NCBI GenBank assembly: GCA_947629865.1
Contig: CANRFJ010000002.1
Coordinates: 62,001 to 126,000 of the forward strand
Direction: 5' to 3'
Length of the DNA: 64,000 bases
Origin: an uncultured Lachnospiraceae bacterium
GTDB taxonomy: Bacteria > Bacillota > Clostridia > Lachnospirales > Lachnospiraceae
Shown: one piece after another, positions 1 to 64,000 of the stretch
Numbering within the stretch: position 1 is the first letter of the stretch
How the letters are laid out: every line of letters starts with the position of its first letter
Notes under the pieces: generated by a model
Seen by the model: only the letters and a program-made list of their open reading frames with translations
Told to the model about the DNA's origin: nothing
Database searches by the model: none
Made by a program: the position numbers and the translations under genes

Positions 1-1
1 G

Positions 2-541
2 GACGGGGAGGCGCCAGCGGTAAAGGATCAGGAGATGGCTGTGATCGGCGGAATGATCACCGGCAAGACGGTGAAGATTACACGCACCAACAACCCGATG
101 GCTTTTATTACCATAGAGGATCTCTACGGCACGACGGAGGTGATTGTCTTTCCGAGGGATTATGAGAAATACCGCAATATTCTTGAGGAAGACCGCAAGG
201 TGTTTGTCCGGGGGCGCGCGACAGTGGAGGAGGACAAACCGGCCAAACTCATCTGCTCCCGCATTATCCCCTTTGACGAGATGGACAGGGAGCTGTGGAT
301 CCAGTGCGGGACAAAGGAGGAATATATGGAAAAGGAGCCGTGGCTCTTTCAGACGCTGGCCGCCTATGACGGGCGGGACGGAGTGAATATATTCCTGTCG
401 AAAGTCCGCGCCCGAAAGAGACTTCCGGGCAGCCACTCGACACATGTGTGCCGGGAACTGCTGGATAAACTCTACAGGGAATTTGGGGAGGAAAATGTAA
501 AAGTCGTGGAAAAGAGTATTGAAAAAAGCGAACAGTCATAG
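2..541 (+). CDS. dnaE: DNA polymerase III alpha subunit, C-terminal end (partial)
   Basis: The reading frame is open from the window edge, so only the last 179 residues of the replicative polymerase are present and the true start lies upstream. The visible part is the OB-fold (tRNA_anti-type) domain of the DnaE C-terminus, recognised by GGMITGKTVKITR, the block around MAFITIEDLYGTTEVIVFP, and the following VRGRATVEEDKPAKL segment. This domain binds single-stranded DNA in the holoenzyme; the catalytic PHP and palm domains are not in the window. The tail after about residue 110 is less conserved and lysine/glutamate rich. pfkA follows about 90 bp downstream on the same strand, a common Clostridia order. 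Identity is confident; completeness cannot be judged. Confidence 0.92.
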   Translation, partial: DGEAPAVKDQEMAVIGGMITGKTVKITRTNNPMAFITIEDLYGTTEVIVFPRDYEKYRNILEEDRKVFVRGRATVEEDKPAKLICSRIIPFDEMDRELWIQCGTKEEYMEKEPWLFQTLAAYDGRDGVNIFLSKVRARKRLPGSHSTHVCRELLDKLYREFGEENVKVVEKSIEKSEQS

Positions 542-630
542 TAAAATAACCAGTGTATGCGGTGGAAGTCTGAATGGGAAATATGGATATGGATAAAGAT
601 ATATTTTAATGAGCATTGGAGGAAGGAAAT

Positions 631-1605
631 ATGACGAAGCAAGTGAAGACAATTGGTGTGCTGACAAGCGGTGGCGACGCGCCGGGCATGAATGCGGCGA
701 TCCGGGCGGTGGTGCGCGCCGGTCTTGCCAGCGGTCTGCAGGTAAAGGGAATCCGGCGCGGTTATGCCGGACTTCTCGAGGAAGATATTATGGATATGGA
801 TACCATGAGCGTCACGGACATTGTCCAGAGGGGGGGCACAATTTTGTTTACTTCCCGCTGCAAGGAGATGCGCACGCCGGAGGGACAGAAGAAGGCGGCG
901 GATATATGCCGCAAGCACGGCATAGACGGAATCGTCGTGATCGGCGGAGACGGCTCGTTCCGCGGTGCGCAGAAACTGTCTGAAAATGGAATCAATACCA
1001 TTGGAGTGCCGGGTACGATTGATCTGGATATTGCCTGCACGGAATACACGATTGGTTTTGACACTGCATGTAACACGGCTATGGAGGCCATTGACAAGGT
1101 GCGCGACACCTCTGCCTCCCACGAGCGGTGCAGCATCATTGAGGTAATGGGGCGGACGGCCGGACACATTGCCCTCTGGTGCGGTATTTCCAACGGCTCG
1201 GAATACGTGCTGATTCCGGAGCGCTATGACAACGACGAGCAGAAGATCATTGAGAAAATCCTTTCCAAGAGGAGAATCGGAAAGAAGCACCATATTATTG
1301 TAAATGCCGAGGGAATCGGCGATTCTCACGGACTGGCCAAGCGGATTGAGGAGGCGACGGGAATCGAAACCCGCGCCACGGTAATCGGTCATATCCAGCG
1401 CGGCGGCAATCCTACATGCCGCGACCGCGTATACGCCTCTGCCATGGGAGCCCTGGCAGTCGATCTTCTGATTGCCGGCAAGACAAACCGTGTCGTCGCC
1501 TATAAAGATGGGGCGTTCTGTGATTTTGACATTGACGAGGCTCTCTCCATGACAAAGGACATTGACGAGCACCTGTTCAGCATGACGCGCAGGCTCTCGC
1601 GCTAG
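631..1605 (+). CDS. pfkA: ATP-dependent 6-phosphofructokinase
   Basis: This 324-residue protein phosphorylates fructose 6-phosphate to fructose 1,6-bisphosphate in glycolysis and matches the usual bacterial PfkA length. Visible motifs are the nucleotide-binding GVLTSGGDAPGMNAAIR near the N-terminus, GGDGSFRGA (Gly after GGD suggests ATP rather than PPi), the catalytic PGTIDLDI segment and the substrate-binding MGRTAGH and GHIQRGG motifs. The ATG at 631 is chosen because GGAGGAAGG lies 3-12 bases before it; a TTG 15 bases upstream would overlap that site. One oddity is TIDLD where most family members have TIDND; both catalytic aspartates are kept. The gene converges on dinB with only 6 bp between stop codons. 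Confidence 0.93.
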   Translation: MTKQVKTIGVLTSGGDAPGMNAAIRAVVRAGLASGLQVKGIRRGYAGLLEEDIMDMDTMSVTDIVQRGGTILFTSRCKEMRTPEGQKKAADICRKHGIDGIVVIGGDGSFRGAQKLSENGINTIGVPGTIDLDIACTEYTIGFDTACNTAMEAIDKVRDTSASHERCSIIEVMGRTAGHIALWCGISNGSEYVLIPERYDNDEQKIIEKILSKRRIGKKHHIIVNAEGIGDSHGLAKRIEEATGIETRATVIGHIQRGGNPTCRDRVYASAMGALAVDLLIAGKTNRVVAYKDGAFCDFDIDEALSMTKDIDEHLFSMTRRLSR

Positions 1606-1611
1606 GAGAGG

Positions 1612-2835
1612 TCATTCCTTATCATTATTTTTTGCGGATTCCTCCGCAGGCGGGAGAAAGCTCGCCCTCATAACAGCATTATCGCCAAATTTTTTTCGGA
1701 GACCGTCCAGCGCGGTCTCCAATTTGCTTTGTCGGAGATATTTGTCCTGATCCAGCAGATTTAACTGCCGCATGGATTCCTTTGTGATTTTGGAGGTGGA
1801 TACCCCAATCAGGCGGATAGGGGAGCCGTCCCAGTATTCGTCGAACAGGCGGCAGGCGTTGTCATAGAGCTCGCCGGTCACGTTGGTGGGGGAGGTCAGG
1901 GTGCACTGGTGGCTCCCTCTGGTAAAATCGGCGGCCTTGACGGACACGGCCACCACGCCGGCCATGACGTGGTCGGCCCGGAGGCGGCGGCCCACCGATT
2001 CGCAGAGGGAGAGAAGATGTTTCCTGGCCTCGGCCGGTTCGGTGATGTCATGGGGCAGTGTGATGGAATTGCCGTAGCCCTTGTTGTCTGCGGGCTCAGC
2101 GGCCACCGGGGAGTGATCGATGCCATTGGCGTAGTCGTGGATCAGGGCTCCGTGCTTTCCCAGATGGTCGCAGATGATCTTCCGGTCAAAGGCGGCCAGC
2201 TCCCCGATAGTCCGTATGCCGAGATTGTGCAGTTTGTTTCGGGTGGCGTGCCCCACAAAAAAGAGAGTGTCCACGGGCAGGGGCCACATTTTTTCGCGTA
2301 TCTCGTCCGGAAAGAGACTGTGCACCTTATCCGGCTTCTCAAAATCCGAGGCCATCTTAGCCAGCAGTTTATTGGAGGATACGCCCACATTGACGGTGAA
2401 TCCGAGGGTGTCGCGGATAGTCTGCCGGAGTATGTTGGCGGCCTCTACGGGAGAGAAGCGGCGCATCAGGACGGCGCCGCTCATGTCGGCAAAGGCCTCG
2501 TCCACGCTGTACTGTTCGATGACGGGGGAAAAGCGGTGGAGCAGGGCGATAAACTTGCGGGAATACTGCCGGTACAGATCCATGTGGGGAGGGACAATGA
2601 GCAGCTCCGGGCATTTTTTCCTGGCTTCGCCCAGCGTCTCCGCCGTCCGGACTCCACAGGCCCTGGCCGGCATAGACTTGGCCAGAATGATACCGTGGCG
2701 GCTGGCCTGATCTCCTCCCACAGCGGAGGGAATGGTGCGCAAATCCACTGTCTCGCCGAGCTGCTCCATGCGATAGAGGGCCTCCCAGCTGAGATAGGCG
2801 TTATTCACATCGATGTGAAAAATGATTCGTTCCAT
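1612..2835 (-). CDS. dinB: DNA polymerase IV (Y-family translesion polymerase)
   Basis: A 407-residue Y-family polymerase that copies past damaged template bases with low fidelity. The N-terminus carries the catalytic motif IIFHIDVNNAYLSWEA (first metal-binding Asp) and the palm motif YSVDEAFADM (second acidic pair). A helix-hairpin-helix region around GHATRNKLHNLGIRTIGELA and a little-finger domain follow, ending in the LDQDKYLRQSKLE region seen in clostridial homologues. The start is supported by GGAGG five bases before the ATG. It is transcribed away from dapL from its own promoter (2892-2920 on this strand). The C-terminus lacks a clear beta-clamp peptide that I can name with confidence. 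Confidence 0.92.
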   Translation of the reverse strand: MERIIFHIDVNNAYLSWEALYRMEQLGETVDLRTIPSAVGGDQASRHGIILAKSMPARACGVRTAETLGEARKKCPELLIVPPHMDLYRQYSRKFIALLHRFSPVIEQYSVDEAFADMSGAVLMRRFSPVEAANILRQTIRDTLGFTVNVGVSSNKLLAKMASDFEKPDKVHSLFPDEIREKMWPLPVDTLFFVGHATRNKLHNLGIRTIGELAAFDRKIICDHLGKHGALIHDYANGIDHSPVAAEPADNKGYGNSITLPHDITEPAEARKHLLSLCESVGRRLRADHVMAGVVAVSVKAADFTRGSHQCTLTSPTNVTGELYDNACRLFDEYWDGSPIRLIGVSTSKITKESMRQLNLLDQDKYLRQSKLETALDGLRKKFGDNAVMRASFLPPAEESAKNNDKE

Positions 2836-2891
2836 ATAAACCTCCGTTCCCCGGTCTGTGCGGGAACAGGCCCCGCGGCCGGTATGTATAT

Positions 2892-2920
2892 ATTATAATA
2901 CAGGAACGTATGTTTGTAAA
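2892..2920 (-). promoter_or_regulatory. Sigma-A-type promoter for dinB
   Basis: On the minus strand TTTACA and TATAAT are separated by 17 bases, about 60 bases before the dinB start. No SOS/LexA box was recognised next to it. Confidence 0.6.
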
Positions 2921-2927
2921 CAGGGGC

Positions 2928-2956
2928 TTGCATAATATGTTTTTTTCATGTAAAAT
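2928..2956 (+). promoter_or_regulatory. Sigma-A-type promoter for dapL
   Basis: TTGCAT and TAAAAT are separated by exactly 17 bases, about 48 bases before the dapL ATG. It is back to back with the dinB promoter. Confidence 0.6.
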
Positions 2957-3003
2957 GGATTGGAAAAGAAAGACTGGATTTGATCCTGTGAGGGAGGTAA
3001 TTT

Positions 3004-4218
3004 ATGTTTAAAATTAATGACAACTACTTAAAACTGCCGGGCAGCTATCTGTTCTCCACTATCGCCAAAAAGGTCTCCGCCTACCGCGAGGCCAATCCGG
3101 ACAGGGACATAATCAGCCTCGGTATCGGTGATGTGACGCAGCCGCTCGCTCCGGCGGTGATTGACGCGCTCCACAGCGCCGTGGACGAGATGGCCCACGC
3201 GGAGACTTTCCATGGATATGCGCCGGATTTGGGATATGAATTTCTGCGTAGCGCCATTGCAGAGAACGACTACAGGGCCAGGGGCGTGGAGATTGCCCTG
3301 GACGAGATATTCATCAGCGACGGCGCCAAGAGTGATTCGGGAAATATTGTTGACATTTTTGCTAAAGATAATACGATTGCCGTGACGGATCCGGTATATC
3401 CGGTATATGTGGACAGCAATGCCATGTCCGGCAGAAACGGCGAATATCTGAAGGATAAGGAGTGCTGGTCGGATGTGATCTACATGCCGTGCACCGCGGA
3501 AAATGATTTTGTGCCGGAACTGCCGGAGCAGGCGCCGGATATTATCTACATCTGCTGCCCGAACAATCCGACCGGAACTACGCTGAACAAAACCCAGCTG
3601 CAGAAATGGGTGGACTATGCCAATGCGCATAAGTCCGTGATCATATATGACGCCGCCTATGAGGCGTATATTTCCGAGGAAGATGTGCCACACAGCATTT
3701 TTGAGTGCGACGGCGCCAAAACCTGCGCCATTGAGATGCGGAGTTTTTCCAAAAATGCGGGCTTTACCGGAACCCGTCTCGGCTTTACGGTGATCTCTAA
3801 GGAGTTAAAGTGCGGGGAGGTGTCCGTGAACAGCCTGTGGGCCAGACGCCACGGCACGAAGTTTAACGGTGCGCCGTATATTATCCAGAGAGCGGGCGAG
3901 GCGGTCTACAGCGAAGCGGGGAAGGCGCAGACGAGAGAGCAGATTGCCTATTATATGAAAAACGCCGCCAATATCCGCGAGTCGCTGGCAGATATGGGCT
4001 ATTCGGTCTTCGGAGGCGTCAACGCTCCGTATATCTGGCTCCAGACTCCGGAGGGAATGAAGTCCTGGGAATTTTTTGATCTGCTTTTGGAGAGGGCCAA
4101 CGTAGTAGGTACGCCCGGTTCCGGCTTCGGGCCGAGCGGGGAGGGATATTTCCGTCTCACCGCCTTTGGCTCCGCCGAGAACACGGAGAAGGCGCTGGAG
4201 CGTATCCGCAGCCTGTAG
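3004..4218 (+). CDS. dapL: LL-diaminopimelate aminotransferase
   Basis: This 404-residue PLP enzyme converts tetrahydrodipicolinate directly to LL-diaminopimelate, the short route to lysine and peptidoglycan meso-DAP used by many Clostridia. Its signature is the N-terminal [19 protein letters not shown] followed by [11 protein letters not shown] and the [13 protein letters not shown] block, which separate DapL from other class I aminotransferases. The PLP-binding lysine lies in [15 protein letters not shown] and the C-terminal arginine in [17 protein letters not shown] lies 7 bases before the ATG. The gene has its own promoter and is followed after 86 bp by the DUF1002 gene on the same strand. 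Confidence 0.93.
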
Positions 4219-4304
4219 GAGAGTGAAAAGCGGTAAAGCAGACAGGCTAAAAGTATAAAAGTCAAAAAGCAAAAAAGTGAAATGAGTGAAAGGACGGTGG
4301 GGAA

Positions 4305-5207
4305 TTGAAACGAACAGTATTTTCCGTACTGGCGGGCGCGCTGGCTCTGATAATGTGTCTGGCGCCCGGACAGGAGAGTATGGCGGATTCGATTGAAGTA
4401 AAACCATATATCGCCTTTGGGGCGGATTTGAACGAAAGTCAGAAGGCGAAGGTACTGGAGCAGTTTGGCCTCACGCAGGAGGAACTGGCCGATTACGAGA
4501 CGGTCGAGGTGACGAATGACGAGGAACACAAATACCTGGACTCTTATCTGGACAAAAGCGTGATTGGAACGAGAGCCCTGTCCTCGGTTAAGATTGAGGA
4601 GGGCGATGCGGGCAGCGGCATTGCCGTGGAGGCCAACAATATTTCGTTCTGCACAGAGGAGATGTATACCAATGCCCTTGTCACAGCGGGGATTAGCGAT
4701 GCGCGCGTGACGGTGGCGGCGCCCTTTGAGATTTCCGGAACGGCGGCCCTGGTGGGAGCCATGAAGGCTTATGGCACCATGACCGGCGAGGAGATTGATG
4801 CCGACAGCGCAGATGCGGCTACGAACGAGCTGGTGCTTACCGGCGAACTGGGGGAGAGCCTTGGCAAAGACAAGGCCTCGGAGTTTGTGGCGTTGTTGAA
4901 GGATAAGGTAGTCAGTGGGGAGTTGTCCACGGAGGAGGAGATTCTCGACGCCATTGCCGAGGCCGAGAAAGAACTGGGCGTGGATCTGGAAGAAGGCCTC
5001 AAGAACCGGCTTGTATCGCTTATGCAGAAAATCGGCGATCTGGATCTGGATCTGGACACCCTGAAGGATCAGGCTCAGGGGATTTATGACAAACTAAAGG
5101 ATCTGGATATTGACCTGAGCGGAGCCGAGGGGATACTTGAAAAAATTGGCGCGTTCTTTCAGAAGCTCATTGAGGCGATTGTAGATTTCTTTAAGAGTAT
5201 TTTCTGA
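4305..5207 (+). CDS. Secreted DUF1002 protein
   Basis: A 300-residue predicted exported protein. It begins with a signal peptide (KRTVFSVLAGALALIMCL, then a polar region with a probable cut near SMADS). The middle has the recognisable DUF1002 pattern: FGADLNESQKAKVLEQFG, a YLDKSVIGTRALSS segment and NALVTAGISDARVTVAAPF. The C-terminal third is acidic and leucine-periodic (LDLDLDTLKDQAQGIYDKL), likely helical or coiled coil, ending in an amphipathic IEAIVDFFKSIF. The function of the family is not known to me. TTG is the start because GGTGGGG precedes it and the signal peptide begins there. The next gene starts 41 bp downstream and may be cotranscribed. Confidence 0.85.
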   Translation: MKRTVFSVLAGALALIMCLAPGQESMADSIEVKPYIAFGADLNESQKAKVLEQFGLTQEELADYETVEVTNDEEHKYLDSYLDKSVIGTRALSSVKIEEGDAGSGIAVEANNISFCTEEMYTNALVTAGISDARVTVAAPFEISGTAALVGAMKAYGTMTGEEIDADSADAATNELVLTGELGESLGKDKASEFVALLKDKVVSGELSTEEEILDAIAEAEKELGVDLEEGLKNRLVSLMQKIGDLDLDLDTLKDQAQGIYDKLKDLDIDLSGAEGILEKIGAFFQKLIEAIVDFFKSIF

Positions 5208-5248
5208 CGGCGGCCTGTCATCCTCCTGGATGGACAGGGCGTGCAATT

Positions 5249-6094
5249 ATGGGGAAAGAGATGAATTTGAAAATAGCATTGTTGCAGCTGCTCCCTGAGG
5301 GAAGCCTTGACGGGCAGCTGCAAAAGGGAAAAGCCGCCTGCATTAAAGCAAAAAATATGGGCGCTGACATTGCCCTGTTTCCCGAAATGTGGAGCGACGG
5401 TTATAATCTTCCGCAGGACAGCCTGAAACTGGCTGCCCTGTCGGTAGATGCGGAGAGTGATTTTGTCCGTGCGTTTGGCAAACTGGCCGCTGAACTTCAG
5501 ATGGCCATTGCCATTACTTTTCTTGAGAAAAATGAGCCGAAACCACTCAATTCTGTGATTCTGTTTGACAGGAGTGGCGCAGAGCGTCTGCACTATTCCA
5601 AAATTCATACCTGTGCCTTTGACCTGGAGAGGGTATTGGCGTCTGGGGACGATTTCTATGTGACTGAACTGGATATTGGGAGAGACATAATAAAAGTGGG
5701 CGCGATGATCTGTTTCGACAGGGAATTTCCGGAAAGCGCACGGATTTTGATGCTCAAAGGGGCAGAGGTTATTCTGGCGCCCAACGCCTGTCCTATGGAA
5801 ATCAACCGGCTGTCGGCGCTCCGAACCAGAGCGTATGAAAATATGACGGCTGTTGCCACCTGTAATTATCCCAAGGGGCAGCCGGATTGTAACGGTCATT
5901 CTACGGTGTTTGACGGAGTTGCATGGCTGAAGCATGAGCCGGGAGTACGGGATATGTGTGTCTTTGAAGCGCCGGAGGAGGAAGGCGTCTACCTGGCGGA
6001 GATTGATATGGATATGCTGCGGTGTTATCGCGGGCATGAGGTGATGGGGGACAGGTACCGCCATTCGGATAAGTATGGGATTCTGAGCGATTAG
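5249..6094 (+). CDS. Carbon-nitrogen hydrolase (nitrilase superfamily amidase)
   Basis: A 281-residue cytoplasmic enzyme of the nitrilase fold, which hydrolyses amide or nitrile C-N bonds. All three catalytic residues are visible: Glu in FPEMWSDGY, Lys in YSKIHTC and Cys in GAMICFDREFPE. A conserved second glutamate region lies between them. The substrate cannot be read from the sequence; omega-amidase or N-carbamoyl-type activity are both possible. The annotated ATG at 5249 has a poor ribosome site; an in-frame ATG at 5261 follows GGGGAAAGAG and would remove only four residues, so either start is plausible. It follows the DUF1002 gene closely and is followed by the toxin locus. Confidence 0.85.
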   Translation: MGKEMNLKIALLQLLPEGSLDGQLQKGKAACIKAKNMGADIALFPEMWSDGYNLPQDSLKLAALSVDAESDFVRAFGKLAAELQMAIAITFLEKNEPKPLNSVILFDRSGAERLHYSKIHTCAFDLERVLASGDDFYVTELDIGRDIIKVGAMICFDREFPESARILMLKGAEVILAPNACPMEINRLSALRTRAYENMTAVATCNYPKGQPDCNGHSTVFDGVAWLKHEPGVRDMCVFEAPEEEGVYLAEIDMDMLRCYRGHEVMGDRYRHSDKYGILSD

Positions 6095-6135
6095 AACGGC
6101 TGTATTATGTAATGCACTTATTGTATAGAAAGCGG

Positions 6136-6164
6136 TTGAAATGTGATGTTGAAAATGGTATATT
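6136..6164 (+). promoter_or_regulatory. Promoter of the toxin mRNA
   Basis: TTGAAA and TATATT are separated by 17 bases with a TGG just before the -10. It predicts a start near 6171 and a 5' leader of about 165 bases before the toxin ORF. The leader contains a strong hairpin at about 6203-6239, a 7-bp inverted repeat at 6302-6318 just before the ribosome site, and CCTCCC at 6264-6269, which could pair with the GGGGAGG ribosome site at 6322-6328. Confidence 0.65.
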
Positions 6165-6337
6165 AGTGGCGTGGCGAAAGCCATAGGAAAGTACCCATGA
6201 CAGGGCGCTAAGCGTCCGGGGGACGCTTGTTTAGCGCCGACCGGAACGAAGCGTAAGGTGTGGCCTCCCAATGATTAATGACCGGTTTGCCGGCAATACA
6301 AAACGTACATAGTACGTTAGAGGGGAGGTGGCGTTAT

Positions 6338-6457
6338 ATGACAGTTTTTGAAATTATTTCGATTTTCATCGGCATATTAACTTTGTTATGTGCCTTTGGC
6401 AGCTTGATTGTAGCGCTGCTTGCCTTTCTCCAAAAGAGAAAGAAAAAGCGAAAATAA
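6338..6457 (+). CDS. Holin-like small membrane toxin of a type I toxin-antitoxin locus
   Basis: A 39-residue protein with a single hydrophobic helix (FEIISIFIGILTLL to SLIVALLAFL) and a strongly basic tail (QKRKKKRK). The MTVFE start and the SLIVALLAF core are the hallmark of the putative holin-like toxin family (Hol-Tox) of Firmicutes. Such peptides insert in the cytoplasmic membrane and arrest growth when unrepressed. GGGGAGG lies 9 bases before the ATG. The gene has its own promoter, a long structured leader and a rho-independent terminator, and an oppositely directed RNA gene overlaps its 3' end (see 6451-6554). The family call is by pattern; toxicity is inference. Confidence 0.8.
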   Translation: MTVFEIISIFIGILTLLCAFGSLIVALLAFLQKRKKKRK

Positions 6458-6554
6458 AAATGCCTATCCTGTCTGGTCCACAGGATAGGCGGCGTCCGTA
6501 AGGACAAATGCGTTCTTGGGAGCATCCACTTTGGAGTGGGTGCTTTCCTTTTCT
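6451..6554 (-). ncRNA. Candidate antisense RNA antitoxin
   Basis: A minus-strand promoter (6561-6589) predicts a start near 6554. The transcript would run back through the toxin 3' untranslated region and end at the perfect 10-bp stem 6462-6471/6481-6490, which on this strand is followed by ATTTTTATTTT, a good intrinsic terminator. The RNA would be about 100 nt and fully complementary to the 3' part of the toxin mRNA, reaching the last codons. This geometry matches 3'-overlapping type I antitoxins such as those of the txpA/ratA kind. Seen directly: promoter, stem and U-tract. Inferred: expression and antitoxin role. Confidence 0.7.
6521..6554 (+). terminator. Intrinsic terminator of the toxin mRNA
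   Basis: A 10-bp stem (6521-6530 with 6535-6544, one G-U pair) with a four-base TTGG loop is followed by TTCCTTTTCT. It lies inside the region transcribed on the other strand as the antisense RNA, so both RNAs share about 100 complementary bases. Confidence 0.7.
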
Positions 6555-6560
6555 GATAAC

Positions 6561-6589
6561 ACTATATCACACTTTACACATACATTCAA
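6561..6589 (-). promoter_or_regulatory. Promoter of the antisense RNA
   Basis: On the minus strand TTGAAT and TATAGT are separated by exactly 17 bases. It points into the toxin 3' region and nothing else on that strand lies between it and the toxin. Confidence 0.65.
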
Positions 6590-6642
6590 CAAAATTTTTT
6601 CAGCAAGGTCAACGGAAAAAACTGCGGACTCCTATTTTCGTC

Positions 6643-6852
6643 TTATTCGTCCGTATCCGTGAACAAAATAACCGGTTTGTCCAGCGTGTACTGATAAAAT
6701 TTTATTATATTCCCGCTGAACATGCGCATGGGCCTCCAATTGCACAGGTCAAAGTCCTTGACATAGGGAAGATTATAGTAAAAGGAATCGTTGGTGCCAT
6801 ATTTCGTGTCATAGGTCATCAGCGATTTTTTAAATAATTCCTGTGCGTCCAT
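6643..6852 (-). CDS. Small hypothetical protein
   Basis: A 69-residue protein I do not recognise. It begins MDAQELFKKSLMTYDTKYG and is rich in aromatic residues (DSFYYNLPYVKDF, IIKFYQY) with an acidic end; no signal peptide or membrane helix is visible. The start is well supported: AGGGGG lies 8 bases before the ATG, and a promoter with consensus spacing lies about 60 bases further upstream. A longer frame starting at 6948 would begin upstream of that predicted transcription start, so the short form is preferred. Between promoter and ORF a leader hairpin is possible (AGGAG pairing with CTCCT). Its neighbours (toxin locus and GH13 gene) do not suggest a role. Confidence 0.6.
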   Translation of the reverse strand: MDAQELFKKSLMTYDTKYGTNDSFYYNLPYVKDFDLCNWRPMRMFSGNIIKFYQYTLDKPVILFTDTDE

Positions 6853-6910
6853 TGGCAGTTCCCCCTTTGGTAGTTTCAGACGAGGAGAGCCGGAGGCTTC
6901 TCCTGTAATC

Positions 6911-6939
6911 ATTATAATCCAAAGCGTCTCCGGTTGCAA
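6911..6939 (-). promoter_or_regulatory. Promoter for the 69-residue hypothetical protein
   Basis: Minus-strand TTGCAA and TATAAT are separated by 17 bases, followed by a leader of about 50 bases to the ATG at 6852. Confidence 0.6.
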
Positions 6940-7014
6940 GCGGAACATAGAATTTTACACTAACATAAAATCCAGGTGGGATATAAAATTTCCGGCGGGA
7001 CAGGGGGAGAGTTC

Positions 7015-8358
7015 TCAAAAGAGAATCTCTCCCTCGCAGTCAGCCAGAGGCACTGTGACCTTTCCGTCCTGTACCGGATATTCCTTTCCGCCAAGAACGC
7101 CGGTGAGAACCGTCTTTTCCCCGCTATAGGGGATTGAGAGGACGGCTTCTTCGTCATCGTTATTGACGGCGGTGATGACCTCTGCGCCCTCGTACTGGCG
7201 CGCATAGGCATATTGTCTGTTTGTCAGAAGCAATTCACGATATTCGCCATAGGCAAGCGCCTTGGATTTCTGGCGGAATTTTCCCAGTCTGGCAATCAGC
7301 GCTGTGGCCGGATTTGTCTCCAGGGCGTCCGCATAGTTTGCCAGTGACAGGCAGGGGCGCAGGGAGGCGTCGGAGCCCTTCTCCTTCTTTCCCTCAATGG
7401 CAAATTCCGAGCCGTAATAAATGGACGGGATACCCGGAAGCGTATACATCAGGATATGGACGATGGAAAAGTGCTTTTTGTTCTGTAATTTATTGTAAAT
7501 CCGCTCCACATCATGGTTGTCGGCAAAATTATACAGTTTCAGATTTTCGTAGCGGCCGCCGCCCATGTCGTACAGGCGCTTCACCGTGTGCGCAATCTCA
7601 AAAAAGTTGTGCTCGTTGCAGCCAGACCAGAGCGCCTTGTTCAGATGGTAGTTGGTGACGGAGTGCAGGGTGTCCGGATTTACCCAGCGGTTGTACTCCC
7701 CGTGGATAACCTCTCCCATCAGCCAGAAGTCGGGCTTTACCTCGTCTGCCACCCGGCGCATACCTTTCATGAAATCAAAATCAAGCACGTCCGCCGCATC
7801 CAGGCGGATGCCGTCGATATCGAACTCCGACACCCAGAAGCGGATTACGTCATAGATGTAATCCCGCACCTGCGGATTCTGCTGATTCAGTTTGACTAAC
7901 AGATTGTAGCCGCCCCAGTTGTCGTAGGAGAAGCCGTCGTTGTACTCATTGTTGCCCCCGAAATTCACGTTGCAGTACCAGTCCCGGTACGGGGAATTTT
8001 CCCGCTTCTCCTTGAGGTCGCGGAAGGCGAAAAATTCCCGCCCCGTGTGGTTAAATACGCCGTCCAGAATAACCCGGACGTCCTCGTCGTGGCAGGCCTT
8101 TACAAAGTGCGCCAGATCCGCGTTGTCCCCCAGGCGCCGGTCAAGGGTTTTGTAATCCGTGGTCTCGTAGCCGTGGCCCACGGACTCAAAGAGAGGCCCG
8201 ATATAGAGGGCGTTGCAGCCGATTTCCTTTATGTGCGCAATCCAGGCCTCCATGTCACGGAGGCGGTGTACGGTTTCCCCTCCCTCGTTCAGGGGCGGGG
8301 CGCCGCTCAGTCCGAGCGGATATATGTGGTAAAATACTGCTTCATCATACCATGCCAT
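7015..8358 (-). CDS. Alpha-amylase family (GH13) glycoside hydrolase
   Basis: A 447-residue cytoplasmic enzyme (no signal peptide) that cleaves alpha-glucosidic bonds, most likely of maltodextrins or similar oligosaccharides. The GH13 regions are clear: DGVFNHTGREF (region I), DGIRLDAADVLD with the nucleophile Asp (region II), MGEVIHGEY with the acid/base Glu (region III) and NFADNHDVERI with the transition-state Asp (region IV). A short C-terminal beta domain follows. The length fits a small neopullulanase/cyclomaltodextrinase-like or glucosidase member without an N-terminal domain; the exact specificity is not readable. The ATG at 8358 follows AAAGGAG; an upstream in-frame ATG at 8382 has none. 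Confidence 0.87.
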   Translation of the reverse strand: MAWYDEAVFYHIYPLGLSGAPPLNEGGETVHRLRDMEAWIAHIKEIGCNALYIGPLFESVGHGYETTDYKTLDRRLGDNADLAHFVKACHDEDVRVILDGVFNHTGREFFAFRDLKEKRENSPYRDWYCNVNFGGNNEYNDGFSYDNWGGYNLLVKLNQQNPQVRDYIYDVIRFWVSEFDIDGIRLDAADVLDFDFMKGMRRVADEVKPDFWLMGEVIHGEYNRWVNPDTLHSVTNYHLNKALWSGCNEHNFFEIAHTVKRLYDMGGGRYENLKLYNFADNHDVERIYNKLQNKKHFSIVHILMYTLPGIPSIYYGSEFAIEGKKEKGSDASLRPCLSLANYADALETNPATALIARLGKFRQKSKALAYGEYRELLLTNRQYAYARQYEGAEVITAVNNDDEEAVLSIPYSGEKTVLTGVLGGKEYPVQDGKVTVPLADCEGEILF

Positions 8359-8525
8359 TGTCGTATGACTCCTTTCTTTCATGTGCTCGAAATCCAGTAT
8401 AACATAAATTTGACAAAAAAGGAAAGAGTTCTTGAGGAATCGTTTTCTTTTTGGTAAACTGATAGGAAAGGGATGTCTGTGTGAAAAATCACGAATGTAT
8501 ATAACACCCCGGAACGGAGGATATT

Positions 8526-9509
8526 ATGTACCTGCAAGAATTTGAAAAATTCCAGTCAATATATATTCAGTGCCATGACAGCCCGGACGCAGATGCCATC
8601 GGCTCCGGTTTTGCCCTGTATGAATATTTCCGCCAGATGGGCAAAGAGGTTCATCTGATTTACGCAGGCGGCACCCGGATTACCAAGCCGAGTTTGAAAA
8701 TCATGCTTGAAAGACTCTCTATCCCCATCGAATACAGGGAAGAAGTTACGGACTGCGAAGCCCTGATTACTGTGGACTGCCAGTACAATGGCGGGAATAT
8801 CACTTGCTTTGACGCCGCGCAGACTGCCATGGTAGATCATCATCTGCCCTGCGTGCCGGTGGACGAATGGTGTTACATAGTCAGCGACTGCGGGAGCTGC
8901 TGCACAGTGGTCTGGATGCTTTTGGAGGAGGTCGGGTATGATGTGAGGAAGGACAGGAAACTGGCCACGGCCCTCTATTACGGGCTCTACAGCGACACCG
9001 GACAGTTCTCGGAGATCTATCACCCAAAGGACAGGGAGATGCGGGATTACCTGGCGGACAGCATCGACAGGGAAGTTATGGAGAACATGGTAAATTCCAA
9101 TCTGTCAAGGAGGGAACTCGCGATAGCGGGCCGGGCGCTCTCCGACTACTATTATGACGAGACGTATGAATTTGCCGTTCTGCACACGGATCCCTGCGAT
9201 CCGAATCTGCTGGGAGTTATCAGCGACCTGGCGATCCAGGTGGCCGGAATCGGCGTGTGTGTGGTCTACAGCGAGACGCCAATCGGCTACAAAATGTCGA
9301 TACGGAGCAGCGCGGGGGATGTGGAGGCAAGCCGGTTGGCGGCCCACATAAGCGGGGGAATCGGCTCCGGAGGAGGACGCCAGACCAAGGCAGGCGGATT
9401 CGTGCAGAGGAAAATATTGATTGAAGTTTACCCGGACAGACTTTTTGAGACGGTTTTGCAGGAGCGTATCCGGGATTATATGAGAGGAGTAGTGGGAAGG
9501 AGTGTCTGA
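8526..9509 (+). CDS. DHH-family phosphoesterase (NrnA-like)
   Basis: A 327-residue protein of the DHH/DHHA1 superfamily. The metal-binding motifs are HDSPDADAIGSG, the Asp in ITVDCQ and the DHH triad in MVDHHLP; the C-terminal DHHA1 substrate-binding motif is GGIGSGGGRQTKAGGF. Relatives (NrnA) degrade nanoRNA or dephosphorylate pAp, and others act on cyclic dinucleotide breakdown products. The usual GGGHxxAAG motif is altered (GGGR in place of GGGH), so substrate may differ. GGAGG lies before the ATG. The last 8 bp overlap the start of the downstream lipoprotein gene, implying translational coupling. Confidence 0.85.
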   Translation: MYLQEFEKFQSIYIQCHDSPDADAIGSGFALYEYFRQMGKEVHLIYAGGTRITKPSLKIMLERLSIPIEYREEVTDCEALITVDCQYNGGNITCFDAAQTAMVDHHLPCVPVDEWCYIVSDCGSCCTVVWMLLEEVGYDVRKDRKLATALYYGLYSDTGQFSEIYHPKDREMRDYLADSIDREVMENMVNSNLSRRELAIAGRALSDYYYDETYEFAVLHTDPCDPNLLGVISDLAIQVAGIGVCVVYSETPIGYKMSIRSSAGDVEASRLAAHISGGIGSGGGRQTKAGGFVQRKILIEVYPDRLFETVLQERIRDYMRGVVGRSV

Positions 9510-10833
9510 GAAAAGCGGCGTCGGCCGCATAAAATGGCTGGGAATTTTTTTCCTCGTGTTTCTCTGCGCCGGCTGTCGTGAGAAGACGCCTTCGGGCGGG
9601 GCGACAGGGGCGGCTGTGACGGGAGCGGCCTCCACAGGCGGCGCGGCGGTTCAGGACGAGGGAGATGCAGAGGAAGACTTGAGTCTCTCGGAAAAAAGCC
9701 GGAAATATGCCGGACAGATTGCGGCCGGGCTCTATGCGCCGGTGATAGAGGACTTTTCGGCTGCCCTGGCAGACGCGCTCACGGAGGAAAAGCTGAAAAT
9801 GTCGTGGGAGAGCGCCGGCGAAGGCGTGACGGGCTACCAGGGGATAGAGTCCACAGAGGAATTTGACAGAGACGGCTACGAGGTAGTACAGGTCACTCTG
9901 CGCTATCGGGAGAATAAGGGGCGCATGATCCGCTTTGTCTACGAGCCGGACGAAACGATTGCCGGACTGTGGTTTTATCCTGTAGAACTGCCGGATTCCG
10001 ATGAGAGTGGAGAGAAGTCTCCGCAGAATTCTCCGGATACGACGGAGAAGGCCGCATTGGATTTTGTCCAGAAAGACATTGCGGTGGGGCGGGAGCCCTA
10101 CTCCCTGGCGGGGAAGCTGACGCTGCCGTCCGGTGTGGACAAAGCGCCGGTAGCGATTCTTCTCCAGCCCGGAATGGACATGGATATGGACGGCACAGTT
10201 GGGGAAGCCGGGAATAAGCCGTTGGAGGATTTGGCAAAGGGGCTTGCCGAACGGGGAGTTGCCAGCCTGCGCTACAACAGACGGGGGTGTGAGTACCCCG
10301 ATTCTCTGTCCGGCCAGGCAGGGATTCAGGAGACGCTTCTCGAAGACGCCTGGTATGCCATCGACCAGATGTATAATGCCCGTGAGATTGACAGCAGCCG
10401 GATCTATGTGGCGGCCATGGGAAAGGCGGCCGACTATCTTCCGGCGCTGGTGGAGAAGAAGGCCCGGCGTTTATCCGGCGCCGTATTGATGGGGGCCAGG
10501 CCCGTGAAAGCCACGGAGCAGTTCTACGGAGAGGACGCCCGCACGGTGGACTGCGACGCCCGATATTTTATAGATGAAAATTCCACCCTTCCCCTTCTGA
10601 TACTGCAGGGGGAAAAGGATTTTGAGACGCCGGTTTCTCACTATGAGGCCTGGCAGAAGCTCTTGAAGGGGCGCTCCCACACCGTTTACCGCTCCTACCA
10701 GAATCTCAATCACTACTTTATGCCGTCCGCCCAGAATGGCGACGCCTCGGATTATGATACAAGCGGCCATATGGCCAGGCCGCCGATTGAGGATATCGCG
10801 GCCTGGTGCCTCGACGCCCGGCCGGAGACATAG
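9502..10833 (+). CDS. Lipoprotein with DUF3887-like and degenerate alpha/beta-hydrolase domains
   Basis: A 443-residue predicted lipoprotein: a hydrophobic signal ending FLCAGC (lipidated Cys about residue 25), a Gly/Ala/Thr-rich linker, a small domain near YAGQIAAGLYAPVIEDFSAAL resembling DUF3887, then an alpha/beta-hydrolase domain. The hydrolase has the oxyanion-strand region VAILLQPG, RYNRRG, a C-terminal Asp in LQGEKDFETP and a His in LNHYFMP. The nucleophile elbow, normally G-x-S-x-G, reads AAMGKAAD, so the catalytic serine appears to be missing. It may be a binding protein or pseudo-enzyme outside the membrane. The GTG start overlaps the DHH gene by 8 bp. Family calls for the N-terminal domain are tentative. 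Confidence 0.75.
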   Translation: MSEKSGVGRIKWLGIFFLVFLCAGCREKTPSGGATGAAVTGAASTGGAAVQDEGDAEEDLSLSEKSRKYAGQIAAGLYAPVIEDFSAALADALTEEKLKMSWESAGEGVTGYQGIESTEEFDRDGYEVVQVTLRYRENKGRMIRFVYEPDETIAGLWFYPVELPDSDESGEKSPQNSPDTTEKAALDFVQKDIAVGREPYSLAGKLTLPSGVDKAPVAILLQPGMDMDMDGTVGEAGNKPLEDLAKGLAERGVASLRYNRRGCEYPDSLSGQAGIQETLLEDAWYAIDQMYNAREIDSSRIYVAAMGKAADYLPALVEKKARRLSGAVLMGARPVKATEQFYGEDARTVDCDARYFIDENSTLPLLILQGEKDFETPVSHYEAWQKLLKGRSHTVYRSYQNLNHYFMPSAQNGDASDYDTSGHMARPPIEDIAAWCLDARPET

Positions 10834-10842
10834 GCGCGGCCA

Positions 10843-13368
10843 TCAGGCAGACAGCCGTTTTTCCAGTTCCACCAGCGGGATCGGGAGGAGAGAGAGAACC
10901 ACTACCATGCCCCACTGCATCGCCGTGAGCGGCACTGTGTGGAAAATACCCTGCAGAGCCGGTACCATGATTACGCTGCACTGCATGATGATGCACAAAA
11001 GGACGCTGAAAAACAGTCTTTTGTTGCCAAAGAAGCCGATTTCCGTCAGAGAGCGGCTGCTCCGCATGTTGAAGGAGTGCACCAGCTGGGAGAGGGACAG
11101 AACCGCAAAGCACATGGTGGAATTTCCGGCGACATAGGCAAAGAGCGCCAGTGAGCCGATGAACATTCCCTCCACCGCCATCTGGAATACGGAGTGGAAG
11201 GGAAACATACCGCTGCCCGCCCGCACGGGAGGGCGTTTCATGATACCGGAGTCCGGCGGCTCCACTCCCAGACAGAGCGCGGGGAAGGAGTCCGTAACCA
11301 GATTGATAAACAGTAGCTGCACGGGGAGGAGGGGAACCTCCAGCCCGAACAGGATAGCGGCGAAAATAGTCATGATTTCCCCTATATTGCAGGAGAGGAG
11401 GAAATGAATGGCTTTTTTTATGTTGTCAAAAATCCCGCGCCCCTCGCGGACGGCGGCCACGATTGTGGAAAAATTGTCGTCCATCAGGATCATATCCGAG
11501 GCGTTCTTCGCCACGTCTGTTCCCGATTTCCCCATGGCGCAGCCTATGTCGGCCGCCTTGAGCGCCGGCGCGTCGTTCACGCCGTCTCCGGTCATTGCCA
11601 CTACATTTCCCTGTTGGCGGAACAGTTTTACAAGCCGCACCTTGTGGGAGGGTGATACCCTTGCAAAGATGCGGTAGCGGTTCAGCTTTCCGGACAATTC
11701 TCCGTCTGTCAGAAGATCCATCTCCCGGCCGGTCATCACCTCGTCGCTGCCGGAACAGATGCCCAGTTCCTGTCCGATGGCGGCGGCGGTGGTGCGGTGG
11801 TCGCCGGTGATCATAACTGGCAGGATACCGGCGGCCTTGCAGCTTTTCACGGCGGCGTAGGCCTCTCTCCTCGGCGGATCCATAAGTCCGGCAAGTCCTG
11901 TGAAGACCAGCTCCTGCTCCAGAGAGGCGTCCTGGCGGGGGCTCTGGCAGAGGCGGTAGCCGATAGCGAGGACGCGCAGGGACTGGGAGGCAAACTGTTC
12001 GGCCTGCGCCAGAAACTCCTTCCGCTTTGAGGGCGTCATCGGGTGCAGGACGCCCTGCTCCTCATAGTGAGTGGAATCCGCCAGAATGATTTCCGGAGCG
12101 CCCTTTGTGATAGAGAGAAAACCCTCCGGCGTATCGTGGAGCGTCGTCATTTTCCTGCGCAGGGAGTCAAAGGGAATCTCAAAGATGCGGGGAGCGGATT
12201 TTTTCTCCGCTTCCGGCGTGACTCCGTGGGTACGGGCAAATTCCATGAGGGCCTGTTCCATGGGTCCGGCGTTGTCGTTGCAGAGGGCAAAGAGCCGGGC
12301 CAGCTTCGATGGCTCGCAGAGACAGAAAAAGTTTCGCACGGTCATTTTGTTTTCCGTCAGCGTTCCCGTTTTGTCCGAACAGATGACAGAGGCGCTGCCA
12401 AGAGTTTCCACGGCCGGCAGATGGCGTATGACTGCTTTCTGGCGCGCCATGCGCTCCACGCCCAGGGAGAGCATAATGGTGACGAGGGCCGGCAGGCTCT
12501 CCGGAATGGCGGCCACGCCGAGGCTCACGGAGGTCATGAACATGGAAAATACGGGCTGGTTCTTTCTGACTCCCAGAAAGAACACTACGGCGCAGATGGC
12601 GAGAGCCAGAAAGCCCAGCAGCCGCCCCGTCTTGTTCAGCCGTCTGGTAAGCGGAGTCTCCGGGGCGCTTTCTCTCGCTAGCAGGCCTGCGATCTGCCCG
12701 ATCTGGGTGTCCATGCCTGTGGCGGTGACATAGAAGGTGCCCCGGCCGGTGGCGGCCATGGTGCCGGAGAAGACGCAGTTGATCCGGTCGCCGACGGCTG
12801 TCTCGCGGTCGGGAAGGGCCTCGGCGGTTTTTCGAATGGCACCGGTCTCTCCCGTGAGGGCAGACTCCTCGGTGGAGAGGCTGTGGCAGGTGAGAAGGCG
12901 TCCGTCTGCGGGAATCAGACTGCCCGCCTCTATGCACACGACGTCGCCGGGCACCAGCTCCGAGGAGGGAACCGTCAATTTTTTTCCGGAGCGGAGAACC
13001 GTGCTTCGGGGCGTCTGGAGAGAGCGGAGAGCCTCCAGGGAGTGCTCGGCCTTTTTTTCCTGATAGACGCCGATCATGGCATTGATAATGACAATTGCCA
13101 GAATGATGCAGGGATCGGTAAAATCCGCCTCTCCCCGTATGTAGGAGGCCAGAAAGGAAATCAGCGCGGCGGCCAGCAGTGTCAGGATCATGAAGTCCTT
13201 AAACTGTCCGGCGAAGCGGGCGAAAAGCCCCGGCCCCTTTTCCTGAGCCAGTTCATTGGGCCCGTATTTTGTCCGGAGACGGGCAACCTCCTTTTCGGAC
13301 AGGCCGCGCTCCGGGCGGCAGCCGGTCTCCTCAATTAGTTTGGGAACGCTCATGGCATACCATTTCAT
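10843..13368 (-). CDS. Calcium-type P-type cation-transporting ATPase
   Basis: An 841-residue P-type ATPase of the SERCA/PMCA-like bacterial group, which pumps Ca2+ out of the cell using ATP. Order of parts: N-terminal cation ATPase domain (GLSEKEVARLRTKYGPNEL), TM1-2, actuator with LTGETGAI, TM4 with the ion-site AAIPESLPALV, the phosphorylation motif CSDKTGTLTENKM, the nucleotide domain, hinge MTGDGVNDAPALK and TM5-10. Ca2+ site II ligands are present: Glu in PESL, Asn/Glu in CNIGEIMTIF and Asn/Thr/Asp in INLVTDSF. PESLP replaces the more usual PEGLP. The ATG at 13368 follows GGAGG; the in-frame ATG at 13380 overlaps that site. It converges on the lipoprotein gene 9 bp away. Confidence 0.9.
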   Translation of the reverse strand: MKWYAMSVPKLIEETGCRPERGLSEKEVARLRTKYGPNELAQEKGPGLFARFAGQFKDFMILTLLAAALISFLASYIRGEADFTDPCIILAIVIINAMIGVYQEKKAEHSLEALRSLQTPRSTVLRSGKKLTVPSSELVPGDVVCIEAGSLIPADGRLLTCHSLSTEESALTGETGAIRKTAEALPDRETAVGDRINCVFSGTMAATGRGTFYVTATGMDTQIGQIAGLLARESAPETPLTRRLNKTGRLLGFLALAICAVVFFLGVRKNQPVFSMFMTSVSLGVAAIPESLPALVTIMLSLGVERMARQKAVIRHLPAVETLGSASVICSDKTGTLTENKMTVRNFFCLCEPSKLARLFALCNDNAGPMEQALMEFARTHGVTPEAEKKSAPRIFEIPFDSLRRKMTTLHDTPEGFLSITKGAPEIILADSTHYEEQGVLHPMTPSKRKEFLAQAEQFASQSLRVLAIGYRLCQSPRQDASLEQELVFTGLAGLMDPPRREAYAAVKSCKAAGILPVMITGDHRTTAAAIGQELGICSGSDEVMTGREMDLLTDGELSGKLNRYRIFARVSPSHKVRLVKLFRQQGNVVAMTGDGVNDAPALKAADIGCAMGKSGTDVAKNASDMILMDDNFSTIVAAVREGRGIFDNIKKAIHFLLSCNIGEIMTIFAAILFGLEVPLLPVQLLFINLVTDSFPALCLGVEPPDSGIMKRPPVRAGSGMFPFHSVFQMAVEGMFIGSLALFAYVAGNSTMCFAVLSLSQLVHSFNMRSSRSLTEIGFFGNKRLFFSVLLCIIMQCSVIMVPALQGIFHTVPLTAMQWGMVVVLSLLPIPLVELEKRLSA

Positions 13369-13537
13369 AGTTTCCTCCATTCATTTCTTTCTTATAATCA
13401 TGTTCTCTAATCTTGCTCGCTCCTTTTTCCGCCCCGTCGCGAAAACGCTCCGGAAAAGGGAGTAAAATGTCAAAATATCTCGCCAACTGTCCCCGGCAGC
13501 ATATTATAAAGTAAGCAACAGAAGGAAAGATAGATAA

Positions 13538-14077
13538 ATGGGTGTGATAATTTTGCTGGCCATCTCGCTGAGTCTGGACACGCTGGGGATCGGGATGGCC
13601 TATGCCATGTCCGGCATACGGATTCCCTGGAGCACCAAACTGGTTATCGCAGCGCTGAACGCCCTTCTCACGGCGGCGGCCGTCTTTGCGGGTGGAAAGC
13701 TGGGGGAACGGCTGCCGGTTGCGTGGTGCTCCGCCCTGGGTGGCGGCGTCCTCCTTTTTCTCGGAATACGTATGCTCCGGAGCGCACTGGGCGAGGACAG
13801 GACGTCGCACTATGACAGAGACGACTCCCATGTTCTGGAGCCCTGGGAGGGCATAGCGCTGGGACTCACACTGGCGCTCGACTCAGCGAGCGCCGGAATC
13901 GGCATTACAGGAAAGTCGTGGGTGGTGTGGACGTTTCCCGTCCTCACGGCGCTCACAGGCATAACGTTTCTGACGGCGGGAGGGAAAATCCGCTGCAATC
14001 TCCGCCGCGTCAACGGTGCGGGCGGGGTTATTCTGATTCTGCTCGGTCTGCTCCGCTTTGTCTGCGGCCTCTGCTGA
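13538..14077 (+). CDS. YtaF/MntP-like integral membrane protein
   Basis: A 179-residue protein with about six membrane helices in two repeated halves. Each half begins with the family motif around a membrane Asp: AISLSLDTLGIGMAYAM and LTLALDSASAGIGI. This pattern is shared by the sporulation membrane protein YtaF and the Mn2+ exporter MntP; the repeat motif and length are nearer to YtaF. Ion transport is possible but not shown. The final 50 bp overlap the 3' end of dedA on the other strand, so the last transmembrane helix here is encoded opposite the DedA basic tail. Confidence 0.78.
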   Translation: MGVIILLAISLSLDTLGIGMAYAMSGIRIPWSTKLVIAALNALLTAAAVFAGGKLGERLPVAWCSALGGGVLLFLGIRMLRSALGEDRTSHYDRDDSHVLEPWEGIALGLTLALDSASAGIGITGKSWVVWTFPVLTALTGITFLTAGGKIRCNLRRVNGAGGVILILLGLLRFVCGLC

Positions 14078-14648
14078 GTCTGCAGAGGAGTATCAGAAAC
14101 AGGAGCAGGGAACCCAGGACAAAAATCCACCTTTTGTACCGGTCAAAAAGGAGGAAAAACGTATTCCGGTACTGGTAGAAGTAGTAGCCAAGTCCGGTCA
14201 GTACGGTATTCCACAGCAGGATTCCAAGGGCGGAGCAGAACAGATAGCTGCCGATGGGCTGTTTCATGGCTCCCGCCACAAAGCCGATATAAGTCCGGCA
14301 CAGGGGAACGAGGCGGCTCAGGAACACAGCCGCGCCGCCGTGGTTGCCGAAGATCCGGTAGGAGGCCAGTACCGGCTTTTCCAGCGAGGGGAAGCGGTGC
14401 ATGGCCTTTTCCAGCAGAGGGGAGCCGCCAAAGCGCCCGATGCCGTAGGTGAGCGAGGTGCCGCCCAATCCCGCTGCTGTGCTCACGAGGAGCAGGGAGC
14501 CAAAGGGAAGGGAGAGGCCTGCCCCCAGCACGCCCGCCAGCGGGAGAATGATTTCACTGGAGATGGGAAAGCAGGCATATTCCAGCAAAATGAGGACAAA
14601 AATGGCGGCCACCCCATACTGTTCGATGATATTTTCCACAAATGACAT
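14028..14648 (-). CDS. DedA family membrane protein
   Basis: A 206-residue polytopic membrane protein of the DedA/VTT family, members of which move undecaprenyl phosphate or other lipids across the membrane and affect envelope stability. The family signature is visible: FPISSEIILPLAG near the N-terminus, the YGIGRFGG stretch, FLSRLVPLCRTYIGFVAGAMK (conserved Arg and Gly) and LGILLWNTVLTGLGYYF. The C-terminus is a membrane helix followed by a charged tail (RGRRQSGADRAESE), which lies in the overlap with the YtaF-like gene. It is transcribed away from the L,D-transpeptidase. Confidence 0.87.
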   Translation of the reverse strand: MSFVENIIEQYGVAAIFVLILLEYACFPISSEIILPLAGVLGAGLSLPFGSLLLVSTAAGLGGTSLTYGIGRFGGSPLLEKAMHRFPSLEKPVLASYRIFGNHGGAAVFLSRLVPLCRTYIGFVAGAMKQPIGSYLFCSALGILLWNTVLTGLGYYFYQYRNTFFLLFDRYKRWIFVLGSLLLFLILLCRLSRGRRQSGADRAESE

Positions 14649-14712
14649 ATAAGTACCAGTAGATTCAGTAAAATAATTAGTATAATCTATGATGGGGATT
14701 CGGTAAGTATTC

Positions 14713-14741
14713 TTGACAAAGAACCGGGCAATTGGTATTAT
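14713..14741 (+). promoter_or_regulatory. Promoter for the L,D-transpeptidase-leuS run
   Basis: TTGACA and TATTAT are separated by 17 bases. About 20 bases after the -10, at 14762-14775, is a perfect 14-bp palindrome TGTCCCGCGGGACA, within the expected 5' leader, which could be an operator or a leader hairpin. Confidence 0.65.
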
Positions 14742-14807
14742 TAAAACGTATGCTTTTTTATTGTCCCGCGGGACAGGATTGACAGAATATGTTTGGAGGT
14801 GCCAGGT

Positions 14808-16505
14808 GTGAAAAAAGGCATTGCGATATTTATAATGACATTGGTTCTGACTGGATTATCCGGTATACTGGGGGGGACGGCTCCCGCCAGAGCTGCAGGA
14901 ACCTATATGATAAAAGTAAATAAGCAGCAGAATGTGGTGACAATTTACCGGCAGAAGGACGGAGAGTACAAGGCGTACAAGGCATTCGTGTGCTCCGTCG
15001 GATACGCGACGCCCACAGGGACGTTTTCGCTGGGCGAGAAGATGCGCTGGCATGTGCTGGACGGGCCGAGCTATGGTCAGTATTGCAGCCGCATCTACCA
15101 GGGATTTTTGTTCCACTCGGTCTGGTATTATGAGATGGGCAAGAAAAATACCCAGTCCTATGTGCAGTACAACCGTCTTGGCACCACGGCCTCCCACGGC
15201 TGCGTGCGGCTGACGGTGAAGGACGCCAAGTGGATTTATGACAACTGTCCGTCGGGCACGAAAGTAGTCATCTATAATTCTTCGAAGCCGGGGCCCTTAG
15301 GCAAGCCGTCCGCCATCAAGGTAAACGGTTATTCCGGTTGGGATCCAACCGATCCCGATCCGGCCAATCCCTATCGCAGCAAGAAACCGGTCATAACCGG
15401 CGCAAAGAGCAAAAACATTTCCTACGGCTCGAAATTCAAGATCATGAAGGGGATCAAGGCGAAAAATTCGACCGGATACAATGCGAAGGAACTGGTAAAG
15501 ACTAAGATACAGTACCGTCTGGATAAGAAATCCAAATACAAAAAGGTAAAGAAGATAAATACCAAAAAACCGGGACAATATAAAGTGACCTACAAGATTA
15601 CGGACGAAATCGGACATAAGGCCAAAGTGACAGTGGTGTATAAGGTTCTGACTGAGGTGAATGTCAGCTCCATCACCCTGAAAAACAAGACCAAGAAGCT
15701 GTACCTGGGCGGCAAGGCCGCGGCGGCGAAGTTTACCCTGAAGGTCAAGAAGATCAAACCGGCCCGCGCCACCAGCAAAAAAGTGCTCTATACCTCGTCC
15801 GATAAATCGGTCGCCACAGTGAGCAAAAAGGGCGTGGTAAAGGCGAAGAAAGCGGGAACCGCAACCATTTATGTCAAGGCGGCGGACGGCTCTGGCACGA
15901 CGGCCTCCTGTAAGGTCACAGTCATTCAGTATGCAACCTCTCTGAAGCTGACGGCCCCCGGCAATACGCTGGACGTGGGCAACGCCATGCAGCTGCGGGC
16001 AGGTTTCAGTCCGGCCGACGTCTCCAGCAAGGCGCTCACCTGGACATCCAGCGATACGTCCGTGGCGACTGTCAGCGCCTCCGGAAGCGTGAAGGCGCTC
16101 AAGAGCGGCACCGTTACCATTACCGCCAAAGCAAAGGACGGAAGCGGGGTAAAGGCTCAATATACGATTACAGTATTTTATAAATATGAAGCGGTCACTA
16201 CGAATGTGGAGGCAAAGAGCGTGGCGGCGGGCACGACCTGGCAGGAGATTACCGCGCGTGTGCTGCCCGGCGCAGTGACGATAGCGGATTCCCACGGACA
16301 CACAGCACAGGCCTCTGTGACATGGAGTTGTTCCGGTTACACCGGAGCGGCGGGAACCTATACGGCCACGGGGAAAGTGAGTCTGCCTTCCGACTGGGCG
16401 GGGACGGTTCCGGCAATCGAAGTGAAGATCACGGTGACAGCGGAGAGCGCCAGCGGCCCGGCGGTTACGGCGGCGGGACTGTATGCGATTGGAGGAGAAA
16501 GATGA
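14808..16505 (+). CDS. Secreted L,D-transpeptidase (YkuD) with two BIG2 Ig-like domains
   Basis: A 565-residue exported enzyme. A signal peptide ([18 protein letters not shown], cut near PARAAG) is followed by a YkuD catalytic domain with the active-site motif SHGCVRL around residue 130, which forms or exchanges 3-3 cross-links in peptidoglycan. A lysine-rich region then leads to two BIG2 domains ([47 protein letters not shown]) and a last beta-rich domain. BIG2 repeats probably keep it on the wall. GTG at 14808 is chosen because GGAGGTG lies just before it and the signal peptide begins there. Its stop overlaps the leuS start codon (ATGA), so the two are translationally coupled, an unusual pairing. 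Confidence 0.9.
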
Positions 16506-18913
16506 GTCAGAGTTATAATCCCAAGGAGATTGAAAAGAAATGGCAGAATATATGGGAGGAGGAGAAGGCTTTCCGGGCCTCTGCGGATTACACCAGGCCC
16601 AAATACTATGCGCTGGTAGAATTTCCCTATCCGTCGGGACAGGGACTTCATGTGGGGCACCCAAGACCGTATACGGCTCTGGATATTGTGGCGCGCAAGC
16701 GCCGTATGCAGGGCTATAACGTACTCTTTCCCATGGGCTGGGACGCCTTTGGCCTTCCGACAGAGAATTATGCGATAAAGAATAAAATACACCCAAGGGA
16801 AGTGACAGAGAAAAACGTGGCTCACTTCAAGGAGCAGCTCCAGGCGCTGGGATACTCCTTTGACTGGGACAGGGAGATAAACACCACGGATCCGGCCTAT
16901 TACAAATGGACGCAGTGGATTTTCCTGAAATTGTTCAAAGCGGGCCTGGCTTACAAGACGGAGATGCCGATCAACTGGTGTCCGTCCTGCAAGTGCGGTC
17001 TTGCCAATGAGGAAGTGGTGAACGGCGTCTGCGACCGGTGCGGCAGTCCGGTTGTCCGCAGGGTAAAAAGCCAGTGGATGCTGAAGATCACCGAATACGC
17101 CGACAAACTGATTGACGACCTGGACGGCCTCGATTACATTGAGCGCGTGAAAGTGCAGCAGAAAAACTGGATCGGACGCTCCCACGGAGCCGAGGTGGAT
17201 TTTGCCCTGAAGGGCAAGGACGAGTCGCTGCGGATTTATACCACCCGGCCGGACACGCTTTTCGGCGTGACATACATGGTAGTGTCTCCGGAGCACCCGT
17301 ATCTGGATAAATATAAAGACGAGATAAAAAACTGGGATGCGATTGTCGAATACAGGGAGATGGCCGCCCGCAAATCGGATTTTGAGAGGACGGAGCTGGC
17401 GAAGGACAAAACCGGCGTGGCCATCGACGGTCTCTCCGCGGTCAATCCGGTCAACGGAGAGGAAATACCCATCTGGGTGTCCGATTATGTCCTGATGAGT
17501 TACGGTACCGGAGCGATCATGGCGGTACCGGCCCATGACACGAGGGACTGGGAATTCGCCAGAAAATTCGATCTCCCGATTGTCGAGGTCATCGCCGGCG
17601 GCAACGTGCAGGAGGAGGCCTTTACCGACGTGGCTACCGGCACGTTGGTCAATTCCGGTTTTCTCACGGGCATGTCCGTGGAGGATGCCAAGAAAGCCAT
17701 CATTGACTGGCTGGTGGAGAAGGGCGTCGGGACGGCCAAGAAAAATTTCAAACTCCGCGACTGGGTGTTCTCCAGACAGAGATACTGGGGCGAGCCCATT
17801 CCGATTGTCAAATGCGAGAAGTGCGGTTATGTGCCGGTGCCGGAGGAAGAACTTCCTCTGGAGCTGCCGGAGGTAGAGAACTATATGCCGACGGATAACG
17901 GGGAATCCCCCCTTGCAAATATCCGTTCCTGGGTGGAGACCACCTGTCCGTGCTGCGGAGGAAAGGCGGAGCGTGAGACCGACACCATGCCTCAGTGGGC
18001 CGGTTCCTCCTGGTATTTCCTGCGCTATATCGATCCGGACAACACGGAGGCGCTGGCGGGCAGGGAAGCGCTCGACTACTGGCTGCCGGTGGACTGGTAC
18101 AACGGTGGCATGGAGCACACAACCCTGCACCTTCTGTACTCGCGGTTCTGGCATAAATTCTTATATGACGAAAAGGTAGTGCCGACGAAGGAGCCGTATC
18201 AGAAGCGCACCTCCCATGGTATGATTCTGGGTGAGAACGGCGAGAAGATGAGTAAATCCAGGGGAAATGTCGTCAATCCGGATGATATTGTTCGGGACTA
18301 CGGGGCGGATACCCTGCGTACCTACGAGATGTTCATCGGCGCATTCGACGCGGCGGCAGCCTGGTCGGAGGACGGTGTAAAGGGCTGTCGGCGGTTCCTG
18401 GAACGTGTGTGGAAGTGCCGCGATATGGTGACAGAGGAGAGCGGTTACTCCCGTGATTTAGAGACGAAGATACACCAGACAATTAAAAAGGTAAGCAATG
18501 ATTTTGAGACTTTGAAATACAATACGGCGATTGCCGCCATGATGGCGTTAGTCAACGATTTTTACAAGGCGGGCAGCGTGACGAGAGACGAATTTAAGAC
18601 GCTGCTTCTTTTGTTGAATCCGGTCGCCCCTCATATCACGGAGGAGCTGTGGAGCGAATTGCAGTACGGCGGAAGGCTGTACCAGAGCAGCTGGCCGGAA
18701 TATGACGAGGCCATGACGGTGGAAAAAGTGCAGGAAATCGGCGTGCAGGTAAACGGTAAAGTGCGCGCGGTAGTGGCGCTGGCGCTGGACGCTTCCAAAG
18801 AGGAGGCGCTGGCAGCCGGAAAAGAGGCTGTGGCAGACAAACTCGCGGGAAAAGAGATAGTCAAAGAAATTTATGTGCCGGGACGCATCATTAACCTTGT
18901 GGTTAAAGGTTAG
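16502..18913 (+). CDS. leuS: Leucyl-tRNA synthetase
   Basis: An 803-residue class Ia synthetase that charges tRNA-Leu. The HIGH-type motif is in [14 protein letters not shown] (residues about 48-61), the CP1 editing domain carries [14 protein letters not shown], a zinc-type Cys cluster occurs at [21 protein letters not shown] and another at CEKCGYVP, and the KMSKS motif is [10 protein letters not shown] near residue 582. The C-terminal anticodon and leucine-specific domains end in [15 protein letters not shown]. The ATG lies within the end of the L,D-transpeptidase gene with GGAGGAGAAAG before it. No T-box leader lies in front of it, unlike leuA at the other end of the window. Confidence 0.95.
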
Positions 18914-18941
18914 GATACCTGGGGATATATGGAGGTAAGAG

Positions 18942-21206
18942 TTGAAGGTAACAGTTATCATTCCCTATCATAATGAAAAAAAGTATATAGGGGACTGTCT
19001 GGACAGTCTGTGGGATCAGACCATGCAGGATATGGAGGCAATCGTAGTCTGCGATGACTGTGACGCAGAGGCGGTGTCAGAACTTCGGGAGCGGGCGGAG
19101 AAAAGCCCCTTTCCGTTGACGGTGCTGGAGCTGACAGAGGGACACGGAACAGCGGCCGCCCGGAATATGGGAATCCGCAACAGCCAGGGCGAGTATGTGC
19201 TGTTTCTGGACTGTGACGATTATCTTGAGACCTACGCGCTGGAGGAAATGCTTTCCCAGGCGGAGGGCAGGGACATAGTATATGCCAGACATGCCGGAAC
19301 GTGGTATGGAAGGCGTGTGTACTATGACAACGGCAAACAGCTCTATGCACAGAATACCGGCAAGAGCATTGAGGAAGAAGATGATGAGCAGGATCCCGAC
19401 AGGGAGTCCGACGAGCCGGACAGCCGGGAGGAACTGGTACAGGAGGACGAGTGGTTACAGACATTCGATATGTTTATCCACAACTGTTCTTCCTTCCAGG
19501 GTATCACAGCGCTCGGGATGTTGGTGCGCAGAGACTATATCCGGGAGAGAGAGTATTTCTTTGATGAGAGCTATACCTATTACACCGATTTGCCCTATGC
19601 AATCCGGCTGCTGTGCGACACAGAGAGGACGGGACATATCTCCAAGACGCTCTATATCAAGAGGAGACACAATGATCCAATCAACCTGCCGTCGCTGGGA
19701 CAGATTTCCGACGATAAGAAAAAGCACAGAGAAGCAATGCGGGCCTATCAGGAAATAAAGGAGATTATCCGCGGGCGCGGTGAGGCGGAGATTATGCTGG
19801 ACCGCAAATTCATAAAATATTATGTGACAAAGATTGCGCGTTACTATGTAACGGCGGGGAAAAAGGACGGGGAGGAAATCTATAAGCAGTCACTCCGGTG
19901 CCTGCCCCTTATCACAGACGGAGCCAAACAGAAGTCGATGAGGTATACAAGGAGCCTCCTGAAACTCTCCCAGAAGAAAGGGCCGGCCGAGATTGCCAAA
20001 AAAGTGAGTCGCCACAGCTCGATACAGACGCTGGGACGCATCATCACGAGCCGCTCCGCCATGCGCAAGTACCTGTACCGCAAGGTATTCAGCCGCATGA
20101 AGCTGCTTGACAATGTAGTTCTCATGGAGAGCTTTTTCGGGCGAAATTACTCAGACAGCCCCAAGTATATATACGAGTATCTGAACAGCCAATATCCGGA
20201 CAGATACAGGTATGTATGGATTTTTTCCGACCGCAGGAGGAGAAGGGAGGAAAAACTACCCTATTCGTCCAAAAAGGTAATCCGGTTCAGCCTTCGGTAT
20301 TTTTATTACATGGCGCGGGCAAAATATATTGTGTTCAACGGGCGTCAGCCGCAGTACTTCATAAAACGGAAGGGAAATGTATTCCTTCAGACATGGCACG
20401 GCACGCCCCTGAAAAAACTGGTCTTTGACATGGACGAGGTGACGACGGCTTCGCCCCTGTACAAAAAACAGTTTTATATCCAGACGCGTTCCTGGGACTA
20501 TCTGGTAGCGCCGAACCGGTTTTCGGAGGAGGTATTCCGCCACGCCTTTATGTACGACGGCAAGATGCTGGAGACCGGATACCCCCGCAATGATATTCTC
20601 CACCTGGAGGATAAGTCCGGATTGACGGCGGAGATCAAGCGCGAGCTTGGTATCGACGAGGACAAAAAGGTAATCCTGTACGCGCCGACCTGGCGGGACG
20701 ATGAATTCTACGCCTCGGCCCAGTACAAATTTACCCTCAAACTGGACATGGACAAATTGATGCGTGAGCTGGGGGACGAGTATGTGCTGCTACTACGCAC
20801 CCACTACTTTGTTGTTGACAATCTGGATTTGTCCCCTTATGTCGGTTTTGCTTACAACGTGAGCCAGTACAACGACATCGCGAGACTGTATCTGATCTCC
20901 GATGTCCTGATTACAGACTATTCCTCGGTATTTTTCGACTATGCAAATCTGAGGCGGCCGATGCTGTTTTTCACCTATGATCTTGAGAAATACCGCAGCG
21001 TTCTGCGGGGTTTCTATATAGATGTGGAGGAGGAACTGCCGGGGCCTATGCTCTTTGACACGGACGAGGTACTCAGGGCCATGAAAAACCTGCCGGAGAT
21101 TGAAGAAAAATACAGAGAGAAATACGATAAATTTTACGATAAATACTGTGCCTGGGAGGACGGCAACGCCACCCGCAAAGTGGTTGAAACAGTATTCGGA
21201 AAATAG
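18942..21206 (+). CDS. GT2 glycosyltransferase fused to CDP-glycerol glycerophosphotransferase domain
   Basis: A 754-residue two-domain protein. Residues 1-290 are a GT-A family 2 glycosyltransferase (VTVIIPYHNEKKYIGDCLDSL, and the metal-binding FLDCDDYLE); an acidic insert (EEEDDEQDPDRESDEPD) follows it. Residues about 385-750 are a teichoic-acid-type glycerophosphotransferase domain: MESFFGRNYSDSPKY, LQTWHGTPLKKL, LYAPTWRDDEF and TDYSSVFFDYA. Such proteins build or prime poly(glycerol phosphate)-like or phosphate-linked surface glycans at the inner membrane face. TTG is the start, five bases after GGAGGT. It is the first of three such genes, only 12 bp before the next. Confidence 0.87.
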   Translation: MKVTVIIPYHNEKKYIGDCLDSLWDQTMQDMEAIVVCDDCDAEAVSELRERAEKSPFPLTVLELTEGHGTAAARNMGIRNSQGEYVLFLDCDDYLETYALEEMLSQAEGRDIVYARHAGTWYGRRVYYDNGKQLYAQNTGKSIEEEDDEQDPDRESDEPDSREELVQEDEWLQTFDMFIHNCSSFQGITALGMLVRRDYIREREYFFDESYTYYTDLPYAIRLLCDTERTGHISKTLYIKRRHNDPINLPSLGQISDDKKKHREAMRAYQEIKEIIRGRGEAEIMLDRKFIKYYVTKIARYYVTAGKKDGEEIYKQSLRCLPLITDGAKQKSMRYTRSLLKLSQKKGPAEIAKKVSRHSSIQTLGRIITSRSAMRKYLYRKVFSRMKLLDNVVLMESFFGRNYSDSPKYIYEYLNSQYPDRYRYVWIFSDRRRRREEKLPYSSKKVIRFSLRYFYYMARAKYIVFNGRQPQYFIKRKGNVFLQTWHGTPLKKLVFDMDEVTTASPLYKKQFYIQTRSWDYLVAPNRFSEEVFRHAFMYDGKMLETGYPRNDILHLEDKSGLTAEIKRELGIDEDKKVILYAPTWRDDEFYASAQYKFTLKLDMDKLMRELGDEYVLLLRTHYFVVDNLDLSPYVGFAYNVSQYNDIARLYLISDVLITDYSSVFFDYANLRRPMLFFTYDLEKYRSVLRGFYIDVEEELPGPMLFDTDEVLRAMKNLPEIEEKYREKYDKFYDKYCAWEDGNATRKVVETVFGK

Positions 21207-21218
21207 GAGTGTGTTACC

Positions 21219-23618
21219 ATGTCGAAGGTAAGTATTATTATTCCCTATCTGAAGGGGCAGACCTATCTGGAAGAATGTGTGGAAAGCGTGGAAAAGCAGG
21301 GGCTGGACGACTATGAAATTATTGTGGTAAACGATAAGGACGGTCATTCGGTTCCCGACTCTGTGTCGGAGAGAGCGCTCGTAAAAGTGTATAACGCCAT
21401 AGAGGAACTGCCCGCAGAGGTTCTCCGCGCCAATGAGGAGCGGGGCAAGCTCATACGCGAAAGGCGGATCCAGGAATCGGTGGAAAAGCGCATGTCCAGA
21501 GCGGAGCGCCGCCGGATTGCGTTGGAAAAAAGCGGAAGCCAGAGCGTCTATACGGAGAGCCAGCTGTATCCGGACGAGGGGGAGTTGACAGAGGAGTATG
21601 AGGAAAAAATTGACGAGGTGAATCCCTTTGGTGTGGCAGTGTGCCGGAATATCGGAATCAAAAAGGCCACGGGGAAGTATGTCTATTTCATTGACTGCGA
21701 CGACTATGTGCTGGAGGGGGCGCTGCCCCGCCTGCTGAAACTGGCCGAGGAGAAGGACTCCCTGATTACGACCGGCAATAAATACAGTTCCTGGTTCAAG
21801 CCGACGAATTTTACTTTTGAGAGATCCAGTCAGGAGACTTTTATCGAGGGAATCGAACAGATGACGGGCGACGTCCTGAAAAAGCGCTTTGAGGAAATGT
21901 TCTCAGTCGGCCATCTGTTGATTCAGCGCGCGTTCCTGATGGAACACGGCATTGAATTTGACGAGGAGAACACCTATTACAGCGATATGCGCTTTGTGGT
22001 TCAGGCTCTGCAGGCCGCCGGCGACCGAATGTGGGTGGACGGCGACAGCCTGTATGTGTGGCGGCACCGCAACGACCGGATCCATCTGCCGGCCCTGTGC
22101 CAGAAGAAGCGCTCGAAGCGGGGGCGCGAGTTTATGGATTCCTACAGCCGTTCCCACGCCTTCCTCACGGAGAAGGACGTGGCGCTCCGTCAGGCGCTTG
22201 ACCGCTCTCTGGTGCGTTTTTCCCTGAGCAAATTTCCGGTGCGCATCCGGGGGGAGCAGGCGCGGCGTTACACGGAGGCCATGCAGCAGATTCCCGACTG
22301 GAGAGCGCTGATGAAGGAGTTCCGGTTTCTGGAGAGAAGGGAGCTTGGCTTTGTGCGCCGGGGGAAATACCGCATGGCGAAGCCGGTCAGCAGGGTGAGT
22401 ACCTGGCTGCGGAAGAAAAAGGGAGTGTTTGGCAGCCGTATACAGTGGTACCGGGTACTGGAAAAGTATATCTTTAAGAAGATGCCCCTCCGCCACGACT
22501 GGATTTTTATTGAGAGCTTTTTTGGTAAGAGTTATTCGGACAGCCCGAAATACCTCTACGAATATCTGCAGAGGACGCGGGGGAACAAGTACCGTTATAT
22601 CTGGGTTCTGAACCAGAAATCGGCGGCGCTGAAGAAGTCCGGCAGACATACCCGTTGCAAGATGAACAGTCTGCGCTATGTGTACTACGCGGCCCGGAGC
22701 GGCTACCGCATTTTCAATGTGCGCCAGCCGATGTGGTGCAAAAAGAGAGCGGGTATTGTCTTTTTGCAGACCTGGCACGGCACGCCGCTCAAGCGCCTTG
22801 CCTTCGACCTCGACGATATTTTCGCCGCCAGCCAGAATCACAAAATGCAATTTTATGAGCAGGGCAGGGAGTGGAACTATCTGGTGTCTGCCAACCGTTT
22901 TTCCACGGACGTTTTTGAGAGGGCCTTTGTATATAACAGAGACAGGATACTGGAATACGGTTATCCGCGCAACGATATTCTCTATGCGGACAACCGCGAC
23001 GAGATTGCAGAGGAGGTAAAGAGGGAGTTTGGGATCCCGAAGGACAAGCGTGTCATTCTCTATGCACCGACCTGGCGGGACGACCAGTTTTATGAAAAGG
23101 GGCGCTACAAATTCCATCTGGCGATGGATCTGGATCTGATGCGTCGGGAGTTTGAAAAGGACAGCGTGATCCTGCTGCGCACCCATTACCACATTGCCGA
23201 TATACTGGATTTGTCCGAATATGCTGGATTTGTATATAACGGAAGCCAGTACGAGGACGTATCCCGTCTGTATCTGGCGTCGGATATCTGCATTACGGAT
23301 TACTCCTCGGTATTTTTTGACTATGCCAATCTGAAGCGGCCGATTTTGTTTTTCACATACGACTATGATTCCTATGCGGACGAAATCCGCGGCCTCTACA
23401 TCGACATGGAGAAGGAACTGCCGGGGCCTGTCCTCCGCACCAATGAGGCCGTCGTGGAGGCGCTTCACAACATGGACGCCATCACCGAGGCCTACCATGA
23501 CCGCTATGAAAAATTCTATGAGAGATTCTGCAGTATAGACGATGGACACGCCTCGGAGCGGATCATCGAGAAGATATTTGGCGAGAGCGAGAAAAAGGAA
23601 AAGGGCAGCGCCTCATAG
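21219..23618 (+). CDS. GT2 glycosyltransferase fused to CDP-glycerol glycerophosphotransferase domain (second copy)
   Basis: A 799-residue paralogue of the preceding protein with the same order: GT2 domain (KVSIIIPYLKGQTYLEECVES, FIDCDDYVLEG) and glycerophosphotransferase domain (IESFFGKSYSDSPKY, LQTWHGTPLKRL, LYAPTWRDDQF, TDYSSVFFDYA). The GT2 part is odd: after VVNDKDG an insert of about 90 highly charged residues (rich in R, E, K; for example RGKLIRERRIQESVEKRMSR) separates the nucleotide-binding strand from the AVCRNIGIKKATG segment. It may be a coiled-coil contact. The linker between domains is very basic. Spacing of 12 bp upstream and a few bases downstream supports one transcript for the three genes. 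Confidence 0.87.
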   Translation: MSKVSIIIPYLKGQTYLEECVESVEKQGLDDYEIIVVNDKDGHSVPDSVSERALVKVYNAIEELPAEVLRANEERGKLIRERRIQESVEKRMSRAERRRIALEKSGSQSVYTESQLYPDEGELTEEYEEKIDEVNPFGVAVCRNIGIKKATGKYVYFIDCDDYVLEGALPRLLKLAEEKDSLITTGNKYSSWFKPTNFTFERSSQETFIEGIEQMTGDVLKKRFEEMFSVGHLLIQRAFLMEHGIEFDEENTYYSDMRFVVQALQAAGDRMWVDGDSLYVWRHRNDRIHLPALCQKKRSKRGREFMDSYSRSHAFLTEKDVALRQALDRSLVRFSLSKFPVRIRGEQARRYTEAMQQIPDWRALMKEFRFLERRELGFVRRGKYRMAKPVSRVSTWLRKKKGVFGSRIQWYRVLEKYIFKKMPLRHDWIFIESFFGKSYSDSPKYLYEYLQRTRGNKYRYIWVLNQKSAALKKSGRHTRCKMNSLRYVYYAARSGYRIFNVRQPMWCKKRAGIVFLQTWHGTPLKRLAFDLDDIFAASQNHKMQFYEQGREWNYLVSANRFSTDVFERAFVYNRDRILEYGYPRNDILYADNRDEIAEEVKREFGIPKDKRVILYAPTWRDDQFYEKGRYKFHLAMDLDLMRREFEKDSVILLRTHYHIADILDLSEYAGFVYNGSQYEDVSRLYLASDICITDYSSVFFDYANLKRPILFFTYDYDSYADEIRGLYIDMEKELPGPVLRTNEAVVEALHNMDAITEAYHDRYEKFYERFCSIDDGHASERIIEKIFGESEKKEKGSAS

Positions 23619-23639
23619 AGTATGAGAGGAGTGCAGAGC

Positions 23640-24818
23640 GTGGGAAAATTGCTTCATAAAACCGCAAAGGGCGCAGTGGTTCTCCTATACCGTCTTATGT
23701 GTGCGGTACTTCCGGTAAAGAAAAATCGTGTTGTCTTTGACAGCAGCGTGGGGAAAAATTATGCCGGAAATCCGAGACATATATATGAGTATCTTGTGGC
23801 GAACGGCTATGATATGCGCTGGGACTGCATCTGGTTTTATGAGCGCGAGCGATATGACATTCCCGGCATGAGCCGTCAGGTGCGCTTTGGGCGTCTGCGC
23901 TATCTGTACTATATGGCTACGGCCAGGATATGGGTATTTGACAGCAGGCAGCCGGAGTTTCTTATCCGTCGGAGGGACACCCTCTATATCCAGACATGGC
24001 ACGGCACGCCGCTGAAAAAACTGGCGCTGGATATGGAAGATGTGTTTATGGTGCGCGAGAGCGATATTGACGCCTACAAAAAACATTTTGTCCGGAATGT
24101 GGAGACCTGGGACTGTCTGATCTCCCAGAACCCCTTTTCCAGTGAAATCTTTCGCCGGGCTTTTGCCTTCAAAAAGGAGATATTGGAGATCGGTTATCCG
24201 CGCAACGACATTTTATTCAGGGAAAATACGCCGGAGGCAATACGGCGGTACCGACGCGAGCTGGGGCTTCCGCAGGACAAAAAAATTATCCTCTATGCCC
24301 CGACCTGGCGGGACGATGAATACTCTGCGGACGACAGATATGAATTCCGCCCGAAGATTTCCTTTTCAAAGATGCAGGAGGAACTGGGGAATGAGTATGT
24401 CATGATTGTAAAATACCATTACCTCATCATGGACGCCGTGGACTGGTCCCCGTATAAGGGATTTATCTATCATTTTGACCAGAGTTCGGATATAGCGGAG
24501 CTATTCCTGGTGTCCGATATTCTTGTGACAGACTATTCCTCGGTTATGTTTGACTACAGCATTTTACAGCGGCCGATGTTTTTTTATGCCTATGACTTTT
24601 ACAAATATAAAGACGAGCTGAGGGGCTTTTACTTTGACTACCACGGGGAGATGCCGGGGCCGGTTTCCTATGATACGGAGGGACTGATCGCGGATATCCG
24701 GAGCTACGACTCGTCGGAGTATGAGGAAAAGTATCGGAGATTCCGCGAGAAATATAATTCTGTCGATGACGGGAGGGCATCCGCCCGCGTGCTGGAGCGC
24801 ATGGCCCGCCTGATGTAA
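23640..24818 (+). CDS. CDP-glycerol glycerophosphotransferase family protein
   Basis: A 392-residue single-domain member of the teichoic acid glycerophosphotransferase family, lacking the GT2 domain of its two neighbours. Motifs: FDSSVGKNYAGNPRH, IQTWHGTPLKKLALDMED, LYAPTWRDDEY and TDYSSVMFDYS. It likely transfers glycerol-phosphate (or another CDP-polyol phosphate) units, as a primase or polymerase for a wall or lipid-linked polymer. GTG at 23640 is preferred: GAGAGGAG lies 9 bases before it, while the in-frame ATG at 23622 has no ribosome site. The N-terminus has an amphipathic basic segment typical for membrane association. luxS follows after 18 bp. Confidence 0.85.
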   Translation: MGKLLHKTAKGAVVLLYRLMCAVLPVKKNRVVFDSSVGKNYAGNPRHIYEYLVANGYDMRWDCIWFYERERYDIPGMSRQVRFGRLRYLYYMATARIWVFDSRQPEFLIRRRDTLYIQTWHGTPLKKLALDMEDVFMVRESDIDAYKKHFVRNVETWDCLISQNPFSSEIFRRAFAFKKEILEIGYPRNDILFRENTPEAIRRYRRELGLPQDKKIILYAPTWRDDEYSADDRYEFRPKISFSKMQEELGNEYVMIVKYHYLIMDAVDWSPYKGFIYHFDQSSDIAELFLVSDILVTDYSSVMFDYSILQRPMFFYAYDFYKYKDELRGFYFDYHGEMPGPVSYDTEGLIADIRSYDSSEYEEKYRRFREKYNSVDDGRASARVLERMARLM

Positions 24819-24836
24819 AAAAGATTGGAGAAGAAC

Positions 24837-25313
24837 ATGGAGACAATTGCAAGCTTTACCGTAGACCACATGAAATTGCTGCCGGGTGTGTACGTCAGCC
24901 GGAAGGATAGTACCGGCCGCGATGTAGTCACAACCTTTGATATCCGCATGACGCGGCCGAATTTTGAACCGGTGATGAACACCGGAGAGATTCATACCAT
25001 CGAGCATCTTGGCGCCACCTTCCTGCGCAACCACGAGACCATGGGGAGCCAGATTATCTATTTTGGGCCGATGGGCTGCCGCACGGGTTTTTATCTGATC
25101 CTGGCGGGCGATTATGAATCGGAGGATATTGTGCCGCTTCTTCAGGAGATGTACGAGTATATCCGAACCTATCAGGGGGAGGTGCCGGGGGCGGCGCCGG
25201 AGTGCTGCGGCAACTATCTGGATATGAACCTCCCGATGGCGAGATATCTGGCGGATAAATTCCTGCGGGAGGTGCTTATGGACATTACCCCGGAGCGGTT
25301 GAAATATTCATAA
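24837..25313 (+). CDS. luxS: S-ribosylhomocysteine lyase
   Basis: A 158-residue LuxS enzyme that splits S-ribosylhomocysteine into homocysteine and the AI-2 precursor DPD in the activated methyl cycle. The metal site HTIEH, the FDIRMTRPN segment, GCRTGFYL and the ECCGNY Cys motif are all present, with the expected length. ATG at 24837 is 2 bases after the end of GGAGAAGAA. It lies immediately after the glycerophosphotransferase genes; cotranscription is possible but there is no functional reason for it that I can state. Confidence 0.95.
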   Translation: METIASFTVDHMKLLPGVYVSRKDSTGRDVVTTFDIRMTRPNFEPVMNTGEIHTIEHLGATFLRNHETMGSQIIYFGPMGCRTGFYLILAGDYESEDIVPLLQEMYEYIRTYQGEVPGAAPECCGNYLDMNLPMARYLADKFLREVLMDITPERLKYS

Positions 25314-25383
25314 TTGGGAGTATCCCTGCATAGGTATAGTAAAAAATAGCAGCGAATGATTGTTTCGGAGGCAGGGACGGAGA

Positions 25384-25872
25384 ATGTTAGAATGGGATAG
25401 CCGGATACAGAATAATCAAAGTATCAAAATTCTGAAGACGGCTATCCCGTTTTTCGACATTGACATCGGGGAACAGATCGATCTGGAAGGGCTTCTTGCG
25501 GCAGTCCGGCCGTTCAGCCGGGGCAGGGAGCGGCATGTGCTGGATATGATTCTGCAGTTTTTCCAGATGCGCCATATGATGGATATGCTTCAGGTAGTAC
25601 AGGCGATGCAGGAGATGCAGAGCCGGCAGGGAGAGACCTCTGCAGAGGCGGGAGCATCCGGGGAGACATTCGGCGAGGAATTCGGAGAGGCCTCTCCGGA
25701 GGCGGGAGACGAACGCCGGCAGCAGGCGGGCGCTCCGACGGACGGAATGTTCGAGATGCTGAAAAACTCCCTTTCGCCGGAGCAGCAGGATATGGTGGAC
25801 ATGGCGATGGCGGTGATGTCCATGATGCCCGCGGGACAGCAGGAAGGAGAACATGAGCCGGTCGATATTTGA
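25384..25872 (+). CDS. Hypothetical protein, methionine- and glutamate-rich
   Basis: A 162-residue protein I do not recognise. The N-terminal half is a mixed segment (LEWDSRIQNNQSIKILKTAIPF, then IDLEGLLAAVRPFSRGRERHV). The middle is a Met/Gln-rich helix (FFQMRHMMDMLQVVQAMQEMQ). A low-complexity Glu/Gly/Ala stretch follows and the end is again Met-rich and helical (SPEQQDMVDMAMAVMSMM). No signal peptide or membrane segment is seen. It overlaps the next gene by 20 bp, so the two products are probably made together and may interact. The start at ATG 25384 is uncertain, as GGAGG lies 12 bases away. Confidence 0.65.
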   Translation: MLEWDSRIQNNQSIKILKTAIPFFDIDIGEQIDLEGLLAAVRPFSRGRERHVLDMILQFFQMRHMMDMLQVVQAMQEMQSRQGETSAEAGASGETFGEEFGEASPEAGDERRQQAGAPTDGMFEMLKNSLSPEQQDMVDMAMAVMSMMPAGQQEGEHEPVDI

Positions 25873-26128
25873 CGAGTACGATATTTTCAAAACCATGCAC
25901 CCGGTAAAGGTAGAGGTGATGAAGGAGCTGGTAAACAGCGTGAACGGGAAGGGAATGAAGGAGGCCGCGCCGCTTATCATGGCGGCCGGAAGCCGTCTGC
26001 AGAGCCAGAATCTGTCCTTTACACCGGAGGAGGTAAGCGTCCTGATGGAGATACTGACAAAGGATATGAGCCCGAAGGACAGGGCGAAGGTCGAGATGAT
26101 GAAGAATATTGTCCGAAAAAAACGGTAG
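25853..26128 (+). CDS. Small hypothetical helical protein
   Basis: A 91-residue, helix-predicted protein (FDEYDIFKTMHPVKVEVMKEL; VSVLMEILTKDMSPKDRAKVEMMKN) with a basic end (IVRKKR). I do not recognise the family. It starts within the end of the preceding Met-rich gene, with AGGAAGGAG before the ATG, so it forms a two-gene unit with it. potA starts about 50 bp downstream; a short hairpin-free gap separates them, so read-through into the polyamine operon is possible. Confidence 0.65.
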   Translation: MSRSIFDEYDIFKTMHPVKVEVMKELVNSVNGKGMKEAAPLIMAAGSRLQSQNLSFTPEEVSVLMEILTKDMSPKDRAKVEMMKNIVRKKR

Positions 26129-26181
26129 AACCCTGAGCCGTTTTGTGATAAGATAACACTGATTTGAAATACAATGCAGAA

Positions 26182-27267
26182 ATGAGTGATGACACGATGG
26201 CGGAAAAGTGTATTGAATTGAAAAACATCACAAAGTCCTTTGACGGGGAGACGGTTCTGGACGGCCTGAATCTGGAGATTCGGGAGAATGAATTTGTCAC
26301 CCTGCTCGGCCCGAGCGGCTGCGGCAAGACCACCACCCTGCGCATTATGGGCGGCTTTGAGACAGTGGACGCGGGACAGGTATTGCTGAACGGGGAGGAT
26401 ATTGCCCGCGTGCCGGCCAACAGGCGGCCCATCAATACCGTGTTCCAGAAGTATGCCCTTTTCAGCCACATGAATATAGAGGAGAATATCGCTTTTGGAT
26501 TGAAGATAAAGAAGAAGTCGAGGGACTACATAGCGGACAAAGTCCGGTATGCCCTGAAGCTGGTCAATCTGGAGGGGTTTGAGAAGCGTATGCCGGATTC
26601 CCTGAGCGGCGGGCAGCAGCAGCGGGTGGCAATTGCCAGGGCCGTCGTCAACGAGCCCAAAATCCTTCTTCTGGACGAACCGCTGGGAGCCCTGGATCTG
26701 AAACTGCGCCAGGAGATGCAGTACGAGCTTATCCGCCTCAAGGAGGAACTGGGAATCACATTTGTCTATGTGACACACGACCAGGAGGAGGCGCTCACCA
26801 TGTCGGATCGGATCGTGGTGATGAACCGGGGCTATATCCAGCAGGTGGGCACGCCGGAGGATATTTACAATGAGCCGCAGAATGCTTTTGTGGCGGATTT
26901 TATCGGAGACAGCAACCTTCTTTCCGCCATTATGGTTCGCGACAAAAAGGTAAATATCCAGGGACAGGAATTTGACTGCGTCGATGTCGGCTTCGGGGAA
27001 AATAATCCGGTGGACGTGGTAATCCGGCCGGAGGATTTGATCCTCGTGCCGCCGGACAAGGGAATGTTCCGGGGGAGGGTGACGTCTCTCATATTCAAGG
27101 GCGTCCACTACGAGATGGAGGTTGAGGCCCTCGGCTTCACCTGGCTGGTTCACAGCACCCGGCTGGCGGAGGTCGGCAGCGAGACGGGCCTTTTTGTAGA
27201 TCCCTTTAATATACAGATTATGAAGAAACCTTCCAGTGAGGCGGAGGAGGTGCTGCGGGATGAGTAA
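26182..27267 (+). CDS. potA: Spermidine/putrescine ABC transporter ATP-binding protein
   Basis: A 361-residue ATPase subunit that powers polyamine import. Walker A is GPSGCGKTT, the Q-loop region TVFQKYALF, the ABC signature [14 protein letters not shown], Walker B and D-loop [13 protein letters not shown], and the switch His in [10 protein letters not shown]. The C-terminal TOBE domain ([13 protein letters not shown] onward) is typical of PotA. No strong ribosome site marks the start; ATG at 26182 and ATG at 26197 are both possible, and a TTG at 26164 is less likely. The end overlaps potB by 8 bp in a standard potABCD arrangement. Confidence 0.92.
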
Positions 27268-28084
27268 GAGACGGACAGGCATACTGGCGGCGCCCTACAG
27301 CGTCTGGATGGTGATTTTTGTCATAGTGCCGCTTCTTATCGTGGCCTATTACGGATTTACCGCATCAGACGGAACCTTCACGCTGGATAACATTAAGAGC
27401 GTCGTCTGGCCCATTCACCTGAAGGCGCTTGGGACGTCGCTGAAGCTATCGGTGATCTGCACGGCGATCTGCTTTCTGCTCGCCCTGCCGCTTGCGATGG
27501 TGATACGGAACCTCCGTATCCGGAGCACCGGTTTTGTCATCTTTATATTTATCCTTCCCATGTGGATGAATTTTCTGCTCCGCACTATCGCGTGGCAGTC
27601 TCTGTTGGAGAAAACCGGAGTAATCAATTCCATACTCGGTTTTTTTGGCCTGCCTGCGCAGAGCATGATCAATACGGAGGGGGCCGTTGTGCTAGGAATG
27701 ATTTACAATTATCTGCCCTTTATGGTACTTCCGATATACAATTCGCTGGTGAAAATCAGTCAGGACACACTGGATGCGGCCAGGGATCTGGGAGCCGGCT
27801 GGTGGCAGAGCCTGCGTCGCATCATTCTGCCGCTCATTCTGCCGGGCATTGTCAGCGGGGGAACGATGGTCTTTGTACCGGCGCTGACTACCTTCGTGCT
27901 GTCGGATCTGCTGGGCGGCGCCAAAATCCAGCTAATTGGAAATGTGATCGAGCAGTCCTTTACCACGGCCAACGACTGGAATCTTGGGGCCGGTCTGTCC
28001 CTGGTTCTGATGGTCTTAGTGGTTGCGAGCATGGCGCTGATGTCAAAATATGACAAGAGCGGGGAGGGGGCGGGAATATGGTAG
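27260..28084 (+). CDS. potB: Spermidine/putrescine ABC transporter permease
   Basis: A 274-residue inner-membrane permease with about six helices, starting with [18 protein letters not shown]. The cytoplasmic coupling loop that contacts PotA is the EAA-type motif near [26 protein letters not shown]. It forms a heterodimeric channel with PotC. The ATG at 27260 follows GGAGGTG and overlaps potA; it overlaps potC by 7 bp at the other end. Confidence 0.92.
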
Positions 28085-28881
28085 GAACACGGCGGATTTT
28101 CCGGCCGGGGGCAAAGCGGTTCTCCAGATTGGCCGGAAAGTTCTATATGGGACTTATCTTTGTCTTTCTCTACGCGCCAATCGTGACGCTCATCGTACTG
28201 TCCTTTAACGAGTCAAAATTCAGGGGGCGCTGGGGAGGCTTCAGCCTGAAATGGTACGAGAGCCTGTTCGCAGACGAGGTAATCATGGACGCGCTTGCAA
28301 CCACGCTTGCGCTCGCGCTCCTCTCGGCGCTGTTGGCTACGCTTCTCGGGACGGCGGCTTCCTTTGCCATCAGCCGGATGAAGAAAATTCCCAAGGCGTT
28401 TTTGATGTCCGTCACCAATATCCCTATGCTCAATGCGGATATTGTCACCGGCATCTCCCTGATGCTTTTGTTTATCGCCGTTCACTACACGATGGGATTT
28501 TCCAGTGTGCTGCTTGCCCACATTACGTTTAATCTGCCATATGTGGTGCTGAGCGTCCTTCCGAAGCTCAGGCAGATAAACCGCAGCGCCTACGAAGCGG
28601 CGCTGGATCTGGGCGCTTCTAAGGGATATGCGTTCTGGAAAGTGGTTTTTCCGGATATCATGCCGGGGATATTGACAGGATTTCTTTTGTCCTTTACTAT
28701 GTCATTAGATGATTTTGTCATTACCCATTTTACCAGGGGGGTTGGCGTGGCTACTCTGTCCACACAGATTTATGCCGAGGCGCGGAAGGGGATCCGGCCG
28801 GAGATGTATGCGCTGTCCACTCTGATGTTTGTGACAGTATTTGTCCTGTTACTTATTTATAATCGAAAAAAGGAGAGATGA
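28078..28881 (+). CDS. potC: Spermidine/putrescine ABC transporter permease
   Basis: A 267-residue partner permease with six predicted helices. It begins with a basic cytoplasmic tail, then MGLIFVFLYAPIVTLIVLSFNESK, typical of PotC. The EAA loop is EAALDLGASKGYAFWKVVFPDIMPGI. The last helix ends in NRKKER. It overlaps potB by 7 bp and ends 2 bp before the potD GTG start used here. Confidence 0.92.
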   Translation: MVGTRRIFRPGAKRFSRLAGKFYMGLIFVFLYAPIVTLIVLSFNESKFRGRWGGFSLKWYESLFADEVIMDALATTLALALLSALLATLLGTAASFAISRMKKIPKAFLMSVTNIPMLNADIVTGISLMLLFIAVHYTMGFSSVLLAHITFNLPYVVLSVLPKLRQINRSAYEAALDLGASKGYAFWKVVFPDIMPGILTGFLLSFTMSLDDFVITHFTRGVGVATLSTQIYAEARKGIRPEMYALSTLMFVTVFVLLLIYNRKKER

Positions 28882-28883
28882 CT

Positions 28884-29993
28884 GTGAAAAGAATGGTAAG
28901 CCTGTTCTGCATGACTGCGATGCTCTGCGCACTGCTCGCCGGCTGCGGCGGCAGCGGGGAGACGCCGGCCGGAAGCGGTTCCGCCGTGTCTGAGTCTGGA
29001 GAGGGCGGTTCTGCGGGAAGTCTTAATATCTATAACTGGGGGGAGTATTTCGATCTGGACGCCATAGAGCAGTTCGAGCAGGAGACGGGGATTGAAGTGG
29101 CATACGACGAGTACGAGACCAACGAGGCCATGTATCCGATCATCGCCAAGGGGGCGGCCGAATACGACCTGATTTGTCCCTCGGATTATATGGTGCAGCG
29201 AATGAAAGAGGAAGGGCTGCTGGAGGAGATAAACTGGGACAATGTGCCAAACCGCAAGTATATAGACGAACAATACTGGGAGTATGCCCGCTCCTTTGAC
29301 GAGGAGAATAAGTACAGCGTGCCGTATCTGTGGGGCACAGTGGGGATTCTGTACAACACCGCCATGGTGCAGGAGCCGATTGACAGCTGGGCGGTATTGT
29401 GGGACGAAAGATACAAGGACAATGTGCTGATGCAGAAAAGCGTACGGGACGCCTTCGGCATCACCTTGAAATATCTGGGTTACTCTCTGAATTCCACCGA
29501 CATCAATGAGATTGAGAGGGCCAAGCAGGAGTTGTTCAAACAGAAGCAGCGTGGGATCGTGCAGGCCTATGTGGTGGACGAGGTGCGGGACAAGATGATC
29601 GCGGGCGAGGCGGCGATTGGGGTTATTTACTCTGGTGAGGCGCTGACGTGCCAGCAGCAGAATCCGGATCTGAAATATGTGATACCCAAAGAGGGAAGCG
29701 AGCTCTGGATGGATTGCTTCGCCATTCCCAAAGGGGCAAAAAACAAGGAAAATGCGGAGAAATTTCTGGATTTTCTGTGCCGTCCGGAGATTATGAAGAA
29801 AAACTTTGACTACATCACCTATTCCATTCCAAGCAGCGCCGGACAGGCGTTGATCGAGGAGGAGGAGTACCGAAGCAGCGAGATCGCCTTCCCGGCGCTT
29901 GACTCCCTGACCAATTGTGAGACACTGAAATATCTGGGGGAAGATGTGGACAAGATTTATAATGACAAGTGGAAAGAACTGATGGCCCAGTAG
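28884..29993 (+). CDS. potD: Spermidine/putrescine-binding lipoprotein
   Basis: A 369-residue extracellular solute-binding lipoprotein that delivers polyamines to PotBC. The signal peptide ends in the lipobox LLAGC, followed by a Gly/Ser linker. The mature start LNIYNWGEYFDLDAIEQFEQETGI and the ISPSDYMV-like segment (ICPSDYMVQRM) match PotD. Aromatic and acidic residues expected to bind the polyamine are spread through the two lobes (for example DSWAVLWDERY). GTG at 28884 has GGAG 8 bases upstream; an ATG six bases earlier has a spacing of only two bases. A 16-bp perfect hairpin follows the gene. Confidence 0.92.
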   Translation: MKRMVSLFCMTAMLCALLAGCGGSGETPAGSGSAVSESGEGGSAGSLNIYNWGEYFDLDAIEQFEQETGIEVAYDEYETNEAMYPIIAKGAAEYDLICPSDYMVQRMKEEGLLEEINWDNVPNRKYIDEQYWEYARSFDEENKYSVPYLWGTVGILYNTAMVQEPIDSWAVLWDERYKDNVLMQKSVRDAFGITLKYLGYSLNSTDINEIERAKQELFKQKQRGIVQAYVVDEVRDKMIAGEAAIGVIYSGEALTCQQQNPDLKYVIPKEGSELWMDCFAIPKGAKNKENAEKFLDFLCRPEIMKKNFDYITYSIPSSAGQALIEEEEYRSSEIAFPALDSLTNCETLKYLGEDVDKIYNDKWKELMAQ

Positions 29994-30025
29994 GACGGGC
30001 CGGAAAGCGCAGTCGTATACAGACA

Positions 30026-30060
30026 GAGAAGGGGCGTCCGCATCGCGGACGCCCCTTCTC
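30026..30060. terminator. Hairpin between convergent potD and the zinc-peptidase-like gene
   Basis: A perfect 16-bp stem (30026-30041 with 30045-30060) with a three-base loop lies between two converging genes. Neither side has a strong T-tract, so termination efficiency is uncertain, but the position fits a bidirectional terminator. Confidence 0.55.
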
Positions 30061-30076
30061 TGAATTTATATATATG

Positions 30077-30619
30077 TTAGGCACTTATATCCAGATTTGC
30101 GCCGGCCGACATCAGATAATTCAAATCAGCCTGGCGTTTCATATAGGGATTGGTGTTGCCCATCTCTTTGCGTATGGTGGTATTCGTGACGCCGCCGGAG
30201 ACATATACCCGTCCACATTCCGGACAAACAGACGTCTTCAGGGTGACGGTGGCGGAAACCAGTTCTTTGCCGGCTTCGTTTCCCTCTGCCACGGCATTTG
30301 CCACATGCTCCTGCTCATGGCCCATGACTGCGGCGGCAGAATTGCTCGGACTGATATGGGTGGGTGTCTTGAAGGAGACGTCCCCCTCGTTGGAACCGTC
30401 CACATATTTGCGGTTCTTACAGGTCTGGCACTCTCCCTTTTCCACCCGGCGGGAGTCGGCGGATTTGGCGCCGTCCACTGTGGCCTGCGCCGTCCCGTCA
30501 CTGCCACGGGCCACCGTATCCGCACCGCGGACGCCTCGGACAGGCATGGCGCTGTATGCGGGATAAATCCCTGAGATTCCGGAATAGCCGGAAATAGCAG
30601 ATATACCGGATATACCCAT
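30077..30619 (-). CDS. SprA-related putative zinc metalloprotease
   Basis: A 180-residue protein with an HEXXH zinc-peptidase motif in MGHEQEHVANAV, resembling the SprA-related/CJM1_0395 group of small putative metalloproteases. Two CxxC pairs flank the motif (CQTCKNRKY and CPECGRVYV), suggesting a structural zinc site. The N-terminus is Gly/Ser/Ile/Tyr rich (GISGISAISGYSGISGIY) and without a clear signal peptide. The ATG at 30619 follows GGAGG by seven bases; an in-frame ATG at 30637 lies on the ribosome site. It has its own promoter. Proteolytic activity is inferred only from the motif. Confidence 0.7.
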   Translation of the reverse strand: MGISGISAISGYSGISGIYPAYSAMPVRGVRGADTVARGSDGTAQATVDGAKSADSRRVEKGECQTCKNRKYVDGSNEGDVSFKTPTHISPSNSAAAVMGHEQEHVANAVAEGNEAGKELVSATVTLKTSVCPECGRVYVSGGVTNTTIRKEMGNTNPYMKRQADLNYLMSAGANLDISA

Positions 30620-30678
30620 AGCAGTTCCTCCTTTCACTCAATCCGCAACAGATGAAAATCTTTTTTCTTATATTATCT

Positions 30679-30707
30679 ATTATAATAAGTTTCGGGGGAA
30701 AAAGCAA
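30679..30707 (-). promoter_or_regulatory. Promoter for the SprA-related gene
   Basis: Minus-strand TTGCTT and TATAAT are separated by 17 bases, about 60 bases before the ATG. Confidence 0.6.
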
Positions 30708-30721
30708 GTAGGAGAGGAATG

Positions 30722-30771
30722 AAAAAAATAAAATTTTACCGCGGGCCGGCATACCGCACGGACACCGCGGT
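30722..30771 (-). terminator. Intrinsic terminator after the GH3 gene
   Basis: On the minus strand ACCGCGG pairs with CCGCGGT across a GC-rich loop that can itself fold, followed by TAAAATTTTATTTTTTT. It lies about 40 bp past the GH3 stop codon. Confidence 0.6.
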
Positions 30772-30808
30772 TCATTCTGCTGTCCTGCTTAGGAGACGCC
30801 CGGCAGAA

Positions 30809-32998
30809 TCAGCACGGATACTCCTTCAGTAAGTCAATGGAAGTTTCGTATAAAATGTTCTCCGAGGAGACGCCCAGATACAGCGGGTAATTACCCGGCC
30901 GGGCGATAAAGCGCTTCTCCTCTACGGAGTAGGTGGAGAAGTCCCGCTGAGTCAAAATCAGGGAAACTTCCCTTTTTTCAGTTGGTTTTAAGGCCACCTT
31001 CTCAAAGGAGCGAAGCGCCATTTTGGGCTGTCCCTCCTCCGGAATACCCACATAGAGCTGGAGGGTTTCCTTGCCATAGCAGCGTCCGGTGTTCTGGATC
31101 TCGCAGGAGACGGTGATCTGTAGTTCGCCGATGCTGTCCATATTGCGCACGACCACATGGAAGTTGCGGCAGAAAAATGTGGTGTAGGAGAGGCCGTGCC
31201 CGAAGGGAAAGAGTACCGGCACTCCCTTGGTGGTGTAATAGCGGTAGCCGACCATAAGCTTTTCCGAGTAGGTCACATGGGGGTGTCCGTCCGCCTGTCT
31301 CACGCCCGGATAGGAATGATACTGGCTGACGGGGGTGTCGTCTAGACAGAGCGGATAGGTTTCCGGCAGTTTGCCGGAGGGATTTACCTCGCCGAACAGA
31401 ACCCTTGCCAGTGCGAGTCCGCCGTGCATACCGTAGTAACTCGTCTGAAGCAGTGAGTGTACCCGGTCGATCCAGGGCATCTCTACCGGACTGCCGTTTA
31501 CAAGGATTACGGTGAGATTTTCCACTGTATCTGCCAGGGCGGAAATCACCTCGTCCTGGCCATAGGGAAGTTTCATATCCGGCCGATCCACACCCTCCAC
31601 GTCGAAACTGTGGTTTAGGCCGCCCACAAAGATTACCTCGTCGTAATCCGGCGCTGCGGCCACGGCCTCCTCCAGATATTGTCTGCGTCTGGCGAGTACG
31701 TCGTCAGTGAGATTTTTCTGGTCCTTTGATTTGTCATGGTACTCGTTCAGGCTGTCGGCCTGCCAGTCTCCCCCCTCTACATGGAGCAGTTCTTCATTGT
31801 CCACATAGTAGCCGGGAAGCCAGTCGCAGATTGTGTTGCCGCCGAGCGCCATGCGTATGCCGAGGAGCGGAGTGATCTCATACAGAGCCTTGACTTCGGC
31901 GCTGCCTCCGCCTCCGGCGTGGGTTCTCGTGGCATTATCGCCCACAACCAGAATCCGGTTCCGGCGTTCGCCGTCTGTTCCCGCCTCAAGCGGCAGGTGG
32001 CCGGTGTCGTTTTTCAACAGGACAATTCCCTCAGCGGCAATCTTTTCAATCGTGCTGTGGTGTGACACGAGATTAAAACAGCCGGGTTTGCGGGAGGGAT
32101 TGTTCATGCGGAGTTTTTCCATAAGGGAGAGGATGCGCATGACTTTTTCATCAATGACAGATTCCGGTATCTCGCCGGACTTCACCTTCTCGTACAGAGG
32201 GGACGCCATCTTGTAATTGTCAAAGTCAGAGGTGACAGACATCTCGATATCTACACCGTGGAGAGCGGCCTCCTCCGTGTTGTGTACGCCTCCCCAGTCC
32301 GATATTACTACGCCGTCATAGTTCCACTGCTCTCTGAGAACTTTCTGTATAAGACGCTCTGATTCGCAGCAGTAACTTCCGTCAAAGCGGTTGTACGCGC
32401 CCATGACAGTGAGGCTGCTCCCGTCAATGACAGCGTCGTGGAATGCCGGCAGATAGAGTTCCTGGAGGGTTTTTTCGTCCACCTCCACCTCCACTTCCAG
32501 CCGATCCTGTTCCTGATTGTTCAGGGCAAAATGTTTGACACAGGCAGCCACGTCGTTGTCCTGAATTCCCTGGATCAGGGAGGTGGCAAGCGTTCCGGTC
32601 AGTACCGGATCCTCGCTGAAATACTCAAAGTTCCGGCCGCACAGGGGGGTGCGTTTGATGTTGACGCCGGGAGCCAGTATGATGTCCTTGCCCCGGCCTC
32701 TGGTTTCGTTGCCGAGGATCTGGCCGAAATAGAAAGCGAGTTCCGGATTCCAGGTCGAGGCCAGACAGGTGTTGCTGGGAAGCCAGCTGGAATAGTCGCC
32801 GCCGTCGTCTACGGTCTGCCAGGCGTCGTCCTCAAATTCCTGCCGGACGCCGTTTGGCCCGTCGGACATATGGAGCCCTGGAATCCCCAGGCGTTCAATG
32901 CCATCGGTGCGAAAGAGACCGGCGGCGTGTATCATCTTGATTTTTTCCTCCAGTGTGAGCTGGGGGAGAAGTTCTGTCAGGTTTTCTGTGGTCTGCAT
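30809..32998 (-). CDS. Glycoside hydrolase family 3 (beta-glucosidase-like)
   Basis: A 729-residue cytoplasmic glycosidase (no signal peptide). The N-terminal barrel has MSDGPNGVRQEF, RGKDIILAPGVNIKRTPLCGRNFEYFSEDP, CVKHFALNNQE and the nucleophile Asp in VVISDWGGVHN. The second alpha/beta domain has LLKNDTGHLPL and FVGGLNHSFDVEGVDR, and the C-terminal fibronectin-like domain ends in RPGNYPLYLGVSS. It likely cleaves imported beta-linked oligosaccharides. ATG at 32998 follows GGAG by eight bases; a longer frame to 33043 would begin upstream of the predicted transcription start. It is divergent from the metzincin operon. Confidence 0.9.
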   Translation of the reverse strand: MQTTENLTELLPQLTLEEKIKMIHAAGLFRTDGIERLGIPGLHMSDGPNGVRQEFEDDAWQTVDDGGDYSSWLPSNTCLASTWNPELAFYFGQILGNETRGRGKDIILAPGVNIKRTPLCGRNFEYFSEDPVLTGTLATSLIQGIQDNDVAACVKHFALNNQEQDRLEVEVEVDEKTLQELYLPAFHDAVIDGSSLTVMGAYNRFDGSYCCESERLIQKVLREQWNYDGVVISDWGGVHNTEEAALHGVDIEMSVTSDFDNYKMASPLYEKVKSGEIPESVIDEKVMRILSLMEKLRMNNPSRKPGCFNLVSHHSTIEKIAAEGIVLLKNDTGHLPLEAGTDGERRNRILVVGDNATRTHAGGGGSAEVKALYEITPLLGIRMALGGNTICDWLPGYYVDNEELLHVEGGDWQADSLNEYHDKSKDQKNLTDDVLARRRQYLEEAVAAAPDYDEVIFVGGLNHSFDVEGVDRPDMKLPYGQDEVISALADTVENLTVILVNGSPVEMPWIDRVHSLLQTSYYGMHGGLALARVLFGEVNPSGKLPETYPLCLDDTPVSQYHSYPGVRQADGHPHVTYSEKLMVGYRYYTTKGVPVLFPFGHGLSYTTFFCRNFHVVVRNMDSIGELQITVSCEIQNTGRCYGKETLQLYVGIPEEGQPKMALRSFEKVALKPTEKREVSLILTQRDFSTYSVEEKRFIARPGNYPLYLGVSSENILYETSIDLLKEYPC

Positions 32999-33043
32999 GG
33001 GATCTTCTCCTTTCGCGGTATGATTTTTACACTTATATAGCAT

Positions 33044-33072
33044 AGTTTACCATAAAGCGGCGAGCAGCACAA
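33044..33072 (-). promoter_or_regulatory. Promoter for the GH3 gene
   Basis: Minus-strand TTGTGC and TAAACT with 17-base spacing, about 46 bases before the ATG at 32998. Confidence 0.5.
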
Positions 33073-33077
33073 TTATA

Positions 33078-33106
33078 TTTACAGCCGGTTGAAATAATGA
33101 TAGAAT
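33078..33106 (+). promoter_or_regulatory. Promoter of the secreted-protease/split-kinase operon
   Basis: TTTACA and TAGAAT are separated by 17 bases and predict a start near 33113, leaving room for the AGGAGG ribosome site at 33120-33125. A second possible -10 at 33113 would put the start on the ribosome site and is less likely. Confidence 0.5.
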
Positions 33107-33135
33107 AACTAATAAAATAGAGGAGGAAATACGGA

Positions 33136-35523
33136 ATGAGGAAGTTTATATATCTTCTGGCTTTTTTCTTCTCCGTGAGTCTGCTCTGCCCGGAGGCACA
33201 TGCAGCGGTGGAGGTAAAAGTCTATATTACAGAGGGAACGCTGAATCATGCCATAAACCGGACTATGAGTGTCGGTGAGACGCGGACGGGCTGGGGCATT
33301 GAACTGAATGAAGGTCGCAAGGTAAAAAGCGCTGTCTGGCAGAGTACAGATACAGGCGTCGCCACGGTGGTCGGCGGTGCAGCGGGTGCGACCGTAACGG
33401 CGCACAAAGAGGGAACAGCCAGGTTGAGACTCACCGTTGTCACGGATAAGAACGAGACAGTGTCCACAGATTGTCTGATTTCCTCAGTTACGGTATTGAA
33501 GGAACAACCGGTTGGTTATGTGCAGGAGAGCGCAGATTTTTACCGTGGGGCCAGTACGGACTCCAAGGTTCGCAATACCGGACAGGCAGGGCAGAAACTC
33601 ACTGTGATTGCCCAGTGCAGTGATTTTTATCGGGTAAGACTTCCGGAGGACTATGATTTTAAGGATGAACTGGATCAGGCTACCACTTATGTGCAAAAGA
33701 GCGACATTACGATACCGGTCACAGAGATAAAGATGGAGCGGCCGGAAGCGGGGACGATACTAAATGCAGGTGAGACACTTGCGCTTCATGTCAGCATAAA
33801 ACCGGCATTGGCCACCAGAAAGGAGATTCTGTGGAGCAGTGATAATCCCGACATCGCCTCTGTGACGGACAAGGGCGTTGTGACGCCTCACAAGTCGGGC
33901 CTGGCGGAGATCACGGCCAGAGAGAAATACAGTGGAGTGAGCGCAAGCCATAAGGTATTGGTGAATTGGAGAGTGTTGGCGCCTGCCCGGATATACAAGC
34001 ACAATCTTGTGTTGGAAAAGGACAACGACTTCCGGGGCAACTATGTGGGCTGGCAGAAGATGACCGGCGCCAGTTACTATCGCCTGTATAAGGGCACATG
34101 GAAACCAAAAAAGAAAAGGATAGTGTATAAGAGCAAAAAACTTACAAAGGCAGGTTATTATGATACTAAAGTAAAAAAGGGTATTGTCTATCATTACTAT
34201 CTGCGGGCATATAACCGCGCCGGAAAATGCCTGGATAAAAGCCGCAAAATAAAAATCCGGGCGACAGCGCCGGAACTGACAGCCGAGCCGACCTCACTGG
34301 ATAGTATACGATTGAACTGGAAGCCGAAAAAAAGCCGGTATCTGCATGGAATTAAAGGATACAGGATATACAGGAGCAAAAAGGAAAATGGAAGATACAA
34401 GTGCATAAAGCAGATAAAAAAGAAAAAGAAATTTCAATGGGATGACAAAAAACTGAAAACTTCTACCACCTATTATTATAAAGTCTGCGCATACCAAAAA
34501 AGGAAGAAAAAATTAAAGAACGGAGCAATGAGCGCTATAGCCACAGCCAAAACTTATGCGACGGTATCTGAGGAGACAAACTGGAATTATTTTTACAGCA
34601 TGAAGAATAAATGGAATGGAGTATGTATGGAGCAGAAAGAGGTGACAGAAGCACAGTCCATTCAGAAAATGAACAACTATGGTATCACACGGAAAGGAAA
34701 GACTGCCTATCCGTATATAAAATACCATCTGACGACAAATAAACTGTATATACATATGTATGTGGATTTTCTGTCTTATAAGAAAGTGGGTAACAAGACA
34801 GTGCGGGTTGCTCCGCCGTCTGGCAGGATAAAGTATGAGGGAAAAGAACAGGGAAAAACATACCGGGAGGAATTTATAGATGGGGTGCGTTATGCCTATG
34901 AGATAGGAGTCCAGGGGGACAGGGGGGATTTTGCACCAGGCGTCAATTTTCAAACACGGTTTATCCTGCACGAGAAGGGAAAAGAAGCGCTTCCATCTAA
35001 GCAGCACTATCTGGAAATCCGAATCGGGGGCGAGTGTCCGGACTGTCCGGAGCAAGATTGGTTTCATGGCGATATCTTGGGCACAGATGTGGCAGATCCC
35101 GGGGACAGCCACCTGTATATGGCCGTCAATGAGGAACTAGGTAGACAGGAGACTCCACTGAACTTTCGCTGCCTGTCAGCTCACGAACTGGGACACACAC
35201 TGGGACTGTGGGATGGGTATTTGGTGGAGACAAGAGAGGGAAATATAATCGACCGCATGAGGGAAAATGGTGAGACATGTATATATACTAATGATGATAA
35301 GTGGAAAAACATAATGAAGTGTGACAGGGAAGAAGAAAAAATCACGGCCAATGATGTAGAGATGATGCTCTTGGCATATGGACGAAGTGCCGACGACAAG
35401 GACGATGTGAGCCAGGCGTATCAGGACTATGTGTATCAGGGGCGTTATGAGACATCGGAGGTAATCCGAGACAGAAAGGATGAACAAAAGGATGGAAAAA
35501 CAGTTTATGAAAAATTGTGGTAG
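33136..35523 (+). CDS. Secreted multidomain protein with metzincin-like zinc protease domain
   Basis: A 795-residue exported protein. After a signal peptide (KFIYLLAFFFSVSLLCPEAHA) come a BIG2-like domain, an SH3-type domain (VQESADFYRGASTDSKVRNTGQAGQKLTV region), a second BIG2 domain (WSSDNPDIASVTDKGVVTPHKSG), two lysine-rich FN3-like domains and a C-terminal protease-like domain. The latter has HELGHTLGLWD near residue 683, an HExxHxxGxxD zinc site, followed about 40 residues later by NIMKCD, a plausible Met-turn, and ITANDVEMMLLAY. These are metzincin traits with Asp as third ligand. It is the first gene of a five-gene operon and overlaps the next by 44 bp. The protease call is inferred from motifs. 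Confidence 0.8.
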   Translation: MRKFIYLLAFFFSVSLLCPEAHAAVEVKVYITEGTLNHAINRTMSVGETRTGWGIELNEGRKVKSAVWQSTDTGVATVVGGAAGATVTAHKEGTARLRLTVVTDKNETVSTDCLISSVTVLKEQPVGYVQESADFYRGASTDSKVRNTGQAGQKLTVIAQCSDFYRVRLPEDYDFKDELDQATTYVQKSDITIPVTEIKMERPEAGTILNAGETLALHVSIKPALATRKEILWSSDNPDIASVTDKGVVTPHKSGLAEITAREKYSGVSASHKVLVNWRVLAPARIYKHNLVLEKDNDFRGNYVGWQKMTGASYYRLYKGTWKPKKKRIVYKSKKLTKAGYYDTKVKKGIVYHYYLRAYNRAGKCLDKSRKIKIRATAPELTAEPTSLDSIRLNWKPKKSRYLHGIKGYRIYRSKKENGRYKCIKQIKKKKKFQWDDKKLKTSTTYYYKVCAYQKRKKKLKNGAMSAIATAKTYATVSEETNWNYFYSMKNKWNGVCMEQKEVTEAQSIQKMNNYGITRKGKTAYPYIKYHLTTNKLYIHMYVDFLSYKKVGNKTVRVAPPSGRIKYEGKEQGKTYREEFIDGVRYAYEIGVQGDRGDFAPGVNFQTRFILHEKGKEALPSKQHYLEIRIGGECPDCPEQDWFHGDILGTDVADPGDSHLYMAVNEELGRQETPLNFRCLSAHELGHTLGLWDGYLVETREGNIIDRMRENGETCIYTNDDKWKNIMKCDREEEKITANDVEMMLLAYGRSADDKDDVSQAYQDYVYQGRYETSEVIRDRKDEQKDGKTVYEKLW

Positions 35524-36628
35524 ATATTTTGCAGTGTGGCTGATAATCTGTCAGATGATTAACATCAGCTGGACAGGAAAGCAGGAAACGGCAAGAGCCG
35601 AGACTGCGGCAAAGCCTCAGACTACCCTCTCTGCCCCTGCGGAGGTGCGTCTGCGCAACTATAAGGGAAAGAGGCTTCGGCTGCGGTGGAGTGACGTCGC
35701 AGAGGCTGACAGTTATGAGATATTCCAGTACAGGAAAAAGAAGAAGGCTTACCGGAAAGTGGCCGAGGTGGAGGGCGGGCGTACCTCCTGGCTCAGTCCC
35801 CGGACGAGGAAGGCCATGCGGTATAAGATTCGCGCGTGCTGTATGGTAAATGGGAAAAAGGAGAAGGGAGCTTTCAGTTATGCCGTGTGCGCGATTCCCT
35901 ATGCCAGAAAAAAGGGAAAGAAGGTCAATGCGGGGATAGTGCGGGCGAAGCAGTACCAGAACCAGCTGGGAATATACGAGAGCAAACAGATGGAAGTATC
36001 GATCCGCACCAGCCGGTATGCGAAGAACAAGAGGGCGAAGGTGTTCGATACTTCGCTGAGGTGGTATACGACCGATGCGGGTATCGCCACGGTAGACAGC
36101 AAAGGGAAGGTGACGACCGGGGGAAAATACGGCACCTGTCAGATCTATGCCAGGGCCCACAACGGCAATACCACCGGCAAAATCAACATCACAGTAAAGA
36201 ACTATGCGAGGCCGGGGAAATTTACCAATACAGAGTATACGGAGGAGAACATGAGGAGGCTTCTGACGGATTATGCGGAGGACTTGCAGGTGATTGCAGA
36301 GTACTTTGAGAGATATAACAAAACGCATGATCCACAGGAGGTCAAATTTTATATGAATATGGGGCGAAGTGCGATGATAGTAGATGGAGCAGACGTCCCA
36401 TATGAAGAAGTGAAAGAGAGACTGTACAGGATATTGGACGATTGTCCTGGAGATATGGTGATACATGTGACGAGAGGGGGAGTTCATTTTGAATTATCGA
36501 ACAATATGTACAATAATGAACTGAGTTTTTCTATGAATATAATCCCTGCGCAAAAAGAAGTTGAAGAAGGTCCCAGTAATTTTAGAGTTGCCGCCCGTTG
36601 GTTTTATAGTTTTTATCGTTACGCATAA
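35480..36628 (+). CDS. Secreted FN3/BIG2 protein, tandem copy A
   Basis: A 382-residue protein with an N-terminal hydrophobic signal segment (YFAVWLIICQMINISW, then ARAET). An FN3-like domain (RLRLRWSDVAEADSYEIF), a BIG2 domain (WYTTDAGIATVDSKGKVTTGG) and an unknown C-terminal domain (about residues 260-382) follow. It is near-identical to the next gene over about 880 bp but the signal region and the last 55 residues differ (HVTRGGVHFELSNN here). Three in-frame ATGs (35480, 35492, 35507) compete and ribosome sites are poor, so the start is uncertain; it overlaps the protease gene by up to 44 bp. The C-terminal domain is not a family I know; ligand presentation or signalling to the adjacent kinase is a guess. 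Confidence 0.75.
   Translation: MNKRMEKQFMKNCGRYFAVWLIICQMINISWTGKQETARAETAAKPQTTLSAPAEVRLRNYKGKRLRLRWSDVAEADSYEIFQYRKKKKAYRKVAEVEGGRTSWLSPRTRKAMRYKIRACCMVNGKKEKGAFSYAVCAIPYARKKGKKVNAGIVRAKQYQNQLGIYESKQMEVSIRTSRYAKNKRAKVFDTSLRWYTTDAGIATVDSKGKVTTGGKYGTCQIYARAHNGNTTGKINITVKNYARPGKFTNTEYTEENMRRLLTDYAEDLQVIAEYFERYNKTHDPQEVKFYMNMGRSAMIVDGADVPYEEVKERLYRILDDCPGDMVIHVTRGGVHFELSNNMYNNELSFSMNIIPAQKEVEEGPSNFRVAARWFYSFYRYA
35586..36465 (+). repeat. Tandem gene duplication, unit A (880 bp)
   Basis: This stretch matches 36741-37620 at a constant offset of 1155 bp in the same frame. The first ~400 bp differ at scattered positions, whereas about 35984-36395 looks identical to its partner; differences resume afterwards. 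Sharp ends inside both genes suggest duplication with gene conversion. Confidence 0.85.
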
Positions 36629-36640
36629 AGGAGCATATGT

Positions 36641-37777
36641 ATGCGGGAAAAAGAGAAAAAAAGATCTGGAATGTTAAAGATATGTTGTGCCACTGTGCTG
36701 CTATCCGTTTTGTCCTGTGGAGGCGTCCTCGCACGGACGGAAACGGCAAGAGCCGAGACTGCGGCAAAGCCTCAGACCACACTCTCCGCCCCTGCGGAGG
36801 TGCGTCTGCGCAACTATAAGGGAAAGAGGCTTCGGCTGCGGTGGAGTGACGTCGCAGAGGCCGACAGTTATGAGATATTCCAGTACAGGAAAAAGAAGAA
36901 GGCTTACCGGAAAGTGGCTGAGGTGGCGGGCGGGCGTACCTCCTGGCTCAGTCCCCGGACGAAGAAGGCCATGCGGTATAAGATTCGCGCGTGCCGTATG
37001 GCAGATGGGAAAAAGGAGAAGGGAGCCTTCAGTTATGCCGTGCGCGCAATCCCCTATGCCAGGAAGAAGGGAAAGAAGGTCAATGCGGGTACAGTGCGGG
37101 CGAAGCAGTACCAGAACCAACTGGGAATATACGAGAACAAACAGATGGAAGTATCGATCCGCACCAGCCGGTATGCGAAGAACAAGAGGGCGAAGGTGTT
37201 CGATACTTCGCTGAGGTGGTATACGACCGATGCGGGTATCGCCACGGTAGACAGCAAAGGGAAGGTGACGACCGGGGGAAAATACGGCACCTGTCAGATC
37301 TATGCCAGGGCCCACAACGGCAATACCACCGGCAAAATCAACATCACAGTAAAGAACTATGCGAGGCCGGGGAAATTTACCAATACAGAGTATACGGAGG
37401 AGAACATGAGGAGGCTTCTGACGGATTATGCGGAGGACTTGCAGGTGATTGCAGAGTACTTTGAGAGATATAACAAAACGCATGATCCACAGGAGGTCAA
37501 ATTTTATATGAATATGGGGCGAAGTGCGATGATAGTAGATGGAGCAGACGGCCCATATGAAGAAGTGAAGGAGAGACTGCACAGGATATTGAACGATTGT
37601 CCTAGAAATATGGTGATACATCTTGTGGATGGAACGGTATATTTCGATATGTCAGGGGGGGAATATTGTAATTTGCTGATGTATAATTATTATGAACCTT
37701 ATATTGACCTTGAAGAAACCCCTAATCGTTTTAGTGTGGCGTCCCGGTGGATATATGAGTTTTATCGTTACGCATGA
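36641..37777 (+). CDS. Secreted FN3/BIG2 protein, tandem copy B
   Basis: A 378-residue paralogue of the preceding protein, 12 bp downstream. The signal segment is unrelated in sequence (LKICCATVLLSVLSCGGVLA) yet ends in the same ETARAETAAKPQ. FN3 and BIG2 domains are almost identical to copy A. The C-terminus differs from about residue 325 (HLVDGTVYFDMSGG, ending FSVASRWIYEFYRYA versus FRVAARWFYSFYRYA in copy A), so the extreme end is conserved in pattern but the preceding loop varies. GGAG precedes the ATG. It ends at the start of the membrane kinase genes, which argues that both copies feed that receptor; this is inference. Confidence 0.78.
   Translation: MREKEKKRSGMLKICCATVLLSVLSCGGVLARTETARAETAAKPQTTLSAPAEVRLRNYKGKRLRLRWSDVAEADSYEIFQYRKKKKAYRKVAEVAGGRTSWLSPRTKKAMRYKIRACRMADGKKEKGAFSYAVRAIPYARKKGKKVNAGTVRAKQYQNQLGIYENKQMEVSIRTSRYAKNKRAKVFDTSLRWYTTDAGIATVDSKGKVTTGGKYGTCQIYARAHNGNTTGKINITVKNYARPGKFTNTEYTEENMRRLLTDYAEDLQVIAEYFERYNKTHDPQEVKFYMNMGRSAMIVDGADGPYEEVKERLHRILNDCPRNMVIHLVDGTVYFDMSGGEYCNLLMYNYYEPYIDLEETPNRFSVASRWIYEFYRYA
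36741..37620 (+). repeat. Tandem gene duplication, unit B (880 bp)
   Basis: Partner of 35586-36465 at +1155 bp, with a central block of roughly 410 bp that appears identical on reading both copies side by side. Confidence 0.85.
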
Positions 37778-37797
37778 GTTCCGGAAAGGAGAATATA

Positions 37798-38718
37798 ATG
37801 GTAAACTACAGCGAATATATATTTCGATTTGCGCTCGGTGAAGTATTTACCGAGGCAGCGGTGCTCTACTGCTTCTTTTCACTGGCTTCTGATTACTGTG
37901 AGGGAAGAAAGCGGAAGGCCGTCCTGATCTACACACTGATAGAGGCATTTTATGTATTTATGTTAGCGGTCACTGGCTGGGATCTTATGGGAAATGCGAT
38001 AATACTCCGCACGATCATGATTATTACAGACACCATTTTCATGCCGTGGTATCTGGTGAGAGGCTGGCAGTGGTACCGCTACATAACCCTGTTTTTTATA
38101 ACACAGATGAATTCTTCCAGTCTGGGAATGTGCCTGTTCTATCCGATACTGAATCTTATAGTCGGGGAAAATGAATTTTATATGGGGACGCTGGTAGTCC
38201 AGATGTATAAAGAGGAGGGGGAACTTCTGGTGTTACCGCTCTACTTCCTCGTGAACTTTGTGGCATACTTTGCCGTTACGAAAATCACCAAGAGGATAAT
38301 GCGCAGCGAAAAGAGGAAAAGGCGTCTGATGAATATCTGTCAGATTTTGTTCTGTGCGTACTTTCTTTCGATGAGTTTTGCATTTGCAGACTATGGGGCG
38401 GGTTCCGTAATTGTGGCAAACGCGACGATTATTTTCAACTGCACAATCACCGTTATCTTTATCGTCCGCGGGATAATATTGGAAAATACCTATATCCGGC
38501 GGGAGAAGATTTTCATGGAGAGGCAGGAGAGGTATCAGTATAAGCGGTATACCCGTCTCAAAGAGAGACAGAACGAGGCGCGGAAAATCCGGCACGATCT
38601 GGCGGATCATCTCCAGACGGTACAGCTTTTGCTGCAGCGCGGCGAACCGGAGAGGGCGCGGGAATATGTGGCGGCGTTGGAGTACGGAGCGGAGCGGCAG
38701 AACGGAGGAACAGGATGA
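37798..38718 (+). CDS. Membrane sensor with histidine-kinase dimerisation helix but no ATPase domain
   Basis: A 306-residue protein with about six or seven membrane helices (for example GEVFTEAAVLYCFFSLA, IILRTIMIITDTIFMPWYLV, LVLPLYFLVNFVAYFAV) followed by a cytoplasmic helix. That helix carries a phospho-acceptor motif of the AgrC/Spo0B kind: ARKIRHDLADHLQTVQLLLQ, His about residue 266. The chain stops 40 residues later, without any HATPase domain. The ATG at 37798 follows GGAAAGGAG; an ATG 24 bases earlier overlaps the previous stop but lacks a site. It overlaps the next gene by 4 bp (ATGA). Together the two look like one kinase split into two membrane proteins. Confidence 0.78.
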   Translation: MVNYSEYIFRFALGEVFTEAAVLYCFFSLASDYCEGRKRKAVLIYTLIEAFYVFMLAVTGWDLMGNAIILRTIMIITDTIFMPWYLVRGWQWYRYITLFFITQMNSSSLGMCLFYPILNLIVGENEFYMGTLVVQMYKEEGELLVLPLYFLVNFVAYFAVTKITKRIMRSEKRKRRLMNICQILFCAYFLSMSFAFADYGAGSVIVANATIIFNCTITVIFIVRGIILENTYIRREKIFMERQERYQYKRYTRLKERQNEARKIRHDLADHLQTVQLLLQRGEPERAREYVAALEYGAERQNGGTG

Positions 38719-39560
38719 AAAAACAAAAGAAATTCCAGACAGTGTTTATTGTATTTGTCTTTCTTTTACTAAATCTCCTTGCTATATTCTGCCTGTGGGG
38801 GCTGATCAGGCAGTTTAATGTGCAATTGCTTCTTCTGGCGCTGTTTTTTATTCTGGCGTCGGTTTTCATCGGGCGGCAGCTTTTATATTTTACTACCCAT
38901 ATGGACTATGAACAGGAAATCATTGAGGCGGAGAAGCAGATTCAGGAGAACAACCGCCGGGAGATGGAGAGGGAGCAGGAATCCCTTGGAAAACTGGAGC
39001 GGGAAGTCTCCCGGTACATGGGACATATCGAAGAATTGTTAGAGCAGGCGGCGGTTGAAGAAACGAAGGAGTACACGCAGAATATACTGGCGGAATGTAA
39101 CAAAAAAAAATGGCAGCAAATGTGCAACCGGCCGCTGCTGGATGCGGTGCTCCACTCCAAGAGGCAGTTCTGCGACGAGCAGGGAATCGAGTTCGATGTG
39201 ATGTCCTATGTGCCGGAAAATATGGTATGCACAGAGTCCGAAATGATATCCATATTTCACAATCTTCTGAATAATGCCATTGAGGCCTGTGTGAGAATGG
39301 GCCGGAATGAAAAGCGCAGAGTCTTTTTCCGCACGGGCGTCAGGAACGGTCAGTTTGTGCTCTCGTGCCTCAATACGCGGAAGAAAAAAGAGAGGTTTAC
39401 GGGGAAAACATGGAAAAAGAATTCTGCCCTCCATGGCATGGGGCAGAAAATCGTGTACGATATAGTGCGCAGGCACCAGGGAAATTGTGTCTGCGACAAG
39501 AAAAAAGACACCTATTCAATGGTCATTACCTTCAATCTGAGCGAAGAAGCTGCGGAGTGA
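38715..39560 (+). CDS. Membrane histidine kinase-like protein with ATPase domain but no canonical phospho-acceptor His
   Basis: A 281-residue protein with two N-terminal membrane helices (FIVFVFLLLNLLAIFCLWGL and LLLLALFFILASVFIG), a long charged coiled coil, a degenerate dimerisation helix (KLEREVSRYMGHIEELLEQ) and a GHKL ATPase domain. The N box is HNLLNNAIEAC (about residue 185) and the G2-type box is NSALHGMGQKIV. Aligned on LLEQ, the position of the phospho-acceptor His in AgrC-like kinases is Arg here (REV in place of RHD-like), so it probably cannot autophosphorylate at the usual site. GGAGG lies before the ATG. It converges on the LytTR regulator gene, with 11 bp between stop codons. 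Confidence 0.8.
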   Translation: MKKQKKFQTVFIVFVFLLLNLLAIFCLWGLIRQFNVQLLLLALFFILASVFIGRQLLYFTTHMDYEQEIIEAEKQIQENNRREMEREQESLGKLEREVSRYMGHIEELLEQAAVEETKEYTQNILAECNKKKWQQMCNRPLLDAVLHSKRQFCDEQGIEFDVMSYVPENMVCTESEMISIFHNLLNNAIEACVRMGRNEKRRVFFRTGVRNGQFVLSCLNTRKKKERFTGKTWKKNSALHGMGQKIVYDIVRRHQGNCVCDKKKDTYSMVITFNLSEEAAE

Positions 39561-39571
39561 ACCGCACCGGC

Positions 39572-40282
39572 TCAGAGGAGAGAAGCCAGATACCGGCTGT
39601 AATCCTCAGCGGCCTTTTTGGCATAGGAGCGGCTGTTTGGGAGAGATGTGCCGTTTGTCAGGGCACAGACGCCGTTGCCAAGGGAGAGAATGTAGGCGGG
39701 ATTGACGAGATAACTGCTGTGGATCTTGATAAAGTACGGCAGCTGCCTGTGAAGCCATTTCAAGGTCTGGTAAGTGTGGAAGCTCTTGTCTCCGGAATAA
39801 TAAATCGTCAGCCTGTGCCCATATACCTCCGCATAGAGGATATTGTCCGCCTGAAGGCGGATTTTGTGTGAATTGCTGGTGATGGTAATCTGTCCGGCGA
39901 AGTCCTGTGAAACGGTGTTTAAGGCTCTGTCCAGTGCAAGCGGGAGCCGCTGCTCCAATTCCGATTTCAGGATGAAATAGGTGTGGCGCACGTCGTAAAC
40001 CTCCGTTGCCAGATTCAGATAGTTGCTCACAAATACGATGCTGCAGGAGAGGTCAATGTCGTTGATTCGCTTCGCTAGCGAGATCCCGTCATAGGTATTC
40101 ATCCGTATATCCAGAAAGATAATGTCGTAGTCGAAGTTACGCTGTTTCAGGCGCTCCGAGAGCTCCTCCGGGGAAAATGTGTCAATGGAGGCCGTTATTC
40201 CGCGCTCCCCGCAGATATTTGTTATCTGTTCTGTAAGATAGGTCAGATATTCTGTATTGTCGTCGCAAACTGATAATTTCAT
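39572..40282 (-). CDS. LytTR-family response regulator
   Basis: A 236-residue two-component regulator. The receiver has the acidic pocket in CDDN, the phospho-acceptor Asp in DIIFLDIRM, and the conserved Ser/Thr and Lys positions (FVSNY; FILKSE). The LytTR DNA-binding domain spans about residues 135-236 (ITITSNSHKIRLQADNILYAEVYGHRLTIYY, IHSSYLVNPAYI, LPNSRSYAKKA). AgrA/LytR-type regulators partner with AgrC-like kinases, so the split kinase genes facing it are the obvious sensor. It is transcribed from its own promoter, divergent from the PASTA kinase, and may bind the direct repeats at 40391-40418. Confidence 0.9.
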   Translation of the reverse strand: MKLSVCDDNTEYLTYLTEQITNICGERGITASIDTFSPEELSERLKQRNFDYDIIFLDIRMNTYDGISLAKRINDIDLSCSIVFVSNYLNLATEVYDVRHTYFILKSELEQRLPLALDRALNTVSQDFAGQITITSNSHKIRLQADNILYAEVYGHRLTIYYSGDKSFHTYQTLKWLHRQLPYFIKIHSSYLVNPAYILSLGNGVCALTNGTSLPNSRSYAKKAAEDYSRYLASLL

Positions 40283-40342
40283 TTTTTCCGTCCTATAGCA
40301 CTAGCAAATAATGTCAAAAATATTGTTTCGAAACTGCAGGAT

Positions 40343-40371
40343 ATTATATCACATTGTGCATAAATTGTAAA
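40343..40371 (-). promoter_or_regulatory. Promoter for the LytTR regulator
   Basis: Minus-strand TTTACA and TATAAT are separated by exactly 17 bases, leaving a leader of about 55 bases before the regulator start. Confidence 0.65.
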
Positions 40372-40390
40372 TCAGGGGATAAAAAATGCA

Positions 40391-40418
40391 AGTTATGAAG
40401 AAAAATGTCCAGTTATGA
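40391..40418. promoter_or_regulatory. Direct repeat, candidate LytTR binding site
   Basis: AGTTATGA occurs twice, at 40391-40398 and 40411-40418, 20 bp apart (about two helical turns). The pair ends seven bases upstream of the -35 of the PASTA kinase promoter and lies about 20 bp behind the regulator's own -35. LytTR regulators bind direct repeats about two turns apart next to -35 elements; the match of the 8-mer to the known GTT-core half-site is only partial. Confidence 0.5.
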
Positions 40419-40424
40419 TTTATA

Positions 40425-40454
40425 TTGGAAAATCAAGACGAAATGTGGTACACT
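40425..40454 (+). promoter_or_regulatory. Promoter of the PASTA kinase operon
   Basis: TTGGAA and TACACT with 18-base spacing, about 85 bases before the kinase ATG. A second -10-like TATAAT at 40483-40488, next to an inverted repeat TTGTCA/TGACAA (40488-40502), could be an alternative start. Confidence 0.5.
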
Positions 40455-40543
40455 ACGAAAATAAAAACACTGGTTTATTAGGTATAATTGTCACAATGAC
40501 AAACAATCGTGATTTTATAAACTTGTAGCTGGAAGTGACTGTC

Positions 40544-42235
40544 ATGCAGATAAATAAAAAGAATCGTTGTATCGGCTGTATGGAACTGCTGGACGGGGAC
40601 GGCGCCTGTAAGCACTGCGGCTTTGTCCAGGAGGAGTACCGGCCGATTCCGCGATGCCTTATGCCGGGTACCGTGCTGGCCGGACGCTATACGACCGGCA
40701 GGGTTCTGGGCGAAGGGGCCTTTGGGATCACCTATATCGGTTGGGATTCCGTGCTGGATATACCAGTGGCAATCAAGGAATATTTTCCCTACAACATGGT
40801 GAGCCGGGACGTAATCTGCGGTTCCGGTAATCAGGTATATGTATATGAAAATGAAAAAAAGAATGGCTATCAGGAACAGCTGGAGAGATTTCTGGAGGAG
40901 GCAAGGACTCTGTCACACCTGAGCGAAGTGGACGGAGTGGTATCGGTGCTGAACTTTTTCCATGAAAACAATACGGCTTACATCGTCATGCAGTATATCC
41001 ACGGCACGAAGGTAAAGTCCTATGTGGAGGAAAAAGGAAGGATTCCGGGACACAGGGTGCTTGAGATGTTCCGTCCGGTTCTGTCTGCCATGGAGCAGGT
41101 GCATGGCAGGGGGATCATACACAGGGACATCAGTCCGGACAATGTGCTATTAAAAGATGACGGGAGCCTCGTGCTGATTGACTTCGGTGCTTCCAGAATG
41201 AGAAATATGGACGCCACCCGGACGATGACAGTTATGTTCAAGCGGGGCTTTTCACCGGAGGAGCAGTACCGGGGAAAGGGGCGTCTGGGCCCCTGCACGG
41301 ATATATATTCCCTCTGCGCGACTATGTATTACATGCTGACGGCAGAGGCTCCGATGGATTCGGTCATGCGGCGCATAAAAGATGAACTTCCTCCTCTGAC
41401 GGACAGGAAGGATATTGATTTGACGCCCGCCCAGAAAAACGCCATTATGAAGGGAATGGCCGTGTCTGCAGAGGATCGTTACCAGAGTGTGGGACAACTT
41501 AGGAAGGCTCTGTTTTTCCAGGAGGAGGAGCCGCGCCGCATCTTAGGACGAAGGAAAAAACTGGCGTGTGTGGCAGCCGTGGCGTGTGCGGCCTGTATTT
41601 TACTTGCGGGCGGAATTTATGCGCGGACTGTCAGGGACAGACAGCCGGCAGACGCCGGAGCGGGTTCTGCGAATCCGGTCACTGCGGGCGCCATAGAGAC
41701 GCCGGGGAGGACGCCTGTCCCGGAGCGGCTGGCCTCGCTGTCCGGTATGACGAGAGGGCAGGCGGAGAAGCGTCTGGAACATTATGGCAGTCTGGTTGCC
41801 GTCACATGGAAGAAGGAATACTCCGGGAAGGTGAAAAAAGGAGAGATTATATCCCAGAGCGTGCCGGAAGGGACGCAGATACAGCAGGGAGACGAACCCG
41901 TCCGGCTGACGCTCACCGTCAGCCGCGGGAAGGAAAAGAAAAAGGTGCCGCAGCTAGTTGGCAGGACGAGGGAACGGGCGCAGAAACTTCTGAGCGCGAG
42001 AGGGTTCCGCAGTGAAATTGTCTGGACGACGGGATATGTAAGACGAGGAACCGTTCTGGCGCAGGGAACGCCCGCCGGGAAGAAAGAGGCAGAGGGAACA
42101 CGAATCCTGCTGACGCTCAGCGACGGGAGTGGAGTCGCCGCACAGAGGACACCCTCGCCCAGTCCGAGCAGGAACAGCGGCAGCACAGACAGTAAAGCAG
42201 ATAAAGGGGACAGTTTTGTGGGAGTTATCCGGTAA
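40544..42235 (+). CDS. Zinc-ribbon Ser/Thr protein kinase with PASTA domains
   Basis: A 563-residue membrane kinase. It starts with a zinc ribbon (Cys 9, 12, 22, 25 in NRCIGCMELLDGDGACKHCGF), then a Hanks-type kinase domain: GEGAFGITYIG glycine loop, VAIKEYFP, catalytic IIHRDISPDNVLL near residue 192 and IDFGASR near 213. A membrane helix (LACVAAVACAACILLAGGIYA, about 345-365) and two PASTA-like domains (LSGMTRGQAEKRLEHYG; VPQLVGRTRERAQKLLSARG) follow, ending in a Ser-rich tail. PASTA domains usually sense peptidoglycan fragments. The N-terminal zinc ribbon is unlike PrkC/PknB. ATG at 40544 is chosen over GTG 40535 because GGAAGTG precedes it. It heads a three-gene run. Confidence 0.87.
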   Translation: MQINKKNRCIGCMELLDGDGACKHCGFVQEEYRPIPRCLMPGTVLAGRYTTGRVLGEGAFGITYIGWDSVLDIPVAIKEYFPYNMVSRDVICGSGNQVYVYENEKKNGYQEQLERFLEEARTLSHLSEVDGVVSVLNFFHENNTAYIVMQYIHGTKVKSYVEEKGRIPGHRVLEMFRPVLSAMEQVHGRGIIHRDISPDNVLLKDDGSLVLIDFGASRMRNMDATRTMTVMFKRGFSPEEQYRGKGRLGPCTDIYSLCATMYYMLTAEAPMDSVMRRIKDELPPLTDRKDIDLTPAQKNAIMKGMAVSAEDRYQSVGQLRKALFFQEEEPRRILGRRKKLACVAAVACAACILLAGGIYARTVRDRQPADAGAGSANPVTAGAIETPGRTPVPERLASLSGMTRGQAEKRLEHYGSLVAVTWKKEYSGKVKKGEIISQSVPEGTQIQQGDEPVRLTLTVSRGKEKKKVPQLVGRTRERAQKLLSARGFRSEIVWTTGYVRRGTVLAQGTPAGKKEAEGTRILLTLSDGSGVAAQRTPSPSPSRNSGSTDSKADKGDSFVGVIR

Positions 42236-42267
42236 GAGAAAAATGCAGTGGAAGGAAACAGAACACA

Positions 42268-43698
42268 ATGAGCGCTACAGCGACGAGAAAGAATTTTTCA
42301 TTGATTGTGCAAAAACTTCGGGAGACACAGAACTGGCATCGGTTTGACGAATTTCTGATTCGTTTCCTCGGCTATGAGTGGGAAGGGACAGACGGGCCGG
42401 GAGACGAGATGAGAAAGAAAGCCTACCGTTTGTTTTTACAGCGCACGGAGGACGAGCGGTGCGCCACCCTGCCGACGATACGCAGATGGTTTGGAATCGG
42501 GGAATTTCATAGCCCGAACAGAGCTCAGATCTATGGCATCTGCATCTCGCTTCGGCTGTCCCTGCCGGAGACGGAGCGCTTCCTCAAAGAGGGGATATTG
42601 GAGCCGTCCTTCCAGATCAGCGATTACAGCGAGATAATCGCCATGTATGTTCTGGAGAACCGCCTCGGAATGAAGAAATATGAAAGTATGCTCTCGGAGT
42701 ATGAAGAAAAAATGGCCGGATATGAGTCCGGCTCTCCGCGCACAGAGGCGCGCGGCACGGAGTGGCTGTTCCGGCAGTTCGAGAATATCAAAATATTTCC
42801 GGAGCGGGAGTTTCTGGCCTGGATGTGGGAGCATATGGAATCGTTCAAGGGGTACAGCCGGACACTGCAGGGCTATCTGGAGCATTACCGCAAGCGAATG
42901 GTGGAGCAATCCCAGCAGGAGATCCGACGGCAGTTGCATATCCTTCTCTCAGAGACGCGATATTACAGCTGGCGGGACGAGCATGGAAGAAAAAGCGTCG
43001 ATGAAAAGAAGGAGATAAAGAGGTACCTGTCTGCGGATTCGCGCAGGAAAAAACCGACTGTGTCGCCCGAACTCCGGAAAAACATATCCGAGCTGGTCAA
43101 TATCGCTTATACGAATCGCGCCTATAATACTTATATCGTATCTGAATTATTTGAGATGTGGGAGAGAGCCGGAATGGAACGGCAGGGGATACTGCCCAGA
43201 GAGACAGTAAAGTTCATGTCGGGCAAACATGTGTCGGATCTCTTTAATATTCCTGTCCGAAACCGGCTTGCCCAGCAGACGCACAGGGCTCTTTTCCGTC
43301 TCAGGCAGATGGACAGCGGGGCGGCGCCGCCGAAGGAGATCGTCTCTCTGGCCGAGGAATGTGGAGGCGGAGAGCCGGAGACGGTGGAGGAAGCGGTGGG
43401 ATGTCTGGAGCGCTTTGAAAAAGAAAATAAGCGGAGACGTCTCATTGTGCAGCGGGGAGATCTTCTTCCGCTCATACTCTATGTGGCGCAGCAGACCTTC
43501 CTGCAGGAGACGAGACAGAGCGGAGCGCCCTACGATGGCGAGAGGGCCAGAAAAGTTTTCACCACACTGGCGGACGAGACGCTGATTGCGTGCGGCATGG
43601 AACCGCTCAACGAGAAATACCTGTTGGACGCCGTTTTGCTCGCCTGCTTCCAAAAGAATGAAATGTATACATATACAGATGTACTTGCTCTCGTATGA
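42268..43698 (+). CDS. Hypothetical cytosolic protein in the kinase operon
   Basis: A 476-residue, mostly helical and charged protein that I do not recognise. There is no signal peptide or membrane helix. The N-terminal 130 residues contain a segment reminiscent of a helix-turn-helix or XRE-like fold (ATLPTIRRWFGIGEFHSPNRAQIYGICISLRLS); the middle has basic helices (YLEHYRKRMVEQSQQEIRRQ); the end is hydrophobic-helical. It starts 33 bp after the kinase gene and ends 39 bp before the next secreted protein, so it is likely cotranscribed and may be a substrate or cytosolic effector of the kinase. That role is inference from position only. Confidence 0.65.
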   Translation: MSATATRKNFSLIVQKLRETQNWHRFDEFLIRFLGYEWEGTDGPGDEMRKKAYRLFLQRTEDERCATLPTIRRWFGIGEFHSPNRAQIYGICISLRLSLPETERFLKEGILEPSFQISDYSEIIAMYVLENRLGMKKYESMLSEYEEKMAGYESGSPRTEARGTEWLFRQFENIKIFPEREFLAWMWEHMESFKGYSRTLQGYLEHYRKRMVEQSQQEIRRQLHILLSETRYYSWRDEHGRKSVDEKKEIKRYLSADSRRKKPTVSPELRKNISELVNIAYTNRAYNTYIVSELFEMWERAGMERQGILPRETVKFMSGKHVSDLFNIPVRNRLAQQTHRALFRLRQMDSGAAPPKEIVSLAEECGGGEPETVEEAVGCLERFEKENKRRRLIVQRGDLLPLILYVAQQTFLQETRQSGAPYDGERARKVFTTLADETLIACGMEPLNEKYLLDAVLLACFQKNEMYTYTDVLALV

Positions 43699-43737
43699 GA
43701 AGGCAGAAGTATCAACATCATAAGGACGGAGATCAAA

Positions 43738-45090
43738 ATGCAGTTATTGAAACAGAAGACCATCAGATGGATTAGCCTGCTGTGCATCGTGGCGCTGTCC
43801 GCCGCGCAGATGTTCCGGGAGACGCCGGACGCACAGGGCGCCGTGCCGGACGGCAACCTGTCCATAGAACTCAGCTGGGAAAATGAATCTGACCGCGGTT
43901 ATTATGACACAAAGGACGGGATCGTATATAATAGCGACGGCAGCGTCGATTTTACAGCTCTTGGATACTGGAACGGCGGCGGACTGGTCTGGTGGGTAGA
44001 CAGTGAGGACAGGGGAATGGTCAGCTGGGGCGGTTATGACAGGATCGTCTGCTGGCTCACCGTAGACCACATACCGGAGGGCAAAGATGGCGTAGACGTC
44101 ATAGTCAGCGGCGTGAGGGGACAGACAGAAGGTCTGTGGCACGACGAAAACATGCAGCTTTATGGGAAAATCACACAGCCAAACACCCTGTTTGAATTGA
44201 CAATCCGGCTGGACGACCTGATATACAAACTGGACAGGCCGGAGGAGCGGGACGCAGAAATAAACCGCCTCCTCTTTAAGTACAATACATTCGACGACAG
44301 CATAGCAGGGATAGATGCCGAGGACGTTCACTTTACCATTTATTCCATCACCCTGCACAAAACCGGAGGGCCGCCGGTTCCGAAACCCTCGCTTCCGTCC
44401 GCCACGGCGACCGCATCGGCGGTAGTTAAGCCGTCCGCTCCTGCGACGTCGTCTCCCGGCACAGGGAGAATCACACCGTCGCCTGCCGCGACCGCGCCGA
44501 CCGGAGGCTCCGGATTGAAAATGAAAAAATTCCAGATCCAGACCAATGCCAAACGGCAGGCAGTCCTGAAATGGGAGTCTGTCAAGGGCGCCTCCGCTTA
44601 CAGGATATATCGTTCCGGCAAAGCGAAAAAAGGCTATCGGCTTCTCCGTGAGATTCCGGCCACCCGCCATACATACACGGACACTCCACCCAAAATATGG
44701 AAAAAATATTATTATAAGATCGCGGCGGTGCGCAGCGGAGACGGGGGGAACTACGAGGGCAAAAAATCGCAGGCAGTATCTTTCCGCGGCAGGGAAATCC
44801 GCACGCCGACGATTTCTGTCAAAAAGGGAGCGCGGCAGGGAATCCGCTATCTGACGGTGTCGCTGAAAAAATACGAGGGCACATATGTGGACATCTACGT
44901 CGCCACAGGCAGGAAGAAGTACCGGGGACTGAAGCTTGCCTCTCACCATATCCGGAAATACAAGGGGAAATTCAAAATACAGTATGTGGTGAGAAAAACG
45001 GTTATACGCCTGAAAGTCCGAACCTATAAAAAGAGGAAAAAGAAGAAGGTATACAGCGATTTCTCAAAAGAGTTCAAAATCCGGGTGTGA
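43738..45090 (+). CDS. Secreted protein with beta-rich N-terminal domain, Pro/Thr linker and FN3-like repeats
   Basis: A 450-residue exported protein. A signal peptide (IRWISLLCIVALSAAQM) is followed by a beta-rich domain of about 190 residues (LSIELSWENESDRGYY, ALGYWNGGGLVWWVDSED) that resembles a jelly-roll carbohydrate-binding module, though I cannot name the family. A low-complexity Pro/Ala/Thr/Ser linker and an FN3 domain (KRQAVLKWESVKGASAYRIYR) plus a second lysine-rich beta domain complete it. No LPXTG or lipobox is seen, so the basic repeats probably bind the wall by charge. GGAG precedes the ATG. It is the last gene of the kinase operon. Confidence 0.72.
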   Translation: MQLLKQKTIRWISLLCIVALSAAQMFRETPDAQGAVPDGNLSIELSWENESDRGYYDTKDGIVYNSDGSVDFTALGYWNGGGLVWWVDSEDRGMVSWGGYDRIVCWLTVDHIPEGKDGVDVIVSGVRGQTEGLWHDENMQLYGKITQPNTLFELTIRLDDLIYKLDRPEERDAEINRLLFKYNTFDDSIAGIDAEDVHFTIYSITLHKTGGPPVPKPSLPSATATASAVVKPSAPATSSPGTGRITPSPAATAPTGGSGLKMKKFQIQTNAKRQAVLKWESVKGASAYRIYRSGKAKKGYRLLREIPATRHTYTDTPPKIWKKYYYKIAAVRSGDGGNYEGKKSQAVSFRGREIRTPTISVKKGARQGIRYLTVSLKKYEGTYVDIYVATGRKKYRGLKLASHHIRKYKGKFKIQYVVRKTVIRLKVRTYKKRKKKKVYSDFSKEFKIRV

Positions 45091-45318
45091 AATGACGGCA
45101 AAAAAATTTTTTAAAAAAATTTCAAAAGAGAAAAACAGCGGTTTTCCGTTGTTCTTCTTGTGCGAATGTCTCAAAAGAGGCCAAAAGTGAAAAAAACGGA
45201 AAATTTTCTCATACATGTCCGTGATATAATAGCAAACAGGTCGATAAGTGCCGGTTCCCAGGAAAGGGGCGGGAGCGATTTCTGACGACCACACAGAAAG
45301 AAAGAGAGGAAACCAATC

Positions 45319-47121
45319 ATGAATTTATTCAGAAAGAACAAAGCAACCGTATGGCTGCTGATCGCAGCCCTGCTCCTCGGCAGCGGAATCACCGCTCCGG
45401 ACAAGGCGCAGGCGGCGAAGAAATCGAAAACTTCAAAAGAAAAACTGAGCAGTAAGAAGCTGACTCTCAAAAAGGGCCAGACAAAGACCTTAAAAGTCAA
45501 AAACGCCCAAAAGAAGATTAAGTGGAGTATCGTCTCCGGCAAGAAGTATATCAAACTGAAAAGCAAGAAAAAAGCCAGCGTAAAAATAGTGGGTAAAAAA
45601 GCGGGCAAGGCCAAAGTACAGGCCAAAGGCAAGAAGAAACTCATCTGTAAGGTGACGGTGCAGGGAGCAGGAAAGAGTACCGGCGGCAGTAAGACGACGG
45701 TGAGTAAGACGGCTCAGACCGACAAGACTCCAACTACGCAGACACCAACCACGCAGACTCCGACCACGCCTTCCTCCGGCGATATAGATATATCTAAGGC
45801 AGAGTGGGTGACAAATGATGAGGATCTGTTGATTAGCGAGGTCATTTTTGAGGATTCCTCACTTGTATACCAACTGTCATGGAATGATATACTATTGGAG
45901 TTAGGAAATAAAAAGACAGTTAAAGAGGCAGTGCCGGATGTATCAAAATGTAAAATCACAGCCCTTTTATTTGGTGAAAAGGTGTCAAAGGTTGCGATAA
46001 AAGACATCCATTGGAGTGATGAGCCATATTCCAGCGGTTCATTAGACAGTGGATATTACTCGTTTACATTATACGCACAGAAGGGAGATAAGGTTTATAA
46101 AACTTCTGTCAATATACTGGAACGGTATTATGATACTTACGGGACTGAACTTACTGTCACAGGGGTTGAGCAGAATGGCGTTCTGCTCGAAACGGAAATG
46201 ATAGATGACGTTTTTAATCTTTTTAGCCTTAAGGAGGGTAAGGGGCAGAACATAAAGGATGTTATTCCTGATTTGACAAAGACAAAAATCCATTTCTCAT
46301 ATCGTGGTAAAGACTATGAAGCATCACCTGCTGCAGGGCTGGTAGAATGGAGCGAAGTTCAATGTGAAGACAAGAGTTATATATGTTACATATTTGATAT
46401 TAAGGTGATGAGTGGAAGTCAACTGATCTATGCGAATATAAAACTCACGAGTCCCGATAAGTCTTTGGATGGAAAAAATGAAAGCGATGTGGCGGCACTG
46501 CAGAAACTGATTGCCGAGCAGAAAGCGCGTGGGGGATATGTGTCGGAGAATTTGATCAGTGAGGAGTATACGTGGTCTGAGGAGGGAAATTTGACAGGGA
46601 TTGCATGGGGAGAACATAACGAAGAAGGCGCTGGCCTTTCAGGCGAAATTTCATTTGCAGGACTGAAAAATCTGGAAAGGATATATATTGGAAATAGTAA
46701 CTTGACCAGCGTGGACGTAAGTGGCAACCCGGCGTTGAAGTATTTGGATTGTAGTTGGAACGCACTGAGCAGTTTGGACGTAAGCAGTAATCCGGCATTG
46801 GAGTATTTGCATTGCGAAGGTGATCACCTGAGTAGTCTAGACGTAAGCAACAACCCGGCGCTGGAGAGTTTAGATTGTAGTTGGAACGAACTGAGTAGTC
46901 TAGACGTAAGTAAAAATCCGGCGTTGAAGGAGTTGAGGTGCGATGGAACCCAACTGAGCAGTCTGGACGTAAGCAGTAATCCGGCGTTGAAGAAATTGTA
47001 TTGTGATCATACCCAACTGAGCAATCTGGACGTGAGCAAAAATCCGGCTTTGGAATACTTGATGTGTGGTGGAGAGGTTACAGTCACCGGTTGTTCTGAG
47101 GATATAATAGTAAGGTGGTGA
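45319..47121 (+). CDS. Secreted leucine-rich-repeat surface protein
   Basis: A 600-residue exported protein: signal peptide (ATVWLLIAALLLGSG, cut near AQA), a very lysine-rich Ig-like domain (KKLTLKKGQTKTLKVK), a Thr/Pro/Gln linker (TPTTQTPTTQTPTT), a central domain of unknown type (about residues 160-390) and six 21-residue LRRs (LSSLDVSSNPALEYLHCEG pattern) similar to the Cys-type LRRs of InlJ-like adhesins. The chain ends just after the LRRs with no wall anchor visible. LRR proteins of this sort bind host or glycan ligands; that is family knowledge, not shown here. GAGAGGAAACC precedes the ATG and a strong terminator follows. Confidence 0.8.
   Translation: MNLFRKNKATVWLLIAALLLGSGITAPDKAQAAKKSKTSKEKLSSKKLTLKKGQTKTLKVKNAQKKIKWSIVSGKKYIKLKSKKKASVKIVGKKAGKAKVQAKGKKKLICKVTVQGAGKSTGGSKTTVSKTAQTDKTPTTQTPTTQTPTTPSSGDIDISKAEWVTNDEDLLISEVIFEDSSLVYQLSWNDILLELGNKKTVKEAVPDVSKCKITALLFGEKVSKVAIKDIHWSDEPYSSGSLDSGYYSFTLYAQKGDKVYKTSVNILERYYDTYGTELTVTGVEQNGVLLETEMIDDVFNLFSLKEGKGQNIKDVIPDLTKTKIHFSYRGKDYEASPAAGLVEWSEVQCEDKSYICYIFDIKVMSGSQLIYANIKLTSPDKSLDGKNESDVAALQKLIAEQKARGGYVSENLISEEYTWSEEGNLTGIAWGEHNEEGAGLSGEISFAGLKNLERIYIGNSNLTSVDVSGNPALKYLDCSWNALSSLDVSSNPALEYLHCEGDHLSSLDVSNNPALESLDCSWNELSSLDVSKNPALKELRCDGTQLSSLDVSSNPALKKLYCDHTQLSNLDVSKNPALEYLMCGGEVTVTGCSEDIIVRW
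46690..47085 (+). repeat. 63-bp tandem repeats encoding the LRRs
   Basis: Six units with a period of exactly 63 bp (21 codons), each carrying a version of TGGACGTAAGC. The DNA of the units is similar enough to allow unit gain or loss by recombination. Confidence 0.8.
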
Positions 47122-47189
47122 AACTACCCAATCCACCGCAGGATATTATAAATCACCAGAACTAACATAAATCAGGATATTAACTGTGC

Positions 47190-47226
47190 AAAGGGCGGAA
47201 CCATAAAAATTGGTTCCGCCCTTTTG
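47190..47226 (+). terminator. Intrinsic terminator after the LRR gene
   Basis: AAGGGCGGAACCA pairs with TGGTTCCGCCCTT (13 bp) across a seven-base AT loop, followed by a short T run. It ends the surface-protein region. Confidence 0.75.
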
Positions 47227-47294
47227 CGGCTGTCGATAGGTCTAGCGTACAAAATAATTTTTTGCTCTGCATTGCATTTTTTGTCGAAAACGCA

Positions 47295-47322
47295 AAGTTT
47301 TTGCACTGAAATGCAAAAACTT
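47295..47322. promoter_or_regulatory. Perfect inverted repeat before the DUF4143 ATPase gene
   Basis: AAGTTTTTGCA and TGCAAAAACTT form a perfect 11-bp inverted repeat around six bases. It abuts a promoter-like TTGATT-17-TATTTT (47321-47349), so it could be an operator; it is followed by GATTTTTT, so a weak terminator is the alternative. Confidence 0.5.
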
Positions 47323-47372
47323 GATTTTTTAATCTGTTTGTGCTATTTTATGATTGGAAGGAGCGATGCGCT

Positions 47373-48692
47373 ATGATAGAATTGCACAAATTAAAAAAAA
47401 GGGATCATTATCTCAATAAACTAATCGGCTTTCAGGATACGGAACCTGTAAAGGTCGTCACCGGCATAAGGCGCTGTGGAAAATCAAGTCTTTTGAAACT
47501 AATGGTCGCTCATTTGACTGAGACAGGCATCCGGCCGGAGCAGATTGTTGAGATGAACTTTGAATCGTATGATTTTCGTAAAATGAATGATGACGACGTC
47601 TATGCTTATGTAAAAAAGCGAACGATGCCGGGAAAGCGAATGTATTTATTTTTCGATGAGATCCAGAGGATTAACGCCTGGGAGGACGCAATAAACGCTT
47701 TGCGTGTGGATTTGGACTGCGATATCTATGTGACTGGTTCCAATGCTTACCTGCTTTCCTCCGAATATTCCACTTATCTTTCCGGCAGATGTGTGGAAAT
47801 CAAAATGCTGCCGCTTTCTTTCAGTGAGTTTCTTTATTTTCATGATTTTGAGGTTAGGGAAGTTAAGAGCGCTCTCGGCGGCCTCCGTAAACAGGTGTTT
47901 GATAAAAACGGCGGACACTATGAGCTGCGGGAGGTATTTGAGGCGTTTATGCGTTTTGGCGGGATGCCGGGTATTGCCGATATTGGTCTTGACCAGGAAA
48001 AGGCGCTTTCTCTCCTTGACGGCATCTACTCCACCGTTGTTATCCGTGACATTTTGGAACGGGAAAAACGCCGGGGACAGAAGCGGATTACCGATCCGAT
48101 CCTGCTTCGCAAAATCATCATGTTCCTCGCAGACAACATTGGTTCTAATGTTTCTATTGCATCCATAGGAAATACCTTAGTGAATGAAGGTCTTCTTGAG
48201 GACGATAAACGGAAAGGCGCTCCGAGCGCACACACTGTTCAGGAATATGTCAACGCGCTGCTTGAAAGTTACTTTTTCTATGAGATTAAGCGGTTTGATA
48301 TAAAAGGGAAAGAGTATCTCCGCACGCTGGGCAAGTACTATATTGTTGACATAGCATTGAGAAATTATCTGCTGGGCTTTCGAAATCGCGACAGCGGTCA
48401 CAGCATTGAAAATATCGTTTATTTTGAGCTGTTGCGCAGGGGGTACGACGTTGCAATCGGTAAGATTGATAACATGGAGGTGGACTTTATTGCAACCAAC
48501 GCGGATGAGAGGAAATATATTCAGGTGACAGAATCCATGAACAGCGAGGAGGCAAGAAAGCGTGAACTGGCTCCTCTGCAAAGGATACGCGACAACTATG
48601 AAAAAATCGTGTTATCGCTTGAACCGGGACTGGATAACTCATACGAGGGCATCAAGTCTGAGAACCTGATTGAGTGGCTTCTCGCAGACTGA
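47373..48692 (+). CDS. AAA ATPase with DUF4143 domain
   Basis: A 439-residue protein of the AAA_14/DUF4143 family. Walker A is GIRRCGKSSLLK, Walker B MYLFFDEIQRI, sensor-type TGSNAYLLSSEYSTYLSGR, then a C-terminal domain ending in a nuclease-like beta-strand core (VDFIATNADERKYIQVTESM) typical of DUF4143. The family is widespread, often solitary and of unsettled function. GGAAGGAG lies nine bases before the ATG. The gene is flanked by terminators on both sides and its codon use looks more AT-rich than its neighbours, so recent acquisition is possible. No partner gene is present. Confidence 0.85.
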   Translation: MIELHKLKKRDHYLNKLIGFQDTEPVKVVTGIRRCGKSSLLKLMVAHLTETGIRPEQIVEMNFESYDFRKMNDDDVYAYVKKRTMPGKRMYLFFDEIQRINAWEDAINALRVDLDCDIYVTGSNAYLLSSEYSTYLSGRCVEIKMLPLSFSEFLYFHDFEVREVKSALGGLRKQVFDKNGGHYELREVFEAFMRFGGMPGIADIGLDQEKALSLLDGIYSTVVIRDILEREKRRGQKRITDPILLRKIIMFLADNIGSNVSIASIGNTLVNEGLLEDDKRKGAPSAHTVQEYVNALLESYFFYEIKRFDIKGKEYLRTLGKYYIVDIALRNYLLGFRNRDSGHSIENIVYFELLRRGYDVAIGKIDNMEVDFIATNADERKYIQVTESMNSEEARKRELAPLQRIRDNYEKIVLSLEPGLDNSYEGIKSENLIEWLLAD

Positions 48693-48719
48693 GCGATGCT
48701 ATGCCTGCCGTTTCGCATA

Positions 48720-48777
48720 AAGAAGAAAAATCCCCGGATAAACGCAGCCGTTCGTCAGCCGCCATTTATCCGGGGAT
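48720..48777 (-). terminator. Intrinsic terminator of the esterase gene
   Basis: On the minus strand a 13-bp perfect stem (48765-48777 with 48730-48742) is followed by TTTTTCTTCT. It lies just past the esterase stop and also faces the DUF4143 gene end. Confidence 0.75.
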
Positions 48778-48800
48778 GATTAAAATCGGACGCTGTTATG

Positions 48801-50405
48801 TTATCTGAAAGCGTGTTTCATAAATGCGTACAGTGCGCGGTCCCAGCATCCGTCATCGTGTCCGGTGCCCGCCACTTCAAAGAACATACTGTTCATGCCA
48901 AGCGCGTCGCAGTTATTTACAAATCTTCTTGCGCTGTCGTCCATCATGCGGTCGCGTTCGCCGGTGATAAAGAAGCAGAGTTTGATCTCCTCATTGATCC
49001 GCTCCGCAGTTTCTTCTGTCGTCACGATTGTCTGGTTGACGGAGGCGAAGGGGCCTGCGGAGAAAAAGCCCATGTAGTGGAACAGATCGGGGTGTTTCAG
49101 GCCGAGCTCGATTGCTTCGCCGCAGCCCATGGACAGGCCGCACACGCCGGTGTGGTCGGCTCCCTTTTCGATTGGATAATTCTCCTGCATATACGGCAGC
49201 AGGTCGTAGATTACCTCGTATTCAAACAAGTAGCAATTGCTCCATGAATTCTGTATCGTCGGATCCGGAACCGTGTGCGGATACGTCTTGTTCTTATCGT
49301 ACTTTATGTCGCCGTTCGGGAATACGACGATGACATCCGGCATTTTGGGGGAGACGTACAGTGTATCCAGAATATACTGTGCATGACAGCCGCCCTGTCC
49401 CAGCGGGCGTCCCAGTGTCCAGAAGTTCTCGTCCTGTCCGCCGCCGTGCAGACAGAATAATACGTTGTATTTTTTGCTTTCGGGATCATAATTCGGCGGG
49501 AAGTAGATTTTGGCATGGCCTTCCCCGCTCTCGCGGTATTGCGAGGGGTAATAAAAGTCCTTTACCTCGCCGTGTGCGATGTCCTCTTTGTATATATTAA
49601 ATCCGTCCGGCGCGATGAAGTAATCCGTCACGCACAATTTGTAGGTCTCTTTCTTTGTCTCGTCGGTCTTTGATGTGAGCACGAGCAGACATTTGCCGAT
49701 GTGATTGGTCGTTACCACGCCGTTCGCATCGACGGACGCCACATATTCGTTTGTCGTGGTGACGGTATAATCGTCGATAACGCCCTCTGCCGGTGTTACC
49801 TTTGTCTTTGTGTCCAGCTTATCGCCCAGCTCCAGTTCGTAATCCGCCTTATATGCAATCGTGACCGGAGTCGGCGTCGGAGTCGACGGTTTTTTTGATG
49901 GCCGGGGCGAATTGGTCGGCGTCGGTGATGGGGTGGGGCTGCCTGTCGGAGCCGCCGGTGTGGCGCTGGCGTTTGAAGATGGTGAGGCAGACGGCGTCTT
50001 CTGCGAGGTGGTATCCGGCGTCTTTTGTGTGTTTGCCTTTACGGTTACTTTGCAGGTCGCTTTCTTCCGGAGCCCCTTGTATCTGGCTGTCACGGTGATT
50101 GTTGCCTTTCCGGCCTTCCGGGCCTTGATCTTTCCCTTTTTGTTTACCGATACGGTTCCGGGACGGGAGGATTTCCACGAGAGCCGGGCCTTCGCCGGGT
50201 TCTTTTTCACTTTCAGTTTGTACGTCTTTCCTTTCTTCAATGATAGTTTCTTTTTGTTCAGTTTTACCTTTACGTTTGCTTTTTTTGCCGCGGATACCGT
50301 CTGCGTGTCATTCAGTGCGTACCCCTGCAGCGCGCCGACAAACAGAGCTGCCGTCAGCAGCTTTGCCAGCGTTTTCCTGGTTTTTGAAAATGTCCGTTTG
50401 TTCAT
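48801..50405 (-). CDS. Secreted CE1-like esterase with BIG2 domain
   Basis: A 534-residue exported enzyme. Signal peptide (KLLTAALFVGALQGYA), a lysine-rich BIG2 domain (VKLNKKKLSLKKGKTYKLKVKK, GTVSVNKKGKIKARKAGKA), a long Pro/Ser/Thr linker, a second Ig-like domain and a C-terminal esterase domain of the feruloyl/acetyl-xylan esterase type. The triad is readable: Ser in GLSMGCGE (about residue 424), Asp in TGERDRMMDD and His in GTGHDDGCWD; the oxyanion region is LFCLHGGGQDE. It likely removes acyl groups from plant polysaccharides outside the cell. ATG at 50405 follows GGAAGG; a longer frame to 50465 lacks support. Confidence 0.87.
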   Translation of the reverse strand: MNKRTFSKTRKTLAKLLTAALFVGALQGYALNDTQTVSAAKKANVKVKLNKKKLSLKKGKTYKLKVKKNPAKARLSWKSSRPGTVSVNKKGKIKARKAGKATITVTARYKGLRKKATCKVTVKANTQKTPDTTSQKTPSASPSSNASATPAAPTGSPTPSPTPTNSPRPSKKPSTPTPTPVTIAYKADYELELGDKLDTKTKVTPAEGVIDDYTVTTTNEYVASVDANGVVTTNHIGKCLLVLTSKTDETKKETYKLCVTDYFIAPDGFNIYKEDIAHGEVKDFYYPSQYRESGEGHAKIYFPPNYDPESKKYNVLFCLHGGGQDENFWTLGRPLGQGGCHAQYILDTLYVSPKMPDVIVVFPNGDIKYDKNKTYPHTVPDPTIQNSWSNCYLFEYEVIYDLLPYMQENYPIEKGADHTGVCGLSMGCGEAIELGLKHPDLFHYMGFFSAGPFASVNQTIVTTEETAERINEEIKLCFFITGERDRMMDDSARRFVNNCDALGMNSMFFEVAGTGHDDGCWDRALYAFMKHAFR

Positions 50406-50619
50406 AGTCCTTCCCCTTTCATTTATCTTACGAATATCCGTAAAAAAGTTTTTGCAGTCCGGCATTGCCGGCCTGATTTTATGCTAACATATTTTTTATA
50501 TAACTTCAATGTGTTTTCGGTAGGAATGACTGTTAAAATAATCGATAATGTGGTATAGTAGAACAAAGGCTTTGAGCCGATATATTTAGTAAAGTGGACG
50601 GAAAGAGAGGAATTATCAG

Positions 50620-52002
50620 ATGAGTGAAAAAGAAATCCCCTACAAGATCTACCTGGAGGAGAGCGAGATGCCGAAGCAGTGGTACAATCTGCGGGCGGAT
50701 ATGAAGAATAAGCCCGCGCCGCTTCTGAATCCGGGGACGGGACAGCCGATGACGCTGGAGGAGTTGAGCGGTGTGTTTTGCGAGGAGCTGGCGAAGCAGG
50801 AACTGGATATGACGACGCCGTATATTGACATTCCGGACGAAATCCGGCAGTTCTATAAGATGTACCGGCCGGCGCCGTTGGTGCGCGCCTACTATCTGGA
50901 GCGTTATCTGGACACACCGGCTAAGATTTATTATAAATTCGAGGGAAATAATACGTCAGGAAGCCATAAGCTGAATTCGGCGATTGCCCAGGCCTATTAT
51001 GCCAAGAAGCAGGGGCTGAAGGGCGTCACGACGGAGACGGGAGCCGGGCAGTGGGGCACGGCGCTCTCTATGGCCTGTGCGTTCCTTGATCTGGACTGCC
51101 AGGTATATATGGTAAAGGTCTCCTATGAGCAGAAGCCGTTCCGCCGCGAGGTGATGCGTACCTATGGCGCGACAGTTACTCCGTCTCCCTCGGAGAAGAC
51201 GGAGGTGGGACGGAAGATACGCGCAGAGTTTCCGGATACCAACGGGAGTCTTGGCTGTGCGATTTCCGAGGCGGTAGAGGCTGCCGTGAGCCAGGACGGA
51301 TACCGCTATGTGCTTGGCTCTGTGTTGTCGCAGGTACTTCTCCACCAGTCTGTGATTGGCCTGGAGAGCAAACTTGCGCTGGATAAATACGGCGAGAAGG
51401 CGGATATCATCATCGGCTGTGCCGGAGGCGGCTCCAATCTGGGAGGACTGATTGCGCCATTTATGGGCGAGAAACTGAGGGGTGAGGCGGATTACCGCAT
51501 TGTTGCCGTGGAACCGGCCTCCTGTCCGAGCTTCACGAGAGGAACGTATGCCTATGACTTCTGCGACACGGGAGCCATCTGCCCGCTGGCTAAGATGTAT
51601 ACGCTGGGCAGCAGCTTTATGCCCGCGCCAAACCACGCCGGAGGCCTCCGCTACCACGGTATGAGTTCGGTGCTGTCCCAGCTCTATGACGACGGGCTGA
51701 TGGAGGCAGTGAGCGTGAAGCAGACGGAGGTGTTTAAGGCGGCGGAGGAATTTGCCAGAGTGGAGGGAATCCTCCCGGCGCCGGAGAGCAGCCATGCAAT
51801 CAAGGCGGCCATGGACGAGGCGGTGCGCTGCCGCGAGACAGGTGAGGCGAAGACGATTTTGTTCGGACTCACGGGAACCGGATACTTTGATATGTATGCA
51901 TATGAGAGTTATCACGACGGGAAAATGGAGGATTATACGCTGACGGACGAGGAGATACAGGCGAGCATTGCGAGACTTCCCAAAGTGCCCGGAGGCAGAT
52001 AA
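50620..52002 (+). CDS. TrpB2-type tryptophan synthase beta-like PLP enzyme
   Basis: A 460-residue PLP enzyme of the TrpB2 (long) subfamily. The PLP lysine is in GSHKLNSAIAQAYYAKKQG, the phosphate-binding glycine loop in GCAGGGSNLGGL, and the N-terminal extension (YKIYLEESEMPKQWYNLRADM) is diagnostic for TrpB2. Relatives condense indole with serine. No trpA or other trp gene lies nearby, so it may salvage free indole or act on another substrate. GAGAGGAA lies before the ATG. The next gene starts 26 bp downstream. Confidence 0.9.
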   Translation: MSEKEIPYKIYLEESEMPKQWYNLRADMKNKPAPLLNPGTGQPMTLEELSGVFCEELAKQELDMTTPYIDIPDEIRQFYKMYRPAPLVRAYYLERYLDTPAKIYYKFEGNNTSGSHKLNSAIAQAYYAKKQGLKGVTTETGAGQWGTALSMACAFLDLDCQVYMVKVSYEQKPFRREVMRTYGATVTPSPSEKTEVGRKIRAEFPDTNGSLGCAISEAVEAAVSQDGYRYVLGSVLSQVLLHQSVIGLESKLALDKYGEKADIIIGCAGGGSNLGGLIAPFMGEKLRGEADYRIVAVEPASCPSFTRGTYAYDFCDTGAICPLAKMYTLGSSFMPAPNHAGGLRYHGMSSVLSQLYDDGLMEAVSVKQTEVFKAAEEFARVEGILPAPESSHAIKAAMDEAVRCRETGEAKTILFGLTGTGYFDMYAYESYHDGKMEDYTLTDEEIQASIARLPKVPGGR

Positions 52003-52028
52003 CGGATAGCAGGGAAAGGAGGAGCGCT

Positions 52029-52592
52029 ATGAAGATAGAAGGTGTTGGGCCGGAAAGCGCCGGGGCTGTGGGCAGTGGCCGCGCTGGCGTCGTCGGGAAT
52101 GTGGTGTCTGCCACAGTACAGCAGATAACCGGCGCAGAAAAAGAGCAGGACGATGCGAAGCAGAAAGAGGAAAAGGAGGGCGTCACAGTCCAGATCTCGG
52201 AGCAGTTGAAGGAGATGTACCAGAAGCAGCTGGAGGCCGCGAAGGAGAACGCCAAGGCGGCGGGCGAGGGATTTGATGAGATGGCGAAGGCGCTGGAGAT
52301 TGCCCGGAGAATCGCAAAGGGCGACAGGGTGCCGCCCCTTGACGAAAAAAAACTGATGGAGTTTAGTTCGGAACTCTATCAGATGGCTAAGGCGGCCGCG
52401 GCCATTCATGCCAATGAGAAGCACAAGAATCACAAGTCTCTGTATGAGGACGAGGAGTCCGACTCTGAGCAGAAAATCCGCGAGCTGAGGAGAGAGGGCG
52501 GGGCGTCCACTTCCTCCTCCGCCCAGGAATCCGCCGCTGCTGCAGAGACGGCTGCTCCGGCAGGGGAAGCTCCGGACAGTGCGCAGGAATAG
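52029..52592 (+). CDS. Hypothetical charged helical protein
   Basis: A 187-residue protein with no recognised domain. The N-terminus is Gly/Ala/Val rich (GVGPESAGAVGSGRAGVVG), the middle is highly charged and helical, probably coiled coil (ISEQLKEMYQKQLEAAKENAKAA; LMEFSSELYQMAKAAAAIHA), and the C-terminus is Ala/Ser/Glu low complexity. No signal peptide or membrane helix. AAAGGAGGAG precedes the ATG. It may be in one transcript with trpB2, but nothing suggests a shared function. The Gly-rich start is loosely like that of the SprA-related protein at 30.1-30.6 kb. Confidence 0.65.
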   Translation: MKIEGVGPESAGAVGSGRAGVVGNVVSATVQQITGAEKEQDDAKQKEEKEGVTVQISEQLKEMYQKQLEAAKENAKAAGEGFDEMAKALEIARRIAKGDRVPPLDEKKLMEFSSELYQMAKAAAAIHANEKHKNHKSLYEDEESDSEQKIRELRREGGASTSSSAQESAAAAETAAPAGEAPDSAQE

Positions 52593-52617
52593 TTGCGGAT
52601 TTCATATCAGAAATTGC

Positions 52618-52646
52618 TTGACAAAAATATAACTCAGGACTAAAAT
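52618..52646 (+). promoter_or_regulatory. Promoter for the ArsB/NhaD transporter and BspA-like genes
   Basis: TTGACA and TAAAAT are separated by 17 bases. It lies about 87 bases before the transporter ATG. Confidence 0.65.
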
Positions 52647-52732
52647 CGACTGTGTGCAATAAATATCCCTACTTATTTATAGAGGATAACATAACTTTTT
52701 GCATCAATTACATACACAGGAGGTACATAGGT

Positions 52733-54091
52733 ATGATGGTTGCACAGATTTTAGCTGTTGTTATTTTTGTTTTTATGTTTGCCATGATTGTCGTAGACAA
52801 AATCGAGCGCCAGTATGTGACGCTGGGCTGCGGGGCCCTGACGCTTGTTCTGGTATTCGGATTATGTATGCACAGTCTGACAGCGATTTGGAATACCCTG
52901 AATGTCAGGACTATTTTTACGATGGATTTCTGGTATCAGGCAGGTGAGTCGGCTGAATCCAGCGGAGGCATTAACTGGGCCACGATTATTTTTATCGCCG
53001 GTATGATGGTGATGGTAGAGGGAATGGCCCGTGTGGGATTTTTCCGCTGGCTCTGCATGAGGATTGCCCAACTGGTTCACTACAAGACGGTGCCGATTTT
53101 TATTACGTTTATGATTATGTCGGCGGTATTGGCGATGTTCATTGACAGTATTACCGTTATTCTGTTTTTGGCGGCTGTGACGGTTGAACTGGCCGGACTG
53201 CTGAAGTTTACGCCGGTTCCCATGATTATGGCGGAGGTGTTCTGCGCCAACCTGGGAGGCTCGGCTACTATGTGCGGAGATCCGCCCAACATCATCATAG
53301 GGACATCCCTGCACTACACGTTTACGGATTTTATCACCAACACAGGCGTAATTGTCGGTGTGGCGCTGATTGCCGTAGTCATATATTTTTACTTTGTATT
53401 CCGGAACGAATTGAAAAAGAAGACCGGAGAGGTTACAGAAAATCCTGAGGAACTTGATCCGAAGAAGATCATTACGGATAAAAAAGGATTTGTCATCAGC
53501 TGCATTATTTTTCTCTGCGCTGTTGTGATGCTCATCACACATGCCCAGACGGGGCTGACGGTAGCGTTCATCGGGCTGTTTATCGCCCTTGTGACGCTGT
53601 TGGCGGCCGGCAAAGCGGCAGGCTCGATACTGAAAAAGGTGGACTATAAGACGCTGCTGTTTTTCGTTGGATTGTTCATCGTGGTAAACGGTCTGGAGGA
53701 GACAGGTATACTGAAGATTATCGCCAATTTCATCGGAAGCATCAGCGGCGGTAACGTATATGTGATCGTGGGTATTATCCTGTGGATTTCCGCCATTGCC
53801 AGCGCAGTAGTAGACAATATTCCTTTTGCAGCTACGATGGTTCCGGTGATTCGCACACTGTCCCAGACGCAGGGAGTAGGCCTCCCCATACTTGCCTGGG
53901 CCATGGCGATTGGAACCGACGTGGGTGGCAGTGCGACTCCGATTGGAGCATCGGCTAATGTCGTGGGCATTGCGGTGGCGGAAAAGAACGGCCATCATAT
54001 CGGCTGGGGCAAGTATTGCAAGTCGGTGATGCCTGTGACGGTATTGGTGCTGCTCATTGCGACGGCGATTCTTTTTGTCCGATATTTATAA
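52733..54091 (+). CDS. ArsB/NhaD family (SLC13-like) membrane transporter
   Basis: A 452-residue ion transporter with about eleven helices. The family core motif is MFIDSITVILFLAAVTVEL and ANLGGSATMCGDPPNIIIGTSL, and the second half repeats it with VVDNIPFAATMVPVIR and GTDVGGSATPIGASANVVG. ArsB/NhaD members exchange Na+ or H+ or export oxyanions; no ars genes are nearby, so Na+/H+ exchange or organic-anion transport is more likely. ATG at 52733 is preceded by AGGAGGT; a longer frame from 52652 has no ribosome site. The BspA-like gene follows after 36 bp. Confidence 0.88.
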   Translation: MMVAQILAVVIFVFMFAMIVVDKIERQYVTLGCGALTLVLVFGLCMHSLTAIWNTLNVRTIFTMDFWYQAGESAESSGGINWATIIFIAGMMVMVEGMARVGFFRWLCMRIAQLVHYKTVPIFITFMIMSAVLAMFIDSITVILFLAAVTVELAGLLKFTPVPMIMAEVFCANLGGSATMCGDPPNIIIGTSLHYTFTDFITNTGVIVGVALIAVVIYFYFVFRNELKKKTGEVTENPEELDPKKIITDKKGFVISCIIFLCAVVMLITHAQTGLTVAFIGLFIALVTLLAAGKAAGSILKKVDYKTLLFFVGLFIVVNGLEETGILKIIANFIGSISGGNVYVIVGIILWISAIASAVVDNIPFAATMVPVIRTLSQTQGVGLPILAWAMAIGTDVGGSATPIGASANVVGIAVAEKNGHHIGWGKYCKSVMPVTVLVLLIATAILFVRYL

Positions 54092-54127
54092 ATTAAATAT
54101 AAAACAAAATACAGGAGGAAAATTTTT

Positions 54128-56086
54128 ATGCGGAAAATAGGTTTTGTGGTAGTAGTTATGTTTATGGCCATGTTGGCCGTGTCTGTGCCGGCGGAGGCAA
54201 AGAAGACATACTATGATAAGGATTATTCATATCAGGTAAAGGACAGGGAAGCTATCGTGACAGGATGTTACAAGTATCCCCAGGAAGGAAAATTGATTAT
54301 ACCTTCCAGTCTCGGTGGATTTCCGGTGACAGGGATTGCTTCAAGGACGTTTGCCGAGGACAAGTGGTCTGCTGTATACATACCGGATACGGTGGAGCAG
54401 ATTGACGGGTATGCTTTCATAGGTTGCAAAATGGTGTCTGTCCGGCTCCCTAAAAATTTGAAAAAAATAGAGATGTCGACTTTTGAGAGCTGTAGGAAAC
54501 TTACTTCTATCACTTTCAACAAAAAATTGACGAGTATTGGCGACTTAGCGTTTGCAGATTGTACTTCCTTGAAAAAGGTTACTTTGCCGTCTTCTCTGGA
54601 GGAGATTGATGATGAGGCGTTTGCATACTGCTATAAGCTGGCGACCGTGAAACTCAATAAAAAACTCCGCAAGATTGGTGAGTGCGCTTTTCGCAAATGT
54701 TACAAACTAAAGAAGATTACCCTTCCCTCCCATTTGAACGTTGTGGGGGAAAGAGCGTTTTTGTCGTGCAAGGATCTGAGTGCTGTTTATTTTAAAAATG
54801 CAGGGACAAAACTAAAGAGAGGTGTGTTCCGGCGCTGTACTTCATTGAAAAAGCTGGATTTGCCAAAGAAACTGAGGAGTATACCGGAGGAGACCTTTGT
54901 TGGCTGCAGCGCCCTCAGAGAAGTTGCGTTGCCGAAGACAATTTCCATTATTCGGAAAAGGGCTTTTGCGGATTGTACTTCCCTGAAAAAAATCGTGATG
55001 AATAAGAAGGCGTATGCCATTGGCGACCGCGCCTTTGAGGGTAGCGGCCTCAGGAAAATCAAGATGAACCGGCAAATGCAATTTATCGGGAATGGAGCGT
55101 TCCGTGACACGGATATACGGAGTATTACGCTGGGTTCCCGTGTGACCTACATAGGCAACCGGATTTTTTCCGATTGCAAAAAACTCCAACGGGTATATAT
55201 ACCGGCTAGCGTAAAGGGAATTAATCCGGGCGCCTTTAACAACTGTACGAGTCTCCGGGCGATCAATGTGGCGTCCGGCAATGCAAATTACTGCAGCGAG
55301 GCGGGGGTTCTCTACAATGCGTCAAAGACAAAACTGATTCAGTATCCGCTGCACAAGACAAACAGCTCCTTCCGCACACCGGGCAGTCTTCAGCGGATTC
55401 GCTCCCGTGCTTTTTCCGGAAATCTGTACCTAAAAAATGTGACGACGTCTGCGGATTCCATTGGCAGCCGTGCCTTTTATGAGATGAAAAATCTCCGCTC
55501 CGTCACACTCTTATCCGGCGTGAGGAGGATTGGAGAGTCGGCATTTGACAATGATTTCCGGCTGAACAAAATAACGGTGCCGGATTCGGTCACTCATATT
55601 GGGCCCCGCGCTTTTGCGTTCAGCAATGTGCGTACCCTGCACATTCCCTCCGCTCTGACTTCATTTGACAAGAGCGCTGTATACGACTGCACAAAACTGG
55701 CGTATTTTACAGGCGGAGGCGGCAGATACCGCGTGAAGGAAGGCGTCCTGTACAATGGAAATATGACAAAGCTGATCAAGTATCCGGCCAGAAAAGCGGG
55801 CAGTACATTTACCGCGCCGAATTCGGTGAGGAGTGTTTCAGCCTGGGCCTTTGAGTACTGCGCCAATCTGACTAAACTGTATTTTGGAAAGAATCTCGAT
55901 AATCTGGGGTATCGCGCTATATATAAGGCAAAAAAATTAAGGTCCCTTGTCCTTGACACCAAAAAACTGGGATATTGTACCTTGAGCGTGAACTCCTGCC
56001 ACAAACTGGCTGTGATTGTGGCGCCGAATAATTCTTTGATGAGGGAATTGGCGGATGAAGCCAACGTAACGTTGATTACGCTGTAG
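54128..56086 (+). CDS. Secreted BspA-like leucine-rich-repeat (LRR_5) protein
   Basis: A 652-residue exported protein. After a signal peptide (FVVVVMFMAMLAVSVPAEA) the whole chain consists of BspA/Treponema-type LRRs of about 23 residues (for example IGDLAFADCTSLKKVTLPSSLEEI), roughly twenty units interrupted by two short inserts around GGVLYN-like segments (EAGVLYNASKTKLIQYP; KEGVLYNGNMTKLIKYP). Such proteins bind fibronectin or other bacteria in oral and gut species. No anchor is visible. AGGAGGA precedes the ATG. It shares a transcript with the transporter upstream and ends at a terminator. Confidence 0.87.
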   Translation: MRKIGFVVVVMFMAMLAVSVPAEAKKTYYDKDYSYQVKDREAIVTGCYKYPQEGKLIIPSSLGGFPVTGIASRTFAEDKWSAVYIPDTVEQIDGYAFIGCKMVSVRLPKNLKKIEMSTFESCRKLTSITFNKKLTSIGDLAFADCTSLKKVTLPSSLEEIDDEAFAYCYKLATVKLNKKLRKIGECAFRKCYKLKKITLPSHLNVVGERAFLSCKDLSAVYFKNAGTKLKRGVFRRCTSLKKLDLPKKLRSIPEETFVGCSALREVALPKTISIIRKRAFADCTSLKKIVMNKKAYAIGDRAFEGSGLRKIKMNRQMQFIGNGAFRDTDIRSITLGSRVTYIGNRIFSDCKKLQRVYIPASVKGINPGAFNNCTSLRAINVASGNANYCSEAGVLYNASKTKLIQYPLHKTNSSFRTPGSLQRIRSRAFSGNLYLKNVTTSADSIGSRAFYEMKNLRSVTLLSGVRRIGESAFDNDFRLNKITVPDSVTHIGPRAFAFSNVRTLHIPSALTSFDKSAVYDCTKLAYFTGGGGRYRVKEGVLYNGNMTKLIKYPARKAGSTFTAPNSVRSVSAWAFEYCANLTKLYFGKNLDNLGYRAIYKAKKLRSLVLDTKKLGYCTLSVNSCHKLAVIVAPNNSLMRELADEANVTLITL

Positions 56087-56117
56087 ACAGATACTATACA
56101 GAGGATATTTATTATTG

Positions 56118-56155
56118 TGGCGTCCGTTCTGCAAAGCGGACGCCATAATTGTTTT
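56118..56155 (+). terminator. Intrinsic terminator after the BspA-like gene
   Basis: TGGCGTCCG pairs with CGGACGCCA (9 bp) over a 10-base loop, followed by TAATTGTTTTT. Confidence 0.7.
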
Positions 56156-56208
56156 TGGGAAAGACAAAGGAAGATAAAAGGCAAAAGACGGAAAATACGA
56201 TAAATCAC

Positions 56209-56237
56209 TTGCATTTTCGGGACTGATATGATAATAT
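56209..56237 (+). promoter_or_regulatory. Promoter of the four-tRNA operon
   Basis: TTGCAT and TAATAT are separated by 17 bases, about 25 bases before the first tRNA. Confidence 0.6.
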
Positions 56238-56262
56238 ATCTAATGTTGACGCAAAAAAGTAT

Positions 56263-56334
56263 GGCTCCATGGTCAAGTGGTTAAGACACCGCCCTTTCAC
56301 GGCGGTAACAGGGGTTCAAATCCCCTTGGAGTCA
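56263..56334 (+). tRNA. tRNA-Glu (TTC)
   Basis: Full cloverleaf: acceptor GGCTCCA with TGGAGTC (one G-U), anticodon stem CCGCC/GGCGG around CTTTCAC (anticodon TTC), and T-loop GTTCAAATC. The 3' CCA is not encoded. First of a cluster of four. Confidence 0.95.
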
Positions 56335-56356
56335 TTGGCAGATTTTCTGCTGCTTG

Positions 56357-56430
56357 GGACCTTTAGCTCAGTTGGTTAGAGCATCCGGCTCATAACCGGA
56401 CGGTCCGGGGTTCGAGTCCCCGAGGGTCCA
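56357..56430 (+). tRNA. tRNA-Met (CAT)
   Basis: Acceptor GGACCTT with AGGGTCC, D-arm AGCTCAGTTGGTTAGAGC, anticodon stem CCGGC/ACCGG region with CTCATAA loop (anticodon CAT) and T-loop GTTCGAGTC. The paired G1-C72 end suggests an elongator rather than an initiator. A CAT anticodon modified to read Ile cannot be excluded by sequence. Confidence 0.9.
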
Positions 56431-56434
56431 TACT

Positions 56435-56508
56435 GGCCCAGTGGCTCAGTTGGTTAGAGCGCCGCCCTGTCACGGCGGAGGCCGTGGGTTCGAGTCCCAT
56501 CTGGGTCG
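56435..56508 (+). tRNA. tRNA-Asp (GTC)
   Basis: Acceptor GGCCCAG with CTGGGTC (one G-U), anticodon stem CCGCC/GGCGG around CTGTCAC (anticodon GTC), T-loop GTTCGAGTC and discriminator G, the Asp identity base. Four bases separate it from tRNA-Met. Confidence 0.95.
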
Positions 56509-56555
56509 TTGCGTATTCCGGCGAAGTTTTGACGGAATACCGGACAAATTTCTAA

Positions 56556-56641
56556 GCTGGTGTGGCGGAACTGGCAGACGCCCAGGACTTAAAATCCTGT
56601 GGGTGGTGACACCCGTACCGGTTCGATTCCGGTTACCAGCA
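56556..56641 (+). tRNA. tRNA-Leu (TAA)
   Basis: An 86-nt class II tRNA with a long variable arm (TGGGTGGTGACACCCG), acceptor GCTGGTG with TACCAGC, anticodon loop CTTAAAA (TAA) and T-loop GTTCGATTC. Its product is charged by LeuS encoded at 16.5 kb. Confidence 0.95.
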
Positions 56642-56699
56642 TAAAAAGAAAACCGCTCAAAAGGCGGTGCAGTGAAGGGATTTATAATCTCTGGAAATT

Positions 56700-56737
56700 C
56701 GGCGTAGTCGTGAAGATCGGCTATGCCGTTTTTTTGC
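56700..56737 (+). terminator. Intrinsic terminator of the tRNA operon
   Basis: CGGCGTAG pairs with CTATGCCG (one G-U) and is followed by TTTTTTTGCTTT, about 60 bp after tRNA-Leu. Confidence 0.7.
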
Positions 56738-56815
56738 TTTCCCCCTGCGCGTCGTTTCACTGCAGGACTCTCCCGGCATAGAATGAAGGGAGACATTTTT
56801 TTGAGCGAGGGCGAT

Positions 56816-57958
56816 ATGCAGATTTACATTGTGGAGCCGGGCGATACGATTGACCGGATCGCCGCTTTATATGGCGTGACACCAGAGGAAATTTCCTATG
56901 TCAACCAGATTCCCGCCCCTTACAGGCTGGCGGTGGGCCAGGCCGTGCTGATCCCCACGGGGGAGGACGCTGGCGGGGCGGGGGCAGAACGCGCAGCGAC
57001 CTCCAACGGCTATGCCTATCCGTTTATCAGTCCGTGGGTTCTGCGCCAGACACTTCCGTATCTCAGCAGCCTGTATGTTTTTTCCTACGGATTTACCGGA
57101 ACAGGGGAGCTGATTCCTCCGGCCGTCTCAGATGAATGGCTGATTCGGGAGGCATATCAGTACGCCACTGCGCCGGTGCTCGTCCTGACGCCGTTGGGAG
57201 CAGATGGAAAATTCAACAACAATCTGATTCATGCGGTGGTAAATGATGAGGCGGCGGAGGAGAACCTGATTGAAAATATACGGATAACGGTTCTTGAAAA
57301 GGGATTTCAGGGGGTAGATGTGGATTTTGAATACATTCTGGCGGAGGACAGGGATTTGTTCACCCGTTTTGTCGGTGAACTGCGGGAGAGTATGAACCGG
57401 CTGGGAATTACTGTAAGCGTGGCGCTCGCCCCGAAGACGTCGGCGGATCAGCCGGGGCTTCTCTATGAGGGGAAGGACTACCGGGGGCTGGGCGAGGCAG
57501 CCGACGAGGTTCTGCTAATGACGTATGAATGGGGCTACACGTATGGGCCCGCCATGGCGGTGGCGCCTCTCAACAAGGTGCGTCAGGTGGTGGAGTACGC
57601 CCTGACGGAAATCCCCGCAGAGAAGATCCATCTGGGGATCCCCAACTACGGGTACGACTGGACGCTTCCCTATGTCCGCGGCGAGAGCAGGGCGGTCACT
57701 ATCGGTAATATAGAAGCGGTGCAGATCGCCATTGAAAATTCCGTGCCCATCCGGTTTGATGAAACAGCCCGCTCTCCCTTTTTTCTCTATCAGAGGGACG
57801 GGAGGGAGCACGAGGTATGGTTTGAAGATGTGAGGAGCATGAGGGATAAATTCAATCTTGTCACGGAGTACAATCTGAGGGGCATCGGCGTCTGGCAGAT
57901 TATGCGCCTGTACCGGCCGATGTGGCTGCTCTACACGGATATGTACTATGTGGTGTGA
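56816..57958 (+). CDS. LysM and GH18 protein, YaaH/SleL-type spore cortex hydrolase
   Basis: A 380-residue protein: an N-terminal LysM domain (IYIVEPGDTIDRIAALYGVT) followed by a GH18 barrel with the catalytic motif GVDVDFEYIL (acid/base Glu about residue 173) and a C-terminal YNLRGIGVWQIMR strand. This order matches YaaH/SleL N-acetylglucosaminidases, which cut cortex peptidoglycan during spore germination. There is no signal peptide, as in other spore-coat members. Starts at TTG 56801 (good GGGAG site) and ATG 56783 are also possible; ATG 56816 begins directly at the LysM domain. It converges on leuA. Confidence 0.85.
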   Translation: MQIYIVEPGDTIDRIAALYGVTPEEISYVNQIPAPYRLAVGQAVLIPTGEDAGGAGAERAATSNGYAYPFISPWVLRQTLPYLSSLYVFSYGFTGTGELIPPAVSDEWLIREAYQYATAPVLVLTPLGADGKFNNNLIHAVVNDEAAEENLIENIRITVLEKGFQGVDVDFEYILAEDRDLFTRFVGELRESMNRLGITVSVALAPKTSADQPGLLYEGKDYRGLGEAADEVLLMTYEWGYTYGPAMAVAPLNKVRQVVEYALTEIPAEKIHLGIPNYGYDWTLPYVRGESRAVTIGNIEAVQIAIENSVPIRFDETARSPFFLYQRDGREHEVWFEDVRSMRDKFNLVTEYNLRGIGVWQIMRLYRPMWLLYTDMYYVV

Positions 57959-57963
57959 GGACG

Positions 57964-57994
57964 GAAAAAGGGGCTCCGCCAGGCGGAACCCCTT
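57964..57994 (-). terminator. Intrinsic terminator of leuA
   Basis: On the minus strand AAGGGGTTCCGCC and GGCGGAGCCCCTT pair with one mismatch and are followed by TTTTCCGT. It lies about 20 bp past the leuA stop and may also serve the convergent GH18 gene. Confidence 0.65.
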
Positions 57995-58015
57995 GAAACT
58001 ACATATATGCGATTA

Positions 58016-60007
58016 CTATTTTCCGCCGTTGCGGTACTGTATCGGCGTCATGTCATATTTTTTGCGGAAGACGCGGTTAAAGTGTTCCACGTTCGGATAG
58101 CCAACCGCAGAGGCGATGTTCTCCACGGTCATACTGCCGTTTTTCAGGAGCGTCCGGGCCTTTTTTAACCGGATATCTGTCACCAGATCCACGAAATTTT
58201 TTCCGGATTTTTCCCGAATATATTTGCTGATATAGGGCTCGCTCAGATGGAACTGCGCCGCCATGGATTCCAGGGTGACGGTCTGGTAATTGGCCTGAAT
58301 GTAATTTTTCATGGCAATCAGCCGCTCGTCCTTGCAGGATTCATTGTTCTGGATTTCCGGCAGTTTGTTGACGCAGACGCACAGGGCGTGTATGGAGGCC
58401 TTGATGATATCTTCGTCAATACCGGCGCCCCAGTAGACATTGCCCTGACAGGTAATGCTCACAAAGGCGATGGCCCGCGAGGAAGAACCCTGAGTCAGCG
58501 CGTGCTCCTCATAGGCGGATAACTGGTAACTGATGCCGAAGAACTGCTTGATGGTATTGCTCACGGCATCCAGGCGGCCGTTTCCGTTGGCGTCTACAAT
58601 CGTCTTTTTGTCGCCGCAGGCAATCGTGGTTTCTGCCATTATGCCGTCAATCTGCTTGAAGTGGCACTCGCTGATCTGGAAGTACGGCGTCGGCGTGATG
58701 TAGTGCTCCTCAAAGATTTCATATACCCACTGCGGGGACAATTCCCTGTGCTCCTCGTCGGAGACGTTCTTCATCATATAGCCGACTTCCTCACGCATGG
58801 CGTCCGGCAGGGAAATGCCAAAATTCTGTTTTAATATATAGTTGACGCCGCCCTTACCGGACTGGCTGTTGATCCGGATAACGTCGGAGTCATAGGTGCG
58901 TCCCACGTCTTTGGGATCCACCGGAAGGTAGGGCACGCTCCAGGTGTCCAGTTTTTTGTCTTCCCGCCACTGCATACCCTTGGCGATGGCGTCCTGGTGG
59001 GAACCGGAGAAGGCGGTAAACACCAAATCTCCCGCATAGGGCTGGCGGTCATAGACGTTCATTCTGGTAAAGGTCTCGTAGTTTTTCCGGATTCTCGGCA
59101 TATCGGAAAAGTCCAGCTTCGGATCCACGCCGTGGGAAAACATATTCATTGCCAGTGTGACAATGTCCACATTTCCGGTGCGCTCGCCGTTGCCAAACAG
59201 AGTTCCCTCAATGCGGTCGGCTCCGGCAAGTATGCCCAGCTCTGCATCACAGACGCCGCACCCGCGGTCGTTGTGGGGGTGAAGGGACAGAATGACGGCG
59301 TCTCTGTATTTCAGATGCTTGTGAACGTATTCCACCTGGGTGGCAAATACATGCGGCATGGCGTTTTCCACGGTAGTCGGTATGTTGATGATGGCCTTGT
59401 TGTCAGCGTCCGGCTTCCACACATCCAGAACGGCATTGCAGACCTCTACCGCATAGTCTACCTCCGTGCCCGGAAAACTCTCCGGACTGTACTCGAAGGA
59501 AAAACTGCCATCGGTCTCGTCGGCAAGTTCCTTTAATAAGATGGCTCCGTCAATGGCGATCTGCTTTATTTCCTCTTTGCCCTTTTTGAACACCTGCTCC
59601 CGCTGTGCCACGGAGGTGGAGTTGTATAAGTGGACGACGGCATGGGGCGCTCCCTTTACTGCCTCGAATGTCTTCTTGATGATGTGCTCCCTGGCCTGGG
59701 TGAGCACCTGCACGGTCACGTCGTCGGGAATCATGTCCCGCTCGATCAGGGCGCGCATAAATTCATACTCCGTCTCGGAGGCGGCGGGGAATCCCACCTC
59801 GATTTCCTTAAAACCGATTTCGACTAACATCTGGAAAAACTGAAGCTTTTCCTCCAGACTCATCGGCTCGATTAACGCCTGGTTCCCGTCCCGCAAATCC
59901 ACGGAGCACCAGATAGGCGGCGCTGTAATGGCGTCCTTTTTTACCCAGTCGTAGGTGCACTCCGGCGGCATAAAGTATGCCTTTTGATATTTCGTATAAT
60001 TTTCCAT
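58016..60007 (-). CDS. leuA: 2-Isopropylmalate synthase fused to a C-terminal AraC-type DNA-binding domain
   Basis: A 663-residue protein. The first ~555 residues are a complete long-form (type 2) LeuA, which condenses 2-oxoisovalerate with acetyl-CoA in leucine synthesis: [29 protein letters not shown], the metal-binding [34 protein letters not shown], and a LeuA dimer/regulatory domain ([19 protein letters not shown]). The last ~105 residues are an AraC/XylS DNA-binding domain with both helix-turn-helices ([21 protein letters not shown] and [22 protein letters not shown], ending [11 protein letters not shown]). The frame is continuous and the last LeuA strand runs straight into a short linker. 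ATG 60007 follows GGAGG; a longer frame to 60100 runs through the T-box terminator and is rejected. It may be an enzyme that also regulates transcription in response to leucine. Confidence 0.9.
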
Positions 60008-60019
60008 TTTGTTCCTCCA

Positions 60020-60408
60020 TTCCTGCTGCAATAAAAAATCTTCCGTTTCCACAACCATGCGGTTGTAGAGACGAAAGATGATATTCTCCCGCGGTACCAC
60101 TCTACTTCATGTCCGGTCTCCCGAACCATGCCCTTGCCGGCACTAACATGCCTCTCCCCTGTAACGGTGGGCTTCCGGCCTACTCTACTGTGCGGCGGCT
60201 CCGGAGGGAGAAAATCCACCCTGTTCCGGGCGCGGCGCCGGGTTCAAGTACGCAGCTCAGAGGCGAGTTCGCTGTAATCCTTTTACTGCCTTGCACCGGA
60301 CGGCAGCTCTCTGTAAAAAGCAGTACAGGTACTATTCCTCATCCTTGCCTTTGCTTATATCGTCGGTCATTGTCTGTGAAAACAGAATTTTTTGCCTTTT
60401 TTGTCTTC
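60020..60408 (-). promoter_or_regulatory. T-box riboswitch leader, leucine (CUC specifier)
   Basis: A leader of about 390 nt before leuA. On the minus strand it has GATGAGGAATAGTA and the AGAGAGCTG distal stem I features, GAACTCGCCTCTGAG with specifier CTC (complement at 60265-60267), the T-box sequence AGAGTGGTACCGCGG (60089-60103), and a terminator (60031-60080) whose stem is followed by TTTTTTATTGC. Uncharged tRNA-Leu would stabilise the antiterminator and allow leuA expression. Confidence 0.92.
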
Positions 60409-60414
60409 GCGTAC

Positions 60415-60442
60415 ATTATATCATAAAAATATTCAAATGCAA
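60415..60442 (-). promoter_or_regulatory. Promoter of the leuA T-box transcript
   Basis: Minus-strand TTGCAT and TATAAT with 16-base spacing, predicting a start near 60408. The -35 overlaps the palindrome at 60441-60462 by two bases. Confidence 0.6.
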
Positions 60443-60462
60443 CTGATTAAATTTAATCAGTT
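60441..60462. promoter_or_regulatory. Perfect 22-bp palindrome upstream of leuA, candidate operator
   Basis: AACTGATTAAATTTAATCAGTT is its own reverse complement. It abuts the -35 of leuA, where an activator or repressor could act. The AraC domain fused to LeuA is an attractive but unproven ligand; AraC proteins more often bind direct repeats. Confidence 0.55.
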
Positions 60463-60522
60463 TTATTGATATATTTTAATATTCCGGCGGAGCGGCTCAA
60501 ACGGCGAGCCCACTTTGGCAGG

Positions 60523-60552
60523 AGCGGAAAAGGCCGCAGCGGAAAAGGCCGC
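60523..60552. repeat. Two tandem copies of a 15-bp sequence
   Basis: AGCGGAAAAGGCCGC occurs at 60523-60537 and again at 60538-60552 in the gap between the leuA palindrome and the small RNA promoter. Nothing else is seen in 60463-60594. Confidence 0.7.
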
Positions 60553-60594
60553 GGGCAAAAACCGCTTTTCATCTCCGGAGGCGAAAAATTTCAT

Positions 60595-60623
60595 TTGACG
60601 AATACGGAGGAGCGTGGTATAGT
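60595..60623 (+). promoter_or_regulatory. Promoter of a candidate small RNA
   Basis: TTGACG and TATAGT are separated by exactly 17 bases. No protein-coding frame with a ribosome site follows. Confidence 0.6.
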
Positions 60624-60629
60624 TTAGAT

Positions 60630-60752
60630 AAGAAAGGGAAGCCATTCAGACTTCCCTCTGGAAAACCGGAAGCGGTTTACCCTTTGTAATAGTTTTAACC
60701 TCTTAATGAGGTCGCCGTCATTACGTATCGGGTAATGGCGGCTTACTTTTTG
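60630..60752 (+). ncRNA. Candidate small noncoding RNA of unknown class
   Basis: A transcript of about 123 nt is bounded by a consensus-like promoter and an intrinsic terminator (60714-60724 with 60732-60742, 11 bp, followed by TTACTTTTT). Inside are a GGGAAG/CTTCCC hairpin, CCGGAAGCGGTTTACC and a CCTC-TTAAT-GAGG hairpin directly before the terminator. It does not fit 6S, 4.5S or tmRNA as I know them. The only frame, of nine codons, has no ribosome site. A leader without a gene (attenuator) is the alternative; the next gene is tRNA-Arg, with its own promoter. Confidence 0.5.
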
Positions 60753-60792
60753 CCCTTAAAGATCTCCGGAAAAGGTCGCAGGCAAAAAGGAC

Positions 60793-60821
60793 TTGACTTT
60801 TGCCAGTTCTTCGGGTATTAT
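60793..60821 (+). promoter_or_regulatory. Promoter of tRNA-Arg
   Basis: TTGACT and TATTAT are separated by 17 bases (or TATAAT three bases further), just before the tRNA. Confidence 0.65.
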
Positions 60822-60833
60822 AATATTTGCATT

Positions 60834-60907
60834 GTGCGTGTAGCTCAGCTGGATAGAGCACTTGGCTACGGACCAAGGTGTCGGGAGTTCGAATCTTCTC
60901 ACGCACG
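60834..60907 (+). tRNA. tRNA-Arg (ACG)
   Basis: Acceptor GTGCGTG with CACGCAC, D-arm AGCTCAGCTGGATAGAGC, anticodon loop CTACGGA (ACG, read as inosine-CG after editing) and T-loop GTTCGAATC; discriminator G. Confidence 0.95.
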
Positions 60908-60910
60908 CTG

Positions 60911-60939
60911 AAAAAGGCGTCGGATTCGACGCCTTTTTT
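60911..60939 (+). terminator. Intrinsic terminator of tRNA-Arg
   Basis: AAAAGGCGTCG pairs with CGACGCCTTTT over a GATT loop, followed by TTG. Symmetric, so it could also stop transcription from the other strand. Confidence 0.8.
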
Positions 60940-60945
60940 GTTATT

Positions 60946-60974
60946 GCAAAAACCCCCTGCTCCCTGGAGGGGCG
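60946..60974 (-). terminator. Possible terminator of the DtxR-type gene
   Basis: On the minus strand a GC-rich imperfect hairpin (CCCCTCC with GGGGG) is followed by TTTTTGC. The stem is weaker than that of the tRNA terminator next to it. Confidence 0.4.
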
Positions 60975-60987
60975 TTATTTATAGTTC

Positions 60988-61359
60988 CTAGCGTGCGCTT
61001 TTCAGCCACGCCTTTTTAATCGCCTCAAAACTCTCCTTACTTATAACGTGCTCAATCTTACAGGCGTCCTCCTCGGCGATATCTTCCGGAACGCCCAGCG
61101 CGGTGAGGCACTGGGTTAGAAAGCTGTGCCGCTCGTAGATCATCTCGGCGATGGCCCGCCCGTCGTCGGTAAGGTAGATATAGCCCGCCTCCGTCACGGT
61201 GATGTGCCCTTTCTCCCTCAGATTTTTCATGGCGACGCTGACGCTGGATTTCTTGAATCCAAGTTCCGTTGCGATGTCCACGGAGCGGACAACGGGCAAT
61301 TTATGGCTTAATATAAGGATAGTCTCCAGATAGTTCTCTGCGGATTCGTTTGTCTTCAT
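60988..61359 (-). CDS. DtxR/MntR-family metal-dependent regulator
   Basis: A 123-residue regulator: N-terminal winged helix (SAENYLETILILSHKLPVVRSVDIATELGFKKSSVSVAMKNLREKG) followed by the metal-binding dimerisation domain with the family ligands in the region YERHSFLTQCL and EEDACKIEHVIS. It lacks the SH3-like C-terminal domain, like MntR and many clostridial feo regulators. ATG 61359 follows GGAAGGGG; a longer frame to 61494 would start upstream of the promoter. It is divergent from feoAAB, so it most likely represses iron uptake when metal is plentiful. Confidence 0.88.
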   Translation of the reverse strand: MKTNESAENYLETILILSHKLPVVRSVDIATELGFKKSSVSVAMKNLREKGHITVTEAGYIYLTDDGRAIAEMIYERHSFLTQCLTALGVPEDIAEEDACKIEHVISKESFEAIKKAWLKSAR

Positions 61360-61441
61360 TGTGTAACCCCTTCCTGCATTGCGCGGTTCAATGCCCCCGA
61401 TATATCCCATTTCCACAACCGGGGATATCCCATTTAAATCC

Positions 61442-61470
61442 AGTATACCATTTATTTTCCTTTTTATCAA
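61442..61470 (-). promoter_or_regulatory. Promoter of the DtxR-type gene
   Basis: Minus-strand TTGATA and TATACT are separated by 17 bases. The leader contains two similar runs of AAATGGGATAT followed by CCCCGG or ATCGGGG. Confidence 0.6.
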
Positions 61471-61527
61471 ATACTCGCGGCGGATTTGGGACAAAAAAAA
61501 ACTTGAAAAATTTTTTGCATAAAGTTC

Positions 61528-61556
61528 TTGACAACTAATAAATGTTAGTATATACT
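61528..61556 (+). promoter_or_regulatory. Promoter of the feoAAB operon
   Basis: Consensus TTGACA and TATACT with 17-base spacing, about 52 bases before feoA. The -10 lies inside the palindrome 61544-61559. Confidence 0.75.
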
Positions 61557-61559
61557 AAC
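61544..61559. promoter_or_regulatory. Palindromic operator over the feo -10, likely site of the DtxR-type regulator
   Basis: GTTAGTATATACTAAC is a perfect 16-bp palindrome that covers the whole -10 of the feo promoter. Its TTAG/CTAA arms resemble half-sites of iron-dependent DtxR family repressors. An imperfect copy lies before feoB at 62109-62124. Confidence 0.7.
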
Positions 61560-61607
61560 CATGAAAAGAAAACCATTTCAGTTACAATCAGGAAAGGGTG
61601 ATGTAAG

Positions 61608-61817
61608 ATGCCTCTGACGATGGCGAAGATTGGTGAACCCAATACGATCAAGCGGATTGGCGGCCGGGATGATACCAGAAGATTTCTGGAGAATCTGGGG
61701 TTTGTTGCCGGTGGTGTTGTCACAGTGGTTTCCGAGATTAGCGGCAATATGATTTTGAATGTCAGGGACTCCCGGATTGCTCTTGGTAAGGATATGGCCA
61801 ACAAAATCATGGTCTGA
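61608..61817 (+). CDS. feoA: FeoA-family ferrous iron transport accessory protein (first copy)
   Basis: A 69-residue SH3-like protein that assists FeoB. The core FeoA pattern is visible: a start of PLTMAKIGEPNTIKRIGG, then RFLENLGFVAGGVVTVVS and ILNVRDSRIALGKDMANKIMV. GGAAAGGG lies nine bases before the ATG. It is the first gene of the feo operon, under the palindromic operator. The paralogue follows 20 bp downstream; such pairs may act as two different partners of FeoB. Confidence 0.87.
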   Translation: MPLTMAKIGEPNTIKRIGGRDDTRRFLENLGFVAGGVVTVVSEISGNMILNVRDSRIALGKDMANKIMV

Positions 61818-61837
61818 TATGATGGAGGACAGTGTAA

Positions 61838-62059
61838 ATGAAGACATTGCGAGAAGTGGGCTGTGGCCAGAATGTCACGGTGAAAAAACTGACGGGAACA
61901 GGGCCCGTGAAAAGGCGTATTATGGATATGGGAATTACCAAAGGCGTACAGGTCTTTGTGAGGAAGGTGGCGCCGTTGGGCGATCCGGTAGAGGTAACAG
62001 TGCGCGGATATGAGTTGTCCCTGCGCAAAGCCGATGCGGAGATGATAGTGGTGGAGTGA
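61838..62059 (+). CDS. feoA: FeoA-family ferrous iron transport accessory protein (second copy)
   Basis: A 73-residue FeoA-like protein with the canonical pattern TLREVGCGQNVTVKKLTG, RRIMDMGITKGVQVFVRKVAPLGDP and VEVTVRGYELSLRKADAEMIVVE. It is nearer to classical FeoA than the first copy. GGAGG lies nine bases before the ATG. About 117 bp separate it from feoB, a gap with T-rich sequence and a second operator-like element. Confidence 0.9.
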   Translation: MKTLREVGCGQNVTVKKLTGTGPVKRRIMDMGITKGVQVFVRKVAPLGDPVEVTVRGYELSLRKADAEMIVVE

Positions 62060-62108
62060 CGGCGCGGAGTCGCCTGCCTGAGCTGCTACATATTTTTTTT
62101 GGGCAGTG

Positions 62109-62124
62109 GTTAGGCACAACTAAT
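62109..62124. promoter_or_regulatory. Imperfect copy of the feo operator upstream of feoB
   Basis: GTTAG-6-CTAAT matches the 61544 palindrome (GTTAG-6-CTAAC) in nine of ten arm positions with the same spacing. It lies 52 bp before feoB. No clear promoter was recognised at it, so chance is possible. Confidence 0.35.
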
Positions 62125-62176
62125 TTTAGGAAGTCATAACAAATTCACGCGCAGCGCGCAGAAATGAGGAAAGAAG

Positions 62177-64000
62177 ATGTCGATTAAGATTGCACTTGCA
62201 GGAAATCCGAACAGCGGAAAGACAACGCTGTTCAATGCACTGACCGGCGCCAATCAGTTCGTCGGAAACTGGCCGGGCGTCACGGTGGAGAAGAAGGAGG
62301 GAAAACTGAAGAAAAGCTTTTCCGGAAAGAGCGCCTCCGATGTGGTGATCACAGACTTGCCGGGGATTTACTCGCTCTCTCCCTATACGCTGGAGGAGGT
62401 CGTTGCCAGAAATTATCTGATCAACGAGAGGCCGGACGCCATTCTGAATATTGTAGACGGTACTAATATTGAGAGAAATCTGTACCTGTCCACCCAGCTG
62501 ATGGAACTGGGTATTCCGATCATCATGGCCGTCAACATGATGGACGTGGTCGAGAAAAACGGGGACAAAATCCGCGTGGATAAGCTGAGCGCCCTGATTG
62601 GCTGCGAGGTGGTGGAGATTTCCGCCCTGAAGGGAACGGGAATCCAGAAGGCGGCCATGAAGGCGGTTGCCCTGGCGGAGAAAAAGAAGACGGCGGCTCC
62701 GGTATGCGAATTTGCGGAGGAAGTGGAGATGGCTATTCGCGCGGTGGAGGAGAGGCTCGGCTCGGATGTGAAGGAGGAGCAGAAGCGTTTCTTTGCCGTC
62801 AAACTGCTGGAGAGAGACGACAAGATCGCAGAGCAGATGCAGGTGGTTCCGGACGTAACGCCGGAAATAGAAGCGCTTGAGAAGGCCCTTGACGACGACA
62901 CGGAGAGCATCATTACCAATGAGCGGTATACATACATTTCATCGATTATCGGGGAGTGCTGCACGAAGAATAAGGAGAAGAAGATAACGCGCTCCGATAA
63001 GATCGATAAGATCGTGACAAACCGTTTTCTGGCGCTGCCGATTTTTGCAGTCATTATGTTCATTGTGTACTATATCTCCGTAACTACGGTCGGCACCTAT
63101 GTGACGGACTGGACAAACGACGGTCTCTTTGGCGACGGCTGGTATCTGGCGGGTGTGGGTAGAAGTGATTATGAGGACGCCACGGATACATGGGCGGAGG
63201 AGAACATCTTCAATGACGCCTCTGTTCAGGCCGTGGTGGATGCTGCGGCAGCAGATGAAACGGTTATCGGCGGCGTAGATATAAAAGAAACGTTTGACGA
63301 CGGGGACTTCGGCGGATTTGAGGAGGCCTTCGGTTCCTATGGGGAGGATCTGGCAGAGAGAGGGTATGATTTGGAAGCCGTGCTCCCCCTGGACGAGGAG
63401 GGAGAGTGGATCGATCAGCCGGCTCCGGAGGATTATGGCATATGGGTTCCGGGTATTCCGGTTCTGGTGGGAAATGCCTTGGATGCGATTGGCTGTGCCG
63501 ACTGGCTCAGCGGTCTGATAAACGATGGTATTGTAGCCGGTGTGGGAGCGGTACTGGGCTTCGTTCCGCAGATGCTAGTGCTGTTTATTTTCCTGGCCTT
63601 TCTGGAGGGCTGCGGGTATATGGCGCGCGTCGCCTTTATCATGGATCGTATCTTCCGGCGCTTCGGTCTGTCGGGAAAATCCTTTATCCCGATGTTGATC
63701 GGCTCCGGGTGCGGTGTGCCGGGTATCATGGCCTCCCGCACGATTGAGAGCGACAGAGACCGCAAAATGACAATTATGACAACTACATTTATTCCGTGTG
63801 GGGCGAAGTTGCCAATTATTGCCCTGCTGACAAGCGCCCTGTTCGGCGGAGCGGGCTGGGTGGCGCCGAGTGCCTACTTTCTGGGTGTGGCGGCCATTGT
63901 CATCACCGGTATCATATTGAAAAAGACGAAAGTATTCGCCGGAGAGCCCGCGCCGTTTGTTATGGAGCTGCCGGCCTATCATCTGCCGACTGTGGGCTCG
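62177..64000 (+). CDS. feoB: Ferrous iron transporter FeoB (partial, runs off the window)
   Basis: The first 608 residues of the GTP-driven Fe2+ transporter. The N-terminal G domain has G1 GNPNSGKTT, the G2 switch region NWPGVTVEKKEG, G3 DLPGIYSL and G4 NMMD, then the helical GDI domain. The membrane part begins FLALPIFAVIMFIVYYIS and contains the Cys-bearing gate motif LIGSGCGVPGIMASR and TFIPCGAKLPII. Between about residues 308 and 425 there is an unusually long acidic, Trp/Asp/Glu-rich segment, expected outside the cell. GAGGAAAGAAG precedes the ATG. The C-terminus lies beyond 64000. Confidence 0.93.
   Translation, partial: MSIKIALAGNPNSGKTTLFNALTGANQFVGNWPGVTVEKKEGKLKKSFSGKSASDVVITDLPGIYSLSPYTLEEVVARNYLINERPDAILNIVDGTNIERNLYLSTQLMELGIPIIMAVNMMDVVEKNGDKIRVDKLSALIGCEVVEISALKGTGIQKAAMKAVALAEKKKTAAPVCEFAEEVEMAIRAVEERLGSDVKEEQKRFFAVKLLERDDKIAEQMQVVPDVTPEIEALEKALDDDTESIITNERYTYISSIIGECCTKNKEKKITRSDKIDKIVTNRFLALPIFAVIMFIVYYISVTTVGTYVTDWTNDGLFGDGWYLAGVGRSDYEDATDTWAEENIFNDASVQAVVDAAAADETVIGGVDIKETFDDGDFGGFEEAFGSYGEDLAERGYDLEAVLPLDEEGEWIDQPAPEDYGIWVPGIPVLVGNALDAIGCADWLSGLINDGIVAGVGAVLGFVPQMLVLFIFLAFLEGCGYMARVAFIMDRIFRRFGLSGKSFIPMLIGSGCGVPGIMASRTIESDRDRKMTIMTTTFIPCGAKLPIIALLTSALFGGAGWVAPSAYFLGVAAIVITGIILKKTKVFAGEPAPFVMELPAYHLPTVGS

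Follow-up and report, generated by a model that had tools for sequence, protein, structure and literature searches.

A leucine-biosynthetic enzyme fused to an AraC-type DNA-binding domain, predicted to regulate its own gene in Lachnospiraceae

The window analysed here, a stretch of 64,000 nucleotides from an uncultured Lachnospiraceae bacterium (contig CANRFJ010000002.1), carries on its reverse strand a gene (58016..60007, -) in which a leucine-synthesis enzyme, LeuA, and an AraC-type DNA-binding domain are joined in a single open frame of 663 amino acids. The start codon is an ATG at 60007 preceded by GGAGG, and the open frame itself extends upstream to 60100. Searches against Pfam identify, in the order typical of type-2 LeuA and all above the Pfam cut-offs, an HMGL-like catalytic TIM barrel (residues 32-307; 59087..59914, -), the post-catalytic domain IPMS_D2 (residues 327-393; 58829..59029, -) and the leucine-binding and dimerisation domain LeuA_dimer (residues 423-549; 58361..58741, -). 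A variable linker (residues 550-566; 58310..58360, -; mean conservation 0.565 in 48 fusions) leads into an AraC/XylS DNA-binding domain with two helix-turn-helix (HTH) motifs (58028..58264, -), which is delimited by Pfam and by conservation and which scores 72.8 bits against HTH_18 over residues 582-660 (cut-off 33.6) and 47.8 bits against HTH_AraC over residues 622-660 (cut-off 26.6). The upstream region holds three further features on the same strand: a leucine T-box leader RNA (60064..60354, -; Rfam RF00230, 113 bits against a gathering score of 93, E 6.3e-25), whose specifier reads CUC (Leu); a -10 element, TATAAT (60415..60420, -), made an extended -10 by the TGA before it; and, ending 23 bp before that element, a 36-bp operator-like site, TTAAAATATATCAATAAAACTGATTAAATTTAATCA (60444..60479, -), composed of the half-site TTAAANNNNATCA twice in direct orientation at a distance of 23 bp, with the proximal copy inside the palindrome TGATTAAATTTAATCA.

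The enzyme part appears complete. Residues 4-548 are assigned to 2-isopropylmalate synthase by NCBIfam NF002991 (796 bits; cut-off 455), and the motifs RDGNQAL and HPHND are invariant across 28 aligned fusions; the RDG and HxHND within them we take to be the catalytic residues of type-2 LeuA. The same 28 sequences are invariant at GNG 475-477, YEEH 499-502, GSSS 507-510 and A512 of LeuA_dimer, the putative leucine loop according to our own mapping from Mycobacterium tuberculosis LeuA. In that enzyme, a loop of the regulatory domain shuts over the leucine bound where the two subunits of the dimer meet (PMC11057210). The M. tuberculosis protein (PDB 1SR9/3FIG) resembles the enzyme part of the fusion (phmmer E 2.8e-151, residues 26-518), its 644-residue chain aligning to the LeuA part only and leaving the AraC domain unmatched; the nearest solved relatives of the C-terminus by sequence are response-regulator and AraC-family DNA-binding domains. 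The source genome (2.64 Mb, 98% complete) contains a single LeuA_dimer match, the one in the fusion. Thus Pfam and the single frame confirm what the first-pass annotation had read here, namely a complete type-2 LeuA with its leucine-sensing dimer domain running into a two-HTH AraC domain, and the enzyme and DNA-binding domains share one chain, as in the architecture of trigger enzymes.

By our count the fusion is present in 23 of 39 genomes of the genus, a figure that includes one copy (G018) cut by a contig end; 22 lie beyond the source, at 79-94% identity, and one fusion (G008) has an in-frame TGA within its catalytic part. Two genomes (G020, G025) have a LeuA of the same clade without the HTH, 12 have ordinary LeuA only, at about 50% identity, and two, both incomplete, show no LeuA. 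A search for LeuA with a C-terminal HTH across Lachnospiraceae, the check that the initial annotation had proposed, finds the fusion in at least 89 of 397 family genomes by our count, with matches running through residue 659 or beyond. In a sample of the order it occurs in 17 of 295 genomes, all 17 within Lachnospiraceae, and the sisters listed from other families stop near residue 550; in a sample of the phylum it occurs in 4 of 398, G977 being from a different class. Scanning named genomes with an alignment of the HTH as query yielded at least 492 HTH relatives, the best 80 of which include Roseburia faecis M72, Falcatimonas sp. MSJ-15 and Lachnospiraceae COE1, A4 and P6B14, as well as Ruminobacter amylophilus DSM 1361, two Ruminobacter MAGs and one Mailhella MAG. 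The family, order, phylum and named-genome scans together refute a restriction of the fusion to the source genome or genus. Of these best 80 loci, 75 passed an in-frame test; L218 and L234, both fused, failed by the search string only, L252 and L254 are truncated by contig ends, and L190 is split. All 48 family fusions held out from the site analysis below have frames open to residue 650.

Two genes, L190 (G099) and L266 (G116), encode LeuA and the HTH in separate frames, the latter of which is intact, and the frame shift in L266 lies close to eight consecutive A; the arrangement is compatible with sequencing error, with a recent split and with frameshifting. A viral origin of the HTH found no support, none of 10 candidate stretches in viral contigs encoding a relative.

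Aligning close relatives revealed the operator-like site as a conserved upstream block common to members with and without a T-box. A matrix built from 40 sites (consensus TTAAAAAAAATCAATAAAAATGATTAAATTTAATCA) matches itself most strongly, in direct orientation, at 23 bp, the distance between the two half-sites; the corresponding spacing in AraC is 21 bp. In the window the site scores 51.0, and the runner-up, which overlaps it, 9.9. With a threshold of -2.97 derived from 945 shuffles, a site exceeding all shuffles precedes 107 of 119 fusions, in forward orientation in 102 and in reverse in 5; as many as 40 of these had served to train the matrix. Such a site also precedes both split genes, L190 and L266, which were counted apart, and it precedes 0 of 32 HTH-less sister LeuA and 0 of 36 ordinary LeuA. 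Because the 119 loci were drawn from best-match lists, they lean towards the kin of the window. The 12 fusions without a site above the shuffles are L218, L198, L192, L102, L077, L104, L180, L096, L097, L088, L103 and L105, of which L088, L102 and L103 have recognisable diverged sites below the threshold. For the locus sets, the tree and the T-box counts, proteins were taken only from frames that contain RDGNQAL and pass a length cut, L080, L086, L115 and L269 being among those lost, and 16 rows (loci among L281-L303) that proved to be fusion genes truncated where the retrieved DNA stopped were removed from the HTH-less group.

The 48 held-out family fusions played no part in building the matrix or threshold; L323 had too little upstream DNA, leaving 47. 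Thirty of these score above -2.97, compared with 0 of 235 new shuffles, and 17 have no site above the threshold with this matrix, some of them, such as L345, L348 and L356, showing nothing recognisable. A TA...T hexamer lies 21-24 bp behind the best forward site in 34 of the 47 by our count. The site therefore holds in the wider family but diverges there, the distal half-site being kept and the proximal one drifting, for example to ATTTACCAC. The held-out test supports the link between site and HTH; the divergence limits it. Upstream of L073-L088 and L320-L367, the proximal half-sites have drifted by subgroup, to forms near GTGATTAAAATTGTCAC or ending in ATTTACCAC, a pattern in which co-evolution with their HTH is possible.

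Whole-genome scans allowing up to 3 mismatches place the site almost exclusively at this gene. In the genus, 22 of 39 genomes have it: it lies directly before the fusion gene in 21, and in G029 at a contig end of an assembly without LeuA. No site came from G020, G025 or the 12 genomes whose only LeuA is the ordinary one, and the fusion-bearing G017 and G024 gave no match within 3 mismatches either. The 397 family genomes yielded 24 matching places, spread over 20 genomes; in 19 of these the match lies at most 0.8 kb upstream of leuA, which is the fusion gene in 18 and the split gene in G099; a reversed-pattern control gave 0 matches in the genus and 1 in the family. The sole family match away from leuA is a palindrome with 3 mismatches (G239:C208:15656-15694), in a genome that has the fusion and whose own leuA upstream region scores -22.9 (L346). 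Within the genus genomes searched at this stringency, the operator is unique per genome; since the strict site stands at the gene in 18 of at least 89 family fusion genomes, this uniqueness covers the genus and close kin, and the strict form of the site. A wider regulon in the genus was considered and rejected, the source genome having no further site within 3 mismatches and its own leuC neighbourhood (L149) a best score of -30.2. Across 14 leuC neighbourhoods the top score was -2.0, just over the threshold, for a weak operator-like site in that of G055 (L153:7283-7318). None of seven leuC neighbourhoods has a T-box at the Rfam gathering score.

Outside the Lachnospiraceae, three genomes of Ruminobacter, a gammaproteobacterium (L255, L258, L260), carry the fusion together with a second LeuA of another kind, 518-520 amino acids long, which speaks for horizontal transfer; the assignment of these contigs to Ruminobacter rests on record annotation and on neighbours common to all three. 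The Ruminobacter fusions come with the operator-like site, so that gene plus promoter look to have been transferred as judged from sequence. The Mailhella copy has no operator match within 3 mismatches. L304, the fusion from G977, is full and has an operator-like site (22.5) and a T-box motif; it may stem from transfer or from assembly contamination.

The position of the site relative to the promoter is nearly constant. In 97 promoters the site is forward and the leader long enough for a measurement; here the -10 element starts 23 bp after the site in 81, 22 bp in 10 and 24 bp in 2, and was not found at that place in 4; the chance expectation for a -10 at one offset is about 3.6 of 95. In 93 aligned promoters, a G stands two bases before the -10 in 98% and a T three bases before it in 97%, and the -35 is poor, with a mean best match of 3.3/6 (2.6 in shuffled sequence). 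Most fusions, not all, thus have tandem half-sites of AraC/XylS type at a fixed distance from their promoter, and the spacing of 22-23 bp implies that the operator ends near -36. An operator next to the -35 is the geometry of class II activators, and this geometry, with its fixed spacing, extended -10 and poor -35, leads us to prefer activation over repression at about two to one, the sign being read from geometry. A comparable arrangement is given for AraC at PBAD (PMC11434276), where the proximal site, I2, covers positions -35 to -51, overlapping the -35 element.

Control by the leader RNA is unevenly distributed. By motif, a T-box precedes 23 of 32 HTH-less sisters compared with 28 of 118 fusions, the motif being absent in 90 fusions; it occurs in 7 of the 47 held-out fusions. 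Where the specifier can be placed in relatives it is CTC, CTG or CTA, all Leu codons. Rfam confirmation of motif-positive T-boxes covers the window only; on 20 motif-negative fusion loci Rfam found tRNAs only, in agreement with the motif. Leucine T-box leaders act at the RNA level through uncharged tRNA, in contrast to the protein-operator system of the fusion, which may have taken over in the 90 fusions that lack the motif. In fusions of the original set without a T-box motif but with a site and enough leader, an inverted half-site (at most 1 mismatch) follows the -10 in 30 of 55, compared with a mean of 2.4 and a maximum of 7 in shuffles; a forward half-site follows in 12 of 55. The inverted copies lie 42-43 (18), 47 (1), 52 (6) or 58-61 (5) bases after the operator, in steps of about one helical turn, and in two Ruminobacter genomes the second site itself fits the full operator pattern. 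The T-box members have a second half-site in 0 of 28. We infer that this element may serve repression or AraC-like looping that took over from the T-box.

Taken together, these data suggest that the DNA-binding domain binds a dedicated site before its own gene and that the enzyme helps to control its own production. We put at roughly 80% the probability that the fusion is both a working type-2 isopropylmalate synthase and a dedicated transcription regulator of its own gene, probably an activator. The likely target, its own promoter, goes beyond the first-pass annotation, whose proposal that one protein acts as leucine-pathway enzyme and regulator gains support from the conservation of the HTH described below and from its link to the promoter site. 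In the model we propose, the LeuA dimer would present two C-terminal AraC domains, each contacting one half-site TTAAANNNNATCA of the 36-bp operator. Ending at about -36, the place of the proximal half-site of AraC, the operator would let the protein help RNA polymerase at a promoter whose conserved extended -10 and poor -35 make activation the likelier sign. Lying between enzyme and HTH, the leucine-binding domain, with its conserved leucine loop, probably renders binding or activation leucine-dependent, and control of DNA binding through LeuA_dimer would be plausible; leucine would then act on one protein in two ways, on its activity and on its synthesis. Where a leucine T-box is present, it would add RNA control, and in many members without one the inverted half-site just after the start site would probably give repression or AraC-like looping.

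The best-surviving alternative is a variant of this model, and overlaps with it: the same protein would use the same site, with leucine-bound LeuA-HTH blocking polymerase at the -35 in the manner of classical end-product repressors. The logic of an end-product pathway favours repression by leucine, the site does overlap the -35 region, and the second half-site just after the start in 30 of the 55 members without a T-box motif would suit it as well. Yet the 22-23 bp spacing, the near-invariant extended -10 and the poor -35 are typical of activator-dependent promoters, and the second half-site is missing from the T-box members, and we consider autorepression a genuine contender but rather unlikely.

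That a separate regulator binds the site, the HTH having another target or none, strikes us as improbable. The operator is known here from sequence alone and these genomes encode many other AraC-domain proteins, but its two direct half-sites suit an AraC dimer, Ruminobacter has the site together with the fusion, and the site is absent from all 32 HTH-less sisters and 36 ordinary LeuA, nested HTH losses included. Such losses are visible in a LeuA tree of 163 rows, made by a quick method and taking in 8 of the 36 ordinary LeuA, in which the HTH is best read as gained once and later lost; many forks are weakly supported, and the base of the HTH clade has a support of 83. L025 and L026, paired at support 100 and nested inside the source genus, have lost the HTH, also lack the operator site and keep the T-box motif. 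A Fisher test of site against HTH on raw counts, which ignores kinship, gives 3.6e-23. Tree-aware pairing over supported branches leaves only 2 independent pairs, too few for significance; averaged over 200 random pairings, 1.9 of the 2 pairs had the site following the HTH, and no pairing showed the reverse.

A reading of the HTH as a passenger, or as a structural domain without part in regulation, might be hinted at by the sisters that live without it, but is very improbable. Comparisons inside the genus give dN/dS values of 0.076 (HTH), 0.040 (dimer domain), 0.026 (barrel) and 0.375 (linker), obtained with synonymous changes near saturation and only 9 to 49 usable pairs per region; median pairwise identity in 48 fusions is 0.69 for the HTH, 0.69 for the dimer domain and 0.84 for the barrel. 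As far as these comparisons show, the HTH is under purifying selection and conserved like the leucine-binding domain. Its canonical pattern is intact across genera, its frame is intact in both split genes, and it is linked to the promoter site, all against a passenger role. The first-pass annotation had named absence of the fusion from close relatives, combined with decayed HTH residues, as the outcome that would count against it; we see instead a widespread fusion with a conserved HTH. An assembly artefact, read-through in the source genome or chance can be set aside as a negligible prospect, because 22 more genomes of the genus share the architecture, as do members of many other genera, isolates included.

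Among known systems, the fusion shares with AraC/XylS regulators a two-HTH C-terminal domain that follows a ligand-binding dimer domain, but differs in that its sensor part is a complete biosynthetic enzyme and in that one target was found, its own gene. Trigger or moonlighting enzymes such as PutA and BirA differ from it in enzyme and in DNA-binding fold; in each of these, according to PMC6978683, one polypeptide is both an enzyme and a transcription regulator of its own pathway, a likeness that the fusion would extend, in a predicted role, to the leucine pathway. Judged by titles and abstract openings, the open-licence papers retrieved in our searches describe no LeuA fused to AraC or another HTH. 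If our reading is correct, the fusion would be a common leucine-control system of gut and rumen bacteria that combines, in a single polypeptide, allosteric control of the enzyme with control of transcription, may exemplify the loss of an RNA leader where a protein-operator system exists, and would offer a compact leucine sensor with a predicted target site. Tentatively, and at somewhat less than even odds, we suggest that feedback-inhibited LeuA became its own AraC, a single leucine signal setting both its catalysis and, by way of two half-sites that loop, the output of its own promoter, that it replaced the older T-box in many Lachnospiraceae, and that gene and operator moved as a module to rumen Proteobacteria.

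Two further features were seen in passing. A GA-cis RNA (Rfam RF02987, 67.8 bits) lies within one of the leuC neighbourhoods (L152:1545-1627). In the window, a cluster of four tRNA genes (56262-56641) adjoins a gene (54128-56086) for a 652-residue protein whose sequence resembles a run of leucine-rich repeats.
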